Source: Candidatus Saccharimonadota bacterium
Lineage (GTDB): Bacteria > Patescibacteriota > Saccharimonadia > Saccharimonadales > Saccharimonadaceae
Length of the DNA: 64,000 bases
Direction of reading: 5' to 3'
Assembly: GCA_017432425.1 (NCBI GenBank)
Contig: JAFRJE010000002.1
Span: forward strand, 1-64,000
The notes under the pieces were generated by a model. It had not been told where the DNA came from, made no database searches, and saw only the letters and a list, made by a program, of their open reading frames with translations. A program made the position numbers and the translations under genes. Shown piece by piece: positions 1 to 64,000 of the stretch (positions within the stretch are counted from its first letter, which is position 1; each line of letters opens with the position of its first letter).

Positions 1-937
1 AAATGATACTACGAGGCTACACTCAAAACAATAGGCGTCAAAGATAATTAGAGACCCAATATATTATGGAGTTCTTTTACAGGCTGGCACCGAGCGTGAT
101 TTAAGAGAGGACACCGAGTGTCAACCTCTGATTACCGAAGAAGAATACAACAAAGTTCAAGCGATGGACAATGTGAGGCGTCCGAATCTTCGCAGCAAAA
201 AGCACAGAACTTTTTACCCGCTACGGCAATTCGTAAAATGCGCCCATTGCGGAAAATATATGATGGTAGGACCCAGTAAAAGCCGTAGTGGTCAGAAATA
301 CCTATATTTTCGTTGTGACAACAAAGAATGCCCAATGAAAGGCAAAAGCGTTAGAGCAAGCAAGATATTTGACGCCCTTTACTCTGAACTGGAGAAATTA
401 AAGTTCAATCAGAAAACATACAAGGATTTCGCTGCAAAGGTTAATAGCGCTACTGGAGAAAAAATTGCAGAGTTAAAAACTGAAAGAAGAAGCCTAGCCG
501 GCTCAATACAACACATTAAAAAAGAGATGGAACAAGAATCTGATAACTATGCAAAGTTGTCAGAAAAAGGTCGCGAATCAATGAAAGAGCGATATAATGA
601 AAAACTTGAAATCTGGGAAAATCAAATAATTGACTTGAAGTCAAAGATAAATGAGATTGACGACAAAACCATTGACCCAGCCACAATGCAAATGTCACTT
701 GATGAGTTCTTGAACCTCGCTAACACAGCAGCTGATAAGATGAGAGCGGGCACGCCAGTCCAAAAAGACGAATTATGCCGAATTATGTTCTTGAACCTCA
801 CTTTTGACCATGAAAAAGGGGCTACTTTCCTCTGGAAAGAGCCCTTTTCAATGCTTGTTAATAGCCATTCTGTCAAACGTGGTGGAGTATGTGGGACTCA
901 AACCCACGACCTCTTCGATGCCATCGAAGCGCTCTAA
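1..937 (+). pseudogene. Large serine recombinase, C-terminal part, with in-frame stop
   Basis: This is the C-terminal half of a site-specific serine recombinase of the kind that moves integrative elements. From position 35 the frame reads the recombinase-domain end (IIRDPIYYGVL), a zinc ribbon (CAHC, then a second pair around RCDNKEC) and a long charged coiled coil. The same frame upstream (2-31) reads TTRLHSKQ, which also fits the family, but a TAG at 32-34 interrupts it and the gene runs off the left edge. The N-terminal catalytic serine domain is not in the window. The first ATG after the stop is at 164. The last codons lie inside tRNA-Ala on the opposite strand, so the reading frame borrows its C-terminus from the target gene. 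Codon use is AT-rich. The family call is firm; calling it a pseudogene depends on the TAG being real. Confidence 0.7.
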
Positions 938-956
938 TCAACTGAGCTAATACCCC
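880..956 (-). tRNA. tRNA-Ala(GGC)
   Basis: On the minus strand the sequence folds as a cloverleaf: acceptor GGGGTAT with ATACTCC, D arm GCTC/GAGC, anticodon stem CTTCG/CGAAG around loop ATGGCAT (anticodon GGC), T arm with GGTTTGAGTCC-type sequence, discriminator A and an encoded CCA at 882-880. The 3' half is overlapped by the end of the recombinase frame, as expected for a tRNA used as an integration target. A TAGAAT box lies about 10 nt upstream of the 5' end. Confidence 0.93.
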
Positions 957-1000
957 AGACCCCCTTATTCTAACACGATTTTCTCTAAAAATAAAGGATT

Positions 1001-1011
1001 TATGATAAAAT
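1001..1011 (+). promoter_or_regulatory. Extended -10 promoter of trpS, leaderless type
   Basis: TATGATAAAAT ends six bases before the trpS ATG. No Shine-Dalgarno fits in that space, so transcription should begin at or next to the start codon. The same TATG-N-TAAAAT arrangement recurs before tRNA and protein genes across the window. Confidence 0.6.
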
Positions 1012-1017
1012 AAAACT

Positions 1018-2031
1018 ATGAAAACGATTCTAACTGGTTTAAGAGTAAATAGCGAACTAACTCTTGGAAACTATCTTGGCGCTTTGCTTCCAATGGTTCG
1101 CCTTGCGAACGAAAATTCCGAGGATTCTAACGTTAATATTTTTGTCCCCGACCTCCATTCTATCATTTCCTCAATCGACGGAAGTTTAAAAGAAAACATT
1201 TTTCGTTCGATTAAATACTATCTCGCCGCCGGTCTTGAATTAAATAAAAATATTCATATTTATCGTCAATCCTACATTCCGGCGCATAGCGAATTGACTT
1301 GGATTTTGAACTGTACTGCCGCAACCATGGGCGAAACTTCGCGCATGATTCAGTATAAAGAAAAAAGCGCCGGAGAAAAATCAGTTAATGTCGGAATTTT
1401 TGATTACCCAGTTTTAATGGCGGCGGATATTCTGCTCTACGACGCAAATTATATTCCGGTCGGCGAAGACCAATTCCAACACCTCGAATTAACGCGTAAC
1501 CTCGCGCTTCGTTTTAACAGTCGCTTCGGCGAAACTTTTACCGTCCCCGAAGAAACTAAGTCCCAAGTCGAGTTTATGAACGTCGAGCAGGGAATTAGGA
1601 TCCGAGATTTAATGAACCCGGAGAAAAAAATGTCAAAATCGACCCTCGCGGAAAATTCAAAAATCATGCTTTCCGATTCGCCGGAAAAAGCTGCGAAAAA
1701 AATTATGTCCGCAACGACCGATTCTTTCGGTTCAATTGATTTTGATTTTACGACTCGCCCCGGAATTTCTAACCTCCTCTATATTGAAGCCCTAATTAAC
1801 AATCGCCCTCTCGAAGAGGTTGTTAATGAATGGAAGGGGAACGAACACTACGGAGACTTTAAAAAGAAAGTCGCCTCGTCTGTTTTCGAGCTTCTCGAAA
1901 CTTTCCAAAAAAATCTCGAGTCTGTCGACGATTCAAAAATCGAAGAATTGTTTGAAGCTGGCGAAAAATATGCCAACGAAATCGCGAATAAAAAACTATT
2001 CGAAGTCCAAAAGAAAGTTGGGCTCCGCTAA
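1018..2031 (+). CDS. trpS: Tryptophanyl-tRNA synthetase
   Basis: Class I aminoacyl-tRNA synthetase that charges tRNA-Trp with tryptophan using ATP in the cytoplasm. The HIGH-equivalent motif reads TLGNYLGAL near residue 14 and the second signature KMSKS is intact near residue 203. The body shows the usual GEDQFQHLELTR segment. Length 337 aa is normal for the bacterial enzyme. The start is fixed by the -10 box six bases upstream. It is followed after 2 nt by the pseudouridine synthase gene, so the two and the delta-prime-like gene probably form one operon. Confidence 0.96.
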   Translation: MKTILTGLRVNSELTLGNYLGALLPMVRLANENSEDSNVNIFVPDLHSIISSIDGSLKENIFRSIKYYLAAGLELNKNIHIYRQSYIPAHSELTWILNCTAATMGETSRMIQYKEKSAGEKSVNVGIFDYPVLMAADILLYDANYIPVGEDQFQHLELTRNLALRFNSRFGETFTVPEETKSQVEFMNVEQGIRIRDLMNPEKKMSKSTLAENSKIMLSDSPEKAAKKIMSATTDSFGSIDFDFTTRPGISNLLYIEALINNRPLEEVVNEWKGNEHYGDFKKKVASSVFELLETFQKNLESVDDSKIEELFEAGEKYANEIANKKLFEVQKKVGLR

Positions 2032-2033
2032 TT

Positions 2034-2927
2034 ATGATTATTACTGGTAAAAAATTTTCTAAACCCGAGATGTCGCGCGTTATTAACGGCGACCGCGTTC
2101 TAGATTCCGACGACGAAAAACCGGAAAAATTCCGCCTCGATCTTCTTCTTGTTGAAAAATATCCCGAATATAATCGTTCGACGCTCCAAACTTTTATTGA
2201 ACAAGGCTTTGTTAAGGTTGACGGAAAAATCGTTAAAAAATCTAATTCAAAGTTCGAAAAATCAGCCGAGCTTCTTCTCGAAATTCCCGACGAATTTAAA
2301 AAGAAAACCGTCTCGCGCCCGCCAGTTATTTTCGAGGACGAGAACGTTCTAGTTCTAGACAAGCCCGCCGGACTGTTGTCGATGGCTAAGGGCGAATTTT
2401 GTCCTGAGCCGACGCTAGAAGATTTTGGTTTGCTCGTCCATCGTCTCGACCGCGATACGAGCGGCGTCGTTATTCTCGCAAAAAATCCCGAAACTCAAAA
2501 ATACCTGCGTAAACAATTCCAAGATCGCAAAACTCATAAAACCTATTATGCTATTGTCGAGGGCGCGCCAAAACTTGACGAAGCCTTAGTTGACCTCCCG
2601 ATTGCGCGCAATCTTAATCGCCCGACAACTTTTAAAGTCGACCCGAACGGAAAGGAAGCGAAAACTTTTTATAAAGTCCTAAAACAGAACGAAAAATATT
2701 CTCTCCTCGAACTAAAGCCGGTTACCGGACGAACGCATCAACTCCGCGTCCACCTAAAACATCTCGGCGTTCCGATTCTTGGCGACCGAGTTTATGGAAC
2801 AGCGAAACCGGATTCAAAGATTCGCCTTTTTCTCCATGCCCATTCTCTCGAAATTACCATCCCAACTTCCGAGCGTCGAGTTTTTGTTTCTAAACCCCCG
2901 AAAGAATTTGAAGATGTTCTTCGATAA
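2034..2927 (+). CDS. RluA-family 23S rRNA pseudouridine synthase
   Basis: Isomerises uridine to pseudouridine in rRNA. An S4 RNA-binding domain (RLDLLLVEKYPEYNRSTLQ, about residues 33-80) precedes the catalytic domain, whose motif HRLDRDTSG (about residue 136) holds the catalytic aspartate. Later blocks LKPVTGRTHQLRVHL and GDRVYG are typical of the RluA/RluD group. The 297 aa length fits RluD-like enzymes; which uridine is modified cannot be told from sequence. It begins 2 nt after trpS and overlaps the next gene by 14 nt, indicating translational coupling. Confidence 0.92.
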   Translation: MIITGKKFSKPEMSRVINGDRVLDSDDEKPEKFRLDLLLVEKYPEYNRSTLQTFIEQGFVKVDGKIVKKSNSKFEKSAELLLEIPDEFKKKTVSRPPVIFEDENVLVLDKPAGLLSMAKGEFCPEPTLEDFGLLVHRLDRDTSGVVILAKNPETQKYLRKQFQDRKTHKTYYAIVEGAPKLDEALVDLPIARNLNRPTTFKVDPNGKEAKTFYKVLKQNEKYSLLELKPVTGRTHQLRVHLKHLGVPILGDRVYGTAKPDSKIRLFLHAHSLEITIPTSERRVFVSKPPKEFEDVLR

Positions 2928-3597
2928 ACTTGAACAAATTCCGAGTTTGTCTGAAAAAACTAATTTCTCAATTTTTGTTCTCGACGATTTTCGGGAACTG
3001 GAAAAACTTTATAAACTTTTTCCAAACAATACGCTCGTTTTAAAACCCGACGAAAAAAACGCTAAAATTTCCGTCGAAAAAATTCGCGAGTTTACTGCTC
3101 GGGCGAATTCGCGCGAAACTAAAAAACGTTTTTTTATCGTTGAACGCGCCGAAACTATGAACGAAGCTGCCGAAAATGCTTTCCTCAAAAATCTCGAAGA
3201 GCCGAAAGAAAACAATTATTTCCTTCTTTTCGTAAAAGACCTCTCCGCGCTTCTTCCGACCGTCCGCTCTCGCGCTTCGGTTTATATTAAAAAGGTTCAT
3301 AATCCGCTAGAAAAACCGGTCGAAGCTGACGAAAAAGTTAAACTCCTCGCAAAGCAACTAATCGTCGCCAAACCAACCGACTTAACTAAACTCGCGACCG
3401 AAATCTCCGCCAAAAAAGATAATTCAAGAAAATTCGCGCTCGAAGTCGTCGGTGCGGCGATTGAAATTCTTTATAAATCTTTTTTCGCGACCAAAAACGA
3501 GAAACTACTCAAAAAACTCCCGAACTTAATCGAGCTATACTCAAACCTCGCCGCGAATGGTCATCTTAAACTCCATTTTGCCGCGGATATGCTTTGA
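2914..3597 (+). CDS. holB: DNA polymerase III delta-prime-like subunit
   Basis: Clamp-loader subunit that works with DnaX to load the sliding clamp. The region KRFFIVERAETMNEAAENAFLKNLEEP followed by LLPTVRSRA is the hallmark of DnaX/HolB AAA domains (sensor 1 and SRC-like segments). The protein has only about 227 aa and no Walker A, as is acceptable for delta-prime, which does not bind ATP. I chose the ATG at 2914 because the longer upstream frame reads through rluD in another frame. The gene overlaps the end of the pseudouridine synthase by 14 nt. Function is inferred from the core motif; the C-terminal oligomerisation region is short. Confidence 0.8.
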   Translation: MFFDKLEQIPSLSEKTNFSIFVLDDFRELEKLYKLFPNNTLVLKPDEKNAKISVEKIREFTARANSRETKKRFFIVERAETMNEAAENAFLKNLEEPKENNYFLLFVKDLSALLPTVRSRASVYIKKVHNPLEKPVEADEKVKLLAKQLIVAKPTDLTKLATEISAKKDNSRKFALEVVGAAIEILYKSFFATKNEKLLKKLPNLIELYSNLAANGHLKLHFAADML

Positions 3598-3604
3598 AAC
3601 GTGG

Positions 3605-3621
3605 TATAATATATATTATAT
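3605..3621 (+). promoter_or_regulatory. Palindromic TATAAT element abutting the start codon
   Basis: TATAATATATATTATA is a perfect 16-base palindrome, followed by T and then ATG. The identical arrangement precedes queA at 39191-39207, and a near copy precedes the gene at 55793. It can act as a -10 box with almost no leader. The symmetry may also be a binding site. Confidence 0.5.
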
Positions 3622-4359
3622 ATGCTAGGAATTGTCTTAATTTTCCTCCTTACCTGTTTTCTTATTTTTGGTTACCCAATTCTCGCCGCGAGGAAAAAAG
3701 TCGAAACCTCGAAATCCCCTCGCTATAATGCCCAGATGAAAAAACTCTGGTCGATTGCCCAGGACTCCATGCGCGAGAGAAAGCCGCTTCGCGCCGAAAA
3801 AGCTCTCCTAACGATTCTAAAGTTTGACGAAAAAAATGCCGCTGCCTATAACCGTCTTGGGATTCTCTATGCAAAAGAACAGAAGTTCGACGAAGCGATT
3901 GAATGTTTTGAGATTGCGCAAAGCCTCGATAATAACCCCTCCTCGCTCCATAACGCCGGGTTGATTTATCTCGAAACTGGCGCGTATGAAAAGGCAGCGA
4001 TGGCGTTCGAGCAGGCGCTCGAACTTGAGGGTGGGATTCCCGCTCGGTTTATTGCGCTCGCAAAGGCGTATGAGAAACTTGGAAATCGTAAAGGCTCGAT
4101 CGACGCGCTCGAAGCGGCGTATGAACTCGACAATTCAACCACGACCCTCCGCCAAATCCTCGCACTTCATGAAGCCTCTGGCGATACCGAAAAAATCGCC
4201 GAAACGACCGCTCGAATTGAGGAGCAACTTTCTGCGATTGCACAAAAAACTCGCTCCAGAAAAACCGTCGCTTCTCGTGTTTCGCGCTTAAGAGCGTCTC
4301 GTCTAAAAACTCGCGCCGAGAAAAAACCTTCCCGTCGGAAAAAGTTAAAAACCTTGTAA
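3622..4359 (+). CDS. Membrane-anchored TPR-repeat protein
   Basis: One N-terminal membrane segment (residues 2-20) is followed by tetratricopeptide repeats, visible as AAAYNRLGILYAKEQKFDEAIECFEIA, then SSLHNAGLIYLETGAYEKAAMAFEQAL, then RFIALAKAYEKLGNRKGSIDALEAAYEL (about residues 70-180). The tail is rich in arginine and lysine. TPR proteins of this layout act as scaffolds at the membrane, probably facing the cytoplasm because of the basic tail. The partner is unknown. It is transcribed from its own start-adjacent AT palindrome and is followed by tRNA-Tyr. Confidence 0.8.
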   Translation: MLGIVLIFLLTCFLIFGYPILAARKKVETSKSPRYNAQMKKLWSIAQDSMRERKPLRAEKALLTILKFDEKNAAAYNRLGILYAKEQKFDEAIECFEIAQSLDNNPSSLHNAGLIYLETGAYEKAAMAFEQALELEGGIPARFIALAKAYEKLGNRKGSIDALEAAYELDNSTTTLRQILALHEASGDTEKIAETTARIEEQLSAIAQKTRSRKTVASRVSRLRASRLKTRAEKKPSRRKKLKTL

Positions 4360-4391
4360 AAACCTATAATTTTTGATAAAATAAAACCGTT

Positions 4392-4476
4392 GCTGGAATC
4401 GTCTAGTGGCAATGACAAGAGACTGTAAATCTCTCGCCTTCGGGCTTCGTAGGTTCGAGTCCTACTTCCAGCACCA
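4392..4476 (+). tRNA. tRNA-Tyr(GTA)
   Basis: Cloverleaf with acceptor GCTGGAA/TTCCAGC, anticodon stem AGAGA/TCTCT around CTGTAAA (anticodon GTA) and the long variable arm expected of tRNA-Tyr (CGCCTTCGGGCTTC region). Discriminator A and CCA are encoded. A TGATAAAAT box ends 9 nt before the 5' end, so the precursor has almost no leader. Confidence 0.96.
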
Positions 4477-4501
4477 TTTGATACGTGGTATGAGGAATGA
4501 A

Positions 4502-4531
4502 CCCCCAACTCCAATTAACAGGGGGATTTTT
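4502..4531 (+). terminator. Probable terminator after tRNA-Tyr
   Basis: CCCCC (4502-4506) can pair with GGGGG (4521-4525), followed by ATTTTT. A competing pairing of ACTCCAA with TTGGAGT spans the same place. Position just downstream of tRNA-Tyr fits termination. Confidence 0.55.
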
Positions 4532-4767
4532 GTTGGAGTCGCTAATTAAAAAGTAAAAAAATACGTCTAAAAAACCGAAAAAAGTCGGAATCTGAACCCC
4601 CGTCTTTTGATAAATTACCTCTGTTTTTTACTCTAAAAACTCCAATAACTAGTTTTGCCCATACCCATCTTGTTATATAACATATTGAAGAACCATAGGC
4701 TAAAAACGCTAAGCCATATTTCTGGCACCAAATCAAAAACCTGTCAAATCATGTGACGCAGTCAAAG

Positions 4768-5898
4768 TTACTGATGTTTTTTCTCGAACTCATTCGGAGA
4801 CAGATAATCTAAGTGCTGATGCGGTCTAGTACTGTTATATTTTTCTATAAACATTTTTATATGCGTTTTTAACTCTCGGAAAGAGTTAGGATAACCGTAA
4901 AGATAAATACCTTCACGTTTTAATATGCTAAAAAACGATTCCGCTACGGCATTATCATGCGGAACCCTTACTCTCGAATATGAATGCGTCAATCCTAACT
5001 TTGATAAAGTCTGATTGAAGCTAAAAGACGTATAACAAGCGCCATTATCCGTATGGATAATTAATCCTTTTGGGCTATTTCGTCGTTTATATGCTTGAAG
5101 AAAGGTGCGCTTAACAAGCTGCGAGCTATTATTCCTACCCAGGTTCCATCCTAATACTTTTCTAGAGAATAAATCTATATATACGCACACAAAATAATAC
5201 CTATTGTTAACCAAGATTGCACTCGTGTCGCTTACCCACACTTGATTAATTTTCCTTACATTAAAATCTTGGGCAGAATGCGCCGCTTCTCTAAGATGTC
5301 TAGCTACCAATAATCGATCCTTAATCCTAGCGGAGATTTCATTATACAAACCAGCTTCAACCATTACTTTACGGACATATCTTGCCGACACTGGTTTATT
5401 ATATCTGTGCATAATCGCTGTTATTTTTCTGAACCCATAAGTTTTCCCGCTTTCCATAAAGATTTTGGTAATCAGCTCCAAGTATTCCGCTTCGCGTTTC
5501 TTGAACCATGCATTATTATTCTTATTCCTATCTCGATGATTAAGATATGTACCTCGAGGTAAATCTAACGCTTCGCACTGTACATGTAGACTTTCTTTTC
5601 CGTATTCGGCGTCAATAATTGTCATGCGTTCTTTTCTGGATAGATTTTTAACTAGAGTACGCTTAAGAAAAGCATTCTCTGCTTCGAGCTTTTTGGTATG
5701 ACTGACCATCTTCGGCCAATTCCTCAAGCGATCTTTATAATTCTCGCTTTTATGGAGTCCGTTTGGATATTTGCTAAGCCAGTAGAAGAAAGTGCTTTCT
5801 GGAATATTGTATTCTTCGCAAATCCAAGTTGGGGAAGAGCCATTATAATATAGTTTGAGTACTTTTTCTTGATTATGGTAAATCTTATGTCGCATCAT
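4768..5898 (-). CDS. IS3-family transposase, single-frame (OrfA-OrfB fused)
   Basis: DDE integrase-type transposase. The N-terminus carries a helix-turn-helix (ICEEYNIPESTFFYWLSKY) as in OrfA, then a leucine-zipper-like stretch (KKLEAENAFLKRTLV), then the HTH_21 segment (YGFRKITAIMHR) and the rve catalytic core with INQVWVSDTSAI, IIHTDNGACYTS and NAVAESFFSILKRE, giving the D, D and E residues. IS3 elements usually need a frameshift between OrfA and OrfB; here both are one continuous frame. The ATG at 5898 is preferred over an in-frame TTG because TATGCTATGAT ends exactly six bases before it, the host's leaderless pattern. It appears intact. Base use is AT-rich compared with neighbours. Confidence 0.9.
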   Translation of the reverse strand: MMRHKIYHNQEKVLKLYYNGSSPTWICEEYNIPESTFFYWLSKYPNGLHKSENYKDRLRNWPKMVSHTKKLEAENAFLKRTLVKNLSRKERMTIIDAEYGKESLHVQCEALDLPRGTYLNHRDRNKNNNAWFKKREAEYLELITKIFMESGKTYGFRKITAIMHRYNKPVSARYVRKVMVEAGLYNEISARIKDRLLVARHLREAAHSAQDFNVRKINQVWVSDTSAILVNNRYYFVCVYIDLFSRKVLGWNLGRNNSSQLVKRTFLQAYKRRNSPKGLIIHTDNGACYTSFSFNQTLSKLGLTHSYSRVRVPHDNAVAESFFSILKREGIYLYGYPNSFRELKTHIKMFIEKYNSTRPHQHLDYLSPNEFEKKHQ

Positions 5899-5904
5899 AG
5901 GCAA

Positions 5905-5915
5905 ATCATAGCATA
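5905..5915 (-). promoter_or_regulatory. Start-adjacent promoter of the transposase
   Basis: On the minus strand TATG-C-TATGAT ends six bases (TTGCCT) before the ATG at 5898. It fixes the start and shows that the IS uses the same expression signal as resident genes. Confidence 0.5.
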
Positions 5916-6203
5916 CTATTATTTTTCCTGGGAAACGATATCGTCATATACTCATATTTAAAGGCTTGACGATTAGAGGTATAAGTGAGAGAATAAATGT
6001 GGAGGGTGCACTGCCTTAAAGATAAGAAGCAGAGATTGTCACACATTTCCCTGCACCAACTCGCACCAACTCCAACACGGGAAAATCTTTGCAAGATTAA
6101 CTATCTAGTGTACTAGTGAAACCGTACACGGCAAAAAAAAATCCCTACACGGCAAAAGAAAATAGCACTCGGGGGTTCAAAAGTGACGTCTTTTGCCATG
6201 AGC

Positions 6204-6279
6204 GCCGCGATGGCTCAGTCGGTAGAGCGCATCCATGGTAAGGATGAGGTCTCGGGTTCAAATCCCGATCGCGGCTCCA
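6204..6279 (+). tRNA. tRNA-Thr(GGT)
   Basis: Acceptor GCCGCGA/TCGCGGC, anticodon stem CATCC/GGATG with loop ATGGTAA (anticodon GGT), T arm GGTTCAAATCC, discriminator T and encoded CCA. The last 22 bases are overlapped by the 3' end of the convergent DUF167 gene. No -10 box is evident in the 24 bases that separate it from the tentative IS end. Confidence 0.95.
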
Positions 6280-6509
6280 TTAAACTCTAAAACCTTTTCT
6301 CGTCCCCTTTCTCCGCGGACGATTTTTATTGAGGTTTTTGGGACGTTAAAATATTTCGCAATCAGTTTCACGAGCGCCGCGTTTGCCTCGCCGTCATGTG
6401 CCTTTGCGCGAAGATAAACGACCAAATTTTCGTCAAACCCGTCTTTTTCCTCGACTCTAACGATTTTTTCTTGACTCGTCCCCGGCTTTACTCGAACTTT
6501 TATTCTCAT
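6258..6509 (-). CDS. DUF167 (YggU/UPF0235) family protein
   Basis: Small 83-aa protein of the DUF167 family, whose function is not established. The family pattern is clear: an opening beta strand MRIKVRVKPG, then YLRAKAHDGEANAALVKLIAKYF and IVRGERGREKVLEF. The C-terminal residues are read from the complement of the tRNA-Thr 3' end. A TATAAT box (minus strand, 6523-6518) lies 8 nt before the ATG with no Shine-Dalgarno, so the mRNA is probably leaderless. It is convergent with and overlaps tRNA-Thr(GGT). Confidence 0.88.
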   Translation of the reverse strand: MRIKVRVKPGTSQEKIVRVEEKDGFDENLVVYLRAKAHDGEANAALVKLIAKYFNVPKTSIKIVRGERGREKVLEFNGAAIGI

Positions 6510-6575
6510 TTAGTTAAATTATACAGCAAAGCCTTTCTTGTTTAAAATAAAATCTTATGATAAACTTTAAACTAT

Positions 6576-6651
6576 GCCGTGATAGCTCAGTTGGTAGAGC
6601 AGCCGCCTTGTAAGCGGCAGGTCGTCGGTTCAAACCCGACTCGCGGCTCCA
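6576..6651 (+). tRNA. tRNA-Thr(TGT)
   Basis: Acceptor GCCGTGA/TCGCGGC, anticodon stem GCCGC/GCGGC with loop CTTGTAA (anticodon TGT), T arm CGGTTCAAACCCG, encoded CCA. TATGATAAACT ends 9 nt before the 5' end, the same spacing as at tRNA-Tyr. Confidence 0.96.
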
Positions 6652-6697
6652 CTTTACTTTACTTTCTCTTGAAACTGTGATACAATAAAGGACAATT

Positions 6698-6907
6698 ATG
6701 GCAAAAAAGAATAATACTAAGCGAAAACTCGTCGGTCTCGTCTCTGAAGAATCCGGAATTCGTCAGTACTATACCAAGAAAAATACAATGAATACCCCGG
6801 ATAAACTTTCTCTGAAGAAATACGATCCTATTCTCCGCAAACACGTTGTTTTTACCGAAACGAAGAAAAATCTCGGTCGAAACGAAGTTAAAGAGAAGAA
6901 ACGCTAA
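6698..6907 (+). CDS. rpmG: 50S ribosomal protein L33
   Basis: Component of the large ribosomal subunit near the E site. The sequence [21 protein letters not shown], then [21 protein letters not shown], matches L33 throughout. Total length of 69 aa includes a basic C-terminal extension. The four cysteines of zinc-binding L33 are absent, so this is the C-minus form. AAGGA lies 5-6 nt before the ATG, and TACAAT is at 6681-6686, giving a very short leader. A strong terminator follows directly, so it is a single-gene unit between tRNA-Thr and a sortase. Confidence 0.95.
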
Positions 6908-6912
6908 AAATC

Positions 6913-6934
6913 GCCCCGAAAGGGGCTATTTTTT
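6913..6934 (+). terminator. Intrinsic terminator of rpmG
   Basis: GCCCC-GAAA-GGGGC followed by TATTTTTT, a tetraloop hairpin with a U tract, placed 5 nt after the rpmG stop. Confidence 0.9.
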
Positions 6935-6958
6935 ATGCCGAAAAAAACACGTCTATGC

Positions 6959-6987
6959 TTGCAAAATTGACAAAAGTATGATATAAT
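6959..6987 (+). promoter_or_regulatory. Promoter of the sortase gene
   Basis: TTGCAA (6959-6964) and TATAAT (6982-6987) are separated by 17 bases. TATG directly precedes the TATAAT as TATGATATAAT. Transcription should begin inside the inverted repeat that follows. Confidence 0.6.
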
Positions 6988-6989
6988 GG

Positions 6990-7020
6990 AATTATATTTC
7001 TAATTGGGAGAAATATAATT
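6990..7020 (+). promoter_or_regulatory. Perfect 12-bp inverted repeat abutting the sortase start
   Basis: AATTATATTTCT (6990-7001) is the exact reverse complement of AGAAATATAATT (7009-7020), with the 7-nt loop AATTGGG. The right arm ends at the base before the ATG, and the only ribosome-site-like bases (GGGAG) lie at the loop edge. It could be an operator at the transcription start or an RNA hairpin that limits translation. Confidence 0.6.
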
Positions 7021-7665
7021 ATGAAGGTCAATTTTTCTAAGTTTGTTTATCTTTTTCGAGGTCAGCTTTATACTCTGCTTTTTCTCGGATTTATCGGGCT
7101 CTCTTTTTTAAACAATTCGCTTAATTTCTCAAGAAATTCCTCCGAGATTCTTGACGCCGCTCCGGTTTCCGGAACGCTCGCTGAACTGCCGTTAATCCCT
7201 GAAGTCGCCCCTGTCGAAATTGAGCCGCTCGCGACCGTTCCAAGAACCTCAACTCCCTATCTTTTCGGCGCCTCAACTTCTCGTGCTTCCTCTCTCTTTA
7301 CGATTAGAAACGTCGAGGACGTCTCCGACCCCTCGGTTGATGCCGGAACCGGTATTAAGCGTTATAATTATCGCGGGAAAAACCGCTTCCTTTACGCGCA
7401 CTCTAACCTTGCTTTCGCCCCAATAAAAACTCTTTATTCTGGCAGTACTTTCTCTGCGACTCTCGACGGCGTTACGAAAACCTATCGCGTCGTCGCTCGC
7501 GTCGTTTTTAAAAAGTCTGAGCTCGACTCGAACTCTGGACTTCGCGCCGCAATTTATTCCGCCGCATACCAGGGGAAAAATTACGATTTAGCCTTGATGA
7601 CCTGCGGCGACGGAACGAACGACGACTCTAACTATCGCCTCGTTCTCTTTGCTTACGCGGAGTAA
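7021..7665 (+). CDS. Sortase family transpeptidase, membrane anchored
   Basis: Cysteine transpeptidase that would join sorting-signal proteins to the cell wall outside the membrane. An N-terminal membrane segment (about residues 15-32) is followed by a proline-rich spacer (45-80) and the sortase barrel. The catalytic triad is visible: H127 in YAHSN, C195 in LALMTCGDG and R206 in NYRLVLF. At 214 aa it is compact. It stands alone, with no obvious substrate gene beside it; a candidate substrate and a class B-like sortase lie elsewhere in the window. Its 3' end overlaps the convergent downstream gene by 38 nt. Class assignment (A/E/F-like) is uncertain. Confidence 0.85.
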   Translation: MKVNFSKFVYLFRGQLYTLLFLGFIGLSFLNNSLNFSRNSSEILDAAPVSGTLAELPLIPEVAPVEIEPLATVPRTSTPYLFGASTSRASSLFTIRNVEDVSDPSVDAGTGIKRYNYRGKNRFLYAHSNLAFAPIKTLYSGSTFSATLDGVTKTYRVVARVVFKKSELDSNSGLRAAIYSAAYQGKNYDLALMTCGDGTNDDSNYRLVLFAYAE

Positions 7666-8026
7666 AATAAATCATTATTCTCGTCCCAAACCCGACTCGC
7701 GACTTGACTTCGACGTGTTCCGAAGACAGGAGTTTAACCGCCGAGGGCGACAGCGTTGTTCCCGTATCGCGAATCTCGACGCCGGTTTTCGAGACAGAAA
7801 TCATCACTTCCCCCTTAGGCTTCTTTCGCGCCCCGACAGCACTCGCGCTCGAAACGCGCAAAATCGCTTTCGGGACATGTTCTTCGAGCGTCTTTTTTAC
7901 TTTCGAGGGAGAATTGACCCGAATCGTTGGGTCGGGAAAATCCAAATTCAAAGTTACTCCCGCCTTTATCGCCTTTGGGAGGTATTTATTATAGATTTCG
8001 TTAATAACTAAGGATAACCGGTACAT
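7628..8026 (-). CDS. Degenerate histidine-kinase-type ATPase domain protein
   Basis: The C-terminal half reads EVMISVSKTGVEIRDTG, then a long helix and SRVGFGTRIMIYF, which resembles the G1 (DTG) and G2 (GFG) boxes of a GHKL/HATPase fold. The N box asparagine, the histidine dimerisation domain and any membrane segment are lacking. It could be a non-catalytic partner of a sensor kinase. I chose the ATG at 8026 because TATAAT (8039-8034) ends 7 nt before it; the in-frame ATG at 8035 lies inside that box. Its 3' end overlaps the sortase gene by 38 nt. The function is a guess from the fold motifs. Confidence 0.6.
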   Translation of the reverse strand: MYRLSLVINEIYNKYLPKAIKAGVTLNLDFPDPTIRVNSPSKVKKTLEEHVPKAILRVSSASAVGARKKPKGEVMISVSKTGVEIRDTGTTLSPSAVKLLSSEHVEVKSRVGFGTRIMIYFTPRKQRERGDS

Positions 8027-8048
8027 CACCCTCATTATACCATAACTT

Positions 8049-8597
8049 TTAAACCCCTGGCGAAAAGTTTTTCAATTTCCGACGGTGTTCTTTGTAGCGC
8101 GGGTCGTGTTTTTCGACCTCTGCCCAAAACGCCTCCGAATGATCCATGTGATTTAAGTGCGACAATTCGTGTAAAATGACGTAGTCACGCAAAACTTCCG
8201 GCACGTTCATCAGCCCAATATTCAGAGAAATCGTCCGATTGCTCGAACAACTCCCCCACCGCGTGCTGGCGTGTGACAGCCTTACTTTTTCATAACTATA
8301 ACCATATTTTTTCGCCCAAAACTCTAGCCGATAGGGAAGATACTCGTGCGCTTTTTTCATTAAGATTTTCTTTTTCGCGTCCCGCGCGCGTTGAGTTGAT
8401 GGGTCTTTAAGCGGCAATTTTTCTCGAATAATCGCTCGGTTTGAACTTAAAAAACGCTTCGCTAAAAAAGTCGAAGCATATTTTGGCACTGTCATTGAGA
8501 GTCGTCCGCTCGGCGAAACTGTAAATTTTACTCCGCGGACTAGAGGACTTTTTCGGACTAAAACTTCTCCGAATTCCTCATCTTTAATAATCATCAA
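8049..8597 (-). CDS. YgjP-type metallopeptidase (DUF45)
   Basis: Belongs to the YgjP/WLM-like zinc metallopeptidase group, small cytoplasmic proteins. The zinc site HELSHLNHMDHSEAFW (HExxH with a further histidine) is intact near residues 142-157, preceded by the family block STRWGSCSSNRTISLNIGLM. The 182-aa length is slightly short for the family. It lies 15 nt after the P-loop kinase gene on the same strand and is probably co-transcribed with it. The substrate is unknown. Confidence 0.88.
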   Translation of the reverse strand: MMIIKDEEFGEVLVRKSPLVRGVKFTVSPSGRLSMTVPKYASTFLAKRFLSSNRAIIREKLPLKDPSTQRARDAKKKILMKKAHEYLPYRLEFWAKKYGYSYEKVRLSHASTRWGSCSSNRTISLNIGLMNVPEVLRDYVILHELSHLNHMDHSEAFWAEVEKHDPRYKEHRRKLKNFSPGV

Positions 8598-8612
8598 AAC
8601 CCTCGCGGAATT

Positions 8613-9098
8613 TTAAGCAATTTGGGTTAAAACGTGTCGAAGTTGCGTCTCGAACGTATGTTTTCCAGACAAAACAATCGGCGATTCAATTTCTGTCGGC
8701 GCTTCCATGCTCTCGATTCTTCGCTCGTATTCGTCGCGTGCTTTCAAACCGTTTTTATGTTTCATCTTAAGGCGCATCTTAATCGTCCCGACATCAGTTT
8801 GAATCCAAATCAACGACGGGGAATAACCAGCTTTTCTCAAAACGTTTTTTACTTCGTTTCGGTCTTTTTCGGTATCTAACCCGCCCTCAATTACAAGCGT
8901 TGTATTTGTTCTCGCGATTAGCTCAATGCACTTCAGAACCGTTCGTCGCGAAAACTTATATTTTTCTTCAATTTCAGTTAAATCATAAAAGGCGGCATGA
9001 AACTTCGACGAAAACCTCTCCGCAAACGTCGTTTTTCCGCTCCCAGGCGCTCCAAATACTAAAATCGCCCTCGGTAATGCTTTATTAGTATTGTCCAT
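8613..9098 (-). CDS. P-loop ATPase/kinase of the AAA_33 type
   Basis: Small nucleotide-binding protein (161 aa) with Walker A GAPGSGKTTFAERF at residues 17-30. It belongs to the zeta-toxin/PNK-like AAA_33 kinases, which phosphorylate diverse small substrates; the substrate here is unknown. LVIEGGLDTEKDR fits the phosphate-acceptor loop and IWIQTDVGTIKMRL the next strand. TATGATAAACT on the minus strand ends 6 nt before the ATG, another leaderless arrangement. It heads a two-gene unit with the YgjP peptidase. No antitoxin partner is apparent, so a toxin role is not supported. Confidence 0.75.
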   Translation of the reverse strand: MDNTNKALPRAILVFGAPGSGKTTFAERFSSKFHAAFYDLTEIEEKYKFSRRTVLKCIELIARTNTTLVIEGGLDTEKDRNEVKNVLRKAGYSPSLIWIQTDVGTIKMRLKMKHKNGLKARDEYERRIESMEAPTEIESPIVLSGKHTFETQLRHVLTQIA

Positions 9099-9119
9099 AA
9101 CTCTAGTTTATCATATTTA

Positions 9120-9195
9120 TGGCAGGGATGGCAAGACTCGAACTCGCGACACCTGGTTTTGGAGACCAGTGCTCTACCAACTGAGCTACATCCCT
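9120..9195 (-). tRNA. tRNA-Trp(CCA)
   Basis: Minus-strand cloverleaf: acceptor AGGGATG/CATCCCT, D arm GCTC/GAGC, anticodon stem CTGGT/ACCAG with loop CTCCAAA (anticodon CCA), T arm GAGTTCGAGTC, discriminator G and encoded CCA. TATAAC lies 8 nt upstream of the 5' end. Confidence 0.95.
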
Positions 9196-9255
9196 ATAAA
9201 ACAGTTATAATAATTATTTTACCACAAAAAAAGAAAAAGTAGTATAATAAGTATA

Positions 9256-10476
9256 ATGAAAATACTAATGCTAGGATGGGAGCTGCCGCCGAATAATTCT
9301 GGAGGACTCGGCGTTGCCTGTTTGAATCTGTCGAAAGCCCTTGCGAAAGACGGCGCCGATATTGATTTTGTCGTCCCCTATCTCGCCGACCATTCTAACA
9401 TAAAATTCATGAACGTCCTCTCCGCAACCAATCTCGATCCGCTTTTCCGCTTTGGCGGCGGTGCCTATAATTCCGAAATGATTTCCGAGCGAATTATCCC
9501 GAACATTACGATCCCAGATTCGACCCCGGACATGATGTCGATTCGCGACGTCCAAAAATCCTACATCAACTTTATTGAAAAATATCTCCTTGAGTTTAAA
9601 CCCGACCTTGTCCATGCGCACGATTGGCTGACTTTTGAGGCAGGCGTTCTTGCGAAGAAAAACTTTGGAATCCCTCTGATTGCCCATGTCCACGCGACCG
9701 AATATGACCGCTCCGGTATGAACGGCGGGAATCCTCTTGTTCATGAAATCGAGCGCGAGGGGCTAGTTCTCGCGGATAAAATCTTCGCCGTTTCGAATGC
9801 GACTAAAAACCTGATTCATGAAAAATATCAAATCCCGTCCGAAAAAATCGACGTCGTTTATAATTCTCTCGACGAAAATTTCTTAAAGTCAAACTATGAA
9901 TTTCGTCGCGACTCCTATCCATACCTGAAAAAAATGAAAGAAAAAGGATATACAATTGTCTCGACCGTCGGTCGTTTTACGATTCAAAAAGGGCTGACTC
10001 ATTTTCTCCGCGCCGCGAAACTTGCTCTCGAAAAAAATCCGAAACTAATCTTTCTCTTTGCTGGCGACGGCGAAGAAAAAAACGAGCTCGTCCGTCTCGC
10101 TGCCGACCTCGGCATTTCAAAAAACGTTATTTTTACCGGTTTTATTCGCGGAAAAAAATTACGCGACATTTATTCAATCTCCGACGTTTTCGTCATGTCG
10201 AGCATTTCCGAGCCGTTCGGTTTGACCGCCCTCGAAGCGGCGCACCACGGCGACGTTTTAATTTTAACTAAACAATCTGGCGTTTCCGAAATTCTCCGCT
10301 CGGCTTTCTTCTATGATTTCTGGGACGAGGAAAAACTCGCGAACGAAATTCTAACCGTCGCCGGCTCCGAATCTCTCCAGAAAACCTTAAAAAACAATAT
10401 TAAAAACGAATACCAACGAATTTCTTGGGACGATGTTGCGAAACAATGTTTAAGCGTCTATAATAAACTTAGGTAG
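9256..10476 (+). CDS. Glycogen/starch synthase-like glycosyltransferase
   Basis: Retaining GT-B glycosyltransferase. The N-terminal motif KILMLGWELPPNNSGGLG is the glycogen-synthase-type donor-binding loop, HAHDWLTF the middle marker, and the C-terminal half carries STVGRFTIQKGL and the ExxxxxxxE site SEPFGLTALEA. It probably elongates alpha-1,4-glucan from a nucleotide sugar. The next gene, 4 nt downstream, is a GH57 glucanotransferase/amylase, and a glucan phosphorylase lies at 20 kb, which supports a glycogen role. TATAAT (9243-9248) lies 7 nt before the ATG, so the operon mRNA is probably leaderless. GT4 and GT5 cannot be separated with confidence by eye. Confidence 0.85.
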   Translation: MKILMLGWELPPNNSGGLGVACLNLSKALAKDGADIDFVVPYLADHSNIKFMNVLSATNLDPLFRFGGGAYNSEMISERIIPNITIPDSTPDMMSIRDVQKSYINFIEKYLLEFKPDLVHAHDWLTFEAGVLAKKNFGIPLIAHVHATEYDRSGMNGGNPLVHEIEREGLVLADKIFAVSNATKNLIHEKYQIPSEKIDVVYNSLDENFLKSNYEFRRDSYPYLKKMKEKGYTIVSTVGRFTIQKGLTHFLRAAKLALEKNPKLIFLFAGDGEEKNELVRLAADLGISKNVIFTGFIRGKKLRDIYSISDVFVMSSISEPFGLTALEAAHHGDVLILTKQSGVSEILRSAFFYDFWDEEKLANEILTVAGSESLQKTLKNNIKNEYQRISWDDVAKQCLSVYNKLR

Positions 10477-10480
10477 TTTT

Positions 10481-11686
10481 ATGCGCGCAATCTGTCTTTA
10501 TCTTCATGTCCACCAACCTTTTCGCTATCGAGCGTACTCAATTTTCGACGTTGCGCATAATTCAAATTATTTTTCCGAAAAAAATTATAGCTCAAAACAA
10601 TCTAACGAGCGCATCTTCAAAAAAGTTCTCGAAAAGTCCTATCGCCCGACCTTCGATTTGTTGGAAGAAAGTCTAAAGAAAAACCCTGGCTTTAAAATTT
10701 CTTTTTCAATTACCGGAACTTGGCTCGAACAAGCCGAACTTTGGGCGCCCGAAATTATTGCCCAGTTAAAACGCATGATAAAAACCAATCGCGTCGAAAT
10801 CGTCTCGGAAACTTATTATCATTCCATGTCTTTTTTCTATAATCGCGACGAATTTATTTCCCAGGTCGAACTTCATCAGAAAAAGATTAACCAACTTTTC
10901 GGAGTAACTCCGAAAGTTTTTAGAAATACCGAGCTAGCCTATAACGACTCGCTTGCGAAATGGGCGGATGATTTTGGTTTTAAAGGGATTCTCGCCGAGG
11001 GTTGGGATAAAATCCTCGGCTGGCGTAGCCCGAACTTTGTCTATCGTCCGGTCGGAACAAAAAATCTAAAGCTCCTCCTAAAAAACTACCGCCTCTCGGA
11101 CGATATTGCTTTCCGCTTTTCCGACCGAAAGTGGAGCCAGTGGCCTCTAACTGTCGAAAAATATCTAAATTGGGTTAATGACGGCTGTCTGAACGGAAAT
11201 TTAATTAACTTATTCATGGATTTCGAAACTTTTGGCGAACATCAATGGTCGGAAACCGGTATTTTTGATTTCCTAAAGACCTTTATTGACAGTTGGCTAA
11301 AAGTCTATGACAATAAATTTCTAACCGTCTCCGAAGCCTGCGACTTAATGAAGCCCGTTGGCGAAATCTCCATGCCGGAAACCGTAACCTGGGCAGATAC
11401 CGAACGCGACCTTTCGGCTTGGCGCGGTAACTCCCTCCAAGACGCCGCTCTTCCCGCCCTCTATTCTCTCCGCGAAAAAATCCTCGCCTCGAAAGACCCC
11501 GCCCTGATTGACGATTTTAGAAAACTAACAACTTCCGACCATGCTTATTATATGTGTACAAAATACTGGAACGACGGCGATGTTCATGCCTACTTCTCCG
11601 CCTATGACTCTCCATACGACGCTTTTATGTATTTCATGAACATTCTCCGCGACCTCGAATTTCGCCTCTCCGAGCGGACAAGCTAA
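10481..11686 (+). CDS. GH57 family alpha-amylase/glucanotransferase
   Basis: Glycoside hydrolase family 57. The signature HVHQPFRYR is at residues 9-17, the nucleophile region reads VFRNTELAY near residue 150, and the acid/base region is NLFMDFETFGEHQW near residue 245. No signal peptide is seen, so it acts in the cytoplasm, most likely trimming or rearranging alpha-glucan. It starts 4 nt after the glycogen-synthase-like gene (AGGTAG precedes the ATG) and ends the operon. The protein (401 aa) lacks the long C-terminal branching-enzyme extension, so amylase or 4-alpha-glucanotransferase is likelier than branching. Confidence 0.88.
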   Translation: MRAICLYLHVHQPFRYRAYSIFDVAHNSNYFSEKNYSSKQSNERIFKKVLEKSYRPTFDLLEESLKKNPGFKISFSITGTWLEQAELWAPEIIAQLKRMIKTNRVEIVSETYYHSMSFFYNRDEFISQVELHQKKINQLFGVTPKVFRNTELAYNDSLAKWADDFGFKGILAEGWDKILGWRSPNFVYRPVGTKNLKLLLKNYRLSDDIAFRFSDRKWSQWPLTVEKYLNWVNDGCLNGNLINLFMDFETFGEHQWSETGIFDFLKTFIDSWLKVYDNKFLTVSEACDLMKPVGEISMPETVTWADTERDLSAWRGNSLQDAALPALYSLREKILASKDPALIDDFRKLTTSDHAYYMCTKYWNDGDVHAYFSAYDSPYDAFMYFMNILRDLEFRLSERTS

Positions 11687-11702
11687 AGCCCTAAAATCGA
11701 CT

Positions 11703-11752
11703 TTCGACCCCTGTTAGCCAAAAGTTCAAGCGCGTACGGAAACTCCGCAATT
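11703..11752 (+). repeat. Repeat copy A, shared with dnaX linker
   Basis: About 50 bases beginning CGACCCCTGTTAGCC and ending AACTCCGCAA recur at 30464-30512 inside dnaX with one indel and a few substitutions. Copy A lies in the short gap between the convergent GH57 and GH97 genes. Confidence 0.7.
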
Positions 11753-11758
11753 TTTTCG

Positions 11759-13747
11759 CTATCTCGCGCGCAATCTAATCGCAAACCCTCCGCCCGGCGC
11801 CATATAAATATCCAAAAAATTCGTTCGATTAACGACCGTCGTCTCAATTCTAATTCCGAGTTGATTGTCGCGATAATGCGCCGACTCCTCGTCGCGATAA
11901 ATCTCCGCGACATATTCTCCCTCGCCGAGAAAATCGAGCATCACCCGAACTTTATGCGACTCCTCGTTTGTCACCCCCCCAACAAACCAATCCTCGACCC
12001 CCCGCCCCTGTCTTGCGACGACGTAATATTGCCCAATTTCGCCCAGTAGCGGCACCGTCCGCTCCCAGTTTACCGGCACGTCATAAATAAACCGATAGGC
12101 GTTCGGAAATTCTTGTTCATAAAACCTCGGTCGGTCAGAAACCATTTGCATCCCGCTCGGAATCGTTACATAATACGCAAGTTGTCGCGCGAGAGTCGAA
12201 GCCAGCCGCTTCGTCCCGTTCGTAACGTCAAAAATCCCGCTCGTATAGTCCATCGCCCCCGACAAGAGCCGCGTGAACGGCAAAATACAAGCGTGCGACG
12301 GCGACAGCGCCCCGCCCTCATATTCCTGTCCCCTCGCCCCCTCTCGCGTCAACAAATTCGGAAAAGTCCGCTCAATCCCCGTCCCCTTGATTGGCTCGTG
12401 GACGTCCAAACAAATCTTATATTTCGCTGCCAACTCTAGCGCGTGTTGATAATGGAGAACGCCGAGCTGGGAATGATGGTATTCTTTTCTTCCGTTAATC
12501 ATCATCATGCTCCCCGCGTATCCCGGCTTAATATATTTTATTCCGAGACTACTATAATATTTATATGCGTCCTCGAGTTGTGCCTCATAATTATCAACAA
12601 ATCCGACCGTTTCGTGATGCCCAACAATCTCAACCCCGTTCTGGGCGGCATAATTCGCGATAAAGTTCATATCAAGGTCGTCCGCCGGCTTCAAGAAATT
12701 ACTTTTTTCGCCGTTTACTAGCCAATCCCCGTCCCAACCGTCGTTCCACCCCTCGAGCAACAATCCCTGAATCCCGAGCCTGCGGCAAGAATCAATATAC
12801 TCTCGCGCGTGCTCTGTCGTTGCTCCGTGTCGCTCTCCGCTCGCCCAAGTCCACTCCCCAACATACATTGCCCACCATATCCCAAGAAACTTAATCGGCT
12901 TTACCCAAGAAAAATCTCCGCTCGGCGCCTCGTTTAGACAGAGCATCATTCGATTCGTTATTAGATCAATCGCTTCATCGGCAATCATAATCATTCGCCA
13001 CGGCGAACTAAACGGCAGTTCAACATACGCCTTGTTTCCGTCCGAAAGCGGCGTAATATCCGACTTTAACGCTTTCCACTCGTCGAGTTTAATCGTCATT
13101 TCCCCGTAGTTATAAAGCGCGGCTTCGTGAATCGAAACATAATATTCGTTCGGCAAAACAATCGTTACGGGAGTATGAACCGACTCAGTCAAAGAATAAA
13201 CCGGCACTTTTTCATAATTATATTCATAACGATCGGGCTGGTAGGCGGGGATTTTCCAGGCATTCCCGTTTAAATCGACATTAAACTCCGTCAGCTCGTC
13301 CTCAATCACAACGCGCGAGAATTTTGGTTGCGGCGGCAGTTCATAGCGAAACGCGACTCCCTCCGAAAAAACCCGAAACCGGAGCGTAAACAGCCTTTTA
13401 TCTCCGGCGATTTCCGAGAGATAAAGCGTTAGCTCTCTATAATTATTTCTAATCCTCCGGTCTTCTCCCCAAACCGTCTCAAACTCCTCATCAACCGCTT
13501 TCTCGGTCGTCCGAATAATCCGAAGATAATTTCCGAGCGCCTCCCCGCCCTTAACCTTAACGCCGAGCCGCGATTCGCGTACGATTGTCTTATTGTCTTT
13601 AAAAACTGCGTAAGAAATATGCCCCTGTTTAAGGCTAACTCGAAGGACAACTCTCCCGTCGGGCGAAAAAATATTCTTCTCAAAATCACTGTTCGGACGT
13701 CGCCAATAATCGAACCATTCTAAAAAGCCCTTCCTTTTCTTTACCAT
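11759..13747 (-). CDS. GH97 family alpha-glucosidase-like hydrolase
   Basis: Glycoside hydrolase family 97 (SusB-like), which releases glucose from alpha-linked oligosaccharides or, in some members, acts on galactosides. The beta-sandwich N-terminus (about 25-270), TIM barrel (WWAMYVGEWTWASGERHG, then GLLLEGWNDGWDGDW) and C-terminal beta domain are all present in 662 aa. DVHEPIKGTGIERTFPNLLTREGARGQEY is a family landmark. No signal peptide is visible, so it is probably cytoplasmic. The start is set at 13747 because TATAAT at 13759-13754 is followed by six bases and this ATG; the ATG at 13753 abuts the box. It is convergent with GH57. Confidence 0.88.
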   Translation of the reverse strand: MVKKRKGFLEWFDYWRRPNSDFEKNIFSPDGRVVLRVSLKQGHISYAVFKDNKTIVRESRLGVKVKGGEALGNYLRIIRTTEKAVDEEFETVWGEDRRIRNNYRELTLYLSEIAGDKRLFTLRFRVFSEGVAFRYELPPQPKFSRVVIEDELTEFNVDLNGNAWKIPAYQPDRYEYNYEKVPVYSLTESVHTPVTIVLPNEYYVSIHEAALYNYGEMTIKLDEWKALKSDITPLSDGNKAYVELPFSSPWRMIMIADEAIDLITNRMMLCLNEAPSGDFSWVKPIKFLGIWWAMYVGEWTWASGERHGATTEHAREYIDSCRRLGIQGLLLEGWNDGWDGDWLVNGEKSNFLKPADDLDMNFIANYAAQNGVEIVGHHETVGFVDNYEAQLEDAYKYYSSLGIKYIKPGYAGSMMMINGRKEYHHSQLGVLHYQHALELAAKYKICLDVHEPIKGTGIERTFPNLLTREGARGQEYEGGALSPSHACILPFTRLLSGAMDYTSGIFDVTNGTKRLASTLARQLAYYVTIPSGMQMVSDRPRFYEQEFPNAYRFIYDVPVNWERTVPLLGEIGQYYVVARQGRGVEDWFVGGVTNEESHKVRVMLDFLGEGEYVAEIYRDEESAHYRDNQLGIRIETTVVNRTNFLDIYMAPGGGFAIRLRAR

Positions 13748-13753
13748 AACCAT

Positions 13754-13759
13754 ATTATA
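13754..13759 (-). promoter_or_regulatory. -10 box that decides the GH97 start
   Basis: TATAAT on the minus strand, then ATGGTT, then ATG at 13747. The first ATG touches the box and would leave no room for the transcription start, so the second is preferred. Confidence 0.6.
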
Positions 13760-13781
13760 ACAAAAATCCTTTGTTTTGTGC

Positions 13782-13787
13782 TAAAAT
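13782..13787 (+). promoter_or_regulatory. -10 box of the CapA-like gene
   Basis: TAAAAT followed by 8 bases and the ATG at 13796. A possible GTG start at 13778 lies upstream of the box and is therefore rejected. Confidence 0.55.
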
Positions 13788-13795
13788 ATAGTTAT

Positions 13796-15247
13796 ATGAA
13801 AAAGAAAATCTTTTTAGTCGTTCCGCTTTTTCTCCTTTTCGCCGCTCTTAGTTTCTTCGGGATTCAGTTTTTCTCAAAAACCGGCTTTTTTAAAATCCCC
13901 GGCGAACTCGTTTTCTCCGAAGATCTTCCCGACGCTGAAAAAGCCTATTACGAAACTCTTTTCTCCGACGCCGAGCTAAAAAAAGACTTAAAACTCTCCC
14001 TCGAAACGACCTCCGCGAAAAAAACTTCCAAAACCTCTCTCCTCCTCGACGTTTTAGTTTTAACGACCGATTTTTATGACCCCGTCTCGAATATTTCCGC
14101 CTCCGAAGCCGCTCTCCGCTTAAAAGAAAATTCCAGCTCGCTTATTTCTGTTCTCGCCCTCGATAATAAGTCGAAACTCCTCTCGATTGATAATAAATAT
14201 TTCCTCGACGATTTTTCCTCCGGCGCTTTCTTTAAATATCTGAACCTCGAATCCGAGTCCGAAGAAGACCTTGCTCTCGCGAAAAATCTAATTTCCCCGA
14301 CCTTAAAATCCTTTCCGGAGAAGTCGACTACTTTGAGCTTTCTCCAGACCGGCGTAACCGCCCTTTCTCGCCGTATGAACGGAAAGCTCGCCGAAGTTGG
14401 CGACGCGACTTATTTTTCCGAGAAAATCGGCGATTTTCTAAAGAGCTTCGACCTGACCCATACCTCTAACGAAGCCTCGTTTACCGAAAGTGCGACTAGT
14501 AGCAACATCTGCTCCGCTCCGGAAATGATTGACGTTTTAACGAGTTCCGGAATTGATATTGTCGAGTTGACCGGGAACCACAATTTAGATTGCGGGGTCG
14601 AAGCCGCGCTTGAAACCTTAGATTTATATGAGAGTTTAAATATTAAAACCGTCGGCGGCGGTCGCGATTCTGAAGATGCGAAAACCCCGTTAAAGTTGAG
14701 TGAAAAGGGAACGAACATAACTTTCTTGGCATATAACGAATCGACTGGCGGCGCGACGACCGGCGACTACCCTGGCGCAAACCAATATTACGAAGCTGAA
14801 GCCGAGGCGGAGATTAAAGCCGCAAAAGCTCGCGGCGACGTCGTGATTGTTGATGTCCAATATTACGAATGTAACGCTTACGCGAGCGAATACGAAGATC
14901 CGACTTGCGACGCTGCGGATTCTGCCGCTGGCGACCAAATCGGTCTGTTCCGAAAACTAATCGATTTTGGCGCCGACGTTGTTGTCGGAACTTCTGCGCA
15001 CCAAACCCAGACCTACGAACTTTATGGCGACGGCGTAATTTACTATGGTTTAGGGAATCTCTGGTTCGATCAAGTTTGGTGGCCTGGAACGCGACGCAGC
15101 CTCGCGCTCGCGCACTATTTCTATAATGGAAAACTGCTCCAGACTCGCCTCTACGGAACAACTTACGACGCCAGTCTTCAGCCCGAACTAATGGAAGAGG
15201 AGGATTTTATATGGTTCCTGAGCCGCCTAAACGAATCTCGCCCATAA
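13796..15247 (+). CDS. CapA-like metallophosphatase domain protein, membrane anchored
   Basis: An N-terminal membrane anchor (residues 4-24) leads to an external domain whose second half matches the CapA/PGA_cap superfamily: a conserved EMIDVLTSSGIDIVELTGNHNLDCG, then VVIVDVQYYE and the metal-site block DVVVGTSAHQTQTYELYGDGVIYYGLGNLWF. Family members have a calcineurin-like fold and are linked to capsule or polyglutamate biosynthesis, though the reaction is poorly defined. The first 220 residues of the ectodomain are not recognisable. It overlaps the next gene by 37 nt, implying co-expression of two envelope proteins. Confidence 0.82.
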   Translation: MKKKIFLVVPLFLLFAALSFFGIQFFSKTGFFKIPGELVFSEDLPDAEKAYYETLFSDAELKKDLKLSLETTSAKKTSKTSLLLDVLVLTTDFYDPVSNISASEAALRLKENSSSLISVLALDNKSKLLSIDNKYFLDDFSSGAFFKYLNLESESEEDLALAKNLISPTLKSFPEKSTTLSFLQTGVTALSRRMNGKLAEVGDATYFSEKIGDFLKSFDLTHTSNEASFTESATSSNICSAPEMIDVLTSSGIDIVELTGNHNLDCGVEAALETLDLYESLNIKTVGGGRDSEDAKTPLKLSEKGTNITFLAYNESTGGATTGDYPGANQYYEAEAEAEIKAAKARGDVVIVDVQYYECNAYASEYEDPTCDAADSAAGDQIGLFRKLIDFGADVVVGTSAHQTQTYELYGDGVIYYGLGNLWFDQVWWPGTRRSLALAHYFYNGKLLQTRLYGTTYDASLQPELMEEEDFIWFLSRLNESRP

Positions 15248-16194
15248 TTCCGAAGCAACCGAATTTGCTAGTTATCCTTATTGTCGGTGTCGTTGCTGCG
15301 ACCCTGACTTTTATGATTCTGTTTTATTTCTCTAAAGAGAATTATACCCCCGACGATTCTGCCGAGCCGACCGTCGTTGAAACCGAAAAAGATTTAAGCG
15401 ACGCTCCCGAAGCCGAAAAATCTCCCCCTTCTCTGATTAACTTTCAAGAAATCCTCGACTCCTGGGCGGCTTCGCTCCCGAAAAGCGTTAACTATGGCGT
15501 CCTAGTTTATGATCTAGATAACGAAAAAACCGTCGGCGAATTGAACGCCGACCAAATTTTTAACCTCGCGAGTCTCTATAAGCTTTTCGTCGTCTACGAG
15601 GGTTATCGTCGCGTTGACTCGAACGAATGGGACGGCTCTGGAAAAATCGCCGGAAATTATACAATTAGTGAATGTCTCGACCTCTCGATTCGCGAATCAA
15701 ATTCAACTTGCGCCGAGTCCCTCCTTGCGCGTATCGGCGAGTCGAGTCTCGAAGCGATTTTAAACAATAATTATAATCTAAAAAATGCTAGCGTCGAAAA
15801 CTTGACTTCTTCTCCGCGAGACTTCGCGAAGTTCTTAAAATTAGTTTATGCGCACGAATCCCTCTCCGACGCAACTTTCGCGAAACTTCTCGATTCAATG
15901 TTGAATCAGCCCGCGACAAAATCAGATCTCTGCGACGGCTCTTGCGATTGGCGCATGGGTCTCCCCTCGGGTTTTTCCGCCTCCGCGAAAGTTTATAATA
16001 AAGTCGGCTGGAGCTATGACCCAGAAGAAAAAATCTGGAAAATCTATAACGACGCCGCCCTCGTTTCTTTTCCAGATAAAAACCGAAACTACGCTGTCGT
16101 CGTTCTGACCGAAAATCTTCCTGCCGGCTCCGCCAGCGTTACAGCCCTAACCTCTCTCGCCTCCGCTCTCGAAGCCCTTATCTCTGAAAATTAA
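15211..16194 (+). CDS. Class A beta-lactamase-like serine hydrolase, membrane anchored
   Basis: Penicillin-recognising serine hydrolase fold. After a short proline-rich tail and one membrane segment (residues 20-44) comes a low-complexity acidic spacer and the catalytic domain: SLYK supplies the SxxK nucleophile motif (about residue 118), SNS the second motif and KVG the third. The Glu166-type omega loop is not clear, so it may be a peptidoglycan D,D-peptidase-like enzyme or an inactive relative and not a drug-degrading lactamase. GAGGAGG lies 7 nt before the ATG, inside the upstream CapA-like gene, showing Shine-Dalgarno initiation at an internal operon position. Its stop is one base from the convergent CAP gene. 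Confidence 0.82.
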   Translation: MVPEPPKRISPIIPKQPNLLVILIVGVVAATLTFMILFYFSKENYTPDDSAEPTVVETEKDLSDAPEAEKSPPSLINFQEILDSWAASLPKSVNYGVLVYDLDNEKTVGELNADQIFNLASLYKLFVVYEGYRRVDSNEWDGSGKIAGNYTISECLDLSIRESNSTCAESLLARIGESSLEAILNNNYNLKNASVENLTSSPRDFAKFLKLVYAHESLSDATFAKLLDSMLNQPATKSDLCDGSCDWRMGLPSGFSASAKVYNKVGWSYDPEEKIWKIYNDAALVSFPDKNRNYAVVVLTENLPAGSASVTALTSLASALEALISEN

Positions 16195-16195
16195 C

Positions 16196-17134
16196 CTAGT
16201 ACGTCGAAAAATACTGACTCCAATACGTTTTATATTGACTTTCCGGGTCAAAAATAAACCCGACCGACAGTTTCGTAAAATTCTCGCTTAAAATATTTTT
16301 TCGATGATCTGGCGAGTTCATCCACGCCTCAACGACCGTTTCTGGCGAAACCGCCGCATTCCCCGCCATCAAATTCTCTCCCGACCAGCCCCCCTCGATC
16401 GGAATCGGACAAGCCGTCTCCCAACTGCTCCCGTCCGGACGCGTATGCGAATATAAATTCATTAACTCTCGCGCACGAATACTCGCCGCCACCTCGCAGG
16501 TCGTCCCCCAGCCTAGCTCCTCGACCCCGACTTTCGCCCTCTCCTTATTAACCAACTCTAGAACCTCCCGCTTCCAATCTTCGACTGGAACCTCAACAAC
16601 CGTTACCGTAATCGAGTCGCGTCGCGCCCCGTCGTAGGTTCCGGCGGTTATTGTTGTTGTCCCTGTCCCTTTAATAATCGGATAGCGACAAGTCTCCGTC
16701 GAATATCCGAGCCACGTTCTCGCCGTCGCATAAAATCCCGAGATTACGTTCTGGTTCGAGCTTTGCCAATACATTTTCCCCAGCCCGCTTAGCCCTCCTC
16801 CGACGCAAATATCAATATCCGCGGTCTGATAAATCGCAATCGCCTCCTCGTTCCACAACTCCCCGCTCGCGACCGGCTCTGTCGAAACCCAGCTTCTTAA
16901 CTTTTTCCCCTCCGCGTTGACCACTACGGCTTCCTGAGAATCGGAAACCGGCGTTAAAATCTCCGTTTCCTCTAAGTCCCCCTCGACTTCGTCCGACCTT
17001 TCCGCAACCGCCTTGAACTCAAACCCGCCCCCAGAAATCGCGCTCGCAATCAAAATCCCCGCGACAACAATCGCTACTGCGTTTAAAGAGAGTAGAATCG
17101 TCCATCTCGTTTGCTTCAGCATCGCCGAAGTCAT
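16196..17134 (-). CDS. Membrane-anchored CAP (SCP/PR1) domain protein
   Basis: An N-terminal transmembrane anchor (about residues 11-31) and an acidic spacer are followed by an Ig-like beta region (about 75-175: VYQTADIDICVGG through TTTITAGTYDGA) and a C-terminal CAP domain. The CAP part shows LELVNKERAKVGVEELGW, RARELMNLYSHTRPDGSSW, GENLMAG and WMNSPDHRKNILSENFTKLSVGF. Bacterial CAP proteins are external and their biochemical roles vary. AGGAGG (17144-17139) sits 5 nt before the ATG, so translation uses a Shine-Dalgarno site. TATAAT at 17165-17160 gives a leader of about 20 nt. Confidence 0.9.
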   Translation of the reverse strand: MTSAMLKQTRWTILLSLNAVAIVVAGILIASAISGGGFEFKAVAERSDEVEGDLEETEILTPVSDSQEAVVVNAEGKKLRSWVSTEPVASGELWNEEAIAIYQTADIDICVGGGLSGLGKMYWQSSNQNVISGFYATARTWLGYSTETCRYPIIKGTGTTTITAGTYDGARRDSITVTVVEVPVEDWKREVLELVNKERAKVGVEELGWGTTCEVAASIRARELMNLYSHTRPDGSSWETACPIPIEGGWSGENLMAGNAAVSPETVVEAWMNSPDHRKNILSENFTKLSVGFIFDPESQYKTYWSQYFSTY

Positions 17135-17196
17135 AAAACCTCCTAACTACTTATTCTTTATTATATAAAATGATTGAAAAAAAATAAAGTGATTGT

Positions 17197-17202
17197 TATA
17201 AT
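17197..17202 (+). promoter_or_regulatory. -10 box of the methyltransferase-like gene
   Basis: TATAAT with a leader of about 42 nt before the ATG at 17251 and a strong AAGGAGGG site at 17235-17242, which is the leader-plus-Shine-Dalgarno class. Confidence 0.6.
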
Positions 17203-17250
17203 CTCCCTAAGATTTTCAATCTGTACCTTAAGAAAAGGAGGGAAGTATAA

Positions 17251-18324
17251 ATGCATACTTGTTTTAATGCTCCGAGCTTGCCTGACAAGGAGTTTATTTA
17301 CGAATGGGCAGGACGCCAGACCGAACTTTCTCTGAATTACCAGAAAACCGGAATCGGTATGTCGAACTCTCCCGAAGGACGCAAGAAAAAGCGCGAAATG
17401 CTGTCGGCGCTCGACATGGCGTTCAAGAATCGCGCTTCGCTCGACCTTCGAACCGAGTATATCTCGAGATACCGTAAAGTTTTTGTTGACCATCTCGAGG
17501 ACCCCGGAACTTTTGAGAACTTTCGTTTCTTCTGTGTCCCTGAATCAGACGAAATGATTATGTTCTATCTCTCGATTTGGACCGGCGACATGGCCTCGGC
17601 GATGCTCTATCTCCACTATTACGGAAAATCTCTTTCCGGAAAATACCGCTTTTCTCCGACCGGAGAGGCTTGGCGGGTTATGGCGGAGAACGAAGGAATC
17701 GCCGAGAACGAACGAATCAAAGCGGAATCTGTCGCAAAAGAAATTCGAGCGAACAAGCTCCAGAACATCTGTTTCTTTGGCGGCGGTCTGCTCCCCGAAC
17801 GTCTCTATGATAACTGCCTCGGCGGAAAGCGAGTTAGCCTTTTCGAGACCGGTCCGGTTACGGAACGGAAAATTCTGCTCTCTCCGTCCTCAGTAACTCC
17901 CCCGAATTTCCTGAAAGTCTACCACGATTCGCTTCTTAACGCCTCTAAATACGTCGAGCTGAAAAACTCGACGGATCTCGTCGTCATGCATGGCGTTTCG
18001 ATGTATCTCGGAAAAGAACGAGAAGCAATGGCGACGGCGCTTAAGAATGCTGGTGCGTTGCTTCGCGCTGGCGGGATTATGATGTTCGACTATCTTTTGA
18101 TGACGGAGGGTATGCTCCGTACTGCGACTGCCCAGCATTGGCCCGGCGCGAAAGATATGCTGATTTTCAAAAATCCGAAAGAAGCGATTCTCGAAGCGAA
18201 CTATGTTGTCAATCTCGCGAACGAGCTCGGTCCTGCGCGCTTCTATGTCTCCTCTATGGAAATAACTATGAATCGACGTTGGGGCCCGACGAGCGTCCGT
18301 TGCCATATCGTGAAGTCGACTTAA
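17251..18324 (+). CDS. Unknown protein with methyltransferase-like Rossmann domain
   Basis: 357 aa. The first 150 residues are helical and unrecognised. From about residue 165 the pattern QNICFFGGGLLPERL, KRVSLFETGP, TDLVVMHGVSMYLG and LLRAGGIMMFDYLLM resembles motifs I, II, IV and the following strand of class I S-adenosylmethionine-dependent methyltransferases. The glycine-rich loop is FGGGLLPE and not a textbook ExGxG, so cofactor binding is unproven. No signal peptide. A strong ribosome site and its own terminator make it a single-gene unit. No neighbour hints at the substrate. Confidence 0.55.
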   Translation: MHTCFNAPSLPDKEFIYEWAGRQTELSLNYQKTGIGMSNSPEGRKKKREMLSALDMAFKNRASLDLRTEYISRYRKVFVDHLEDPGTFENFRFFCVPESDEMIMFYLSIWTGDMASAMLYLHYYGKSLSGKYRFSPTGEAWRVMAENEGIAENERIKAESVAKEIRANKLQNICFFGGGLLPERLYDNCLGGKRVSLFETGPVTERKILLSPSSVTPPNFLKVYHDSLLNASKYVELKNSTDLVVMHGVSMYLGKEREAMATALKNAGALLRAGGIMMFDYLLMTEGMLRTATAQHWPGAKDMLIFKNPKEAILEANYVVNLANELGPARFYVSSMEITMNRRWGPTSVRCHIVKST

Positions 18325-18330
18325 CCTCCT

Positions 18331-18355
18331 GCCTCCGAGAAATCGGGGGCTTTTT
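18331..18355 (+). terminator. Intrinsic terminator
   Basis: GCCTCCGA-GAAA-TCGGGGGC followed by TTTTT, immediately downstream of the methyltransferase-like gene. Confidence 0.9.
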
Positions 18356-18411
18356 CTTGTCTATTTTAAACTTTTTATGATAAAATAAAATTAGCATAAA
18401 CGGAGGTCTCT

Positions 18412-19764
18412 ATGAAACTAATCCTAATTCTCTTAATAACCGTCTCGATTTTGAGTCTTCTCTCGGGAATCGCGGTTTTGAGCGGCGTAAGAAAGGGCGA
18501 ACGCGCCGAAGGCTTCCTTTATTTTTTCATTACTTTCTTTGCGGTTTTCTGGGCCGGCTCGATTGGAATTTTTCTTTCGCTCCCCGAGTCAACTTCTCCT
18601 GAAACCGCGAAAATCTGCGCTCTGTTTATTTATCTTCCCGCTCTCTTTATGTCTTGGGGGCTCGCGTCTTACCAAACCTTTAAATATAAAATCGGAAAAT
18701 TCATTATGATTTTCTACGGGCTTTTTTGCCTTGTTCTTTTTGCGCTTCCGCTTCTTGATTCGTCCTATCTTTATTCGAGCATCGTCCTAAGCGAGACTTC
18801 TGGAAATATCGTAAACTTAAAACACAATCTCTATAATATATTATATATGGCGTACTTTATTACGACTTGCGGGGTCTATATGCTCGCTTTCCTCTATAAA
18901 GGTCGCCGCGCTAAAAACCCTTCCGTAAAACGCGCTAGCTATATTACCCTAATCGGCTTTACGATTACCGGCGTTGTTGCCCTCGTTTTCGACGTTGTTC
19001 TTTCTTTTATGGGAAAATACGATACGATCTGGGCGGGTCCGCTTGCGATGTGCTTTGCCTGGATTCTCCATTATTACGCCATTATAAAATATCGCCTCCT
19101 TGATCTTTCTGGCTCTTGGCTAAAAGCTCTGTCATATGTTATTGTGATGTCGCTCGTTGCAATAGTCTATTTAATAATTTTTTTCGTAATCTTTACTGGA
19201 CTTTTCCGCGTTTCAAATCCTTCGCTCGAAGTTATCCTCCTAAATTCAATCATGATTATTATCGTTCTTCTTCTTTTCCCAGCTCTAAACGAGTTAACTT
19301 CTTATTTCCGCTCGCTCTCCTCGATTTCTGAAGTCGATTTAGTTTACCTCGTTAAAAAACTCGTTCTCCTCTCGAAAAGTTATATAAACTATTTCGAGCT
19401 GTCCGATTTTCTTGCCGAACATCTCCATTTTCAATATATCGGTATTCTTTATAGCGGAAAGTTATACGGTTCCGGAAATCATAACAATAAACTCTCCGCC
19501 GAAGAACTTAAGAAAATTGAAAAGCTAAAAAATAAAGACAAGGATATTTGGCTCCCGTTCGACGACGCTCTTAAAACTGAGCTTAAAAGTCTTGGTGTCG
19601 AAGCGATTGCCGAACTGCGCAATGCTCGCGGCGAAGTTGTCGGAAAAATTCTTCTCGGTCGTCCGCTCGGCGGAATAAACCTAAGCTCTCGTGATCTAGG
19701 CGAGCTCGAAACCGCCTTAACCTTAACCGCCGCCGCCATTTCTTCCGAAAAATCCTTAAAGTAA
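18412..19764 (+). CDS. Seven-helix sensor-like membrane protein, no kinase domain
   Basis: 450 aa. The first 300 residues contain about eight hydrophobic helices and resemble the N-terminal multi-pass module found in some histidine kinases and GGDEF proteins (ITLIGFTITGV, LAMCFAWILHYYAIIKYRLLDL). The C-terminal 150 residues are soluble and look GAF-like (FELSDFLAEHLHFQYIGILY, VGKILLGRPLGG). No DHp, HATPase or other output domain follows, so signalling would need a partner. GGAGG lies 6-7 nt before the ATG; TATGATAAAAT lies about 30 nt upstream. A bidirectional terminator closes the gene. Confidence 0.65.
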   Translation: MKLILILLITVSILSLLSGIAVLSGVRKGERAEGFLYFFITFFAVFWAGSIGIFLSLPESTSPETAKICALFIYLPALFMSWGLASYQTFKYKIGKFIMIFYGLFCLVLFALPLLDSSYLYSSIVLSETSGNIVNLKHNLYNILYMAYFITTCGVYMLAFLYKGRRAKNPSVKRASYITLIGFTITGVVALVFDVVLSFMGKYDTIWAGPLAMCFAWILHYYAIIKYRLLDLSGSWLKALSYVIVMSLVAIVYLIIFFVIFTGLFRVSNPSLEVILLNSIMIIIVLLLFPALNELTSYFRSLSSISEVDLVYLVKKLVLLSKSYINYFELSDFLAEHLHFQYIGILYSGKLYGSGNHNNKLSAEELKKIEKLKNKDKDIWLPFDDALKTELKSLGVEAIAELRNARGEVVGKILLGRPLGGINLSSRDLGELETALTLTAAAISSEKSLK

Positions 19765-19767
19765 AAT

Positions 19768-19800
19768 AAAATAATCTTGACTTTAGGTCAAGGTTATTTT
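19768..19800. terminator. Bidirectional terminator
   Basis: AAAATAATCTTGAC and GTCAAGGTTATTTT form a 14-bp stem (one G:T pair) around TTTAG, with A and T tracts on both sides. It separates the sensor-like gene (plus) from tRNA-Gln (minus), serving both. Confidence 0.85.
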
Positions 19801-19802
19801 AT

Positions 19803-19877
19803 TGGCTGGGGATGAGGGATTCGAACCCCCGAATGGTGGGACCAGAACCCACTGCCTTACCACTTGGCGAATCCCCA
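19803..19877 (-). tRNA. tRNA-Gln(CTG)
   Basis: Minus-strand cloverleaf: acceptor TGGGGAT/ATCCCCA, anticodon stem GTGGG/CCCAC with loop TTCTGGT (anticodon CTG), T arm GGGTTCGAATCCC, discriminator G, encoded CCA. TATAAT lies 11 nt upstream of the 5' end. Confidence 0.95.
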
Positions 19878-19960
19878 ATGGCTCTATAATTATACCCCAG
19901 AATCGACTTTTCTTCAAGAGTTTAAAACTCATTTCGCTTATGATAATATATATAATATAT

Positions 19961-21688
19961 ATGGTATTAAAACGTCGAGTTCTAGAAAATATTGAAGATA
20001 CAGAAGATTTTTATTCCGCGATTAAGCGCGAGAACCTAACGAAATCCCTCTCCGAAGAACGCCCCTATACTTACTGGACAATCGAACTCTATGACCAAAA
20101 AAACGGGATTCGTGGCGGCGGCGGTCTCGGAATCCTCGCGGCGGATACCCGTCGCGTCGCCGAGGCGATGAACGTCCCCTTGACTTTGATTACCCCTTTC
20201 TACCCAAAAGAACAGCACCAAATCTTTGAAAACGGCGCCCTAAAAGATTCTTCTCGTCCTGTCGATTATAAAGATTTTGATTTTGAATTTATTGATACCG
20301 TTAACATAAAATGCAACAATCAGCTAACCGAACTGAGCGTAATCGAAAAAGAGTTCAATTCGACTCGAATCCTCTGTATAACCGAGCCGAACTTTGGCGA
20401 ACTTTATTCTGGCGACTCCTGCGGCGATCATCGCCTCTACCAAGAAGTTGCTCTCGGCTTTGGCGGTTACCAAGCCCTAAAGCTCGTCGGCCTAAAACCC
20501 GCCATAATCCAGCTCAACGAAGTCGCGACTTTCTTCGCCGCTCTCGCTCGTCTCGATGAACTTGCTGCGAACGGAATGGATTTCTACGAAGCCGTCGTCT
20601 ATACAAGAAAACATACCCTCTATACAAACCATACCCTCGTCCAAGCCGCTGAAGCTAGTTTTTCTTTTGACCAATTCGAACGCTATGTCTTCCCAAACTT
20701 AAAATCCCGCGCCGTAAAAAAATGGCTAAAAGATAAATTCGAGAACGGGCGGATTCGTCTTTCTTCGGTTACAATTGAAATTGCCGAACTAAAATCCGGG
20801 GTTTCTAAGCTCCACGCTCGCGTTGCCGACTATCGCGACCTCGCCGGCGAAAAAGTAAAGTTTAAAGCCGTTACGAACGGAATCGACTTGCCCTATTGGG
20901 TTTCCGCTGACGTCCTGAAAACTCTCCAGTCAAAAAATATCCTCGACAAATTCTATCTCCCGACCGAAAACTACGCTGAAAACGTCGAAACTCTCTCTTC
21001 TGAAGAAATCCGCGCCCTAAAGTCTAAGGGTCGCGCCTTTATGAACGATGTCCTAAAAACCCGCCCCGACTCTAACGGCGCGCTCCATGAATTTAAAGAT
21101 TCCGATTTAGTTTTCGACTTTAAACGTCGCTTTGTCGATTATAAACGCCCGTGGCTACCGTTTTCTGACCCTGAAAAACTGAAACTAATCCTCGAAAAAT
21201 ATAACGCTTTCTATATTTTGACCGGTCGCGTCCATTCCGGCGACGAGCGTATGATGTCGCGCTTAAACGAAGTCCTGAATTTAATAAACTCCGATGCTTT
21301 CCTTAAATCCCGCGTTTTCTATTACCCCGATTATGACGAAGAACTTGCCCGCGCCCTTTCTGTTGGCTCGAACGTCTCGATTAACGTCCCCGTCGTTGGG
21401 CTTGAGGCTTGCGGAACGAGTTGGGAAAAAGATATCGGAAATCTCTGTCTGTTGATTTCGACGCATGACGGCGGCGTTGCCGACGGTCCTCGCGACGCCT
21501 ATTTAAACGTCTCTGGCGCCTCCGAAGCCGAAGAAATTAAAAACCTTTACTTGAAGATGGAAGAAGCTGCCTCCGCCTGGGCGAACGATTTTGACCTCGA
21601 ATTTTTGATTAAAAAACAACTCTCTAACTTCCTCCCCGTAATTTCCGGCTCGCGAATGTTGCGCGACTATTTAGACTTTTTGTTCTAA
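19961..21688 (+). CDS. Alpha-glucan (glycogen/maltodextrin) phosphorylase
   Basis: GT35-family phosphorylase, which releases glucose-1-phosphate from alpha-1,4-glucan with a pyridoxal phosphate cofactor. Family blocks are RGGGGLGILAADTRRVAEAMNVPLTLITPFY, IQLNEVATFF, TNHTLVQAAEASF, FKAVTNGIDLPYW and the late cofactor region SINVPVVGLEACGTSWEKDIGN, where the lysine takes the place of the GTGNMK lysine. That motif is divergent. It has 575 aa, at the short end for the family. The ATG at 19961 is preceded by an AT-rich TATAATATAT block; an upstream in-frame extension would run through tRNA-Gln and is rejected. It should degrade the glucan made by the synthase-like gene at 9.3 kb. Confidence 0.85.
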   Translation: MVLKRRVLENIEDTEDFYSAIKRENLTKSLSEERPYTYWTIELYDQKNGIRGGGGLGILAADTRRVAEAMNVPLTLITPFYPKEQHQIFENGALKDSSRPVDYKDFDFEFIDTVNIKCNNQLTELSVIEKEFNSTRILCITEPNFGELYSGDSCGDHRLYQEVALGFGGYQALKLVGLKPAIIQLNEVATFFAALARLDELAANGMDFYEAVVYTRKHTLYTNHTLVQAAEASFSFDQFERYVFPNLKSRAVKKWLKDKFENGRIRLSSVTIEIAELKSGVSKLHARVADYRDLAGEKVKFKAVTNGIDLPYWVSADVLKTLQSKNILDKFYLPTENYAENVETLSSEEIRALKSKGRAFMNDVLKTRPDSNGALHEFKDSDLVFDFKRRFVDYKRPWLPFSDPEKLKLILEKYNAFYILTGRVHSGDERMMSRLNEVLNLINSDAFLKSRVFYYPDYDEELARALSVGSNVSINVPVVGLEACGTSWEKDIGNLCLLISTHDGGVADGPRDAYLNVSGASEAEEIKNLYLKMEEAASAWANDFDLEFLIKKQLSNFLPVISGSRMLRDYLDFLF

Positions 21689-21710
21689 ATATGATATAAT
21701 ATATATATAT

Positions 21711-22520
21711 ATGAAGAAAAAACGCCTGCTTTCGCTGATTTTTGTTCTCTTTTTTGGCGGGCTTCTAATTTTTAGCGGCATAAAAATTGTTCTCTGGAAA
21801 ATCGACAGCGACAACACCAACGCCGAAATTTCCGACCTCCAGGACAAAACTCCTGTCGAAGAAAAAACCGACGACGAATCGACTGAAATTGTTTCGAGCG
21901 ACGAACCTCCGCTCGACTATGGCCTCTATTGGAAATTTCTAAATACCCCGTTTCTCTCGGTTAATTTATCCGACCTAAAAGCCGAAAACTCCGATACGGT
22001 CGGTTGGCTTAAAGTCGAAGGAACGAACGTTAATTATCCTTTTGTCCAAGCGTCCGACAATAAATATTATCTAACCCACTCTTTCTCAAAAAACTATAAT
22101 TCCGCCGGCTGGGTTTTTCTCGACTATAGAAACTCCCCCGCTCTGACCGACAAAAACTCTATTATCTACGCCCACGGTCGAACCGATAAAACCATGTTTG
22201 GTTCGCTCCATAACCTCCTCGGCGATTCTTGGCGCGCGAACTCGGATAATTTCCTAATCCGAACCGTAACCGCCTCCTCCTCGAACGTTTACCAAATTTT
22301 TTCTGTTTATGTTATTCCTGAAACTTCCGACTATCTAAAAACTTCTTTCGCTTCCGACGACGGGTTTAAAAACTTTGCCGAAACTCTAAAATCCCGCTCA
22401 AATTTTGACTTTAATACTTCCGTTTCCGGCGGCGACCATATTCTAACCCTCTCGACCTGTTATGACGATTATTCGCGGATTGTCGTCCATGCGAAATTGA
22501 TTAAATATTCAAATAACTAG
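21711..22520 (+). CDS. Class B-like sortase
   Basis: Membrane-anchored cysteine transpeptidase with one N-terminal membrane segment (residues 5-26) and an acidic spacer. Class B features are VGWLKVEGTNVNYPFVQASDNKYYLTHSF, the histidine in IIYAHGRTDKTMFGSLHNL and the cysteine in ILTLSTCYDDYSRIVVHAKL, which also provides the arginine. It would link a sorting-signal protein to peptidoglycan or polymerise pilin. TATG-A-TATAAT (21690-21700) is followed by 10 bases of AT repeat and the ATG. No pilin gene is adjacent. A terminator at 22561 ends the unit. Confidence 0.9.
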   Translation: MKKKRLLSLIFVLFFGGLLIFSGIKIVLWKIDSDNTNAEISDLQDKTPVEEKTDDESTEIVSSDEPPLDYGLYWKFLNTPFLSVNLSDLKAENSDTVGWLKVEGTNVNYPFVQASDNKYYLTHSFSKNYNSAGWVFLDYRNSPALTDKNSIIYAHGRTDKTMFGSLHNLLGDSWRANSDNFLIRTVTASSSNVYQIFSVYVIPETSDYLKTSFASDDGFKNFAETLKSRSNFDFNTSVSGGDHILTLSTCYDDYSRIVVHAKLIKYSNN

Positions 22521-22560
22521 ACTTTACAGAACTCTAGAAAAGCGGTATAATCTTCTTGAC

Positions 22561-22582
22561 AGTCTGGTAACAGACTATTTTT
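22561..22582 (+). terminator. Intrinsic terminator after sortase B
   Basis: AGTCTG-GTAA-CAGACT followed by ATTTTTT. The next gene, secE, has its own TATGGTAAAAT just downstream. Confidence 0.85.
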
Positions 22583-22622
22583 TATGGTAAAATAATTAAA
22601 GAACTAAAAAAGAGAAGGGAAT

Positions 22623-22934
22623 ATGGCAAAGATAACGAGAATCAAGGCGACCGAACCCGGAAAGCCGAAAGAAAAACCGGAAAAAACTCCGAAGCCCGAA
22701 AAGGTCGAAAAGAAAAAAAAGGTCAAAAAACCGTTCGTTCTTTTTCGTCCGTTTGTAGCTCTCGGTCGTTATCTAAAAAATTCTTGGCTCGAAATGCGCC
22801 AAGTCCGCTGGCCGAGCCGTAAATCGACCTGGAAAATGGTTCTCGCCGTCTTCGTCTATACCGCGATTTTTGGCGCGTTCCTCCTCCTTCTCGACGTCGT
22901 CTTTGATTTAATTTTCACAAAGTTAATTGGATAA
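22623..22934 (+). CDS. secE: Preprotein translocase subunit SecE
   Basis: Small essential subunit of the SecYEG channel. The first 40 residues are a lysine/proline/glutamate-rich extension. The conserved amphipathic helix YLKNSWLEMRQVRWPSRKSTWKM and a single membrane helix (MVLAVFVYTAIFGAFLLLLDVVF) follow. Position directly before nusG, 15 nt apart, is the standard bacterial order. TATGGTAAAAT at 22583-22593 and GAAGGGA before the ATG show a short leader with a Shine-Dalgarno site. Confidence 0.93.
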   Translation: MAKITRIKATEPGKPKEKPEKTPKPEKVEKKKKVKKPFVLFRPFVALGRYLKNSWLEMRQVRWPSRKSTWKMVLAVFVYTAIFGAFLLLLDVVFDLIFTKLIG

Positions 22935-22949
22935 AGGAGAGAAAACTAT

Positions 22950-23495
22950 ATGGCAGTAAACCGATATGACGATACCCGCGCTTGGTACGCAATCAACACT
23001 TACGGCGGCTACGAAGACAAAGTCGCCGACTCAATCCGCCAGCGCATCAACTCAATCGACCTCGCGGATAAAATCTTCGACGCAATCGTCCCGAAAGAAA
23101 AACAAATCGAAATTAAAAACGGCAAGCGTAAAGTCGTCGATAAAAAGATTTTCCAGGGCTATGTCCTTGTCGAGATGAAACTTTCCGACGAAACTTGGTA
23201 TATTATTAGAAATACTCCTGGCGTAACCGGCTTTGTTGGGACTGGAACCCAGCCGACTCCGGTTTCCGAAAAAGAAATCGCGAAGATTAAAAAACGTATG
23301 GGCGTCGAAGACCCGAAATATTCCGTCAACTACGAAATCGGCGAAGTTGTTTCGATTACCGACGGCCCGTTTAAGGGTTTCGACGGCTCCGTTTCCGAAA
23401 TTGACCAACAAAAAGGAAAGCTAAAAGTCATGGTCTCGATGTTTGGTCGCGAAACCCCCGTTGAGCTCGACGCGCTTCAAGTTAAAAAGCTCTAA
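22950..23495 (+). CDS. nusG: Transcription termination/antitermination factor NusG
   Basis: Binds RNA polymerase and couples it to Rho or the ribosome. The NGN domain spans WYAINTYGGYEDKVADSIRQR through the loop PGVTGFVGTGTQPTPVSEKEI, and the C-terminal KOW motif reads IGEVVSITDGPFKGFDGSVSEID. Length of 181 aa is standard. GGAGAG lies about 9 nt before the ATG. A terminator follows directly, so the usual read-through into rplK does not exist here; rplK is on the other strand. Confidence 0.96.
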   Translation: MAVNRYDDTRAWYAINTYGGYEDKVADSIRQRINSIDLADKIFDAIVPKEKQIEIKNGKRKVVDKKIFQGYVLVEMKLSDETWYIIRNTPGVTGFVGTGTQPTPVSEKEIAKIKKRMGVEDPKYSVNYEIGEVVSITDGPFKGFDGSVSEIDQQKGKLKVMVSMFGRETPVELDALQVKKL

Positions 23496-23512
23496 AACCG
23501 TTCCTCTGTTCG

Positions 23513-23538
23513 ACCTCTGTCGAGTTTCGGAGGTTTTT
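23513..23538 (+). terminator. Intrinsic terminator of nusG
   Basis: ACCTCTG pairs with CGGAGGT (7 bp) around an 8-nt loop, followed by TTTT. Confidence 0.8.
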
Positions 23539-23568
23539 CCCGCGCTTTGAATTCCTGCTGCTTTATAC

Positions 23569-23597
23569 TTGACAAAATTAAAAAACTATAATAAAAT
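23569..23597 (+). promoter_or_regulatory. Canonical promoter of a small gene
   Basis: TTGACA and TAAAAT with exactly 17 bases between them. AAAATAGG, overlapping the -10, is repeated inverted as CCTATTTT 22 nt downstream, an operator-like arrangement. Confidence 0.75.
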
Positions 23598-23648
23598 AGG
23601 GAAATCCTTTTTAGGACGTACCTATTTTTTATTGAGGAGGTGAAAAAG

Positions 23649-23852
23649 ATGAGTATTGAAGCTCGCGATATGATGATTGGAACGCTCAATGAGCAGTATC
23701 GTAGCGACATTACGAAAGTGATTGAGAAAATGAACGCCGGGTTCTATCCGCGGATGTCCGACGGTTTTGCCGCTCAGGATCAAATCCGAACCGAGCACCT
23801 CGCCTCTGTCATGGCGATTCATCACCGCTACGCTACCTCGCAGGCTATTTGA
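23649..23852 (+). CDS. Small hypothetical protein, 67 aa
   Basis: No family recognised. It is soluble and mostly helical, with several histidines and methionines near the end (TEHLASVMAIHHRYATSQAI). The gene is credible because everything around it is complete: a TTGACA-17-TAAAAT promoter, a near-perfect AGGAGGTG ribosome site 7 nt before the ATG, and a strong terminator. A GTG at 23640 overlaps the ribosome site and is rejected. It occupies the place between nusG and rplK where other bacteria have nothing. High expression is implied by the signals. Confidence 0.7.
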   Translation: MSIEARDMMIGTLNEQYRSDITKVIEKMNAGFYPRMSDGFAAQDQIRTEHLASVMAIHHRYATSQAI

Positions 23853-23876
23853 CTTATCTAAAACCTATAACTCAAA

Positions 23877-23908
23877 ACCCCGCCCTATCTCTAGAGCGGG
23901 GTATTTTT
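23877..23908 (+). terminator. Intrinsic terminator of the 67-aa gene
   Basis: ACCCCGC pairs with GCGGGGT, with an inner CTA/TAG, followed by ATTTTT. Confidence 0.88.
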
Positions 23909-23958
23909 CAGATTTTTTCGGAGCTCGACTCCGCGCTTTGAACTCTTAGTCTTATCTG

Positions 23959-24387
23959 TTAATCGACGACTTCAACGCCCATCGAGCGCGCAGTTCCAGC
24001 GACAACTTTAACAGCACCGTCGAGGTCGATTGCGTTCATCTGGTTCATTTTTTTCTTCGCGATTTCTTCAAGCTGGGCGCGGGTAATTTTTCCGACTTTT
24101 TCCGTATTCGGACGACCCGAACCTTTTTCGAGTTTAATTGTTTCGCGGATTAAATCATCAACCGGCTGACCGAGACAAGTCCAATCGAACGTCCTATCTT
24201 CATAAACTCGGATATGGACGATTACGTTTTTCCCCATAAACTCTTTCGTCGCCTCGTTAAACGGGTTGATAAAATCCATCATATTTAAGCCCCATTGACC
24301 AAGCGTCGAGCCAACTGGAGGTCCAGCCGTCGCTCTGCCGCCAGGAACACGGAGTTTAAGATTACCAATAACCTTTTTACCTGCCAT
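23959..24387 (-). CDS. rplK: 50S ribosomal protein L11
   Basis: Large-subunit stalk-base protein that binds 23S rRNA and takes part in factor binding. The sequence GNLKLRVPGGRATAGPPVGSTLGQWGLNMMDFI and the C-terminal LEEIAKKKMNQMNAIDLDGAVKVVAGTARSMGVEV are diagnostic. 142 aa, standard. It is on the minus strand, divergent from rplA, although the two are normally adjacent and co-directional. TATAAT at 24443-24438, an AAGGA site before the ATG and a leader of about 45 nt containing the palindrome TTCTAATTAGAA (24412-24423) precede it. Confidence 0.97.
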   Translation of the reverse strand: MAGKKVIGNLKLRVPGGRATAGPPVGSTLGQWGLNMMDFINPFNEATKEFMGKNVIVHIRVYEDRTFDWTCLGQPVDDLIRETIKLEKGSGRPNTEKVGKITRAQLEEIAKKKMNQMNAIDLDGAVKVVAGTARSMGVEVVD

Positions 24388-24470
24388 ATTTTTCCTTTTA
24401 AAGCTTAAGTTTTCTAATTAGAATGCGTAACGGGCTAATTATACTAAATCTCTTGAAAAAAGTAAAGGTC

Positions 24471-24562
24471 TATGCTAAAATAATCTCTATTATTAACCTA
24501 AGTCGGGAGAGCTGTAAAAACGTCTAGCTCGCTATTACCGCAAGAAAGGAAAATCTATTTTT
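24471..24562 (+). promoter_or_regulatory. Promoter and leader of rplA
   Basis: TATGCTAAAAT (24471-24481) is followed by a leader of about 75 nt. GAGCT and AGCTC (around 24510-24531) can form a hairpin, and AAAGGA lies about 12 nt before the ATG. Ribosomal L1 represses its own mRNA in other bacteria; no L1-site consensus was recognised here, so autoregulation is only a possibility. Confidence 0.5.
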
Positions 24563-25510
24563 ATGGCTAAAAAAGCCGAAGAAGAAGTTAAAGAAAAAGC
24601 CGTCGTCGAAGAGACTACGGAAGTTGTCGAAACTCCGGAAACCGAAGCTAAAGAAGAGGCGAAAGAAGAAAAGTTCGCTAAGTCCGGAAAAAAGTCTAAA
24701 AAACATCTCGAAGAGGTTAAAGCCGAAGAGGAACGCCAAGCCCGAAAAGAAGAACGCGCGAAAGAAGAGGCAGAAGCTAAAGAAAAACCAAAAGGCGAAG
24801 CCCCGAAAACCCGCCCTCTAATCGAACGCCGCGGAAAGAACTATAGAAAAGCCGCTGAATTGATTGAAAAGGAAAAAGTTTATAACCTTAAAGACGCTCT
24901 CGACCTCGCGATTAAGACTAAAGCCGTAAAATTCGACTCGACCGTCGAGGCGCACGTTCGTCTCGGCGTTGACCCGCGTCAGGCTGACCAAAATATCCGA
25001 ACGACTGTCGTTCTTCCGAACGGAAACGGTAAAACCGTCCGCGTTGCTGTTTTTGCTCCGCTCGACGAAGCGAAAAAAGCCGCTGCTGCCGGCGCTGATA
25101 TCGCCGAAGATGCCGAATTTTTGAAACGTCTCGAAAAAGGCGAAATCGCTTTCGACGTTTTAATTTCTACTCCGGCTTATATGCCGAAGCTCGGAAAATT
25201 CGCTCGCTTCCTCGGTCCGAAAGGTTTAATGCCGAACCCGAAAGCCGGAACCGTAACGACCGATCTTGAAAAAGCCGTTAAAGAAGCGAAAGCCGGAAAG
25301 GTCGAATATCGCGTCGACAAACAATCCATCGTTCATATCGGTCTCGGGAAAACCTCTTTCGGAGCGGAAAAACTCCTCGAGAACGCGAACGTTTTCTTCG
25401 ATTCCCTAAAAGCCCAAAAACCTGCGTCCCTAAAGGGTCAATACGTCAAATCCGTCTTCATTACGACGACTATGGGCCCCTCGATTCAAATCGAGAACCT
25501 CTATAATTAG
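24563..25510 (+). CDS. rplA: 50S ribosomal protein L1 with charged N-terminal extension
   Basis: Binds 23S rRNA at the L1 stalk. The core starts near residue 84 (RGKNYRKAAELIEKEKVYNLKDALDLAI) and contains the diagnostic GPKGLMPNPKAGTVT and IGKTSF-like segments. The first 83 residues are almost entirely lysine, glutamate and alanine, an extension absent from typical 230-aa L1. It begins with MAKKAEEEVKEK, and no better internal start with a ribosome site was seen. Ends at a good terminator; rplJ and rplL do not follow on this strand. Confidence 0.96.
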   Translation: MAKKAEEEVKEKAVVEETTEVVETPETEAKEEAKEEKFAKSGKKSKKHLEEVKAEEERQARKEERAKEEAEAKEKPKGEAPKTRPLIERRGKNYRKAAELIEKEKVYNLKDALDLAIKTKAVKFDSTVEAHVRLGVDPRQADQNIRTTVVLPNGNGKTVRVAVFAPLDEAKKAAAAGADIAEDAEFLKRLEKGEIAFDVLISTPAYMPKLGKFARFLGPKGLMPNPKAGTVTTDLEKAVKEAKAGKVEYRVDKQSIVHIGLGKTSFGAEKLLENANVFFDSLKAQKPASLKGQYVKSVFITTTMGPSIQIENLYN

Positions 25511-25532
25511 TTAAACCCTAACTACCTCTAAA

Positions 25533-25563
25533 AAGGCTCTCTGGCTTAACAGAGAGTCTTTTT
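25533..25563 (+). terminator. Intrinsic terminator of rplA
   Basis: AAGGCTCTCTG and CAGAGAGTCTT form an 11-bp stem (one G:T) around GCTTAA, followed by TTT. Confidence 0.88.
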
Positions 25564-25566
25564 CTA

Positions 25567-25595
25567 TTGACTTTTTCGCTAATCTGTGATATAAT
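25567..25595 (+). promoter_or_regulatory. Canonical promoter of a small gene
   Basis: TTGACT and TATAAT separated by 17 bases. The -35 overlaps the U tract of the rplA terminator. Confidence 0.75.
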
Positions 25596-25644
25596 AGAAA
25601 GATAGAGTTAATCTCTTGTATTTTTTATCTAGGAGGGATTTCTA

Positions 25645-25899
25645 ATGTCCGAATCCAGATTGGTTTGTACGGAAAGCGATACTCTCGCGACCGCGCTGAC
25701 CCAGTGCGAAGAGCAGGTCAACCGCTACCTGACTAGCCCTGACGGCTGGGATTTCGCCATCGGAACCGGCTATGCCGTCAAAGTATTCTATACCGACGGC
25801 CTGACTTGCTGGCCAAGGTTTTTCGTCTCTGCTACTCTCGTCCGCGAGCGCACCGAATCCGACAATAAAAAGCCGACCCGTCTCACTGACGTCTTCTGA
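25645..25899 (+). CDS. Small hypothetical protein, 84 aa
   Basis: No family recognised. The middle holds a short tryptophan- and glycine-containing segment (SPDGWDFAIGTGYAVKVFY); there are three cysteines and no membrane segment. The gene has a complete 17-spaced promoter, an AGGAGGG site 7-8 nt before the ATG and its own terminator, exactly the architecture of the 67-aa gene at 23649. The two proteins are not obviously similar in sequence. Confidence 0.7.
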   Translation: MSESRLVCTESDTLATALTQCEEQVNRYLTSPDGWDFAIGTGYAVKVFYTDGLTCWPRFFVSATLVRERTESDNKKPTRLTDVF

Positions 25900-25911
25900 C
25901 AATCTCCCCCC

Positions 25912-25935
25912 GCGCCCCTAATCGGGCGCTTTTTC
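25912..25935 (+). terminator. Intrinsic terminator of the 84-aa gene
   Basis: GCGCCC-CTAATC-GGGCGC followed by TTTTTT. Confidence 0.88.
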
Positions 25936-25967
25936 TTCCTTAAAAGCATCTATGTTATACTTGGAAT

Positions 25968-26366
25968 ATGTCCAAACAAAAAACGTTCGGCCTCATTATA
26001 AGAGCAGGTCTAAAACCATTTCCGAATCGCGATGAGATTACCTGCGGAAGTTTATTGTCGGAATATTTTAGAAGCAATATCGAATTTCTACCCTCATCTT
26101 CCAATTCAAAATCTCCAGATTTCCTCATTGAACACCTAAACCAACGCTGGGAATTAAAAACGATTTACGGCAATACTAAAAATACAATTCATCATGCTTT
26201 CAAAAGAAGCAATGGGCAATCGGAAAATCTGATTATTTCCCTAAAAAGAACGAAAATGCGCCCAAAATCCGCAATAGCCGCCATAAAACGCGAGCTAAAA
26301 ATTAGCAATAAAAAGAGAATAATCCTAATATCTAAAGAAGATAAAATTGTTGTTATTAAACAATAA
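25968..26366 (+). CDS. CdiA-type tRNA nuclease-like protein (orphan toxin candidate)
   Basis: 132 aa, cytoplasmic, no secretion signal. The central block SKSPDFLIEHLNQRWELKTIYGNTKNTIHHAFKRSNGQSENLIISL resembles the C-terminal tRNase toxin domain of some CdiA proteins, a PD-(D/E)xK-like nuclease fold: D in PDFLI, E and K in WELKT, then NTI and GQS-N-II. It stands alone, without a delivery module or a recognisable immunity gene. TATACT lies 6 nt before the ATG (leaderless). Codon use is AT-rich and unlike adjacent genes, suggesting transfer. A structured RNA gene begins about 20 nt downstream. The motif resemblance is good; toxicity is inference. Confidence 0.6.
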   Translation: MSKQKTFGLIIRAGLKPFPNRDEITCGSLLSEYFRSNIEFLPSSSNSKSPDFLIEHLNQRWELKTIYGNTKNTIHHAFKRSNGQSENLIISLKRTKMRPKSAIAAIKRELKISNKKRIILISKEDKIVVIKQ

Positions 26367-26384
26367 TTATGTTAAAATAGGATT

Positions 26385-26557
26385 AACAACCTTGCGGTTG
26401 CTCGGGATTGAGAGAATATCGAAAGCATCCCTTGGGCTCGCACGTTGCATTGGCGACTACCGCGAAAACCCGTAGGAGTAAATAGCTCCTAAAACTTTAA
26501 GAAAAAGATTTTTCTTTTGAAGCGTATGCGGCGTCCGCGCCTAAAGTACGCTTTTTT
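26385..26557 (+). ncRNA. Structured RNA gene of unknown family, about 173 nt
   Basis: A TATG-T-TAAAAT promoter (26368-26378) and a strong terminator (26520-26557) enclose 170 bases with no reading frame. Visible hairpins: CAACC-TTGC-GGTTG, GGGAT...ATCCC, TAGGAG-TAAATAG-CTCCTA and AAGAAAAA...TTTTTCTT. Size is near that of 6S RNA, but the sequence does not show the 6S, SRP, tmRNA or RNase P signatures I looked for. It follows the toxin-like gene and is convergent with the next gene. Confidence 0.65.
26520..26557 (+). terminator. Terminator of the structured RNA
   Basis: AAGCGTA pairs with TACGCTT, enclosing an inner GGCG-TCCG-CGCC hairpin, followed by TTTTTT. Confidence 0.85.
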
Positions 26558-26565
26558 CTTGCCTG

Positions 26566-26589
26566 AAAAATCCCCGCGCGGAGCGGGGA
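26566..26589 (-). terminator. Terminator of the 184-aa membrane protein gene
   Basis: On the minus strand CCCCGC pairs with GCGGGG, followed by ATTTTT. It lies 10 nt after the stop at 26599. Confidence 0.8.
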
Positions 26590-26598
26590 GGAAAGATA

Positions 26599-27153
26599 TT
26601 AACCACAGACCGCAAATAAATCTGACCAGTCGAAATCGTAAAGGTTATAATCTGAAACTGATTCGACGTAAGACTTCGGAACATAATACCGGTAATAATA
26701 TGAGGAATCGGTCTTAAAGTAGTGTTTCCCAAGAAACTTGATAGAGTAAATAGTTTTCTTGTGATAGTATTCGCGTCTCAGCTCGGCATCATTATTGTTG
26801 AGGACAATAATCTCGGAGTTCTCTCGTTTGGTATAGCCAACCGACTCGTCTGTTCTTGAAATATGGACTTCTCCGAGATCGCCAACGGCTTCGTTAAGCA
26901 TTGAGAAAATGATCCTGCCGTCCGCATCCTCGTTAATTGAAGTTAGCGGCTCGCTACTGATTAGCGCGGTATAAGTTGCGATTCGTTCGGAATCTAAAAC
27001 CGACCAACCAGCAGAGACCAACGCTATCGAAATTATGAGCAGAAACGCCCAAAGCAGCTGCGACTTATCTTTGGCGTTGGTATAGAGCCGTACGACGCTT
27101 ATCGCAAAGCCGAAAATTCCAATCCACATACCGTTAGTCAAGAGTTCGTACAT
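26599..27153 (-). CDS. Hypothetical two-helix membrane protein
   Basis: 184 aa, no family recognised. Two membrane helices (residues about 8-25 and 33-51) are followed by a polar domain of about 130 residues rich in tyrosine near the end (SSYYYRYYVPKSYV). Topology suggests the C-terminal domain lies on the same side as the N-terminus. An AGGAGGG site lies 6-7 nt before the ATG; TATAAT is at 27194-27189. It is separated from rplL upstream by a terminator, so it is an independent unit. Confidence 0.7.
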   Translation of the reverse strand: MYELLTNGMWIGIFGFAISVVRLYTNAKDKSQLLWAFLLIISIALVSAGWSVLDSERIATYTALISSEPLTSINEDADGRIIFSMLNEAVGDLGEVHISRTDESVGYTKRENSEIIVLNNNDAELRREYYHKKTIYSIKFLGKHYFKTDSSYYYRYYVPKSYVESVSDYNLYDFDWSDLFAVCG

Positions 27154-27197
27154 GCCAGTCCCTCCTTTTAAGGTACAAAATTAGTTTAATTATACAA

Positions 27198-27228
27198 CAA
27201 AAAGTCCTCCCCGTAAAGGGAGGACTTC
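27198..27228 (-). terminator. Intrinsic terminator of rplJ-rplL
   Basis: AAGTCCTCCC and GGGAGGACTT form a 10-bp stem, followed on the minus strand by a T tract. Confidence 0.88.
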
Positions 27229-27270
27229 TCTGAAATAAAATTCGCTAATCTTTTTAAAGTTTCCTTAAAC

Positions 27271-27651
27271 TTAGGCGAGCTCGACGGTTGCGCCAGCTTC
27301 CTCAAGAGCTTTCTTGAGAGCTTCGGCTTCGTCTTTCTTAACTTTCTCTTTAACGGTCGCCGGAGCGCCATCAACGATCGCTTTCGCTTCGCCGAGACCA
27401 AGTCCAGTCGCTTCTTTAACGGCTTTAATGACCGCAATTTTCTGAGCGCCAGCTTCTTTCAAAACGACGTCAAATTCGGATTTTTCTTCCGCGGCAGCAG
27501 CCCCACCTTCAGCCGGAGCAGCAGCAACGGCGACAGCGGCAGCAGCCGGTTCGATTCCGTATTCGTCCTTAAGAACATTTTTTAGTTCGTTAACTTCGAG
27601 AACTGTTAATTTAACGAGTTCTTCGGCTAATTTTTTAATATCAGTAGCCAT
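27271..27651 (-). CDS. rplL: 50S ribosomal protein L7/L12
   Basis: Stalk protein that recruits translation factors. The N-terminal dimerisation domain ([22 protein letters not shown]), alanine-rich hinge (about residues 36-56) and C-terminal domain ([39 protein letters not shown]) are all in place. 126 aa, standard. AAAGGA lies 7-8 nt before the ATG. It follows rplJ by 20 nt in the usual order. Confidence 0.97.
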
Positions 27652-27671
27652 AAAATTTCCTTTCTATATTA

Positions 27672-28196
27672 TTAAGCGTTTGCTTTTTGCTCTAATCCAG
27701 AGATAATTCCAGATAGAGAGCCAGAGGTCGCAGAAATAACGTCGTTGACCGGGGAGAGAAGCGTCGCAACGACTTGGGCAATCATCTCGTTCTTCGACGG
27801 CATCGCAGCGAGAGCCTTAACGTCCGCCTCTGAGAGCGCGTTCCCGAGGTCATTAAACCCGCCCGCGAGCTGTAAGGCTTCGTGGGTCTTTGCGAAGTTC
27901 GCGAGAACTTTCGCCGGGACAACTTCGTCGTCCGCGGAAACCGCATAGAGGAGTTGACCAGTTAAACCGGTCGTATCCGTATCTTTATAGACCGCGATTT
28001 CGTTCATCGCAACTCTAACGAGACGATTTTTGACGACTTTAATTTTTACGCCCGCTTCTCGAGCGGCTTTTCGAAGCTCCTGAAGTTCAGCAACCGTCAA
28101 GCCTTGATAGCGCGCATAAACCGTCGTCTTCGCAGACGAAAGAAGTTCGGTTAAATCTTTGACCAAAGTATTCTTTTTATCTTTAGAGATAGCCAT
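27672..28196 (-). CDS. rplJ: 50S ribosomal protein L10
   Basis: Anchors L7/L12 dimers to the ribosome. SKDKKNTLVKDLTELLSSAKTTVYARYQGLTVAELQELRKAAREAGVKIKVVKNRLV is typical of the N-terminal domain, and the C-terminal helix that binds L7/L12 follows. 174 aa. CAAAGGAA precedes the ATG by about 5 nt. An L10 leader RNA lies upstream, so translation of rplJ-rplL is likely held in check by L10 binding its own mRNA. Confidence 0.97.
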   Translation of the reverse strand: MAISKDKKNTLVKDLTELLSSAKTTVYARYQGLTVAELQELRKAAREAGVKIKVVKNRLVRVAMNEIAVYKDTDTTGLTGQLLYAVSADDEVVPAKVLANFAKTHEALQLAGGFNDLGNALSEADVKALAAMPSKNEMIAQVVATLLSPVNDVISATSGSLSGIISGLEQKANA

Positions 28197-28249
28197 TTTC
28201 GATTCCTTTGGTTTAAGTTTTATATTAGATTAGCGAATTTTTAAACACC

Positions 28250-28324
28250 GTTACCAATCTAAAACAAGAAATTAGCCTCGGCGACATGATTAAGAGTTTT
28301 AACTCCGTCGCTGTCTTTGGTAAC
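28250..28324 (-). ncRNA. L10 (rplJ) leader RNA
   Basis: On the minus strand the leader contains AAAGACAGCGACGG and GTCGCCGAGG, the conserved halves of the ribosomal L10 leader, enclosed by an 8-bp closing stem GTTACCAA (28324-28317) with TTGGTAAC (28257-28250). The family is known to bind the L10-L12 complex and repress translation. It lies about 55 nt before the rplJ ATG. Confidence 0.85.
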
Positions 28325-28332
28325 TGTCGAGA

Positions 28333-28338
28333 ATTATA
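28333..28338 (-). promoter_or_regulatory. -10 box of the rplJ-rplL operon
   Basis: TATAAT on the minus strand, about 9 nt before the L10 leader closing stem. The divergent rlmH promoter TAAAAT (28350-28355) is only 12 bases away. Confidence 0.7.
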
Positions 28339-28363
28339 CCAAAATATGTTAAAATTGTAAAGT

Positions 28364-28795
28364 ATGATAAAAATAATCGCTGGCGGAAAGAAAAACGCGC
28401 CCGAATATAATTCTCTAATCGAGCAATACCAAAAACGGGTAAAAAAGCCGTTTGATTTTTCTTTCGAATTTTATGAAGAAGAAAAACTCGAGAAATTTCT
28501 CGAAAAATGGGACTTTAGCTCGCGCGATTTTATTATTCTCGCTGACGAACGCGGGAAAAATCTCTCTTCGCCCGAGTTCTCTCGGCTTCTCGAGAAAAAT
28601 TTTAATAATTCAAAAGATATCATTATTATTATCGGCGGCGCGTTCGGAGTTTCCGAAGAAGTCCGAGAAAAAGCGGATTTTGTCTGGAGCTTCTCGAACC
28701 TCGTTTTTCCGCATCAACTCTCTCGCCTCCTTGTTGCCGAACAAATCTACCGCGCCCAGGAAATCTCTCGCGGCGGAAAATATCATCACGAATAA
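28364..28795 (+). CDS. rlmH: 23S rRNA (pseudouridine1915-N3)-methyltransferase RlmH
   Basis: SPOUT-fold methyltransferase acting on helix 69 of 23S rRNA in assembled ribosomes. Motifs IILADERGKNLSSPEFS, IIIIIGGAFGVSEEVREKAD and the C-terminal FPHQLSRLLVAEQIYRAQEISRGGKYHHE are unmistakable. At 143 aa it is about 12-15 residues shorter than usual, with a short N-terminus. TATG-T-TAAAAT (28345-28355) ends 8 nt before the ATG, leaderless type. Confidence 0.95.
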   Translation: MIKIIAGGKKNAPEYNSLIEQYQKRVKKPFDFSFEFYEEEKLEKFLEKWDFSSRDFIILADERGKNLSSPEFSRLLEKNFNNSKDIIIIIGGAFGVSEEVREKADFVWSFSNLVFPHQLSRLLVAEQIYRAQEISRGGKYHHE

Positions 28796-28875
28796 TTTTT
28801 CTTTTTTACAACAATTTTTAAGTTACGTCTGTTATTTTTGTGGAAAAACTTAACGAAAACTTTGGCTAAAAATCG

Positions 28876-28904
28876 TTGACTTTTTAGTTCCTCGCGCGTA
28901 TTAT
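28876..28904 (+). promoter_or_regulatory. Canonical promoter upstream of the dnaX operon
   Basis: TTGACT, 17 bases, TATTAT (a TATAAT also starts at 28902). CCTCGCG (28890-28896) in the spacer is the inverse of CGCGAGG (28935-28941) at the ribosome site, a possible operator. Confidence 0.6.
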
Positions 28905-28943
28905 AATACTAGTACTATATAAAAATAGACAGGACGCGAGGTG

Positions 28944-29462
28944 ATGTCTGAACTACCAGAAAAACAAATAAAACGCTTGCGCAGCCTTATCCAGGATGCC
29001 GAAACGAATTTAGCTGCGGCTAAAGAGCTTTTAAACTCTGTTCTTGGCGACGGCGACATTATTACCGCCCCTCGCGAAACTGTAATTTCCGACCCTGACG
29101 GGAAGATTATCGAGGGCGTCTTCGACGGTCAGATTATGATTGGCCCCGACGGGAAGAACTACCCCGTCCCCGCGAACTACGCTTCGAAGTCGAAGCTCGT
29201 TGAGGGCGATTTGATGAAGTTGACAATTGCCCCTGACGGAAAATTCCTCTACAAACAAATCGGTCCCGTTGAACGTCGAACCGTAATCGGAACTTTAATT
29301 CGCCATGATGATAAATATTACGTCGAAGTCTCCGGTCGCGAATACGAAATCCTTTACGCTTCCGTAACATATTTCCATCTCAAAGAGGGTTCTCAAGTCT
29401 CCGTCGTTATTCCCGCGAATAACGAAGATGCCGCTTGGGCCGCCGTCGAAGCCGCACTATGA
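28944..29462 (+). CDS. Hypothetical protein upstream of dnaX
   Basis: 172 aa, family not recognised. An N-terminal coiled coil (EKQIKRLRSLIQDAETNLAAAKELL, residues 6-30) is followed by beta-rich segments with two repeated-looking DPDGK/GPDGKNYPVP turns, ending in YFHLKEGSQVSVVIPANNEDAAW, which hints at small barrel folds. No membrane segment. The ATG at 28944 is chosen; the GTG just before it overlaps GAGG. It is 16 nt upstream of dnaX with no terminator, so the two are co-transcribed and a replication or RNA-related role is conceivable. Confidence 0.65.
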   Translation: MSELPEKQIKRLRSLIQDAETNLAAAKELLNSVLGDGDIITAPRETVISDPDGKIIEGVFDGQIMIGPDGKNYPVPANYASKSKLVEGDLMKLTIAPDGKFLYKQIGPVERRTVIGTLIRHDDKYYVEVSGREYEILYASVTYFHLKEGSQVSVVIPANNEDAAWAAVEAAL

Positions 29463-29478
29463 AATTAGCGAGATAACT

Positions 29479-30852
29479 ATGCTCGCCCTCTACCGAAAAT
29501 ATCGCCCAAAAACCTTAGCCGAAGTCGTCGGTCAACCCCAGATAACCACTCCGCTCGAAAACGCCCTAAAATCCGGAAAAATTTCTCATTCTTACCTTTT
29601 TACTGGACCGCGTGGTTGCGGAAAAACCTCAGTCGCGAGGATTCTTGCGCACGAAATCAATAATTTCCCCTATGAACTCGAAGATTCTTATCTTGATATT
29701 GTCGAAATCGACGCCGCGAGCAATACCGGCGTCGACAATATCCGCGAGCTTCGCGAAAAAGCGACTATTCTCCCCTCGAAAGGGAAGTATAAAGTCTATA
29801 TTATCGACGAAGTCCACATGCTCAGCAAGTCCGCCTTTAACGCTCTCTTAAAAACCCTCGAGGAACCGCCCGCCCATGTCATCTTTATCCTCGCGACAAC
29901 CGACCTCGAAAAAGTCCCCGTTACAATTACCTCCCGCTCCCAAGTCTTCCATTTCTATCTCGTCGGCGAAGAGATTTTGCTCCCTTATCTAAAAGAAATT
30001 TCTAAAAAAGAGAACATAAAAATCTCCGACTCCGCCCTGAAAGTTATTATTTCTCGCGGCGGCGGTTCGTTCCGCGATTCGCTTTCGCTTCTTGATCAAG
30101 TTTCCTCTCTTGGCGACGGAAAAACCGAAATCTCTGAAGCAGAAATTGCCTCCGCCCTCGGTCTGCCGCTTGCTTCCGAACTTTCCGCTCTTCTCGAAGC
30201 CTATAAATCCGGCGACCTGAACGGGGTTTCCGAAAAACTAAAATCCCTCCTCTCTGAGGGTCTAAAACCCGAAACTCTCGCCGAAGAAATAATAAAAAAG
30301 ATTCTAAAATCCCCCGAACCCGAACTCCTCCCGCTCCTTGAAAAACTTCCCTCCGTTTCCGCCCCGTTCCCCGAAGCGAAACTTTTGCTCAGTCTAACGA
30401 ACTTTTCGAAGCTAAAAATTCCCGCCCCGCTTCCGGACAACCGCACGCCCGAAAAACCCGCTCCAACCCCTGTTAGGCAAAAAGTTCAAGCGCGTATGAA
30501 AACTCCGCAAATTTCCGCCGAAAAACCGACCGATTTTAACGAATCCGCGTTCTTCGACGCCGTAAAACTCGCTAACCCCGCCGTCTTCCAACAACTTCAA
30601 AAATGCGATCTTCGCTTCGAAAATGGCGTCTTAAATCTCTATCCCGATAAAAAAATCATTAAATCAATCCTCTCCCGCCCGAATAATTTCGAAATCCTTT
30701 CCGCGAACGTCTCAGAAAATGTCAAAATTACTCTCCACGACCCCGAGGAAAAATTAAAAATCTCCGAGTCCGACTCCGCGCTCTCAAAAATTTCTGATAT
30801 AATGGGAAAAGGTATAAAGGAGGTCGATAGTGGAGGAGGAATCCCGTTCTAG
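29479..30852 (+). CDS. dnaX: DNA polymerase III subunit gamma/tau
   Basis: ATPase motor of the clamp loader. LYRKYRPKTLAEVVGQ opens the protein, Walker A is GPRGCGKTSVARIL, Walker B-like IIDEVHMLSKSAFNALLKTLEEP and sensor TTDLEKVPVTITSRSQVFHF follow, with domain III after residue 220 and a short tau-like tail. The four-cysteine zinc module that normally follows Walker A is absent: the space is filled by HEINNFPYELEDS. The ATG at 29479 is favoured because upstream codons overlap the preceding gene. The linker near residue 335 is encoded by a repeat also found at 11703. The 3' end overlaps dnaB by 23 nt. Confidence 0.94.
   Translation: MLALYRKYRPKTLAEVVGQPQITTPLENALKSGKISHSYLFTGPRGCGKTSVARILAHEINNFPYELEDSYLDIVEIDAASNTGVDNIRELREKATILPSKGKYKVYIIDEVHMLSKSAFNALLKTLEEPPAHVIFILATTDLEKVPVTITSRSQVFHFYLVGEEILLPYLKEISKKENIKISDSALKVIISRGGGSFRDSLSLLDQVSSLGDGKTEISEAEIASALGLPLASELSALLEAYKSGDLNGVSEKLKSLLSEGLKPETLAEEIIKKILKSPEPELLPLLEKLPSVSAPFPEAKLLLSLTNFSKLKIPAPLPDNRTPEKPAPTPVRQKVQARMKTPQISAEKPTDFNESAFFDAVKLANPAVFQQLQKCDLRFENGVLNLYPDKKIIKSILSRPNNFEILSANVSENVKITLHDPEEKLKISESDSALSKISDIMGKGIKEVDSGGGIPF
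30464..30512 (+). repeat. Repeat copy B inside dnaX
   Basis: Matches the intergenic copy at 11703-11752 over about 50 bases with one indel. It encodes TPVRQKVQARMKTPQ in the non-conserved linker between the AAA/domain III part and the C-terminus. Confidence 0.7.
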
Positions 30853-32203
30853 TCTAAAAAAGCCCGCCGGGCGTATCCCGCCCCAGGATCTAGTCGCCGA
30901 AAAATCTCTGCTCGGCGCGATTCTTCTCGATGATAAGGCTTTCCCGGAAATCCTTGAGCGCATAAAAACCGGTGATTTTTATGAGGAGCGTCATAATATA
31001 ATTTACAAGGCAATGACGACCCTCTATCAACAACACAACCCAATCGACCTCTTGACTTTGACCGCTGAACTTCGCGCCGAAAAAGCCCTGAAAAAAGTTG
31101 GTGGCTCGCCGTTTCTGACCGAGCTAACAAATTTCGTCCCGACCGCTTCCCATATCCTCGCCTATGCCGACCTAGTTGAAAAAACCGCCCTCCGCCGAAA
31201 ACTGATTACCGTCGGAACCGATATTGCCGAAAAAGCTTACGAAGAGGGAACTGAAGTCGGAGTTCTAATCGGCGCCGCCGAAAAAGCTCTGTTCGAAGTC
31301 TCCGACAAAACAACCAAATCCGACTATACCGTCCTCGAGGATCTCCTCGCTGATGCGTTCGATCGCATGGAAGAACTCCATAAAAACAAAGGCGCTCTCC
31401 GCGGACTAAAAACCGGCTTCCGCGACGTCGACAAAAAAACCGCTGGCTTCCAAAAAGGCGACCTAATTATTATTGGCGCCCGCCCGGCAATGGGTAAAAC
31501 GACTTTCGCGGAAAATCTCGCTTATAATGTCGCGACAATCAATAATCGCGGCGTCCTCTTTTTTTCAATGGAAATGGCCTGCGCTGAAATCGTTGACCGT
31601 ATGGTTTCCGACGTCTCTGGCGTTGATGCCTGGAAAATCCGAACCGGAAATATCTCCGAAGACGATTTCGGTAAAATCGGCGATGCTCTCGGCGACATGG
31701 GCTCTGTTCCGCTCTACCTCGACGACACAAGTTCAATGACGATTCTTGAACTCCGAAACAAAGCTCGTCGCGCCGCTCATGATCACGACATCGGTATGAT
31801 TATTGTTGACTACCTCCAACTTCTCCAGGGTTCCGACCGCTACGCCGGAAACCGTGTCCAAGAAGTTACCGAAATCTCCCGCGGCTTAAAAACCCTCGCC
31901 CGCGAACTAGAAATCCCTGTTGTTGCCCTTGCTCAGCTCTCCCGTAGCGTAACCGGTCGCGACGACCCCCGCCCTGTCCTCTCCGACCTCCGCGAATCCG
32001 GCTCAATCGAACAGGACGCCGACATGGTTATGTTCCTCCATCGTCCCGATTATTACCGCCAGAACTCCGACGATTTCGAGCCAACGAATATAACCGAATT
32101 AATTATCGCAAAACACCGCCATGGACCCGTCGGGAAAATCGAACTCTATTTCCACCCCGAACTCCTCCGCTTCATGTCCCTAGATACTACCCACGAAGAA
32201 TAA
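30830..32203 (+). CDS. dnaB: Replicative DNA helicase DnaB
   Basis: Hexameric fork helicase. The N-terminal domain (PQDLVAEKSLLGAILLDDKAF) and RecA-like C-terminal domain are complete, with Walker A GARPAMGKTTFAENLAYN, Walker B IIVDYLQLLQG and the late QDADMVMFLHRPDYY. 457 aa, standard. Translation begins at GTG 30830: AAGGAGG ends 6-7 nt before it, and no suitable ATG is near. A TATAAT inside the dnaX end (around 30797) could add a promoter. It overlaps dnaX, linking clamp loader and helicase. Confidence 0.95.
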   Translation: MEEESRSSLKKPAGRIPPQDLVAEKSLLGAILLDDKAFPEILERIKTGDFYEERHNIIYKAMTTLYQQHNPIDLLTLTAELRAEKALKKVGGSPFLTELTNFVPTASHILAYADLVEKTALRRKLITVGTDIAEKAYEEGTEVGVLIGAAEKALFEVSDKTTKSDYTVLEDLLADAFDRMEELHKNKGALRGLKTGFRDVDKKTAGFQKGDLIIIGARPAMGKTTFAENLAYNVATINNRGVLFFSMEMACAEIVDRMVSDVSGVDAWKIRTGNISEDDFGKIGDALGDMGSVPLYLDDTSSMTILELRNKARRAAHDHDIGMIIVDYLQLLQGSDRYAGNRVQEVTEISRGLKTLARELEIPVVALAQLSRSVTGRDDPRPVLSDLRESGSIEQDADMVMFLHRPDYYRQNSDDFEPTNITELIIAKHRHGPVGKIELYFHPELLRFMSLDTTHEE

Positions 32204-32224
32204 TTTTTGATATAATGGTTACGA

Positions 32225-33721
32225 ATGAGTAGATTAGTCGTTTCACGTTTAACTCTTTATCGCTTTCGTTTTTTTATTGGCTTTGGGCTGCTCGCAATAA
32301 TTTTCGCGTCGCTTCTTTTTTCTTTTCCGCTAATCGCTCCCTCTGGTCTCTCCGAAGCTGAACGCGAATCCGCCGTCGCGAGCTATAATCTCCATTTTTC
32401 CTCAATAACCTCCGGCGACCTCGTTGACCTCCCTTATCATATCCTCCAAAAACTCTCTATTCTCGCTTTTGGCTTTAACTCTTACGCAATCAAACTCCCC
32501 TCGATTCTCGCCGGACTCGCCCTCGGCGTCCTGATTGTTCTCCTTTTGAACCGCTGGTTTAAGACGAACGTCGCCCTCCTCGCTTCGATTATAACCGTCC
32601 TCTCGACCCCGTTTCTCTTTCTCTCCGGCTCCGGAACGCCTCTGATTATGCTCGTTTTCTGGCCGACTTTCCTCCTCTGGCTCGGCTCTAAGATTCAAGG
32701 CGTAAAACGCCCTCGCCCGCTCTATTGCCTAATTTTCGCCCTCGCTCTCCTACTCTCGATTTATACGCCCCATTTAATATATCTAGTAATCTTTATTATT
32801 ATCTTCGCCCTCGTCCAGCCCCACCTCCGCTTTACAATCAAATCCCTCCCGAAAATCCCTCTAATAATAACCAGCCTGATTATCCTCGCCGGAATCACGA
32901 TGTGGGGCATAAACTTAGTCTCGACTCCTGGCGTCGCCCTTTCGATTTTCTTCGCCAAAAACTTCTCCCTCGGAAACTTTTTCAATAACATTATCTCCGG
33001 GCTCGCGCCGTTCTTTTCCTGGGGGAATGCGCTCGAGAGTGTCTTCCTCTCGCCAATGATTAGTCTCGCGACTCTCGCCCTCGCCCTGACCGGTCTTTTC
33101 TCGACCGCGAAAGGCTTTTTTGCCTCAAGAAACGCAATCGCCTCCTGTTTTATCGTTTTCGCTGTCGTTCTCGCCGGGCTAAACCCCGACTCGAGCCTGC
33201 TTCTGATTCTTCCGTTGGCGATTCTCGTTGCTCATGGGCTCCGCTATCTCCTCGAAAAATGGTACGGTCTTTTTCCAGAGAACCCCTATGCTCGCATTTT
33301 TGCGATTTTCCCGCTCTCTGTTTTGCTCGCGCTGATTATAATCCCGAACGTAACGTTCTTTATTTATGGTTATCGCTATGTTCCTGCCGTCGCGAACCAA
33401 TTTAGTAGCGACTTGAACCTCGTTTCCGAAACTCTAAACGAAAATATGACCCTCCTCGCCGAAGAAAATTCGCTCGACTATAAATTCTACGAAGTCTATG
33501 AAGACCGAACCCATTCTTTAATGCTCGCTTCGAAGTTAAAAGAAGCGAAACCCGGCTATAAAGTCGCGACTCTCGGAAAAGCCTCCGCCGACTATCTCGC
33601 TGAAGCCGAGTCGATGGAAAAAGTCTTGAGCCTAGATAGGATAATAACCTCCCCGAAATCAGATAATTCTGATAGAATATACATATATAATATTGTTGCG
33701 AAAGAAACCGTAAAAGAATAA
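32225..33721 (+). CDS. Multi-pass glycosyltransferase of the PMT/ArnT type
   Basis: Membrane protein with about ten hydrophobic helices. The segment DLPYHILQKLSILAFGFNSYAIKLPSILAGLALGVLIVLLLNRWF, followed by LLASIITVLSTPFLFLSGSGTP, matches the early region of PMT_2/GT39-like lipid-linked sugar transferases. The extracytoplasmic loop and the small C-terminal domain (YRYVPAVANQFSSDLNLV onward) follow. The catalytic acidic pair is not clear. It would move a sugar from a polyprenyl carrier to an external acceptor. TGATATAAT ends 8 nt before the ATG, so it is leaderless although dnaB ends just upstream. Confidence 0.7.
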   Translation: MSRLVVSRLTLYRFRFFIGFGLLAIIFASLLFSFPLIAPSGLSEAERESAVASYNLHFSSITSGDLVDLPYHILQKLSILAFGFNSYAIKLPSILAGLALGVLIVLLLNRWFKTNVALLASIITVLSTPFLFLSGSGTPLIMLVFWPTFLLWLGSKIQGVKRPRPLYCLIFALALLLSIYTPHLIYLVIFIIIFALVQPHLRFTIKSLPKIPLIITSLIILAGITMWGINLVSTPGVALSIFFAKNFSLGNFFNNIISGLAPFFSWGNALESVFLSPMISLATLALALTGLFSTAKGFFASRNAIASCFIVFAVVLAGLNPDSSLLLILPLAILVAHGLRYLLEKWYGLFPENPYARIFAIFPLSVLLALIIIPNVTFFIYGYRYVPAVANQFSSDLNLVSETLNENMTLLAEENSLDYKFYEVYEDRTHSLMLASKLKEAKPGYKVATLGKASADYLAEAESMEKVLSLDRIITSPKSDNSDRIYIYNIVAKETVKE

Positions 33722-33731
33722 GGAGAAAAAT

Positions 33732-34028
33732 ATGGGTCAAACTATGGACCAAATGAAAATGCTGAACCAGCTCCGCAAGGCGCAAAAAGATTTGAAAAAC
33801 GAAATCGTTGAAGTTGAAGCCGGCGACGGCGCTGTCGTTGTCCAAATAACTGGCGAACTAAAAATTAAAAAAGTAACGATTGACCCCGAAAAAGTTGATC
33901 TCGACGATATTCATGAACTCGAACGCTGGATCGAAAACTGTATGCGCGACGGCTACGCAAAAGCGCAGGAAATCGCGACCGATAAAATGAAACCGATGAT
34001 GGGAATGCTCGGAAACCTCGGTCTCTAA
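33732..34028 (+). CDS. YbaB/EbfC nucleoid-associated protein
   Basis: Small dimeric DNA-binding protein. QMKMLNQLRKAQKDLKNEIVEVEAGDGAVVVQITGELKIKKVTIDPEKVDLDDIHELERWIENCMRDGYAKAQEIA matches YbaB over its whole length. 98 aa. AAGGAG lies 6 nt before the ATG. It is directly followed by recR (1 nt gap), the widely conserved ybaB-recR order in bacteria, which supports both assignments. Confidence 0.93.
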   Translation: MGQTMDQMKMLNQLRKAQKDLKNEIVEVEAGDGAVVVQITGELKIKKVTIDPEKVDLDDIHELERWIENCMRDGYAKAQEIATDKMKPMMGMLGNLGL

Positions 34029-34029
34029 A

Positions 34030-34635
34030 ATGCTCCCGAAAGCCCTCGAAGATGTAATTTCCGCCCTCGGCGCGTTGCCGGGCGTCGGACCGCGAACCGC
34101 GGAACGCTACGCGTATTATCTTTTTCGTTCAAACCCTAATGTCTCAAAAACTATTGCCGACTCCCTAAAAATCCTCCATTCCGGCGTAAAAAATTGCCCA
34201 AAAACCTTTGCTTTAATAAATTCCGACGAAGAATTTTCTCCGCTCTATTCCGACCCCTCCCGCGACAAAACCTCCGTCCTCGTCGTCGAAGAACCGCTCG
34301 ACATATACGCAATCGAAAACACAAAACAATACCAGGGAACATATCACGTCCTCGGCGGCGCCGTCTCCCCAATCGACGGTATAACTCCCGACCAGCTCCA
34401 TATTAAAGAACTCGTTTCTCGCGTAAAAGCCGACTCCGTAAAAGAAGTTATTATCGCAACAAACCCTAGTGTCGAGGGAGAATCGACCGCTCTCTTGCTC
34501 CAAAAACTCTTGAGCGAAAAATATCCTGACTTAAAAATAACTCGTCTCGCCCGCGGTCTCCCTCTCGGCGTCGACCTCTCCTACGCCGATCAAATCACTC
34601 TCTCCGCCGCGCTAAGCAACAGAACTTCGCTCTAA
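34030..34635 (+). CDS. recR: Recombination protein RecR lacking its zinc finger
   Basis: Works with RecO/RecF to load RecA at gaps. The helix-hairpin-helix ALGALPGVGPRTAERYAYYL, the Toprim segment VLVVEEPLDIYAIENTKQYQGTYHVLGGAVSPIDGITPDQLHI and the C-terminal ARGLPLGVDLSYADQITLSAAL are intact. Normally four cysteines form a zinc finger between them; here the region reads NCPKTFALINSDEEFSPLYSDPSRD, with only one cysteine left. The length of 201 aa shows the domain was substituted, not deleted. The 3' end overlaps convergent rmuC by 4 nt. Confidence 0.95.
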   Translation: MLPKALEDVISALGALPGVGPRTAERYAYYLFRSNPNVSKTIADSLKILHSGVKNCPKTFALINSDEEFSPLYSDPSRDKTSVLVVEEPLDIYAIENTKQYQGTYHVLGGAVSPIDGITPDQLHIKELVSRVKADSVKEVIIATNPSVEGESTALLLQKLLSEKYPDLKITRLARGLPLGVDLSYADQITLSAALSNRTSL

Positions 34636-35801
34636 TCGTTTAGAAGTTTCAGACTTTCTCCCTCAGAAATAGTCTCGACGTCTTTTAGTCTTCGTTCAAT
34701 CTGCCTCGACGTCGTTTTCGCACTCTCAATTTTATTCGCACTCTCCGTCAATTTCTTCTGAACCCCCTCAAGTAAATCGCCAAACTTCCCGAACTGCGCC
34801 TTAACTCCGCCGAGGATTTGCCAAACCTCCGCGCTCCTTTTCTCAATCGCAACGCTTCTATATCCCATAAGCAACCCGTTCAGCATAACCGGCAACGTCG
34901 CTGGACTCGCCAGGCTAATATTAAACTTCTGTCTAACTTCGTCAACCAACCCCGGGATCCTTAAAATCTCCGCATAAAGGCTTTCCGTCGGAACGAACAT
35001 CATCGCAAAATCAAGCGTTTTCGGCGGCTCAATATATTTTTCGCTAATTTTCTTTGCTTGAACCTTAACGTCTTTCGCGAGTTCTTTCCTCAGTCTTTCA
35101 ATTTCTATTTTCTCCCCCTTATCATACGCCGCAATCAACCGGCTATAATTCTCAACCGGAAATTTCGAGTCGATCGGGAGTAAAACTTCCGTCTCTTTCC
35201 CCGGCATCTTAATCGCAAACTCAACCCTGTCCGCCGACCCCTTTTTAATCAGCGTATTTTCATAATATTGACTTGGCGTCAAAATATCCGTAATAATCGC
35301 TCCAAGCTGAACTTCGCCATAAATCCCTCGCGTCTTAACCCCCTCCATCACTTTTTTCAGGTCTCCGACCCCAGTCGCGAGGTTTTTCATCTCCCCCAGC
35401 CCTTGATAAACCTGAGAAAGTTGTCCGGAAATCGTCTTAAAACTCTCGTTAAACCGCTTCTCGACCGACTCTTTTAGCTTTTCGTCAACCGTCTCGCGCA
35501 TCTGCTCCAACTTTTTCTCGTTTGAATCCTGGAGCCGCGTAATCTTATTATCGACAGTTTTCTGAATCTCGCCGAGGTTCCCCGAAATCTCCTTCCTGTT
35601 TTCCCGAAATTCGCTCGCAATCTTCGGTTGAAGCTCGTCAATTTTCTTCGACAAAATTTCGACTTTCGTGTCGGTCTTTACTAACTTTTCCGTAATCTCA
35701 GAAAAATCAATTTTCTCGCTCTTAGGCTTTCCTAGGCTAAAAACTAAATACCCCAAAACCCCCAAGTTAATAACCCCCAAAATAATCATAACAACTTCCA
35801 T
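34632..35801 (-). CDS. rmuC: DNA recombination protein RmuC
   Basis: Membrane-tethered protein of the RmuC family, thought to limit inversions and with a nuclease-like fold. One N-terminal membrane helix is followed by a long coiled coil (about residues 35-150) and the conserved core RGIYGEVQLGAIITDILTPSQYYEN, LLPIDSKFPVENYSRL, FAMMFVPTESLYAEIL and TLPVMLNGLLMGYRSVAIEKRS. The ATG at 35801 is chosen: TATAAT (35814-35809) ends 7 nt before it, whereas the ATG at 35810 lies in the box. No terminator separates it from recR on the other strand. Confidence 0.94.
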   Translation of the reverse strand: MEVVMIILGVINLGVLGYLVFSLGKPKSEKIDFSEITEKLVKTDTKVEILSKKIDELQPKIASEFRENRKEISGNLGEIQKTVDNKITRLQDSNEKKLEQMRETVDEKLKESVEKRFNESFKTISGQLSQVYQGLGEMKNLATGVGDLKKVMEGVKTRGIYGEVQLGAIITDILTPSQYYENTLIKKGSADRVEFAIKMPGKETEVLLPIDSKFPVENYSRLIAAYDKGEKIEIERLRKELAKDVKVQAKKISEKYIEPPKTLDFAMMFVPTESLYAEILRIPGLVDEVRQKFNISLASPATLPVMLNGLLMGYRSVAIEKRSAEVWQILGGVKAQFGKFGDLLEGVQKKLTESANKIESAKTTSRQIERRLKDVETISEGESLKLLND

Positions 35802-35808
35802 AACTTCC

Positions 35809-35814
35809 ATTATA
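35809..35814 (-). promoter_or_regulatory. -10 box that decides the rmuC start
   Basis: TATAAT on the minus strand with 7 bases to the ATG at 35801. Confidence 0.6.
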
Positions 35815-35829
35815 CCACAAATCCTCTCC

Positions 35830-35854
35830 GCCCTACTCCTAAGTAGGGCTTTTT
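35830..35854 (+). terminator. Plus-strand terminator antisense side of rmuC
   Basis: GCCCTACT-CCTA-AGTAGGGC followed by TTTTT. The nearest upstream plus-strand gene is recR, whose stop is 1.2 kb away, so it would end recR read-through that covers all of rmuC, or transcripts from an unseen antisense promoter. Confidence 0.75.
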
Positions 35855-35885
35855 CTTTACGCTAAAAAGTTATATAATAATATAT

Positions 35886-36908
35886 ATGTATAAATCTTTC
35901 CTAAAATTCCTTGAAAATAAATCTCGAATCTGTATTATCCAGGCCGAAAATCCCGACGGCGATTCTCTCGGCTCAGCGATTGCTCTCGACTATCTAATCG
36001 AAAACTATAAAACCGCTAAAGGCGAGAAAATCGAGCTCTCGCTTTATTGCCCGGTCGATATCCCGAAATATCTTCGCTATTTCTCCGATTGGTCTCGCGT
36101 CGAAAACGAGTTCGACTGGAAAGCCGACGGCTATATTATCGTTGATACTGCCGCCGAAATTCTCCTTTCTAAAATCTTTGAAGATTCCGCGAAAAGAAAT
36201 AAACTCGAAACTAAACCCGTTTTTGTTCTCGATCATCACGAAACCGAAGACGATTTATCTTTTCCCCACGAAAAACTAATCGAACCTCTCCCCGCTTGCT
36301 GTAGTTTAATTTATAAAATCATAAAAGAAGAAAATCTTCCTCTCGAAGAAAATACCGCAAAAAATCTAATCTACGGAATTCTTTCCGATACCCTCGGGCT
36401 TACTTCCGCGAGCGTAACTCCGGAGACCTTTCGTTCTATCGCCGATCTTCTCGAAAAAGGAAACCTAGAAATCTCCGAACTCGAAGAAGCTCGTCGTGAG
36501 TTTATGAAAAAATCCCCCCGAATTCTCGACTATAAAGCCGATTTAATTAAACGAATCGAATATTCTCTCGACGGTTCTCTCGCAACTATCCATATCCCCT
36601 GGGAAGACATCGCCGAATACTCCGACGAATACAATCCGAACGTCCTGATTCTTGAAGAGATGCGTCTTGTCGAGGGCGTAAAAGTTGCTGTCGCAATAAA
36701 AACCTATCCCGACGGGAAACTAACCGGAAAAATCCGAACTTCCGTCCCGATCGCCGACAAAATCGCTGGCTTCTACGGCGGCGGCGGTCATCTCTACGCT
36801 GCCGGCTTCCGAACCTACGATATTTCTTATGACGACGCCGTCAAAGATCTCGTCTCGATTGTCCCAAACCTAATCGCCGAAGCCGAATCCGCCGAATCGG
36901 AAAAATAA
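35886..36908 (+). CDS. DHH-family phosphoesterase (NrnA/RecJ-like)
   Basis: Manganese-dependent phosphoesterase. NPDGDSLGSAIAL (DHH motif I variant), YIIVDTAAE, VFVLDHHETEDD (the DHH proper) and the DHHA1 C-terminus with GFYGGGGHLYAAGFRTY are all visible. Length of 340 aa suits NrnA-type nano-RNases/pAp phosphatases, which degrade 2-5 nt RNA and recycle pAp; the exact substrate is inferred. TATAAT (35873-35878) lies 7 nt before the ATG. It begins a three-gene unit with an alpha/beta hydrolase and cysS. Confidence 0.88.
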   Translation: MYKSFLKFLENKSRICIIQAENPDGDSLGSAIALDYLIENYKTAKGEKIELSLYCPVDIPKYLRYFSDWSRVENEFDWKADGYIIVDTAAEILLSKIFEDSAKRNKLETKPVFVLDHHETEDDLSFPHEKLIEPLPACCSLIYKIIKEENLPLEENTAKNLIYGILSDTLGLTSASVTPETFRSIADLLEKGNLEISELEEARREFMKKSPRILDYKADLIKRIEYSLDGSLATIHIPWEDIAEYSDEYNPNVLILEEMRLVEGVKVAVAIKTYPDGKLTGKIRTSVPIADKIAGFYGGGGHLYAAGFRTYDISYDDAVKDLVSIVPNLIAEAESAESEK

Positions 36909-36910
36909 TT

Positions 36911-37765
36911 ATGCAATCAAAATCCTATAATTTCTGGACATACTTCTATCATAAAACCCTGGGTCGCCCGCTTAAGTTAAAAATCGGTTTGTCTCGAAGG
37001 GCAAAAAACCCCGCCCTGACCGTCATTTTTCTCCACGGCATCTCCGCGAACTCCTCGACTTGGCGCGCAACTTTTTCCGAACTTATAAAAAACCAAACCC
37101 TAAACCGCGTAAATCTAATTTCCTTCGACCTCCTCGGTTTCGGAAACAGTTTAAAAGCGGACTGGCTCGACTATAACTATTCCGACTACGAATCCGCTTT
37201 GAAAACCTCCCTGAAAAAACTCCGTTTAAAAACTCCGGTCGTCTTCGTTGGTCATTCCATGGGATCTCTTATCCTCGCTAACTTTATTAAAAACTTGACT
37301 AAAACCGAATTAAAACGCTTAAATCTAAAAACTGCCGTTCTCGTCTCCCCTCCGGTTCTAAAGTCGAAAGAAGTCGCTTCTCTCCCGGACAAGTTCTATC
37401 TAAAGTCCTATTCTAGCCTCCATTCTCTCGCCGACTCCCTCCCGATTAAAACTCTCGCCGGATTTATCTCGAAAATTTCTTCTTTTCGTCGCGAATATTT
37501 AAAATCAACTGCTTTCGCAAAGTCAATGGAAAATATAATCTTAAACCCGCGAAACTTCGCGACTTTTGAAAATCTTGAGTTTAAAACAACCGTCATTCAC
37601 GGTCGTTTTGACCCGCTCGTCTTCGGTCCGAATCTCGAATCGCTTGCGAAGAAAAACAAAAATCTCGAGCTAATTAACGTAATCGGCGACCACGACATAA
37701 CGAGTCGAAAACGTGCTAAAATAGAAGAAATAATATTGAAAGCGGTTAAAGATGAGGTTATATAA
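36911..37765 (+). CDS. Alpha/beta hydrolase
   Basis: Alpha/beta-hydrolase fold enzyme. The oxyanion region VIFLHGISANSSTWR, the nucleophile elbow VFVGHSMGSLILANF (serine near residue 118), TVIHGRFDPLVFG with the acid, and a late histidine in GDHDITS complete a catalytic triad. No signal peptide. The substrate is unknown. It starts 2 nt after the phosphoesterase gene and overlaps cysS by 14 nt, so it is embedded in that operon. Confidence 0.86.
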   Translation: MQSKSYNFWTYFYHKTLGRPLKLKIGLSRRAKNPALTVIFLHGISANSSTWRATFSELIKNQTLNRVNLISFDLLGFGNSLKADWLDYNYSDYESALKTSLKKLRLKTPVVFVGHSMGSLILANFIKNLTKTELKRLNLKTAVLVSPPVLKSKEVASLPDKFYLKSYSSLHSLADSLPIKTLAGFISKISSFRREYLKSTAFAKSMENIILNPRNFATFENLEFKTTVIHGRFDPLVFGPNLESLAKKNKNLELINVIGDHDITSRKRAKIEEIILKAVKDEVI

Positions 37766-39176
37766 TACAAAAACTAAAAAGCTCGAAGAATTTAAGCCAA
37801 AAAACCCGGAAGAGGTTTCCCTTTATACTTGCGGGCCGACCGTCTATTCCGCTCCCCATATCGGCAATTTCGCCGCCTATATTTACTGGGACTTGCTCGT
37901 CCGAGCTCTAAAAGCGAATAATTTTAAAGTTAAACGCGTCTTGAATTTAACCGACGTTGGTCATCTAACTTCCGATGCCGACTCTGGCGAAGATAAATTA
38001 GAAAAAGGCGCGAAAAAAGAGGGAAAGACCGTTTGGGAAATTGCGGATTATTATATAAACGTCTTTAAATCCGGCTTCAAAAAACTCAATCTCCTTGAAC
38101 CCGAACTTTGGGCGCGCGCAACCGACTATATTGAAGCCGATAAAACCGCCGTCGAAAAAATGACCGAAAACGGCTTTACTTACGAAACCTCCGACGGAAT
38201 TTATTTTGATACCTCAAAATTCGAAGCCTATCCCGATTTCGCGAAACTCGATTTAAAAAACCTAAAAGCCGGTGCTCGCGTCGAATTTAACGAAGAAAAG
38301 AAAAACCCCTCCGACTTTGCCGTCTGGAAATTCATAAAACCTGGCGAGTCTCACGCCATGCGTTGGGACTTCCTCGGTCGCCCTGGCTACCCTGGCTGGC
38401 ATCTCGAATGTTCAACGATTATCGAAAAGGAGTTTAAAAACCTCCCGATTGACCTCCATACCGGCGGCGTCGACCATATCCCTGTCCATCATACCAATGA
38501 AATCGCCCAAAATTTCGCCGTAACCGGAAAACCCCTTGCGGATTTCTGGCTTCATTGTAATTTCCTAAAAATCAATGACGAGAAAGTCTCGAAATCCCTC
38601 GGTAACATACTTACCCTCGAAGACTTAGAAGAAAAAGGTTATTCCGTTTTCGACTTTAAACTCTGGCTCTATCAAGGTTCCTACCATAACGAGCGCAATT
38701 TTACTTTCGAAGATTTAACCGCCGCGAGATCTCGTCGTCTAAAGTGGCGAAATCATGTCGCATTGCTATATCAATCAGAAAAAAAAGCTATTATGCATAT
38801 ATATTCAGAAGATCCAATTAAACAAGCAGAGATAAACCAAAAGAAAGAAGACATTCCGTACCACGAATTTAAAAACAACCTGCTAAATTGTCTAAGCAAC
38901 GACTTAAATTCCGCAGACGCTTTTGCATACATAGAAGAAAAAACAAACAAAATGTCTATAGACTGCTGGCGTTTTGTAGATAAAATTTTTGGATTGAATA
39001 TCCTAGAAGATGCGCCAGATTTGACATCAAAATATTCTAATAAGATAGATGAAAGAAATAAGGCAAGATATAGCAATGACTTTGAGACTGCCGATAAAAT
39101 CCGCGACGAATTAAAGAAACAGAATATCACGCTAGTAGATACAGCTTTCGGGACAGTTTGGCAGTTCTCGTCATAA
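37752..39176 (+). CDS. cysS: Cysteinyl-tRNA synthetase with a foreign-looking 3' end
   Basis: Charges tRNA-Cys. YTCGPTVYSAPHIGNF carries the HIGH motif and a zinc ligand, WHLECSTI and HTNEIAQN supply the others, and KVSKSLGN is the second signature (about residue 280). 474 aa, normal. Up to about 38745 the codons are CG-rich like the neighbours. From there to the stop (about 140 codons, the anticodon-binding part) the sequence becomes AT-rich with AGA/ATA/AAT codons and almost no TCG or CGA. The frame is unbroken, so this looks like a recombinational replacement of the C-terminal domain. Confidence 0.95.
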   Translation: MRLYNTKTKKLEEFKPKNPEEVSLYTCGPTVYSAPHIGNFAAYIYWDLLVRALKANNFKVKRVLNLTDVGHLTSDADSGEDKLEKGAKKEGKTVWEIADYYINVFKSGFKKLNLLEPELWARATDYIEADKTAVEKMTENGFTYETSDGIYFDTSKFEAYPDFAKLDLKNLKAGARVEFNEEKKNPSDFAVWKFIKPGESHAMRWDFLGRPGYPGWHLECSTIIEKEFKNLPIDLHTGGVDHIPVHHTNEIAQNFAVTGKPLADFWLHCNFLKINDEKVSKSLGNILTLEDLEEKGYSVFDFKLWLYQGSYHNERNFTFEDLTAARSRRLKWRNHVALLYQSEKKAIMHIYSEDPIKQAEINQKKEDIPYHEFKNNLLNCLSNDLNSADAFAYIEEKTNKMSIDCWRFVDKIFGLNILEDAPDLTSKYSNKIDERNKARYSNDFETADKIRDELKKQNITLVDTAFGTVWQFSS

Positions 39177-39190
39177 TCCGGATTTTATGT

Positions 39191-39207
39191 TATAATATAT
39201 ATTATAT
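39191..39207 (+). promoter_or_regulatory. Palindromic TATAAT element abutting queA
   Basis: TATAATATATATTATA then T and the queA ATG, identical to the element at 3605-3621. TATG-T precedes the TATAAT. Confidence 0.55.
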
Positions 39208-40254
39208 ATGTTAGTCTCCGATTTTAATTATGATTTGCCCGAAGACCGGATTGCGAAGTTCCCGCCAAAAGAGCGCGGCTCGACTCGCCTCCTCATTCTC
39301 GACCGCGAAACCGGAAAAATTAAAGATTCTTTCTATAAAAATCTCGCTGATTTTTTGAACCCTGGCGACGTTTTAGTTCTAAACGATACAAAAGTCATGC
39401 AATCCCGCCTCTTTACCGAGCTTAAAGACGGGCGAAAAAGGGAACTAATCGTTCTCGAAAATCATGACAATCCGAAAGCGACAGAAAAACGTGTTATCTA
39501 CCGCGGAAAACTCCGCGCCGGCGACGAGCTTTTTCTTCTCGATTCGAACGTCGAACACGATTCCCCCGAAACTCGAACCGGCGATAAAATCCTCGTTAAA
39601 GAAATTCTCGGAAACGGAATCGCTCTCGTTGAATCTAAAACTTCCCTCGACGCTTTGACTGAAAATTTCGGAACCGTTCCGCTCCCGCCCTATCTCCGTC
39701 GTGACGCCGAAAAAGCCGATAAACTTCGCTACCAAACCGTCTGGGCAAAAAACATGGGCTCCGCCGCCGCTCCGACTGCCTCTTTGAATATGACCGAAAA
39801 ACTACTCGAAAAACTAAAATCTAAAGGCGTTAAAGTCGAATACCTGACGCTCCACGTCGGTCTCGGAACTTTCCTCCCGATTCGCTCCGAAAAAGTCGAA
39901 GACCACGAAATGCATTCCGAATGGTTCTCAATTCCCGAAAAAACTCTCGAAGCCATAAAATCCGCCAAACAAACCAAAAATCGCGTCGTTGCTGTCGGAA
40001 CGACCGTCGCCCGAACGCTCGAATTTTACGCAAAAACGGGTCAAACTTCCGGCGAAGACAATATTTTTATCTACCCCGGCTTTAACTTCGAGCTAATCGA
40101 CGCCCTCCTGACCAATTTTCACGCCCCAAAATCAACCGTCCTAATGTTGACCGCTGCTTTTGCTGACTGGAAAAATCTAAAGCCCGCCTATACCCATGCC
40201 GTCGAGAAAAATTATAATTTCCTGAGCTACGGAGATTCAATGCTAATATGCTAA
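39208..40254 (+). CDS. queA: S-adenosylmethionine:tRNA ribosyltransferase-isomerase
   Basis: Converts preQ1 in the wobble position of GUN-anticodon tRNAs to epoxyqueuosine. FNYDLPEDRIAKFPPKERGSTRLLILDR, VLVLNDTKVMQSRL, LPLPPYLRR-type PLPPYLRRDAEKADKLRYQTV and LHVGLGTFLPIRSEKVEDHEMHSEWF are signatures of QueA. 348 aa, standard. It overlaps tgt by 7 nt. Upstream preQ0/preQ1 biosynthesis genes are not in the window, so the base may be salvaged. Confidence 0.96.
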   Translation: MLVSDFNYDLPEDRIAKFPPKERGSTRLLILDRETGKIKDSFYKNLADFLNPGDVLVLNDTKVMQSRLFTELKDGRKRELIVLENHDNPKATEKRVIYRGKLRAGDELFLLDSNVEHDSPETRTGDKILVKEILGNGIALVESKTSLDALTENFGTVPLPPYLRRDAEKADKLRYQTVWAKNMGSAAAPTASLNMTEKLLEKLKSKGVKVEYLTLHVGLGTFLPIRSEKVEDHEMHSEWFSIPEKTLEAIKSAKQTKNRVVAVGTTVARTLEFYAKTGQTSGEDNIFIYPGFNFELIDALLTNFHAPKSTVLMLTAAFADWKNLKPAYTHAVEKNYNFLSYGDSMLIC

Positions 40255-41366
40255 AGTTCGAAATCGAAAAAACTTCCGGTCTTGCCCGCGTCGGAGAAAT
40301 TACGACCCCGAACGGAAAAATCAAAACCCCCGCCTTTGTCGGCGCCGCGACTCGCGGAACCGTAAAAGCCCTAACTTTTTCCGAAATGCGCGCCCTTGGC
40401 TCCCAAGCCATTCTCGCGAACACCTATCATTTATTCCTAACCCCCGGCTCAAAACTAATCGAAGAGGCTGGCGGTCTCGCGAAATTTTCCGCCTGGAACG
40501 CCCCGACTTTTACCGACTCTGGCGGCTTCCAAATTTTCTCCCTCCCTGACGTAAAAATAACCGAAGCCGGCGCAAAGTTTAAATCATATTTAAACGGCGA
40601 TAAATTCTTAATGACTCCCGAACTTTCGATGCAAACCCAATGGGAAATTGGCGCCGACATCCACATGGCGTTTGACCAACTTGCAAAGTCTGAAAACCGC
40701 GCCGATATGGAACGCGCAATGAACCGAACCCATCGTTGGCTCGACCGCTGTCTTCTCGAACACGAAAACCAAAAACTCCTCGCGAAGAAAAATAAAAAGC
40801 CCGAACAATTCCTCTACGCCGTCGTCCAGGGCGGGACTTTCCTCAATCTCCGCGCAACTTCCGCGAGATATGCCGCCGAAAAACCCGTTGACGGTTTTGG
40901 GATTGGCGGCGTCTTTACCGCCGATGGCATGGACGAAATGCTGAAAGTCGTCAATCAAATCCTCCCCTCCGAAAAACCGCGCCACCTTCTCGGTATGGGT
41001 CAAGAACCGCGCGACCTCTTTATCGGCGCCGAGTTTGGTTGTGATACATTCGACTGTGTCGGACCGACTCGCCTCGCCCGTAACGGCGCACTCTATACTC
41101 TCGACGGACGAATTAATATCAAAAACTCAAAATACAAAACCGATTTTTCTCCTGTCGATTCTTCTTGCGACTGTGAACTCTGTAAAAATTATTCAAAAAG
41201 CTATCTCAACCATCTCTTCCGAACTAACGAAATAACCGGAAAAGTCCTCGCCTCGCTCCATAACGAACGCTTCGTCGTCCGAACTGTCGACAAAATCCGC
41301 GCCGCTCTCCTTTCTGGCGATTTCGAAAGTTATAAAACCGATTTTCTCTCTCGCTATTACGCTTAA
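40248..41366 (+). CDS. tgt: Queuine/preQ1 tRNA-guanine transglycosylase
   Basis: Exchanges guanine-34 for preQ1 in Asp, Asn, His and Tyr tRNAs. TFTDSGGFQIFSL contains the catalytic region, GGTFLNLRATSARYAAEKPVDGFGIGGV and GCDTFDCVGPTRLARNGALYT follow, and the zinc site CDCELCKNYSKSYLNHLF is intact. 372 aa, standard. Together with queA it forms a two-gene queuosine operon driven from the queA promoter. Confidence 0.96.
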   Translation: MLKFEIEKTSGLARVGEITTPNGKIKTPAFVGAATRGTVKALTFSEMRALGSQAILANTYHLFLTPGSKLIEEAGGLAKFSAWNAPTFTDSGGFQIFSLPDVKITEAGAKFKSYLNGDKFLMTPELSMQTQWEIGADIHMAFDQLAKSENRADMERAMNRTHRWLDRCLLEHENQKLLAKKNKKPEQFLYAVVQGGTFLNLRATSARYAAEKPVDGFGIGGVFTADGMDEMLKVVNQILPSEKPRHLLGMGQEPRDLFIGAEFGCDTFDCVGPTRLARNGALYTLDGRINIKNSKYKTDFSPVDSSCDCELCKNYSKSYLNHLFRTNEITGKVLASLHNERFVVRTVDKIRAALLSGDFESYKTDFLSRYYA

Positions 41367-41423
41367 ACTTCCCCTAGATTTTCCTTGAAAAATCCTGTAT
41401 AATTTCCTTAAAAGGAGAGTTCT

Positions 41424-42527
41424 ATGAGCGTGAAAAGAAATATCGTCGAGGTCGAAACAAAAACCTTTATTCGTTTTTGGTTAGTAATCTTAGGATTTGC
41501 CGCTTTCTTCTATTTTCTCTTTTCCGCGAAAGAAGCCTTGATTATTATCGGCGCCGCTGCCCTCCTCGCGATTGCGATTAAGCCCCTCGCGAATAAAGTC
41601 GATCTTCTGATTGGAAAAAAGAAACAAACGACTCTCTCCTCGATTTTGGCTTATCTCGGAATCCTCCTCGTCCTCGGAATTATCGTCTCGATTATCGGGC
41701 CTGTCCTCGTAAACGAAACCGTAAAATTCGTCGGACAGCTCCCCGAAACCTTTGAAAAAACAATCGGCGGGATTGACGGCTTGAATGAATTTGGTAAAAA
41801 CTTCGGAATTGCCGACCTCCGCGGCCAAATTACCTCGAACCTCGAAAGTTTTTCTTCCGCGTTTATCTCGAACCTCGGAAGCACGCTCGTAACTAGCGTC
41901 TCCGCGATTCTCAGTATTCTCGCTAAAGCCGTTATCGTTCTCGTTTTGACTTTACTCTTTTTGCTCGAGGGGCCTGAAATTCTCGAAAAGTTTTGGAAGA
42001 CCCTTTCCGGAAAGAAAAAGGACGCGACTGTCGAAGAAATGCGCCGAATCGTGAAAAAAATGGCGAATGTCGTTTCGACTTTCTTCTCAAAACAAGTACT
42101 AATCGCCCTGCTCGACGGAGCCGTAACGACGTTGATTGTCCTGATTTTGTCGTTAATTTTCGGGTTTAACTCTGGACTCGCCGCGCCAATGGGTGTCATA
42201 ACCGCGACGATGTACTTGATTCCGATGTTCGGTCAAATCATCGGTTGTCTTCTTGTCTCGCTTCTGCTCGCCTTTAGCTCCCCGGCTGGCGCCGCGACTT
42301 GGCTAATCTTCTATTTAATTTATGGTCAAATCGAAGCAAACATGATTGCCCCGAAAGTCCAAGGTAACGCCCTCCGGCTCCCTCCGGTCGTCATTTTAAT
42401 CGCAATTACGATTGGAACCTACATGTTCGGACTCGTCGGCGCAATCATCGCCATTCCAATTGCCGGTTGTATTAAAGTTCTCGTCGAAGAATATCCAATC
42501 TTAAAAGAGCTTCGCGAAGAAAGCTAA
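41424..42527 (+). CDS. AI-2E family (UPF0118) permease
   Basis: Multi-pass membrane protein of the AI-2E/PerM family. Hydrophobic helices at residues 18-50, 65-90, 150-185 and a cluster from 215 to 350 match the family, as do VVTLIVLILSLIFGFNSGLAAPMGVITATMYLIPMFGQIIG and the late GNALRLPPVVILIAITIGTYMFGLVGAIIAIPIAGCIKVLVEEY. Members export small molecules or act as sodium/proton antiporters; the substrate here is unknown. AAAGGAGAG lies 6-7 nt before the ATG, with TATAAT 20 nt further upstream. Confidence 0.88.
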   Translation: MSVKRNIVEVETKTFIRFWLVILGFAAFFYFLFSAKEALIIIGAAALLAIAIKPLANKVDLLIGKKKQTTLSSILAYLGILLVLGIIVSIIGPVLVNETVKFVGQLPETFEKTIGGIDGLNEFGKNFGIADLRGQITSNLESFSSAFISNLGSTLVTSVSAILSILAKAVIVLVLTLLFLLEGPEILEKFWKTLSGKKKDATVEEMRRIVKKMANVVSTFFSKQVLIALLDGAVTTLIVLILSLIFGFNSGLAAPMGVITATMYLIPMFGQIIGCLLVSLLLAFSSPAGAATWLIFYLIYGQIEANMIAPKVQGNALRLPPVVILIAITIGTYMFGLVGAIIAIPIAGCIKVLVEEYPILKELREES

Positions 42528-42543
42528 AACTAACGACCGTTTC

Positions 42544-42879
42544 TTAGGCTTTTCTAATTTTCTCAAGTCTAAGCGCAGCCTTGTCTTCCCCGAACTCTTT
42601 TTCCATTTTTTCGTATGCTTCTCTAGCGATGTTTTCGTCGTCCTCCGAATAAGCCTCTGCTGTGAATCTCGTAATCCCGAAATCTCCGAGCGCAAAAATC
42701 TCGACTTTTGGATTTTCTAAAATCTGCTGAAAAACTTTTTTAGTCTTTCCCGTCGCAATATAAATTTTCCCGTCAACTTCCGCCGCTTTGTCGAACGGTC
42801 GAACGTGCGGCTGATCGTCTTCGGTTGTTGCAATATAGAAAACGCCCGAAAGCCCCTTAACGATTTGTTCGTTTGTCAT
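42544..42879 (-). CDS. Pyridoxamine 5'-phosphate oxidase-like flavin-binding protein
   Basis: 111-aa split-barrel protein. FYIATTEDDQPHVRPF, AAEVDGKIYIATGKTKKVFQQILENPKVEIFALG and ITRFTAEAYSEDD fit the small PPOX-type FMN-binding proteins that reduce or oxidise diverse substrates or act as flavin stores. True PNPOx residues are not evident. AGGAGG lies 6 nt before the ATG, a Shine-Dalgarno-class start. It is convergent with the permease gene, 16 nt away. Confidence 0.85.
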   Translation of the reverse strand: MTNEQIVKGLSGVFYIATTEDDQPHVRPFDKAAEVDGKIYIATGKTKKVFQQILENPKVEIFALGDFGITRFTAEAYSEDDENIAREAYEKMEKEFGEDKAALRLEKIRKA

Positions 42880-42988
42880 AATTTCCTCCTAAAAATTTTA
42901 AGGTTTTTAAGTTTCGTTTTACTTTTCTTTATTATAATGAAAAATACAAAATTTAGAAACGTAAATTAACTGGAGTATAATAAAAACC

Positions 42989-43654
42989 ATGCGAATCCTT
43001 TATGTCGAAGATGAAAAATTTCTTGCCGACGCCGTAACCCATTTACTAAAAAAGTCTAATATCGAAGTTGACTGGGTCGCCGACGGCGAAGAGGGGCTTT
43101 CCCTCGCCCTAAAACCAAATTACGACGCGCTCGTTCTTGACGTAATGTTACCCTCGCTTTCCGGTCTCGAAATTCTTGCCGCAATCCGAAAAAGAGGAAT
43201 TAAAACCCCCGTGATTATGCTTTCCGCGCTCGGCGAAGTCGAAGACAAAATCAAAGGTCTCGAAACTGGCGCCGACGATTACCTCGCGAAACCCTTTAAA
43301 ACTTCCGAACTCGTTGCTCGTCTGAAAGCTCTTGTTCGTCGCCCGCCGATTTCCGAAAAGAAAACTTTAAAGTTCGAGGATCTGACTCTCGATTTGGAAA
43401 ATCGAACCTTAAACGGCGTCGATTTGACCGAAAAAGAAGCTGGAATCCTCGAAATGCTCCTAAAAACTCCCTCCGTCGCTAAAGCAAAAGAAAATATCCT
43501 CGCCCACGTTTGGGGCGCCGACGCTTACGCCGAAGACAATTACGTCGAAGTCTACGTTTCCTATCTCCGTAAAAAACTCCGCGACTTAAACTCAAAAGTC
43601 GAAATAAAAACCATTCGTAATCTCGGTTATAAACTAGCGATTAAAGGAGCGTAA
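42989..43654 (+). CDS. OmpR-family response regulator
   Basis: Two-component response regulator. The receiver domain has the acidic pocket VEDEK (residues 6-10), phospho-acceptor D51 in LVLDVMLP, and K in AKPF near residue 101. The C-terminal winged helix (about 125-220) ends AYAEDNYVEVYVSYLRKKLRDLNSKVEIKTIRNLGYKL, typical of OmpR/PhoB DNA binding. TATAAT (42976-42981) is 7 nt before the ATG. Its stop overlaps the kinase start by one base, so the pair is co-translated. Confidence 0.95.
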   Translation: MRILYVEDEKFLADAVTHLLKKSNIEVDWVADGEEGLSLALKPNYDALVLDVMLPSLSGLEILAAIRKRGIKTPVIMLSALGEVEDKIKGLETGADDYLAKPFKTSELVARLKALVRRPPISEKKTLKFEDLTLDLENRTLNGVDLTEKEAGILEMLLKTPSVAKAKENILAHVWGADAYAEDNYVEVYVSYLRKKLRDLNSKVEIKTIRNLGYKLAIKGA

Positions 43655-44601
43655 TGTTTAAAAAACTAAAACTAAAGTTCGTTTTAACTAACCTTGTTTT
43701 AACTTCTGTCGTCCTCTTCGCGGCGTACACTTCCGTTTATTTAATCGCCGCAAACAACTCCGCTAACCGCCGCCCAATCCCCTCCGACTCTCCCGACTAT
43801 TCCTCTGAAGTCGAAAACATTATTAACGAACACATTAAAGACGACCGCAAAAAAGCCCTCTCCTCGCTCCTCTTTACTTTAATTTCGACCGGCGTCGCAA
43901 CCGAACTAATCGTCTTTATTATTTCCGCCTATCTCGCCGAAGAAGCGATAAAACCGGTTAAAGAAGCTTACGAAGCCCAAAAACTCTTTATCGCCAACGC
44001 TTCCCACGAAATCAAAACCCCTCTCGCCGCTATCCAAGCCAACCTCGAAGCTGCCGACATCTCCGGCAACCATTGGCTCGACAACGTTGTCCTCGAAACC
44101 GAAAAACTCGCCGACTTAAATGGGAAACTTTTAACTCTGACGAAAACCGATCTCGCTCCCGCCTCGACCGCCTTGACGAAACTAGATTTTAAAGATTTAA
44201 TAAAAACCGATTTAAAATCTTTTGAGTCTCGTTTGAAAAAAGAAAACCTAAAACTAAAAACCAGCTTTAAACTCTCGAAACCCGACAAAACTTGGGAAAC
44301 GAAATTAAACAAAGCTGATTTTTCTGAACTTTTCGGAATTCTCCTCGACAACGCAATCAAATACTCCGGCGGGAAAATCTGGCTTTCTGTTTCCGAAAAA
44401 GAACTGAAATTAAAAAACGACGGCGCGACTATCCCGAAAGAAAACCTAAAACACGTTTTCGACCGTTTCTATCAAGTCGATAAATCGAAACAAGGCGTCG
44501 GGCTCGGACTCTCGATTGCTAAATCTCTCGCCGACAAAAATTCCTGGAAACTTTCCGTTTCTTCCGACGATAAAACAACCGAATTTACGCTTTCTATTTA
44601 G
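43654..44601 (+). CDS. Sensor histidine kinase
   Basis: Partner of the preceding regulator. Two membrane helices (about residues 8-32 and 68-94) enclose a very short external loop of about 35 residues, so little ligand-binding space exists. H118 lies in FIANASHEIKTPLAAIQANL. N box is ELFGILLDNAIKYS, G1 is LKNDGATIP (NDG in place of DTG) and G2 GVGLGLSIAKSL. 315 aa, short for the class. Its 3' end overlaps the convergent glycosyltransferase by 8 nt. The stimulus and targets are unknown. Confidence 0.94.
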   Translation: MFKKLKLKFVLTNLVLTSVVLFAAYTSVYLIAANNSANRRPIPSDSPDYSSEVENIINEHIKDDRKKALSSLLFTLISTGVATELIVFIISAYLAEEAIKPVKEAYEAQKLFIANASHEIKTPLAAIQANLEAADISGNHWLDNVVLETEKLADLNGKLLTLTKTDLAPASTALTKLDFKDLIKTDLKSFESRLKKENLKLKTSFKLSKPDKTWETKLNKADFSELFGILLDNAIKYSGGKIWLSVSEKELKLKNDGATIPKENLKHVFDRFYQVDKSKQGVGLGLSIAKSLADKNSWKLSVSSDDKTTEFTLSI

Positions 44602-45877
44602 ACTTCAAAAAGAAGAATCCGCGACGCTTTTTCTCGCCGTCGTCTTTAATTCCTTTAATCCGAATCGCTTCTTCATAAATTTCCAAAAATCGTTTAACCG
44701 TAATCGATAAATCATGTTGCTTCGCCGTTACTAGACTTTCCGCCGACATTCTTTTCGCCAAAACGTCATCGCTCAAAATTTTCTCTAGCCCTTCCGCTAT
44801 TCCTTTAATGTCCCCGCCCGCCTTACAAAGAAAACCATTTTCGCCGTCTCGAACCAAATCCGCGACCGCTCCCGCGTCAACCGCAACCAACGGCAATCCC
44901 GTCGCCGCCGCTTCGACCAAAACAACTCCCTGCGTTTCAATTTCGCTCGCCGTAACAAAAACGTCCGCTGTTTTATAAATCTCATTTAAATCCGGCGGCA
45001 AAACTCGTCCGAGAAATCTTACGTTTTTTGAAATCCCTAGAGCCTGCGTCATTTCAATCAAATCCGCTTTCGCAATCCCGTCGCCGACAATCAAAAGAAC
45101 GGCGTCGTCGCGTTTTCTCAAAACTCGCTCAAACGCATCAATAACTCGGTCAACGCTCTTGTCCGCGTCAATCCGCCCGACGTGTATCGCGATTTTTTTC
45201 GTCTTCGGAATTTTATATTTTTTATAAATATATTCTTTCGCTCGCCCAGGTTTAAAATTCGACAGATCAACCCCGTTGGAAATCGCCTCGACTTGAACCT
45301 TAAATCGTTTGCTCGGTTCCGGCGTCAGCTCTTGAATCGCTAACTCTGTCGGCATCGTCGTATATTCGGAATTTTTCATAAAACTAACAAGATATTTTTT
45401 CACAATCGCGTCGAGCGGTTTCTTAATCGGCTTTAAAAGCTCAAACTGTCCTGTAATTTGATCCGGAAAAGTATGTCCAGTCGTAACGAGCGGAATATTT
45501 TTCGAAAGCGCATAATGTTTCGACGCAATCGCAATCGGCTCGTTTGTCTGAACATGAATTACGTCCGGCTTAAACCAATCGAGTGCCTTTTTGACTTGAT
45601 GACCAGCGTTAACCGCAAACCAAATCCCGTGTCGATAAATAATCTTCTTCTCCGGAACTGGCTCAATTTGATCCGGATAAAACGGGAGTCTCATGCTCGT
45701 CAAATAAACCGTTCGCAGATTTTTTTGTTGAGTAATATGTTTTTTTCCTTTAAAACTCGGGCAAATAACCATCACGCGATGACCCTTTTTCGCGAGATTT
45801 AAAGCTAAATTATGCGCAAAAACTGCGACCCCGTTCGTCATCGGATAATAAATATCCGAAGTAATTGCTATTCTCAT
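44594..45877 (-). CDS. GT4 glycosyltransferase (glycolipid synthase-like)
   Basis: Retaining GT-B enzyme. RIAITSDIYYPMTNGVAVFAHNLALNLAKKGHRV is typical of the diacylglycerol/phosphatidylinositol glycosyltransferase branch, with VTTGHTFPDQITGQF, ISNGVDLSNFKPG, VGRIDADKSVDRVIDAF and the ExxxxxxxE motif EIETQGVVLVEA. It probably adds a sugar to a membrane lipid; donor and acceptor cannot be read from sequence. The C-terminus is lysine/arginine-rich, which could help membrane attachment. TATAAT on the minus strand lies 6 nt before the ATG and overlaps the smpB promoter. Confidence 0.88.
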   Translation of the reverse strand: MRIAITSDIYYPMTNGVAVFAHNLALNLAKKGHRVMVICPSFKGKKHITQQKNLRTVYLTSMRLPFYPDQIEPVPEKKIIYRHGIWFAVNAGHQVKKALDWFKPDVIHVQTNEPIAIASKHYALSKNIPLVTTGHTFPDQITGQFELLKPIKKPLDAIVKKYLVSFMKNSEYTTMPTELAIQELTPEPSKRFKVQVEAISNGVDLSNFKPGRAKEYIYKKYKIPKTKKIAIHVGRIDADKSVDRVIDAFERVLRKRDDAVLLIVGDGIAKADLIEMTQALGISKNVRFLGRVLPPDLNEIYKTADVFVTASEIETQGVVLVEAAATGLPLVAVDAGAVADLVRDGENGFLCKAGGDIKGIAEGLEKILSDDVLAKRMSAESLVTAKQHDLSITVKRFLEIYEEAIRIKGIKDDGEKKRRGFFFLKSK

Positions 45878-45879
45878 GC

Positions 45880-45889
45880 TATAATTATA
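45880..45889. promoter_or_regulatory. Shared divergent -10 palindrome
   Basis: TATAATTATA reads as TATAAT on both strands. The plus copy (45880-45885) lies 9 nt before smpB and the minus copy (45889-45884) lies 6 nt before the glycosyltransferase ATG. The two start codons are only 17 bases apart. Confidence 0.6.
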
Positions 45890-45894
45890 CCATA

Positions 45895-46308
45895 ATGAAT
45901 AAGAAAAAACCGACCGAAAGTATAACCGTTAATCGTCGCGCTGCCTACGATTATTCTCTTAGTGATGGCTTGACTGTCGGTTTAGAATTGAAAGGTCCAG
46001 AAGTCCGCCTAATCCGCGATCATCACGTCCAACTCAAAGGTTCTTTCGTTACGATTCGCAATTCTGAACTTTGGCTTAATAATCTAACTCTCGGCGCCGA
46101 AACCGCCCGCAATATCCGCCTCCTCGCGACCCGCCGCCAAATCAAAGATCTCGAAAAACAAAAAGTAGCCGGCTTCACGATTGTTCCGACGAAACTCCTC
46201 GCCGGCGGACGCAAAATAAAACTCATTATCGCGCTCGGAAAAGGGAAGAAAAAATACGATAAACGCGAAACCATTAAAAAACGCGATCTCGATCGTGGGA
46301 GGTTTTAA
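45895..46308 (+). CDS. smpB: SsrA-binding protein SmpB
   Basis: Partner of tmRNA in ribosome rescue. VNRRAAYDYSLSDGLTVGLELKGPEVRLIRDHHVQLKGSFVTIRNSELWLNN and the basic tail GKGKKKYDKRETIKKRDLDR are diagnostic. 137 aa, slightly short. An upstream in-frame ATG at 45865 lies beyond the promoter and inside the divergent gene, so the start at 45895 is preferred. The tmRNA gene itself is not in the window. Its stop is followed immediately by the xth ATG. Confidence 0.95.
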   Translation: MNKKKPTESITVNRRAAYDYSLSDGLTVGLELKGPEVRLIRDHHVQLKGSFVTIRNSELWLNNLTLGAETARNIRLLATRRQIKDLEKQKVAGFTIVPTKLLAGGRKIKLIIALGKGKKKYDKRETIKKRDLDRGRF

Positions 46309-47190
46309 ATGCGCGAACTAAAACTTTTCTCCTGGAACGTAAACGGTCTCCGCGCCGTTCTGAAAAAAGGCGCGCTCGTCGATTTTCTTGAGCGCGAATA
46401 CCCCGACGTCCTCTGCCTCCAAGAAATAAAATGTACCCCCGCCCAAGTTGATTTGGAAAAAGAAAACGAAATCTTCCGTGACTACGAAATCTTCTGGAAT
46501 CCCGCGAAACGCCTCGGCTACTCCGGAACAATGACATTGGTTAAGAAAGGTCTCATAAAGGCTTCTTCGAGGGACTCCCGGACCGCCACGAGGGAGGATG
46601 AGGCGGCTTCCGCCCGTAACGACGGGCCGGAAGAACGCCGACCCGAGAAGAACGCCTTTAGAGACCTTTCTACTAGCGAGGGAAGAATCATTTATTTAGA
46701 TTTAGATAATTTTTATCTCGTCAACGTCTATACCCCAAACAGCAAACCCGACCTCTCTCGCCTCACGCTTCGCGAAAAAACTTGGGACCCGGAATTCCTA
46801 GAACTCTTAAAAACCCTTGAAAAAGAAAAGCCCGTCGTAACTTGTGGTGATTTTAACTGCGCAAACGAAGAAATCGACCTCGCCCGCCCGAAAACCAACC
46901 ATAAAAACGCCGGCTTTACCGACGAAGAGCGTCGCGGGCTTTCAAATCTCCTCGCCGCCGGTTTCCTCGATACTTTCCGCTTTAAATTCCCCGAGGAAAA
47001 ACGTTATACTTGGTGGTCTCATTGGGGAAATGCGCGAAAAAACAACGTCGGCTGGCGGATTGACTATTTTTTCATTTCGAAATCTCTCGAAAAAAATCTA
47101 GCCTCCGCCGAGATTTATGAGTCCTATTTCGGCTCCGACCATTGCCCCATCTCGATTACTCTAACTTTCCCAGAAACCTCCGAGGCTTAA
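46309..47190 (+). CDS. xth: Exodeoxyribonuclease III / AP endonuclease with an in-frame palindromic insert
   Basis: Cuts DNA at abasic sites and trims 3' ends. LFSWNVNGLRAVLKKG, DVLCLQEIKC, FYLVNVYTPNS, VVTCGDFNCANEEIDLARPK, GLSNLLAAGFLDTFR, YTWWSHWGNARKNNVGWRIDYFF and GSDHCPI supply the full catalytic set. Between LVKKG and EGRIIYLD, where other members have fewer than 20 residues, there are about 43, encoded by a 134-bp inverted-repeat element (residues about 80-123) of arginine/glutamate-rich sequence. The frame is open, so the enzyme is probably functional with a surface loop extension. It is co-transcribed with smpB. Confidence 0.93.
   Translation: MRELKLFSWNVNGLRAVLKKGALVDFLEREYPDVLCLQEIKCTPAQVDLEKENEIFRDYEIFWNPAKRLGYSGTMTLVKKGLIKASSRDSRTATREDEAASARNDGPEERRPEKNAFRDLSTSEGRIIYLDLDNFYLVNVYTPNSKPDLSRLTLREKTWDPEFLELLKTLEKEKPVVTCGDFNCANEEIDLARPKTNHKNAGFTDEERRGLSNLLAAGFLDTFRFKFPEEKRYTWWSHWGNARKNNVGWRIDYFFISKSLEKNLASAEIYESYFGSDHCPISITLTFPETSEA
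46546..46679 (+). repeat. Palindromic element inserted in-frame in xth
   Basis: AAAGGTCTCATAAAGGC-TTCTTC at the left is mirrored by GAAGAAC-GCCTTTAGAGACCTTT at the right. Inside, CTCCC pairs with GGGAG and GGCGGCTTCCG-CCCGT-AACG-ACGGG-CCGGAAG forms a second long hairpin. The element is much more GC-rich than its surroundings and contains no stop in the xth frame. Confidence 0.75.
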
Positions 47191-47194
47191 AAAT

Positions 47195-47980
47195 ATGGAA
47201 AACCTGACTTACTGGAAAAAACAAACTTCTCCGCTCTATAAAGACCTAGAATGGAACTTTCCCGAACAAAAAACCGGAAAAATCAACCTCGTCGGTGGCA
47301 ATTCTTTCGGCTTCTCAACCGAAATAAAAATCGCCGAGTTTCTCTCCTCTCGCTATCCCGTCGAAGAGCTGCGCCTCGTTTTTCCCGACGCACTCCAGAA
47401 AAAACTTCCCCCGCTTCCGAACTTATTTTTCGCCCCCTCGACCAGCTCCGGCAGTTTCAAAAAATCTCTTGAACTAAACTCCGAATTTGAAAAAGCCGAT
47501 TTTAATCTCCTCCTCGGCGACTTCTCGAAAAATTCCGAAACCTCCGTCGCAATTCTCGAAGCCATAAAATCCGCCCCCTCCGTCCCGACTCTCCTCGCGC
47601 GCGACTCCGTCGATTTAATCTCCGCCGACGCCGAAACAATCCTCGACCGCGAAAACCTAACTATCTTCGCCAGTCTAGTCCAACTCCAAAAACTTTTCCG
47701 CTCCGTTTTCTATCCAAAAATGATTTTGCTCTCCTCCCCGCTCGTCCCCGTTCTCGAATCGCTCCATAAATTCACTTTAACTTACCCAGTTTCGATTTTA
47801 ACTTTCCATGAACAAAAAATCATTACCGCCAGAAATGGCAAAATCATCACAACCGACCTCGAAAAAACCGAATATTCTCCGCTTTCTCTCTGGGACGGCC
47901 GCCTCGCCGGAAAAACCGCCGCTTTCTCGCTTTATAACCCGAACAAACCTCTCGAATCTATTAACGCCGCCTTATTTTAG
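47195..47980 (+). CDS. Hypothetical protein, possible kinase-like Rossmann fold
   Basis: 261 aa, soluble, not firmly recognised. KTGKINLVGGNSFGFSTEIKIAEFLSS, VEELRLVFPDALQKKL, FNLLLGDFSKNSET and VPTLLARDSVDLIS suggest alternating strands and helices, and there is a faint resemblance to the ribokinase-like domain of NAD(P)HX dehydratase (YjeF C-terminus). The catalytic GAGDxL motif is absent, so activity is doubtful. It lies 4 nt after xth and ends the smpB-xth unit. Confidence 0.5.
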   Translation: MENLTYWKKQTSPLYKDLEWNFPEQKTGKINLVGGNSFGFSTEIKIAEFLSSRYPVEELRLVFPDALQKKLPPLPNLFFAPSTSSGSFKKSLELNSEFEKADFNLLLGDFSKNSETSVAILEAIKSAPSVPTLLARDSVDLISADAETILDRENLTIFASLVQLQKLFRSVFYPKMILLSSPLVPVLESLHKFTLTYPVSILTFHEQKIITARNGKIITTDLEKTEYSPLSLWDGRLAGKTAAFSLYNPNKPLESINAALF

Positions 47981-47985
47981 AGTTT

Positions 47986-48010
47986 AAAAAAGCCCCCTCG
48001 AAAGGGGGCT
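47986..48010 (-). terminator. Terminator between convergent genes
   Basis: AGCCCCCT-CGAA-AGGGGGCT with an A tract on its left, giving TTTTTT on the minus strand. It ends the CDP-alcohol transferase-like gene and may also stop plus-strand transcripts. Confidence 0.85.
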
Positions 48011-48014
48011 GGGC

Positions 48015-48635
48015 TTACCGCTCTTTAGAGCGGGGTCGCTTCGTTGCGTAAACGACAATCGCAACCACTATCTCCAACAGAATCAGGAGAATTTTCCAGC
48101 CTACGCCGATTTTTAGCGCGATAATCGCGCCAAGAATCAAGGTAAAAACCGCGCAGACATACAAAACCCGCCGAATGCCGATCATGTCGTCGATAACGTC
48201 GTCGCGTCTCAGCTTCGCCCGATGACGGATTCGATCCATATCGTCAATCCAACCGCCGTCTCGCGATTGCGGATGTCTCCGAATCATCATCGTAACGAAT
48301 AATCCAATCGAAAGACTCGGCAGAAAGACCCACAAAACGAAGATTTGACTAACTCGGAGATAGAGATAGAGCGCAAAGCTCACTCCGAGCAAAATGTCGG
48401 TTCCCGTGTCGAAAAACTTCGGAAAATTCCCCTCCCTCCAGAAGCGATACCTCATATCCCTCGGATAAGGATAGAGCACGTGAAACGGTCCGTCGAGCGC
48501 GTCGGTTACTTCTCCAACACAGAAAATAGCGAGCGTCAATCCAAGCGAAGTTCCGTTGATGGCGAAAAGAACAATCGCGATACTAAAAAAGACTCGCGAC
48601 AAGGTCAAAAGATCGGCAATGTGATAACGCTTCAT
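48015..48635 (-). CDS. CDP-alcohol phosphatidyltransferase-like membrane protein
   Basis: 206 aa with about five hydrophobic helices. IADLLTLSRVFFSIAIVLFAING opens like phospholipid synthases of this family. The active-site motif DxxDGxxAR(x8)GxxxDxxxD is recognisable but altered: TDALDGPF lacks the AR, a longer spacer follows, and the second half reads PKFFDTGTD with proline in place of glycine. It may use an unusual substrate or be inactive. An AAGGGG site lies 5-9 nt before the ATG and TATAAT is at 48683-48678, a leader-plus-Shine-Dalgarno gene. Confidence 0.72.
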   Translation of the reverse strand: MKRYHIADLLTLSRVFFSIAIVLFAINGTSLGLTLAIFCVGEVTDALDGPFHVLYPYPRDMRYRFWREGNFPKFFDTGTDILLGVSFALYLYLRVSQIFVLWVFLPSLSIGLFVTMMIRRHPQSRDGGWIDDMDRIRHRAKLRRDDVIDDMIGIRRVLYVCAVFTLILGAIIALKIGVGWKILLILLEIVVAIVVYATKRPRSKER

Positions 48636-48745
48636 GAAACCGCCCCTTTCTCATAGCCAAAAATCAGCCGATACCCTAATTATACCATACTAAACCGAGA
48701 AAGTCAATATTTGCCTGTTTCCTTAAACCACTATATAATATAGGC

Positions 48746-49732
48746 ATGACTACGAAAGACTTTTTAAGAACCGCCGAAAGCGTTTCGCCTAAACACCCTG
48801 ATAAACTTTGCGACCAAATCTCCGACGCAATTCTTGACGCCTATCTCGAAAAAGATCCCGACGCGCGCGTTGCTGCCGAAACTTGTGGCGGACATGGCGT
48901 CGTTTTCGTAACTGGCGAAATAACCTCGAAAATGTCCGATAAAGAAGTCGATGTCGAAAAAATCATAAAACGAATTACTGGTGACGAAAACATCGAAGTT
49001 CATACTCGAATCGTTAAACAATCCCCAGAAATCGCCCAGGGCGTTGATACTGGTGGCGCCGGCGACCAAGGAATCATGATTGGTTACGCTTGTTCAGAAA
49101 CTCCCGAACTTCTTCCGTTCGAAGTTGTCCTCTCCCGCCGCCTGAATAAATTTATTTACAAAAAACACCCGTTCGACGGAAAAACCCAAGTTACCCTCCG
49201 CGGCGACAAAATCGACTCAATCGTTGCCTCGTTCCAAAACGTAAAAAAATCCGAACTCGAAACTCTCGTCCGCGAATTTCTCGCCGAAAACAATCTCCCC
49301 GCCGACGGAATAAAATTCCATCTAAATCCCGCCGGCGACTGGTCTCAGGGCGGTTTCGAAGCCGATACTGGTTTGACTGGAAGAAAACTAATCGTCGACA
49401 ACTACGGTCCCCGTATTCCGATTGGCGGCGGCTGCTTCTCTGGAAAAGACCCCTCGAAAGTCGACCGTTCCGCGGCTTATATGGCGCGTCGTGTCGCCGT
49501 CGATTATCTAAAAAAACGTAACGCAAAAGAAGTCTACGTCCGCCTCGCTTACGCGATTGGCGTTGCTGAACCGCTCGAAAAAACCGTAATCATCGACGGC
49601 GTCGAAGAAGAAATCGAGGGTTATGATTTAACTCCGAACGGAATTATTAAATACCTCGATTTAAAACGCCCAATCTACGAACGCTCTGCCCGCTACGGAC
49701 ACTTCGGCGAAGGCTTCGACTGGGATAAATAG
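48746..49732 (+). CDS. metK: S-adenosylmethionine synthetase
   Basis: Makes S-adenosylmethionine from methionine and ATP. SVSPKHPDKLCDQISDAILDAYL, TGGAGDQGIMIGYA and GGGCFSGKDPSKVDRSAAYMARRVA are the family signatures. At 328 aa it is about 50 residues shorter than typical MetK, with shortened loops, but the three-domain repeat is recognisable. TATAAT (48734-48739) is 6 nt before the ATG, leaderless. It supplies methyl donor for RlmH and the ribosyl donor for QueA. Confidence 0.96.
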   Translation: MTTKDFLRTAESVSPKHPDKLCDQISDAILDAYLEKDPDARVAAETCGGHGVVFVTGEITSKMSDKEVDVEKIIKRITGDENIEVHTRIVKQSPEIAQGVDTGGAGDQGIMIGYACSETPELLPFEVVLSRRLNKFIYKKHPFDGKTQVTLRGDKIDSIVASFQNVKKSELETLVREFLAENNLPADGIKFHLNPAGDWSQGGFEADTGLTGRKLIVDNYGPRIPIGGGCFSGKDPSKVDRSAAYMARRVAVDYLKKRNAKEVYVRLAYAIGVAEPLEKTVIIDGVEEEIEGYDLTPNGIIKYLDLKRPIYERSARYGHFGEGFDWDK

Positions 49733-49741
49733 GAGCTAAAA

Positions 49742-50155
49742 ATGGCGAAGACTAAAGAAAAAGAAAAGGTTTCCGAACTCGAAATCCGCGCCTTGATAAA
49801 AAAGCGTTTTTTCGACTCGCTAATTCTCTGGGGAGTCGTCGGTTTAATCCTCGGCTTAATTCTCGTCCTAAATATCCAGAGGCTGACTTTTCTAAAAGGT
49901 TTTCTCTGGCTCTTCGGCGCAATTTTCGTTTCCGAAGTTTTTATTGGTCTTCCGTGGTGGATTATTGACTCAAAAGTCATTGAAAAATGGGAACTCCGCG
50001 GTTATAACGTAAAAATAATGAAACGCGTCTCCTTTGTTTCTTTCTTTTTCGTCCCGTTCTGGCTTCTAATCGCCCTTGTTTTTCTCTGGTATGATAAAAC
50101 CGCTGAACATGAATACTTCAAAAAAATAGCAAAAGACAAGTCAAATACCCGCTAG
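49742..50155 (+). CDS. Hypothetical three-helix membrane protein
   Basis: 137 aa, not recognised. A charged N-terminus (MAKTKEKEKVSELEI) precedes three hydrophobic helices at about residues 28-46, 51-73 and 96-116, and the tail is lysine-rich. AGGAG lies 6-7 nt before the ATG, and the gene begins 9 nt after metK, so it is co-transcribed with it. Nothing in the sequence points to a specific function. Confidence 0.7.
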   Translation: MAKTKEKEKVSELEIRALIKKRFFDSLILWGVVGLILGLILVLNIQRLTFLKGFLWLFGAIFVSEVFIGLPWWIIDSKVIEKWELRGYNVKIMKRVSFVSFFFVPFWLLIALVFLWYDKTAEHEYFKKIAKDKSNTR

Positions 50156-50181
50156 ATATTGTTTTATTATAACTTTTAGTT

Positions 50182-50245
50182 TATAATATACATTGAATAA
50201 ACTTTAAACATTAATTCTCGATAACTCTGCTTAGAGGTTACGAGA
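50182..50245 (+). promoter_or_regulatory. Promoter and leader hairpin of rpsJ
   Basis: TATAAT at 50182-50187 gives a leader of about 70 nt. TCTCG (50216-50220) pairs with CGAGA (50241-50245), and CTCT-GCTT-AGAG extends the stem above mismatches. Regulation by a ribosomal protein is possible but not shown. Confidence 0.5.
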
Positions 50246-50265
50246 AAAGAAAGGAATCTCTACCT

Positions 50266-50589
50266 ATGGTAGAAAAAGCAAACGAAGGCTTAAAAATTCG
50301 TATCCGCCTAAAGGCATACGACCATCGCGTCATTGACCAAAGCGCAAAACAAATCGTCGATACTGCGATCCGAACTGGCGCGACCGTCTCCGGTCCCGTC
50401 CCTCTCCCGACGAAACGCAGTACTTTTACTGTCGTTAAATCCCCGCACGTTTATAAAACCGGCGGCGAAGCGTTTGAAATGAAAGTTCATAAACGCCTAA
50501 TCGACATCTCTAACGCAACCCCTAAAACAATCGAATCTCTCCAAAATCTCGCCCTCCCCGCTGGCGTCGACGCCGAGATTAGAATGTAA
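50266..50589 (+). CDS. rpsJ: 30S ribosomal protein S10
   Basis: Small-subunit protein, also NusE in antitermination complexes. [72 protein letters not shown] is standard S10. 107 aa. GAAAGGA lies about 10 nt before the ATG. The gene stands alone with its own leader and terminator, whereas it normally heads the S10-L3-L4 operon. Confidence 0.97.
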
Positions 50590-50592
50590 TAA

Positions 50593-50617
50593 AAGTTGCC
50601 CGAAAGGGCAACTTTTT
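50593..50617 (+). terminator. Intrinsic terminator of rpsJ
   Basis: AAGTTGCCC-GAAA-GGGCAACTT running into TTTTT. The -10 box of the next gene starts three bases later. Confidence 0.92.
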
Positions 50618-50631
50618 GTTATAATATTTTT

Positions 50632-51903
50632 ATGACTAAAATCGCGCGTTTTAAAAAACGCTTTTACTTTATTGCGGCCCGCTATTTCCGTTTTTTCGCA
50701 AACCGCGCCTTTAAACGTTGGAATCCTCGCGTAATCGCCCTGACCGGCTCCGCCGGAAAAACGACCATGCTCCACCTCATCGAGTTCGAGCTAAAAGACA
50801 AGGCGCACTATTCCCACGACGCCAACTCCGCTTTCGGCGTTGCTTTTGATATTTTAGGTCTGAAAGGAATCCGCGGCTCAAAAACCCGCTGGCTCTACTT
50901 AATTTTAATGGCGCCGCTTAAAAGCCTTTTTTATAAACATAAAGAACCCTTTTACGTCGTCGAAATTGACGGCGAACGCCCGTTCGAAACTGAATTTCTT
51001 GCTTCCTGGCTAAAACCCGAAGTTACTCTCTGGATTTCTCTTGGTCGCTCTCATGCTGTCCAATTCGAACAAGAAGTTAAAGACGGAAAATTCGAAAATC
51101 TCGACCTCGCAATCGCCGACGAATTCTCAAAACTCCCAAAATATACCAAAAAAATCGTCTATATCGACGCCGACTCTCCGCTCATGGTCTCCGCAACAAA
51201 CCATATCTCCGCGAAAGTCGTTAAATTCAAAAAATCCGACATCAAAAAATACGTCGTCTATCCGAACCGAACCGACTTTACATACGGCGCGACCACTTTC
51301 CACTTCGAAAGTCCCCAACCTCGCGATCTTTCGATTCAACTCTTAATGCTAAAAGACTTAATGAACTACTTGAAAATCCCTCTAAAGTCAGATTTCACAG
51401 AAATGCCACTCCCGCCCGGACGCAGTTCTTTCCTCGAGGGGAAAAACGGTCTAAAATTAATTGATTCGAGCTACAACGCCCATTTAATTTCCATGCAATC
51501 TATCCTCGCCATGACGAAAAGTCTTCATGCTGCCCACAAATGGCTCATTATCGGCGACATCGTCGACCAAGGTTCAATCGAAAGCGAGGAACATCTCAAA
51601 CTCGCCGACCTAATCGCCGAAGTTAATCCCGAAGAAGTTATCCTCGTCGGTCGCCGAACCAAAAAATACACCGCCCCGCGTCTGAAAGAACTCGGACTCA
51701 GTCCAAAAACAACTCTCGACCCGAAAAAAGCCCTCGACTATATCGAAAAAAATACAACCGGAACCGAAACCTTGATTTTTAAAGGTTCCCAATATCTAGA
51801 ATGGATTATTGAAAAATTGCTCGAGAATCCCGAAGACGCAGAGAAACTTCCTCGTCGCGAACCTGCCGCCGTTAAACGTCGAAAAAACCGAGGGCTTGTT
51901 TGA
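50632..51903 (+). CDS. murF: MurF-like Mur ligase
   Basis: ATP-dependent amide ligase of peptidoglycan precursor synthesis, most like MurF, which adds D-Ala-D-Ala. The P-loop is ALTGSAGKTTMLHLIEFEL, and MurF-type features are LPPGRSSFLEGKNGLKLIDSSYNAHLISMQSIL and the terminal IFKGSQYLEWIIEKLL. The N-terminal UDP-MurNAc domain is short, so the protein (424 aa) could act on another precursor. TATAAT (50620-50625) is 6 nt before the ATG. It overlaps the next gene by one base and starts an envelope operon that runs to 55743. Confidence 0.82.
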   Translation: MTKIARFKKRFYFIAARYFRFFANRAFKRWNPRVIALTGSAGKTTMLHLIEFELKDKAHYSHDANSAFGVAFDILGLKGIRGSKTRWLYLILMAPLKSLFYKHKEPFYVVEIDGERPFETEFLASWLKPEVTLWISLGRSHAVQFEQEVKDGKFENLDLAIADEFSKLPKYTKKIVYIDADSPLMVSATNHISAKVVKFKKSDIKKYVVYPNRTDFTYGATTFHFESPQPRDLSIQLLMLKDLMNYLKIPLKSDFTEMPLPPGRSSFLEGKNGLKLIDSSYNAHLISMQSILAMTKSLHAAHKWLIIGDIVDQGSIESEEHLKLADLIAEVNPEEVILVGRRTKKYTAPRLKELGLSPKTTLDPKKALDYIEKNTTGTETLIFKGSQYLEWIIEKLLENPEDAEKLPRREPAAVKRRKNRGLV

Positions 51904-52571
51904 TGAAAGATCTCTATATTGTTCATGGCTGGACTTATACCGTTGAACCCTGGGAAAAAACTCTCGAAATTTTAAAAGAAAAGGGCGTTAAAGTCGAGAT
52001 GTTAAACGTCCCTGGTTTAACGACCGCCAGCAAAAAAATCTGGACAATCGACGATTACGTTTCCTGGGCAAACAAAAACATTCCTGACGGCGCTGTTGCT
52101 CTTGGTCATAGTAACGGCGGACGTATTCTCCTTAATCTTTGCGTGAAAAAGCCCGAAAAACTCAGAAAACTTATTCTCCTCGACTCCGCCGGCGTTTACG
52201 AAAAATCCCGAAAACGTGATTTTCTCCGTAAACTCTCAAAACTTGGCGCTCCGCTAAAAAAGTCTAAGTTCCTCTCAAAAGTTTTTCATAAACTAATCGG
52301 CGCTTCCGACTATTCCCGCGCCCCCGAAAACATGAAAAAAACTCTCTCGAATATGCTCGACTCCGACAAAAACCTCCCTCTCGAAAAAGTTTCGACCGAA
52401 ACGATTATCCTCTGGGGCGAAAACGATACAATTACCCCCCCGCGCCAAGCCCATGTCCTCGCTGAAAAACTTAAAAATTCTGAGTTAAAACTCTATAAAA
52501 ACTGGACTCATGCGCCCTATATTTCCTCCCCCGCTTCGCTCGCTTCTGCGATTCTGGAGGCCCTAAAATGA
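51903..52571 (+). CDS. Alpha/beta hydrolase in the cell-wall operon
   Basis: 222 aa. YIVHGWTYTVEPWEKTLEIL supplies the oxyanion loop, VALGHSNGGRILLNL the nucleophile serine, ILWGENDTITPP the acid and NWTHAPYI the histidine, so the triad is complete. No signal peptide. The ATG overlaps the murF stop (ATGA-type coupling) and the gene overlaps the aminotransferase by 4 nt. The substrate is unknown; the context suggests a role in precursor or lipid-carrier metabolism. Confidence 0.85.
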   Translation: MKDLYIVHGWTYTVEPWEKTLEILKEKGVKVEMLNVPGLTTASKKIWTIDDYVSWANKNIPDGAVALGHSNGGRILLNLCVKKPEKLRKLILLDSAGVYEKSRKRDFLRKLSKLGAPLKKSKFLSKVFHKLIGASDYSRAPENMKKTLSNMLDSDKNLPLEKVSTETIILWGENDTITPPRQAHVLAEKLKNSELKLYKNWTHAPYISSPASLASAILEALK

Positions 52572-53731
52572 TTTTTCTCGGACTCGCCTCGAACTACTCC
52601 GCGCGCGATGTTCTTCGCCATTCTTTCTCCGTCGGCTCTAAAAAAGACTATAAAAACCTTGAACTTGCCCTCTCGAAACGCTACGGCACAACCCTCGAAA
52701 ACACCTCGCTAATTTACTCCGGTCGCTCCGCGATTTCCCTCGCCCTAAAATCTTTTATTGAGTCAAACAGGCTAAAAAAAGGCGACCATGTCGCAGTTAA
52801 TTCCTTTACTTGTTTCGCTGTCGTCGAAGCCGTTAAAAACGCCGGTCTCGTTCCAGTTTTCCTCGACCTCCCCGACCCGAAAAAAGCCCCCTCGCCAGAT
52901 TATTCTCCCGAAACGCTCGCTGTTGCCTGCGAAAAAGATAAAAAGCTAAAAGTTTTTATTCTCCAAAACACGTTCGGACTTCCCGTTGACCTTAAAAAAT
53001 TTCTAGAAGTTAAGAAAAAATATAATCTCCTCCTCCTCGAAGATTTGGCCCACTCTGCCGGTCGTTTCTATACTTTAAACGCTAAAAAACGCGAAATCGG
53101 AACCGTCGGCGAAGCGACTTGCCTTTCGTTTGGAAAGGGAAAGTCAATCGACACAATTACTGGCGGCGCCGTTCTTCTCCGCGACCCAACTCTCTCTTTC
53201 CCGAAATCTTTTAATAAATCCGCCTTAAAAAAGCGAAGAAAATCCGGCGACGTCCCGCGCGCCAGTTGGTACCCTCTCTTCGGCGCAATCGCTCGCGGAC
53301 TTGCGCATTTAAAATTAGAAAAATACTGGCTCGGTTTGCTTTTAAAACTGCGCTGGATTGAGCGTTCCGCCGATACAAAACTCCTCGAAAACACGACCAT
53401 TACTAACTGGCAAGCAAAACTCGCCCTCCGCCAGCTAGGTTCCTTAAAAGATAAACCCCTCCGCGAATTTTTCCTCGTCGAGAACCGCGAAGAAACCTTA
53501 AAGATCTTAAAGAAGAAAGGAATCCGCCTCGAAGAAAGTTGGTATGAAGTCCCCGTCTCCCCCGCTCGCTACTATAAAAAGACCAATTTCCCCGAAAAAG
53601 AAAATAAAAACGCCGTTTTCTTCGCCAAGCACGTCCTCAATCTTCCGACTTGGTATTATGATAAAAAACATCAAAAAGAATTAGCCTATGCTAAAAAAAT
53701 CCTAAAGGAGAACGCTCTAAATGGAAACTAA
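52568..53731 (+). CDS. DegT/DnrJ/EryC1-type PLP aminotransferase
   Basis: Fold-type I enzyme of the sugar aminotransferase family. IYSGRSAISLALKSF near residue 50, VAVNSFTCFAVVEAVKNAGLVPVFLDL, LLLEDLAHSAG and the cofactor lysine in LSFGKGKSIDTITGGAVLL are in the expected order. The product could be an amino sugar for surface glycans. GGAGG lies 6 nt before the ATG. It overlaps both neighbours, between the hydrolase and the first FemX gene. Confidence 0.84.
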   Translation: MIFLGLASNYSARDVLRHSFSVGSKKDYKNLELALSKRYGTTLENTSLIYSGRSAISLALKSFIESNRLKKGDHVAVNSFTCFAVVEAVKNAGLVPVFLDLPDPKKAPSPDYSPETLAVACEKDKKLKVFILQNTFGLPVDLKKFLEVKKKYNLLLLEDLAHSAGRFYTLNAKKREIGTVGEATCLSFGKGKSIDTITGGAVLLRDPTLSFPKSFNKSALKKRRKSGDVPRASWYPLFGAIARGLAHLKLEKYWLGLLLKLRWIERSADTKLLENTTITNWQAKLALRQLGSLKDKPLREFFLVENREETLKILKKKGIRLEESWYEVPVSPARYYKKTNFPEKENKNAVFFAKHVLNLPTWYYDKKHQKELAYAKKILKENALNGN

Positions 53732-54713
53732 AACCGAAATCTGGTCTGACCTTTTGCGAAAATTCCCCGAGTCGAATTTTCTCCAATCCCCCCTCTGGGC
53801 GGAAGCGAACCGTCTAATCGGTCATAAAATCGTTTTTGAAAATTTTGACGACGAAGCCATGTTTCTCGGAATTATTAAAGACGCGAAACGCGGTCGCTAT
53901 CTCGAAATCCCTGGCGGGCCGCTTGTCGATTGGAAAAATAAACCCCTCGTTAAAAAAATCTTTACCCGAATAAAAGTCGTCGCAAAAGAAAATCATTGCG
54001 TCTTCGTTCGCTTCCGCCCCCAACTTGAAAATACTCCCGAAAACAATCTCCTCTTGAGTGGTCTTGATTTTTCCGAAGCACCGATGCATCTCCACGCCCA
54101 AGATACCGTCCTAATCAACCTCGAAAAATCCGAAGAAGAACTACTCGCCGATCTCCGTCGCCAAACTCGCTATGAAGTTCGCCGTTCCGAAAAACTTAAC
54201 CTAAAAATCGAGGAAGACCATTCCGAAGCCGCGTTTAAATCTTTCCATAAAATCCAAGTCGAAACCGCAAAACGCCAAAACTTCGTTCCTCCCGACGAAA
54301 AAACTCTCCTCGCCGAACGAACCGCTTTCTCTCCCGAAAATCTAAAACTCTACGTCGTCAAAACCGAAGACGAAAAACCCGTCGCTTATGGTCTGATTTT
54401 AATTTATGGGAACGAAGCCGCTTATTTCGAAGCCGCTTCGACCGATTTAAACCGAAAACTCCCTGGCGCTTATCTTCTTCTTTGGACTGCGATTAAAGAT
54501 TTGAAAAAACAGGAAATTAAACGTTTTAATCTTTGGGGAATCGCCCCGCCGAACCAGCCCAACCATCGCTACGCCGGCGTAACAACTTTCAAAACCGGCT
54601 TCGGCGGTGAAATCGTCGAATATATCCCCGCAAAAGACCTCGTTATTAATCCAATAAAATATAAACTTAACGTTCTCGTCGAAACCGCAAGAAAGAAAAA
54701 AAGGAATCTCTAA
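53721..54713 (+). CDS. FemX/FemAB-type peptidyltransferase, copy 1
   Basis: Uses aminoacyl-tRNA to add an amino acid to the stem peptide of lipid II, building a branch or cross-bridge. Family blocks are SNFLQSPLWAEANRLIGHKIVFE, RYLEIPGGPLVDW, VFVRFRPQLE, LADLRRQTRYEVRRSEKLNLKIEE, AYFEAASTDLNRKLPGAYLLLWTAI and RYAGVTTFKTGFGGEIVEYIPAKDLVI. 330 aa with two GNAT-like halves. AAGGAG precedes the ATG. The amino acid added cannot be predicted. It lies 4 nt before a paralogue. Confidence 0.9.
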   Translation: METKTEIWSDLLRKFPESNFLQSPLWAEANRLIGHKIVFENFDDEAMFLGIIKDAKRGRYLEIPGGPLVDWKNKPLVKKIFTRIKVVAKENHCVFVRFRPQLENTPENNLLLSGLDFSEAPMHLHAQDTVLINLEKSEEELLADLRRQTRYEVRRSEKLNLKIEEDHSEAAFKSFHKIQVETAKRQNFVPPDEKTLLAERTAFSPENLKLYVVKTEDEKPVAYGLILIYGNEAAYFEAASTDLNRKLPGAYLLLWTAIKDLKKQEIKRFNLWGIAPPNQPNHRYAGVTTFKTGFGGEIVEYIPAKDLVINPIKYKLNVLVETARKKKRNL

Positions 54714-54717
54714 AATT

Positions 54718-55743
54718 ATGAAAATACTAGTCGAAGATTGTAACGATCGAAAAATTTGGGACGAATTTATTACCTCCGACAAAACCTCGAATTTCCTCCA
54801 AAGTTTCGACTTCTACGTTTTCCATGCTTCCCGCAACAAAAAAATCGTTCGTCGCCTTTTTAAAACCGAAGACGGAACTATCATCGCGGCTTATGCTGGC
54901 GTTGTTGAAACCGCGAAACGCGGTCGCTATCTCGCAATCGCCGGCGGTCCGATTCTCGACTGGAAAAATCGCCCCCTCGTTAAATTTGTTTTTAAAGACA
55001 TCGAAAAAATCGGAAAAGAAAATCGCTGCGTTTTTGTTCGCGTTCGTCCCCAACTAGAACTTTCCGAAAATTCTTTAAAACTCTTTAGTTCTCTCGGTCT
55101 AAAAAAAGCCCCGATGTATCTCTCCGTTGAATATGCCGGCATTCTCGACCTAACTAAATCCGAAGCCGAAATCCTTGCTGGCGCCTCCCAAGGCTTCCGT
55201 CGTAAATACCGAAAAGCCCTAAAAAACAATCTCTCGATTTCCGCCTCCGCCGACCAGAAAGCTATCGAAGACTTTTGCGCCCTCGAAGAAAAACACGCCG
55301 CCCGCCAGAAGTACGTCGCTTTCTCAAAAAGTTTTCTAACCAAACAATTTTCTGCTTTCGCCGAACATAACGAAGTTTTAATTTATACTGCGAAACTAAA
55401 CGACGAAATCCTAGCGATGAATTTTATGATTTTTTATGGCAACGAAGCCAGCTATCATTACGGCGTTTCGTCCGAACTCGGAACTAAATATTCTGCCGCC
55501 CCTCTCCTCCATCTACGGGCTATGTCCGAAGCTCGTAAACGCGGCATTACTCGCTATAACCTTTGGGGAATCGTTGGAACCGAAGAAAAGTCCCATCGTT
55601 TCTACGGCGTCTCCGAATTTAAACGCAGTTTCGGCTGCTTAGAACTAAAATATACTCCCGCCCATGATTTAATTCTTAATAAAACAAAATACATCCTCAA
55701 TAAAACCGTCGAAACCGTCCGCAAAAAACTCCGCCACGTCTAA
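54718..55743 (+). CDS. FemX/FemAB-type peptidyltransferase, copy 2
   Basis: Paralogue of the preceding gene, with matching blocks NFLQSFDFYVFHASRNKKIVRRLF, RYLAIAGGPILDWKNRPLVKFVF, VFVRVRPQLE, SQGFRRKYRKALKNNL, SYHYGVSSELGTKYSAAPLLHLRAM and RFYGVSEFKRSFGCLELKYTPAHDLIL. 341 aa. Tandem Fem proteins usually add successive residues of an interpeptide bridge, so a two-residue branch is a reasonable inference. It is the last gene of the envelope operon. Confidence 0.9.
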   Translation: MKILVEDCNDRKIWDEFITSDKTSNFLQSFDFYVFHASRNKKIVRRLFKTEDGTIIAAYAGVVETAKRGRYLAIAGGPILDWKNRPLVKFVFKDIEKIGKENRCVFVRVRPQLELSENSLKLFSSLGLKKAPMYLSVEYAGILDLTKSEAEILAGASQGFRRKYRKALKNNLSISASADQKAIEDFCALEEKHAARQKYVAFSKSFLTKQFSAFAEHNEVLIYTAKLNDEILAMNFMIFYGNEASYHYGVSSELGTKYSAAPLLHLRAMSEARKRGITRYNLWGIVGTEEKSHRFYGVSEFKRSFGCLELKYTPAHDLILNKTKYILNKTVETVRKKLRHV

Positions 55744-55792
55744 TTTCGCTCGTGCTTGCCTCGAAAATTTGCCTATATATAATATATATTAT

Positions 55793-56197
55793 ATGAAACG
55801 TTTTAAAATAACGCCGGAGGTAATTATAAAAAGTAGCCTTTCGTTCCTTTTTGGCGCTCTAGTCGGTTTCTTTGCGTTTCGTCTTGTAACAAAATTCTCC
55901 CCAAATTTCGTCGCCGCAATCGACGAAGCCGCGGTATTCGCTTCTCCTGAAAAATCCCCCGAGAAAACCGAGTTCCCCCTAAAATTAGAAAAAGCAAGTC
56001 AAGAATCTCGGCTCAAAAACGAATCCGAACCGCTTAATCTTGTTTTTCGTAACGCCCCCGTCCTAAAAGTCGAACCCCCCGCCGAACCCGAGCCAGTCGA
56101 AGTTTCTCCAGTTTCCGTCTCCGAGCCCGAATCGACTCCAGAAACTCCAGAAAATCCCGAAGTTGAAGAAACGCCTCCGCTTGACGAACTAAAATAA
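55793..56197 (+). CDS. Hypothetical membrane-anchored proline/glutamate-rich protein
   Basis: 134 aa, no family. One membrane helix (about residues 15-35: SLSFLFGALVGFFAFRLV) follows a short basic N-terminus. The rest is disordered, dominated by Pro, Glu, Ser and Val (VEPPAEPEPVEVSPVSVSEPESTPETPE), a typical wall- or periplasm-spanning spacer without a domain at its end. TATAATATATATTAT runs straight into the ATG. It could be a stalk or an accessory of the ABC pair 20 nt downstream. Confidence 0.65.
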   Translation: MKRFKITPEVIIKSSLSFLFGALVGFFAFRLVTKFSPNFVAAIDEAAVFASPEKSPEKTEFPLKLEKASQESRLKNESEPLNLVFRNAPVLKVEPPAEPEPVEVSPVSVSEPESTPETPENPEVEETPPLDELK

Positions 56198-56218
56198 AAA
56201 AGTTATTATAATATAAAT

Positions 56219-57967
56219 ATGCTTAAACTTCTGAAATATTTAAAACCCTATTTTTGGTCGGTCTTTTTTCTAATTCTGTCTGTTGGCGTCCAAGTTTTTT
56301 CGACTCTCCGCCTCCCCTCTTTAATGGCAGACATCGTTAACAATGGCATCGTTACCGGCGACCCGAACTATACCCTCGCCGTCGGGCTAAAAATGCTCGG
56401 TTTTACTGCTCTCTCTGCGCTCGCTTCGCTCGTTTCTCATTACCTCTCTGCTCGCATCGGCGCCGCTTTCTCGCGCGATCTTCGCGAAGACTTCTATAAA
56501 AAAGTTATCTCTTTCTCAATTTCCGAAATCGACAAATTCTCAACCGCCAGCTTAATTACTCGAACGACCAACGACATTTCCCAAGTCCAATCCGCCGTCA
56601 TGATGATGTTGACCATGCTCCTCCGCGCCCCGTTAATGTGTCTCGGCGCCATTTTCGAAGCATACCGAACCGCCCCGAACATGACTTGGATTATTGCTCT
56701 CGGCGTCGGTTTAATTATCTTCTTCTCAATTATTATTATCGCCTCCGTCATGCCGAAGTTTAAACTTTTCCAAAAACTCCTCGACTGCCTAACTCTCCTC
56801 GCCCGCGAAAATTTGACCGGTCTCCGCGTTATTCGCGCCTTTAACAACGAAGAACTCGAACGCCATAAAATCGAAAAGTCGAATGAAGAGTTAACAAAAA
56901 CCATTCTCTCGATTGACCGCGTTTTCTCGCTCCAAGATCCATTAATTAGTTTAGTTTTTAATAGCGTTACGCTTCTTTGTATCTGGATCGGAATCAATAA
57001 TCTCGAAACCGACCTTTCTTATCTCGGAAATATGATCGCGTTCGTCGAATACGCCGCCCAAGTTATCATGTCATTCTTAATTCTAACTATGCTTTTCGTC
57101 GTTCTTCCTCGCGCTAACGTTTCCGCCGTCCGCCTTAACGAAGTCTTTAACACGAAATCAAAAATAACCTGGAAAGAAAAAACTCTAAAAGCCCCCGAAG
57201 TCAGTCCGAGCGTCGAATTTAATAACGTCTCATTCGCTTACGCTGGCGCCGACGAAAACGTCCTCTCGAATATTTCTTTTAAGGCGAACGCCGGCGAAAC
57301 GACCGCTTTTATCGGCTCGACCGGCTCCGGAAAATCAACTTTAATTTCCCTCGTCCCGCGTTTCTATGAACCAACTTCCGGCGAAATTAAAATTTCCGGT
57401 CTTAATATTAAAGATTACAATAAAGACGATTTAATGAAAAAAATCGGTTACGTTCCCCAAAAAGGCGTTCTTTTCTCCGGCTCCGTCAATTCAAACATTA
57501 CTTTCGGCAACCCAAAAGCGAACCAATCCGAAATCGAACTCGCCGCTAAAATCTCCCAGTCCGAAGAATTTATTAAAAAACTGCCCGAAAAATATACTTC
57601 CCATATTTCCCAAGGCGGTTCTAACGTTTCTGGCGGTCAAAAACAACGTCTCAGCATCGCTCGCGCTATCGCGAAAAACCCCGAAATCTATATCTTCGAC
57701 GATTCTTTCTCCGCCCTTGATATGAAGACCGACAAAAAGCTCCGCGCCGCTCTAAAGCCGAAAGTAAAAAATTCTGTCGTCCTAATCGTCGCCCAACGAA
57801 TCAATACTATTAAGGACGCCGACCAAATCATCGTTCTCGATAACGGTAAAATCGTCGGAAAGGGGAAACATTTTAATCTCCTAAAATCCTGCGAGACCTA
57901 CCGCGAAATCGTAAAAAGTCAGTTCTCGGAAGAAGAATTTAGAAAGGAGCTAAATCATGCCGCGTAA
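56219..57967 (+). CDS. ABC exporter, fused membrane and ATPase domains, copy 1
   Basis: Half-transporter with six membrane helices (about residues 10-320) and a C-terminal nucleotide-binding domain: Walker A GSTGSGKSTLISL, signature NVSGGQKQRLSIARAIAKNP, Walker B IYIFDDSFSALD. The residue after Walker B is aspartate-serine and not glutamate (FDDSFSALD), the degenerate catalytic site seen in one partner of many heterodimeric exporters. 582 aa. TATAAT (56207-56212) is 6 nt before the ATG. It overlaps the partner gene by 11 nt. Confidence 0.94.
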   Translation: MLKLLKYLKPYFWSVFFLILSVGVQVFSTLRLPSLMADIVNNGIVTGDPNYTLAVGLKMLGFTALSALASLVSHYLSARIGAAFSRDLREDFYKKVISFSISEIDKFSTASLITRTTNDISQVQSAVMMMLTMLLRAPLMCLGAIFEAYRTAPNMTWIIALGVGLIIFFSIIIIASVMPKFKLFQKLLDCLTLLARENLTGLRVIRAFNNEELERHKIEKSNEELTKTILSIDRVFSLQDPLISLVFNSVTLLCIWIGINNLETDLSYLGNMIAFVEYAAQVIMSFLILTMLFVVLPRANVSAVRLNEVFNTKSKITWKEKTLKAPEVSPSVEFNNVSFAYAGADENVLSNISFKANAGETTAFIGSTGSGKSTLISLVPRFYEPTSGEIKISGLNIKDYNKDDLMKKIGYVPQKGVLFSGSVNSNITFGNPKANQSEIELAAKISQSEEFIKKLPEKYTSHISQGGSNVSGGQKQRLSIARAIAKNPEIYIFDDSFSALDMKTDKKLRAALKPKVKNSVVLIVAQRINTIKDADQIIVLDNGKIVGKGKHFNLLKSCETYREIVKSQFSEEEFRKELNHAA

Positions 57968-59741
57968 AGTTGCCGACCAAAAGCCAAAAGACGCGAAAAA
58001 ATCTCTCCGCGCTTTTCTAAAATCGCTTAAAGGTTTCCGCTTCTTAATTATTGTTTCATTAATTTTTGCCGTTGCCTCGAACGTCCTCGGACTCTTCTCC
58101 CCGAAACTGCTCGGGAACATGACGAACTCCGCCTATTCTTCGCTCTCCGAAACTGGACATCTCGACTTCGAGCCAATCAAACTAATCGCCATCCAGCTCA
58201 TCGTCATTTATCTTGTTGCTGCCGTTCTTAATTATTTTGAAAGTTATTTAATCGCCTACGCAACCGCAAAATACACCAAACAGCTCCGCACGCAAATCGT
58301 TGAAAAAATCTCTCGTCTTCCAATTTCTTATTTCGACAAGGTCAGATTCGGCGACACGCTCTCGATTTATTCTAATGATACAGATACCCTCTGGGATACT
58401 TTAACCGAGGGCTTAACCCAAATCTTGACTAGTCTAACGACCATTATTGGCTGTATGATTATGATGTTCCTAATTTCTCCGCTTCTCGCGCTCGTCGCCG
58501 TTGTTGTCGTCCCAATCTCCGTCTTTCTTGTTTCTAAAATCGCGAAAAAGGCGCAAAAATTCTTTGCCTCCCAACGCAAAACGCTCGGCAATTTAAACTC
58601 CCATATCGAGGAAGATTATTCTGGTCAACTCATCATCAAATCCAACTCCCACGAAGACGCCAGCCTCGCGGAATTTAAGAAAATCAACGAAAAACTCTAT
58701 GAAGAATCTTGGCGCGGTCAATTCCTCGGCTCGCTCGCCTTTCCCGTCGTCCATACCCTAACCAACTTAGGCTACGTCGGCGTCTGCGTTCTCGGCGGAA
58801 ACCTCGTCCTCTCCGGAAAAATTCTAATCGGCAGCATCCAGGCTTTCGTCCAATACCTCTCTCGCTTTAACCGCCCATTAACAAACCTTTCCGAAATCGT
58901 CGTTACCGTCCAACAAACTCTCGCCGCCTCCGAACGTATTTTTAACTTCCTCGACGAGCCCGAAGAAGAACCCGACCCCTCTCCCTCAAAAACCCTCCCG
59001 AAAGTAGCGGGTGCAATCGAGTTTAATCACGTCAGCTTCTCCTACGACAAAAAGACCCCCATTATTAAAGACTTCTCCGCCAAAATCGAACCTGGCGAGC
59101 GAGTCGCCATCGTCGGACCAACCGGCGCTGGCAAAACAACTATCATCAACCTCCTCATGCGTTTCTACGATCCCGACTCCGGCTTTATCACGATCGACGG
59201 CGTCCCAACTAAAGAGATGAAACGCTCCGACGTTCGTCGCCTTTTCGGCATGGTTCTCCAGGATACTTGGCTTTTCTCCGGAACCGTCGAAGACAACTTA
59301 AAATATGGCAACAAATCCGCCTCCGAAAAAACGATTAAAACTGCCGCCAAAAACGCCGGCATCGACCACCTTATCGAATCTATGAAAAACGGCTATCAGT
59401 CCGAAATCTCCGAAGATTCCGACAACATTTCCGCTGGCGAAAAACAACTTTTAACGATTGCTCGCGCCATGATTGAAAACCCGCCAATGATGATTCTCGA
59501 CGAAGCAACCTCGAACGTTGATACTCGCGCCGAAGCCAAAATCCAGGAGGCTTTCGAAAAAATCACGAAAGGTCGAACCAGCTTCATCATCGCCCATCGT
59601 CTCTCGACTATCCGCAATGCCGACCTTATTCTCGTCATGAAAGACGGCAACATCATTGAACAAGGAACTCATACCGAGCTCTTAAAGAAAAATGGTTTTT
59701 ATGCCGAACTCTATAATTCCCAATTCAGCGACGCCGATTAA
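57957..59741 (+). CDS. ABC exporter, fused membrane and ATPase domains, copy 2
   Basis: Second half of a heterodimeric exporter. Six membrane helices are followed by Walker A GPTGAGKTTIINL, signature NISAGEKQLLTIARAMIENP and Walker B MMILDEATSNVDTRAE with the catalytic glutamate and H-loop FIIAHRLSTIRNAD. The signature SAGEKQ deviates from SGGQ. AAAGGAG lies before the ATG inside the upstream gene. Substrates of this class include lipids, peptides and drugs; the neighbours do not decide among them. Confidence 0.94.
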   Translation: MPRKVADQKPKDAKKSLRAFLKSLKGFRFLIIVSLIFAVASNVLGLFSPKLLGNMTNSAYSSLSETGHLDFEPIKLIAIQLIVIYLVAAVLNYFESYLIAYATAKYTKQLRTQIVEKISRLPISYFDKVRFGDTLSIYSNDTDTLWDTLTEGLTQILTSLTTIIGCMIMMFLISPLLALVAVVVVPISVFLVSKIAKKAQKFFASQRKTLGNLNSHIEEDYSGQLIIKSNSHEDASLAEFKKINEKLYEESWRGQFLGSLAFPVVHTLTNLGYVGVCVLGGNLVLSGKILIGSIQAFVQYLSRFNRPLTNLSEIVVTVQQTLAASERIFNFLDEPEEEPDPSPSKTLPKVAGAIEFNHVSFSYDKKTPIIKDFSAKIEPGERVAIVGPTGAGKTTIINLLMRFYDPDSGFITIDGVPTKEMKRSDVRRLFGMVLQDTWLFSGTVEDNLKYGNKSASEKTIKTAAKNAGIDHLIESMKNGYQSEISEDSDNISAGEKQLLTIARAMIENPPMMILDEATSNVDTRAEAKIQEAFEKITKGRTSFIIAHRLSTIRNADLILVMKDGNIIEQGTHTELLKKNGFYAELYNSQFSDAD

Positions 59742-59802
59742 CCATCGCTAATTCCGCTTAACGTTGTAAAAATTACTTTATTCCCCTAAAATTATTCTAC
59801 CT

Positions 59803-61797
59803 ATGCGTAAATTTTTTACAACTTTTCTCATTTCTAGTCTATTTTTTAATCTTCTCTCTCCGCTCGCCGTTTTTGCCGAAACCTCCCCGAAAGTTCTCCT
59901 TTCTCCCGAAAATACCAAAACCTATATTTCTTCCGTCGAAGAATACGAAGAAGCAATCCTAAACCCCGAACTTACGGTTCTCGTTTTTCTCGAAAGCCTC
60001 GATTTAAGCGACTTGACCGAAAATAAAATCATTATCGACGGCTATGACCGTATTTTTAGCTTTAAAAATAAATCCTTAACTATTTCCGAAACTAGCGCGT
60101 TTACCGTCGATTATAAAACCGACAACTCTTTGATTTTCCAATATACCGTCGCAAACTATGTCCGCATAAACCAAACTTCGAGTTTCCCAACTTTTACCCT
60201 TTCGTCTCCAACAACTTTCTCCCCAAAACTCTATTTTATCTGTCAAACTAAAAATTACGTTTGGGAAGACGATTCTTACACTCCTCTCGAACCCGCTCCA
60301 GAAATTCTCGCAAAACGAGAAACCGTCGAAGTCGGAAACGAAGTTTTAACTCTCGACAATCCCGAAAACTCTGAAAAAACCGCAAAATTTTCTAAAACTT
60401 CCGACCCGAATATTGGAACAAATTATTTTCTCGAACTAACTAACTACTCCGGCGAAAAAATTAAAATCAACTACCTCCCTTATCATGAAACTTTCCAGCT
60501 CGTCCTAACCGGCGAAAACGTAATTGAAACTACCTCCGACCTTGCGCTCGAATACGAAAACGCCAATCTAATCATCACAACCGCCGACGCCCCCGCGAGT
60601 TTAACTTTTAACGTCAATTCCGCCTCCTCGACCGCCGTCGGCATCGCTACCGGTTTCTCAAATCCGCTCTCAAACAGCGAGTTCCGAATCGACTCAAAAG
60701 ACGTCTCCCTCGAAATTAACTTAAAAAACCAAACCCCATCCGATTCGCCGTTTCTAACTGGGATCTTTACTAGAAACGGGGACGTTAATCTTTTTAATTC
60801 CTCAAAAATCACTATCAACGTCTCCCCGAACCTTCTCTCCGACAATTATCTCTCAACCAACAACCTAACCGGCATCACAACTAACCTTAACGCCTCAACT
60901 AACCTCTATCGCAACAATCTCCTAATCAACAATCCAAAAGGGAATTATTCGGTTTGGACTGGCGACATCTTTTTCCCCGACGGCGTTTATGATACGGATA
61001 CCGACCAATATACCGATTCTTATACCGACCTAACCGACCCAGAAACAAAACTAACTTATGCTTCTTCCCAAGATTCTAGCGCGAACGTCGAAAATATTGC
61101 CTCCGTTCAATACAATACCGACAACTACGTCGTCCGTATTACCCCTTACGAAACTTTTAACGAATTTACTTTAAACAACAAAATCAACCTCGTCGAAACT
61201 AGCTTTACCGCCCCCGCCGAAATCGAGATCTCCGCTCTCGCCGACGCTCTCGATTTAATAAAATCTTCTTTCTCGCTCAGCTCTCTAACCAAAGCCTCTC
61301 TCGATTCGCTCGAAATCGTTAAATCCGAAACCTCCGACTCCTATTTCCTAAAAATCAATCTCCTCGCAAACTCCCGCTACGGTTTCAAATCTAATTCCCC
61401 GTTTAAATCGCTCTATAAAACTTACTTTGTCGAAAAAGAACATCAAAACTCCGTCAACATTAACAACGAAGCCGTCGAAACCTATTTAATTAATTCAATC
61501 GACTCCATGACTATTTATTATCCTCTCAACGTCGTCCAGCCAGAGGAGCCGGAAGAACCCGAAGAGCCAGAAAAATCAGAAACTCCCGAAGCCCCCGCCA
61601 AGCCAGACGACCCCGAAGAACCCGAGCCGACCGAACCGGAAATTTCCGAATCAGAAACCGAAGAAGAACTCGAACCGGTCGCCGAGGAAGCCCCAAACAC
61701 CTCCGCCGCGTCTTTTTCGCCCATATATTATATATGTCTAGTTTTTAGCGCCCTCGCCCTCCTCCCGCTCCTCGGGAAAAGAGACGATTTGGTCTAA
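59803..61797 (+). CDS. Large surface protein with LPXTG-like C-terminal sorting signal
   Basis: 664 aa. An N-terminal signal peptide (FFTTFLISSLFFNLLSPLAVFA, cleavage after AEA-like residues near 25) is followed by a beta-rich ectodomain of about 540 residues that I do not recognise, rich in Asn, Ser and Thr. A Pro/Glu spacer (about 570-630, EEPEEPEEPEKSETPEAPAKP-like) then leads to APNTS, a hydrophobic stretch (YYICLVFSALALLPLLG) and the charged tail KRDDLV. That order is the layout of a sortase substrate with APNTS in place of LPxTG. Either sortase in the window could anchor it. TATTCT precedes the ATG closely. Confidence 0.78.
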   Translation: MRKFFTTFLISSLFFNLLSPLAVFAETSPKVLLSPENTKTYISSVEEYEEAILNPELTVLVFLESLDLSDLTENKIIIDGYDRIFSFKNKSLTISETSAFTVDYKTDNSLIFQYTVANYVRINQTSSFPTFTLSSPTTFSPKLYFICQTKNYVWEDDSYTPLEPAPEILAKRETVEVGNEVLTLDNPENSEKTAKFSKTSDPNIGTNYFLELTNYSGEKIKINYLPYHETFQLVLTGENVIETTSDLALEYENANLIITTADAPASLTFNVNSASSTAVGIATGFSNPLSNSEFRIDSKDVSLEINLKNQTPSDSPFLTGIFTRNGDVNLFNSSKITINVSPNLLSDNYLSTNNLTGITTNLNASTNLYRNNLLINNPKGNYSVWTGDIFFPDGVYDTDTDQYTDSYTDLTDPETKLTYASSQDSSANVENIASVQYNTDNYVVRITPYETFNEFTLNNKINLVETSFTAPAEIEISALADALDLIKSSFSLSSLTKASLDSLEIVKSETSDSYFLKINLLANSRYGFKSNSPFKSLYKTYFVEKEHQNSVNINNEAVETYLINSIDSMTIYYPLNVVQPEEPEEPEEPEKSETPEAPAKPDDPEEPEPTEPEISESETEEELEPVAEEAPNTSAASFSPIYYICLVFSALALLPLLGKRDDLV

Positions 61798-61828
61798 AAC
61801 TAAAAATTTTTGTTATAATAAACCTAAT

Positions 61829-62419
61829 ATGGCAAAACTCTACTTCCGTTACGGCGCAATGGGTTGCGGAAAGACCATGCAGCTCCTCCAGGTCGCCTTT
61901 AATTACGAAGAGCGCGGACATCAAGTTTGCGTCATTAAACCAAAAACTGATACTAAAAACGGCGATAAGCTCCTAACTCGAATCGGTCCCGAACGCGAAA
62001 CCGATTTCTGCTTCGACAAAACCGTTGATCTTTTTGAAGCTGTCGCAAAAAACTACGCCGGCGTCGCCTGCGTGCTTGTCGACGAGGCGCAGTTCTTAAC
62101 CAAAGACCAAGCCGACCAACTCATGATGATTACGATTCAGCTCGACATTCCCGTCATGGCGTATGGTCTCCGCCTTAACTTCCGCCAAGAAGACGGCGGT
62201 TTTGAGGGCGCAACCCGCCTCCTCCAAATCGCCCACGATATCGAAGAAATAAAAACCATCTGCGAATGTGGAAAAAAAGCGACCTGTAACTGCCGCTTCC
62301 TAAACAATAAATTCGTCTCAAAAGGTCCCGACGTTTTAATTGACGACGGAACCTCAAAAATCGAATACCGCGCGCTCTGTCCCGCCTGCGTCGAAAAATA
62401 TAAACGAGAAGAAAACTAA
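61829..62419 (+). CDS. tdk: Thymidine kinase
   Basis: Phosphorylates salvaged thymidine to dTMP. Walker A YGAMGCGKTMQLLQVAFNYEERG, the DEAQF box VLVDEAQFLTKDQ, GLRLNFRQEDGGFEGATRLL and a zinc site (CECGKKATCNC with a later CPAC) identify type II thymidine kinase. 196 aa. TATAAT (61814-61819) is 9 nt before the ATG. It overlaps tmk by one base, so dTMP and dTDP formation are coupled. The pair implies reliance on imported thymidine. Confidence 0.96.
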   Translation: MAKLYFRYGAMGCGKTMQLLQVAFNYEERGHQVCVIKPKTDTKNGDKLLTRIGPERETDFCFDKTVDLFEAVAKNYAGVACVLVDEAQFLTKDQADQLMMITIQLDIPVMAYGLRLNFRQEDGGFEGATRLLQIAHDIEEIKTICECGKKATCNCRFLNNKFVSKGPDVLIDDGTSKIEYRALCPACVEKYKREEN

Positions 62420-63033
62420 TGTTTATTGTTATTGAGGGTCAAGACGCCGCCGGCAAAGATACTCAAGCCTCTCTTTTAAAATCCTATTTTAAGAAAAAAG
62501 GCGAAACCGTTGTCCATTATTCCGAATCCGGAACCGAATCGACCGACCCGTTTGTCTCAAAAATCGCCGAACTTAATTATAAAAAAGATTACGGCGTCGA
62601 CAAAAAAACTCGCGTCCTTCTCTATCTAGTCAATCGCTATGAACAATGGAAACGTTTTGCCGAACCCGCACTAAAAGAAAATAAAACCGTTATCCTTACG
62701 CGTTCTTGGCTCTCGACTTTAATCTACGAGGGCTATGGAACCGGCGTCTCGAAAAACTTAATTATTAAGCTCCATAAAGACCTTATGCCCGAAAAATATT
62801 TCTCCCCCGACAAAATCGTTATTCTAACTCTCGACGAAGAAGAACGTAAACGCCGCCTAATTTCCCAGGGTAAACGTTCCGAAGAATTTTTTAAGTCAAA
62901 AAAATCCGCTTTCCAAAAAACTCTTAACTCCGCCTATTTAAAAGTCGCAAAAGATTTTAAAATCCCAACTCTCGACGCCTCCGGCTCGCGCGAAGCCGTC
63001 TTTTCCGATTTAAAGAATCTTTTTAATATTTAA
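62419..63033 (+). CDS. tmk: Thymidylate kinase-like dTMP kinase
   Basis: Converts dTMP to dTDP. Walker A FIVIEGQDAAGKDTQASLLKSYF differs from the usual EGxDGxGKST by having AAGKDT. The DRY-like region reads VILTRSWLSTLIYEGYGTG, and a LID segment EEERKRRLISQGKRSEEFF follows. 204 aa. Start codon overlaps the tdk stop. The AAGKDT loop is also seen in some polyphosphate-kinase-2-like enzymes, but the remaining motifs and the neighbour favour Tmk. Confidence 0.88.
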   Translation: MFIVIEGQDAAGKDTQASLLKSYFKKKGETVVHYSESGTESTDPFVSKIAELNYKKDYGVDKKTRVLLYLVNRYEQWKRFAEPALKENKTVILTRSWLSTLIYEGYGTGVSKNLIIKLHKDLMPEKYFSPDKIVILTLDEEERKRRLISQGKRSEEFFKSKKSAFQKTLNSAYLKVAKDFKIPTLDASGSREAVFSDLKNLFNI

Positions 63034-63108
63034 AAATCTAAATATAAAGTCTTTAATTTTTTTCCGCTAACGTTTATAATAGTTTTATGTATATTAGGTG
63101 GGTTAAGA

Positions 63109-64000
63109 ATGAATAAGATTGCGATTTATCTAAATCGCCATATTACCGGAAATGTTTTTGATCGCGACTCAATTCTAGAGGCTTATTCTTTTGACCACTC
63201 CGCCTTGAAGATTAAGCCTCGCCTTGTCGCCCTCCCCGAATCGACCTCCGACGTCCGAAAGCTCGTCCGCTTCGTTAACCAACTCGCCGTTAAAAACTAT
63301 AATCTCCCCCTCGCTGTCCGCGGTTCTGGACTCTCGAAAACCGGCGCCGACCTTTCCTCCGGTATGGTCGTCTCGATGGAAAAAATGAATAAATTGCGCG
63401 AACTCGACGCGCACGATCGCCTCGTTCATGTCCAATCCGGCGTTACCCTCGGACAGCTCAACTCCGTTCTCGCTCCGCACGGTCTCTTCCTCCCAATTTC
63501 CGCCGACCCGCGCGAAACAATCGGCTCCTTAATCGCGACCGCCCCTGTCGATTCCTATTCCGGAAAATACGGCGGGATCATGAACTATATCGATCGCGTC
63601 GAAGTCGTCCTCTCGAACGGCGACATTCTCCAAACCTCTCGTCTTTCTCGCGGAAAGCTAAAAGCCTTTAAAAAGAAAAATTCCCTCGAGGGTGACATTT
63701 ATAACGACCTCGACAGTCTCCTCGAAAACAGTCCCGACGTCCTCGTCAATCTGAAAGACTCAAAATCCCGCTCCGGTTACGTCGGCGTGAAACATATTCG
63801 TCGCCTTAATGGTCGCGTTTTCGACCTACTCCCCGTTTTCTACGGTTCTGAGGGAACGCTCGGAATCATAACCGAAGTTATTCTCCGTCTCGACGTTCTC
63901 CCCGCCCGTCCACATCGCCTCCTTGCCGTCTTTAATTCTTTCCGAACCGCGAGCGAATTTCTTTCCTACGCGAAAACCCTCTCTCCCCTCGAACTTAATT
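63109..64000 (+). CDS. FAD-binding (PCMH) oxidase, partial at right edge
   Basis: N-terminal part of a flavoenzyme of the GlcD/D-lactate dehydrogenase type. KPRLVALPESTSDVRKLVRFVNQLA, VRGSGLSKTGADLSSGMVVSMEKMNK, VHVQSGVTLGQLNSVLAPHGLFLPISADPRETIGSLIAT and FYGSEGTLGIITEVILRLDVLP are the FAD-binding type 4 domain. About 297 codons are present and the frame is open at the window end. Substrate (lactate, glycolate or other) is undetermined. TATAAT (63075-63080) with a leader of about 27 nt and an AGGTGG site before the ATG place it in the Shine-Dalgarno class. Confidence 0.9.
   Translation, partial: MNKIAIYLNRHITGNVFDRDSILEAYSFDHSALKIKPRLVALPESTSDVRKLVRFVNQLAVKNYNLPLAVRGSGLSKTGADLSSGMVVSMEKMNKLRELDAHDRLVHVQSGVTLGQLNSVLAPHGLFLPISADPRETIGSLIATAPVDSYSGKYGGIMNYIDRVEVVLSNGDILQTSRLSRGKLKAFKKKNSLEGDIYNDLDSLLENSPDVLVNLKDSKSRSGYVGVKHIRRLNGRVFDLLPVFYGSEGTLGIITEVILRLDVLPARPHRLLAVFNSFRTASEFLSYAKTLSPLELN

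Follow-up and report, generated by a model that had tools for sequence, protein, structure and literature searches.

A palindromic element in the xth gene of a Saccharibacteria genome and the family of in-frame palindromes around it

In a stretch of 64,000 nucleotides from a Candidatus Saccharimonadota genome (GCA_017432425.1, contig JAFRJE010000002.1), hereafter the window, the DNA-repair gene xth of the exonuclease III / AP endonuclease family (46309-47190, forward strand) contains a long palindrome; the bacterium is a gut Saccharibacterium. The host ORF of 293 aa remains open through the insert, carries Pfam PF03372 at residues 8-278 and matches PDB 8igi with an E value of 6e-73. An earlier note had described here a palindromic unit with nested hairpins, which proved to be real, with ends slightly shifted from the noted ones. 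The palindrome (46544-46671) consists of two 30-nt arms, 77% complementary, with 68 nt between them. In particular, the left arm of an outer stem, P1 (46544-46573), and the right arm, its reverse complement (46642-46671), enclose the hairpin P2 of a three-way junction (46575-46596, covarying helices 3 and 4) and the hairpin P3 (46602-46639, helix 5, 96.4% paired), all on the forward strand. The predicted RNA fold has an energy of -69.4 kcal/mol as compared with -44.1 +/- 3.9 for 200 dinucleotide shuffles (z = -6.5), none of which (0/200) folds as stably. A covariance model termed R1 recognizes the core and inner arms on the forward strand at 46555-46660 (72.8 bits, E 4.5e-20), its only match in the window. 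A near-invariant motif of P3 is CCCGTRRCGACGGG, represented in the xth copy by CCCGTAACGACGGG. The outer part of the left arm, AAGAAAGG, provides K-K-G codons and is similar to the orthologue L040 with an empty site, as judged from the loop DNA and the 8igi alignment; it looks like native sequence.

The frame of xth was also said to be unbroken, and the open ORF bears this out. The loop has 38 residues as compared with 11 in the 8igi chain, that is, 27 aa more, and most orthologues of the genus without such a loop insert measure 258-270 aa as compared with 293 aa here. The Pfam Exo_endo_phos domain runs across the insert, with the conserved blocks intact on either side. In an AlphaFold model of Xth built from 28 orthologues, pLDDT is below 50 at residues 89-123, between the well-predicted strands 73-79 and 126-132. 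This prediction fits a disordered surface loop and agrees with the placement of the junction, in the earlier note, at a surface loop between conserved blocks. No function of the insert for the host protein is proposed, nor does the reading preferred below make such a claim. The same note would have seen an old protein loop had all close relatives shown the same residues at this place without repeat character. The comparison gave a different picture, as the element is missing from xth in nearly all relatives examined. One relative (G059, L035) does have a copy in the same loop, so that the site is not unique to GCA_017432425.1.

The element is a dispersed repeat. A blastn search with the 134-bp sequence first described retrieved three further copies in the genome of GCA_017432425.1 (four in total), and the R1 model, built from 16 copies, retrieved ten. 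Besides xth, these lie within long ORFs (L401, L402, L406 and L407, where L402 resembles lysS and L407 a Val/Ile-tRNA synthetase), at the 5' end of mnmA (L408) and between genes (L400, L403, L404 and L405), the gene names being read from translations. R1 matches were present in 90 of the 99 genomes of the genus, taken to be Candidatus Nanosyncoccus (Saccharibacteria), with 0-39 copies per genome, the strict filters applied making these counts minimum values. By blastn, 48 of 60 same-genus genomes were matched, whereas the 40 genomes from other genera of the order gave no match (0/40). A scan of 84,980 named species for the exact core pattern found at least 119 stretches; all 80 among the matches listed are Candidatus Saccharibacteria records, mostly from the ruminant gut, one of them being Candidatus Nanosyncoccus alces NZ_PRLM01000001, which has exact 300-nt stretches in common with contig 1 of the genome G001, and on this ground the genus is assigned to Nanosyncoccus. 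Rfam holds no family for the element, giving only a sub-threshold chance match elsewhere, and the open-access literature, with subscription journals outside the scope, yielded no description of palindromic elements from Saccharibacteria or Nanosyncoccus. R1-type palindromes apparently form a large, previously unreported family, whose members sit without loss of frame in many essential genes throughout one genus. As to their distribution within genomes, a contig of 59,874 bases (G006, C5) has at least nine clustered copies, while longer contigs have few. The dispersal of the family bears on another account of the locus, an old, ordinary protein loop that is hypervariable and happens to be palindromic. 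The length of the xth loop does vary across the genus, as that account would have it, but the fold (z -6.5) and the many copies dispersed as DNA over unrelated genes and intergenic positions speak against it; the dispersed copies refute it, and we regard its probability as negligible.

A common fold unites all copies, in which the long stem P1 closes a three-way junction that contains the conserved hairpins P2 and P3. P1 spans 24-28 bp, and its sequence differs from copy to copy while the pairing is kept. Under a strict definition of arm extension, the medians over 213 copies are 28 nt for the arm, 66 nt for the core and 121 nt for the whole. Among 81 distinct sequences, 90.4% of cells form standard pairs as compared with 63.7% after shuffling and 35-47% with the partners slid, where the alignment is fitted to the model, so that the figures lean towards it, and the slid controls have the same relatedness; 36 of the 41 base pairs show changes on both sides in some copies. 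Farther than about 9 nt from the core the arm sequences are little conserved, the outer 15-mers of the arms are all distinct (213/213), and only 15 of the 213 copies have arms in common with a non-orthologous copy. A sub-family is formed by five copies of GCA_017432425.1 (L403-L407) with the common arms CTCGCTAGCCGAG...AATAAGGGG, which, to judge from this likeness, seem to have moved together with the core.

The copies in genes were located against the ORFs of two relatives, G046 and G138, by means of alignments spanning or flanking each copy. By this measure 146 of the 213 copies are genic, in a sample that is non-random in that it includes 13 trmD copies, trmD having been fetched deliberately. 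The frame is the same on both sides in all 146, one with a stop inside the segment and 145 stop-free, and frameshifted insertions, expected as split matches in different frames, were absent among these 146. Orientation within genes is about even (67 sense and 79 antisense, spans and splits together), and the coding phase is biased, yet every phase is represented. Thus the principle invoked in the earlier note, that of the Rickettsia palindromic elements (RPE) which colonize coding sequences, extends to many other genes, as a likeness of description rather than of RPE sequence. One such gene is trmD, which is present in 94 of the 99 genomes and in about 38 of them shows a match split at the linker before HYIILCPHYEG; this linker is an insertion hot spot. 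The trmD examples that were fetched contain R1 in both orientations as well as other inserts, all of them open. Relatives with an empty site show the insertion directly: G138, 95% identical in amino acids, reads ARTFAKDAHYI where G006 reads ARKFAS, the insert and HYI, with a net gain of 96 nt.

R1 is not the only palindrome at such sites. In other species the trmD and xth loops that house R1 hold several unrelated palindromic inserts, themselves dispersed, and some sites with R1 in G050 contain a different palindrome in G046. One of these, a second palindromic family, is inserted with the frame kept in the trmD linker (L133, L139, L141, L145, L148) and the xth loop (L041, L042, L045) of other species, has fold z scores of -6.8 to -9.8 and is also dispersed at L273, L307 and L347. 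At least three further families of palindromic inserts, in the trmD linker or elsewhere (L127, L253, L287, L335, L348 and L379; L128, L144, L150 and L138), each have several dispersed relatives, and L138 is an almost perfect 174-nt hairpin. For the intergenic R1 copies L169 and L183, the G046 equivalents (L224, L263) are occupied by a simple hairpin resembling a terminator; L183 additionally has a direct duplication of its left arm sequence.

The nearly unique arms call for an explanation of their own. One proposal is that only the core moves and that a new copy folds back and copies one flank of its target as outer stem, thereby acquiring its own arms. The distinct outer ends of all 213 copies are what it predicts, and in G006 trmD the upstream arm consists of native codons while the downstream arm is a new reverse complement of it. 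Moreover, the median net insert of 120 genic copies is 99 nt as compared with 121 nt for the palindrome, and the net length minus the core, divided by the arm, has a median of 1.09, consistent with one arm being native, as a single copied arm predicts. However, the values of this ratio spread widely, and arm length is only a weak predictor of net length (slope 0.49, r 0.21). Five further sites of G006, holding six copies (L172, L178 with two, L186 and L191 among them), correspond to short empty sites in G138 to which neither arm clearly aligns, the matches being at or little above chance; at L164, G138 has another insert. The common arms of L403-L407 further argue that arms can travel with the unit. 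Because of the scattered ratio, the low r and the non-matching G006 sites, target copying is not claimed as general, and we consider it rather unlikely as the explanation of the family.

Comparison of copies at orthologous sites indicates how arms and core change after insertion. In a gapped test of arm co-change, in which pairs of copies are non-independent, base pairs changed on both sides were kept paired in 358 cases as against 125 broken. The orientation of the core scrambles with divergence: pairs with more than 80% flank identity were the same in 11 cases and flipped in 1, those at 75-80% in 60 and 28, and those at 70-75% in 45 and 62. Part of the flipped pairs could represent independent insertions at hot spots. 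At L165, G050 and G046 have common arms around an inverted core. The homogenization of arms and the inversion of spacers are known outcomes of template switching between inverted repeats (PMC8604942), and since arm homogenization and core inversion together form this known pattern, template switching is favoured. Probably, therefore, it homogenized the arms and inverted the core of these elements in cells without a recognizable SbcD.

The mismatches within the arms add a further feature. Up to 25 bp from the core, G-T mismatches outnumber A-C mismatches on the element strand by 186 to 50, whereas farther out the ratio is about even, and the excess tracks the element strand rather than the host transcript strand. 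Near the core it may in part reflect shared ancestry of the inner arms; at 15-24 bp it suggests that one element strand matters, either as RNA or as single-stranded DNA. It would be compatible with an element that carries only its structured core and builds the closing stem from target DNA through that one strand, RNA or single-stranded DNA, a possibility that we hold to be quite unlikely. If true, the surplus of G-T relative to A-C mismatches along the element strand would, together with the nearly unique arms, be the signature of a core-only element. The same mismatches bear on a different proposal, namely that the elements are structured regulatory RNAs in host mRNAs, with the arms held by selection on the transcript. 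Strong covariation, a fold far more stable than shuffles and the position of some copies at former terminators would all be expected of such RNAs, but the copies lie in both orientations within genes, even at the same trmD site, the mismatch bias ignores the transcript strand, and Rfam has no corresponding family. A function as mRNA structure is therefore rejected in view of the mixed orientation and of the bias along the element strand, and we give this proposal a very low probability.

Candidate enzymes for the movement were sought in 40 genomes of the genus. The Y1 transposase (PF01797; RAYT) had no match in 39 of them, GCA_017432425.1 included, and is rejected as the mobilizer given its near absence (1/40). 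A reverse transcriptase above the cut-off occurs in 24 of the 40; by eye its presence bears no relation to copy number, genomes without one being equally rich (G035 with 23 copies, G039 with 20), and it is likewise rejected as the mobilizer. These reverse transcriptase matches (L395-L398 and others) are genes of about 380 aa, possibly belonging to diversity-generating retroelements. SbcD was above the cut-off in none of the 40 genomes. As a separate observation on the host, the genome of GCA_017432425.1 (G000) has no match for RNA polymerase omega (PF01192), as compared with one in each of 14 control genomes (14/14).

All in all, we consider it likely that the xth element is a copy of a genus-specific, non-autonomous, RPE-like palindrome of about 120 bp, whose arms and core undergo template switching and which is mobilized in trans. 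The element would spread to many loci by means of some enzyme acting in trans, and copies landing in protein linkers would survive if the frame is kept, thus being translated as a mostly disordered insert. After insertion, polymerase template switching between the arms would mainly keep their complementarity and invert the core, and the palindromes would persist because the cells have no recognizable SbcD hairpin nuclease. Against this explanation stand the Y1 transposase in a single genome and the reverse transcriptase without visible relation to copy number. It is also odd, for a unit moving with its arms, that so few non-orthologous copies have arms in common, and the element-strand G-T excess is not predicted by template switching alone.

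Among known systems, the CGTC-tagged REPs are likewise short palindromes without a dedicated transposase and sometimes lie within genes (PMC3733652); they are set apart, by description, in being 20-40 bp long, mainly extragenic and tagged with CGTC at one end. The REP/RAYT system differs in its RAYT, the Y1 transposase lacking in 39 of 40 genomes of the genus. MITEs such as Correia/NEMIS, ERIC and RUP are similarly small and non-autonomous, with a long stem and known in-frame fusions (PMC2229807), but most R1 copies have no conserved terminal inverted repeats at their outer ends; the search for a partner transposase covered PF01797, which was matched in 1 of 40 genomes. The coding palindromes of Nematomorpha mitochondria and the template-switch palindromes of yeast genes share inverted repeats in translated genes, arm homogenization and spacer inversion (PMC6649704, PMC8604942); unlike R1, they are not families of dispersed repeats built on a conserved core. 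The closest likeness, drawn from descriptions in reviews rather than from sequence, is to the RPE and the palindromic elements of Wolbachia, which are palindromes of about 105-150 bp (here a median of 121 nt), dispersed and in frame in unrelated conserved genes, with several families per genome and no known transposase (PMC2229807, PMC10969869). The R1 family differs from these in its phylum, in its three-way-junction core, in outer stems that are nearly copy-specific, in lying within genes in both orientations and in a core orientation that scrambles between species. Most descriptions of protein-coding palindromes have come from Rickettsia and Wolbachia, and the occurrence of R1 in the majority of species of one genus of Saccharibacteria shows that a distant phylum with very small genomes also gives rise to them, with both orientations in use and with recurrent hot spots, the trmD linker among them. 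With many species, up to 39 copies in each and empty sites in relatives, the movement of the element, the tolerance of proteins and the evolution of arms become directly approachable. By analogy with the reviewed systems, R1 is best regarded as a new family of protein-coding palindromes, RPE-like in its working, in a distant phylum and with features that are unlisted for RPEs in those reviews (PMC2229807, PMC10969869).
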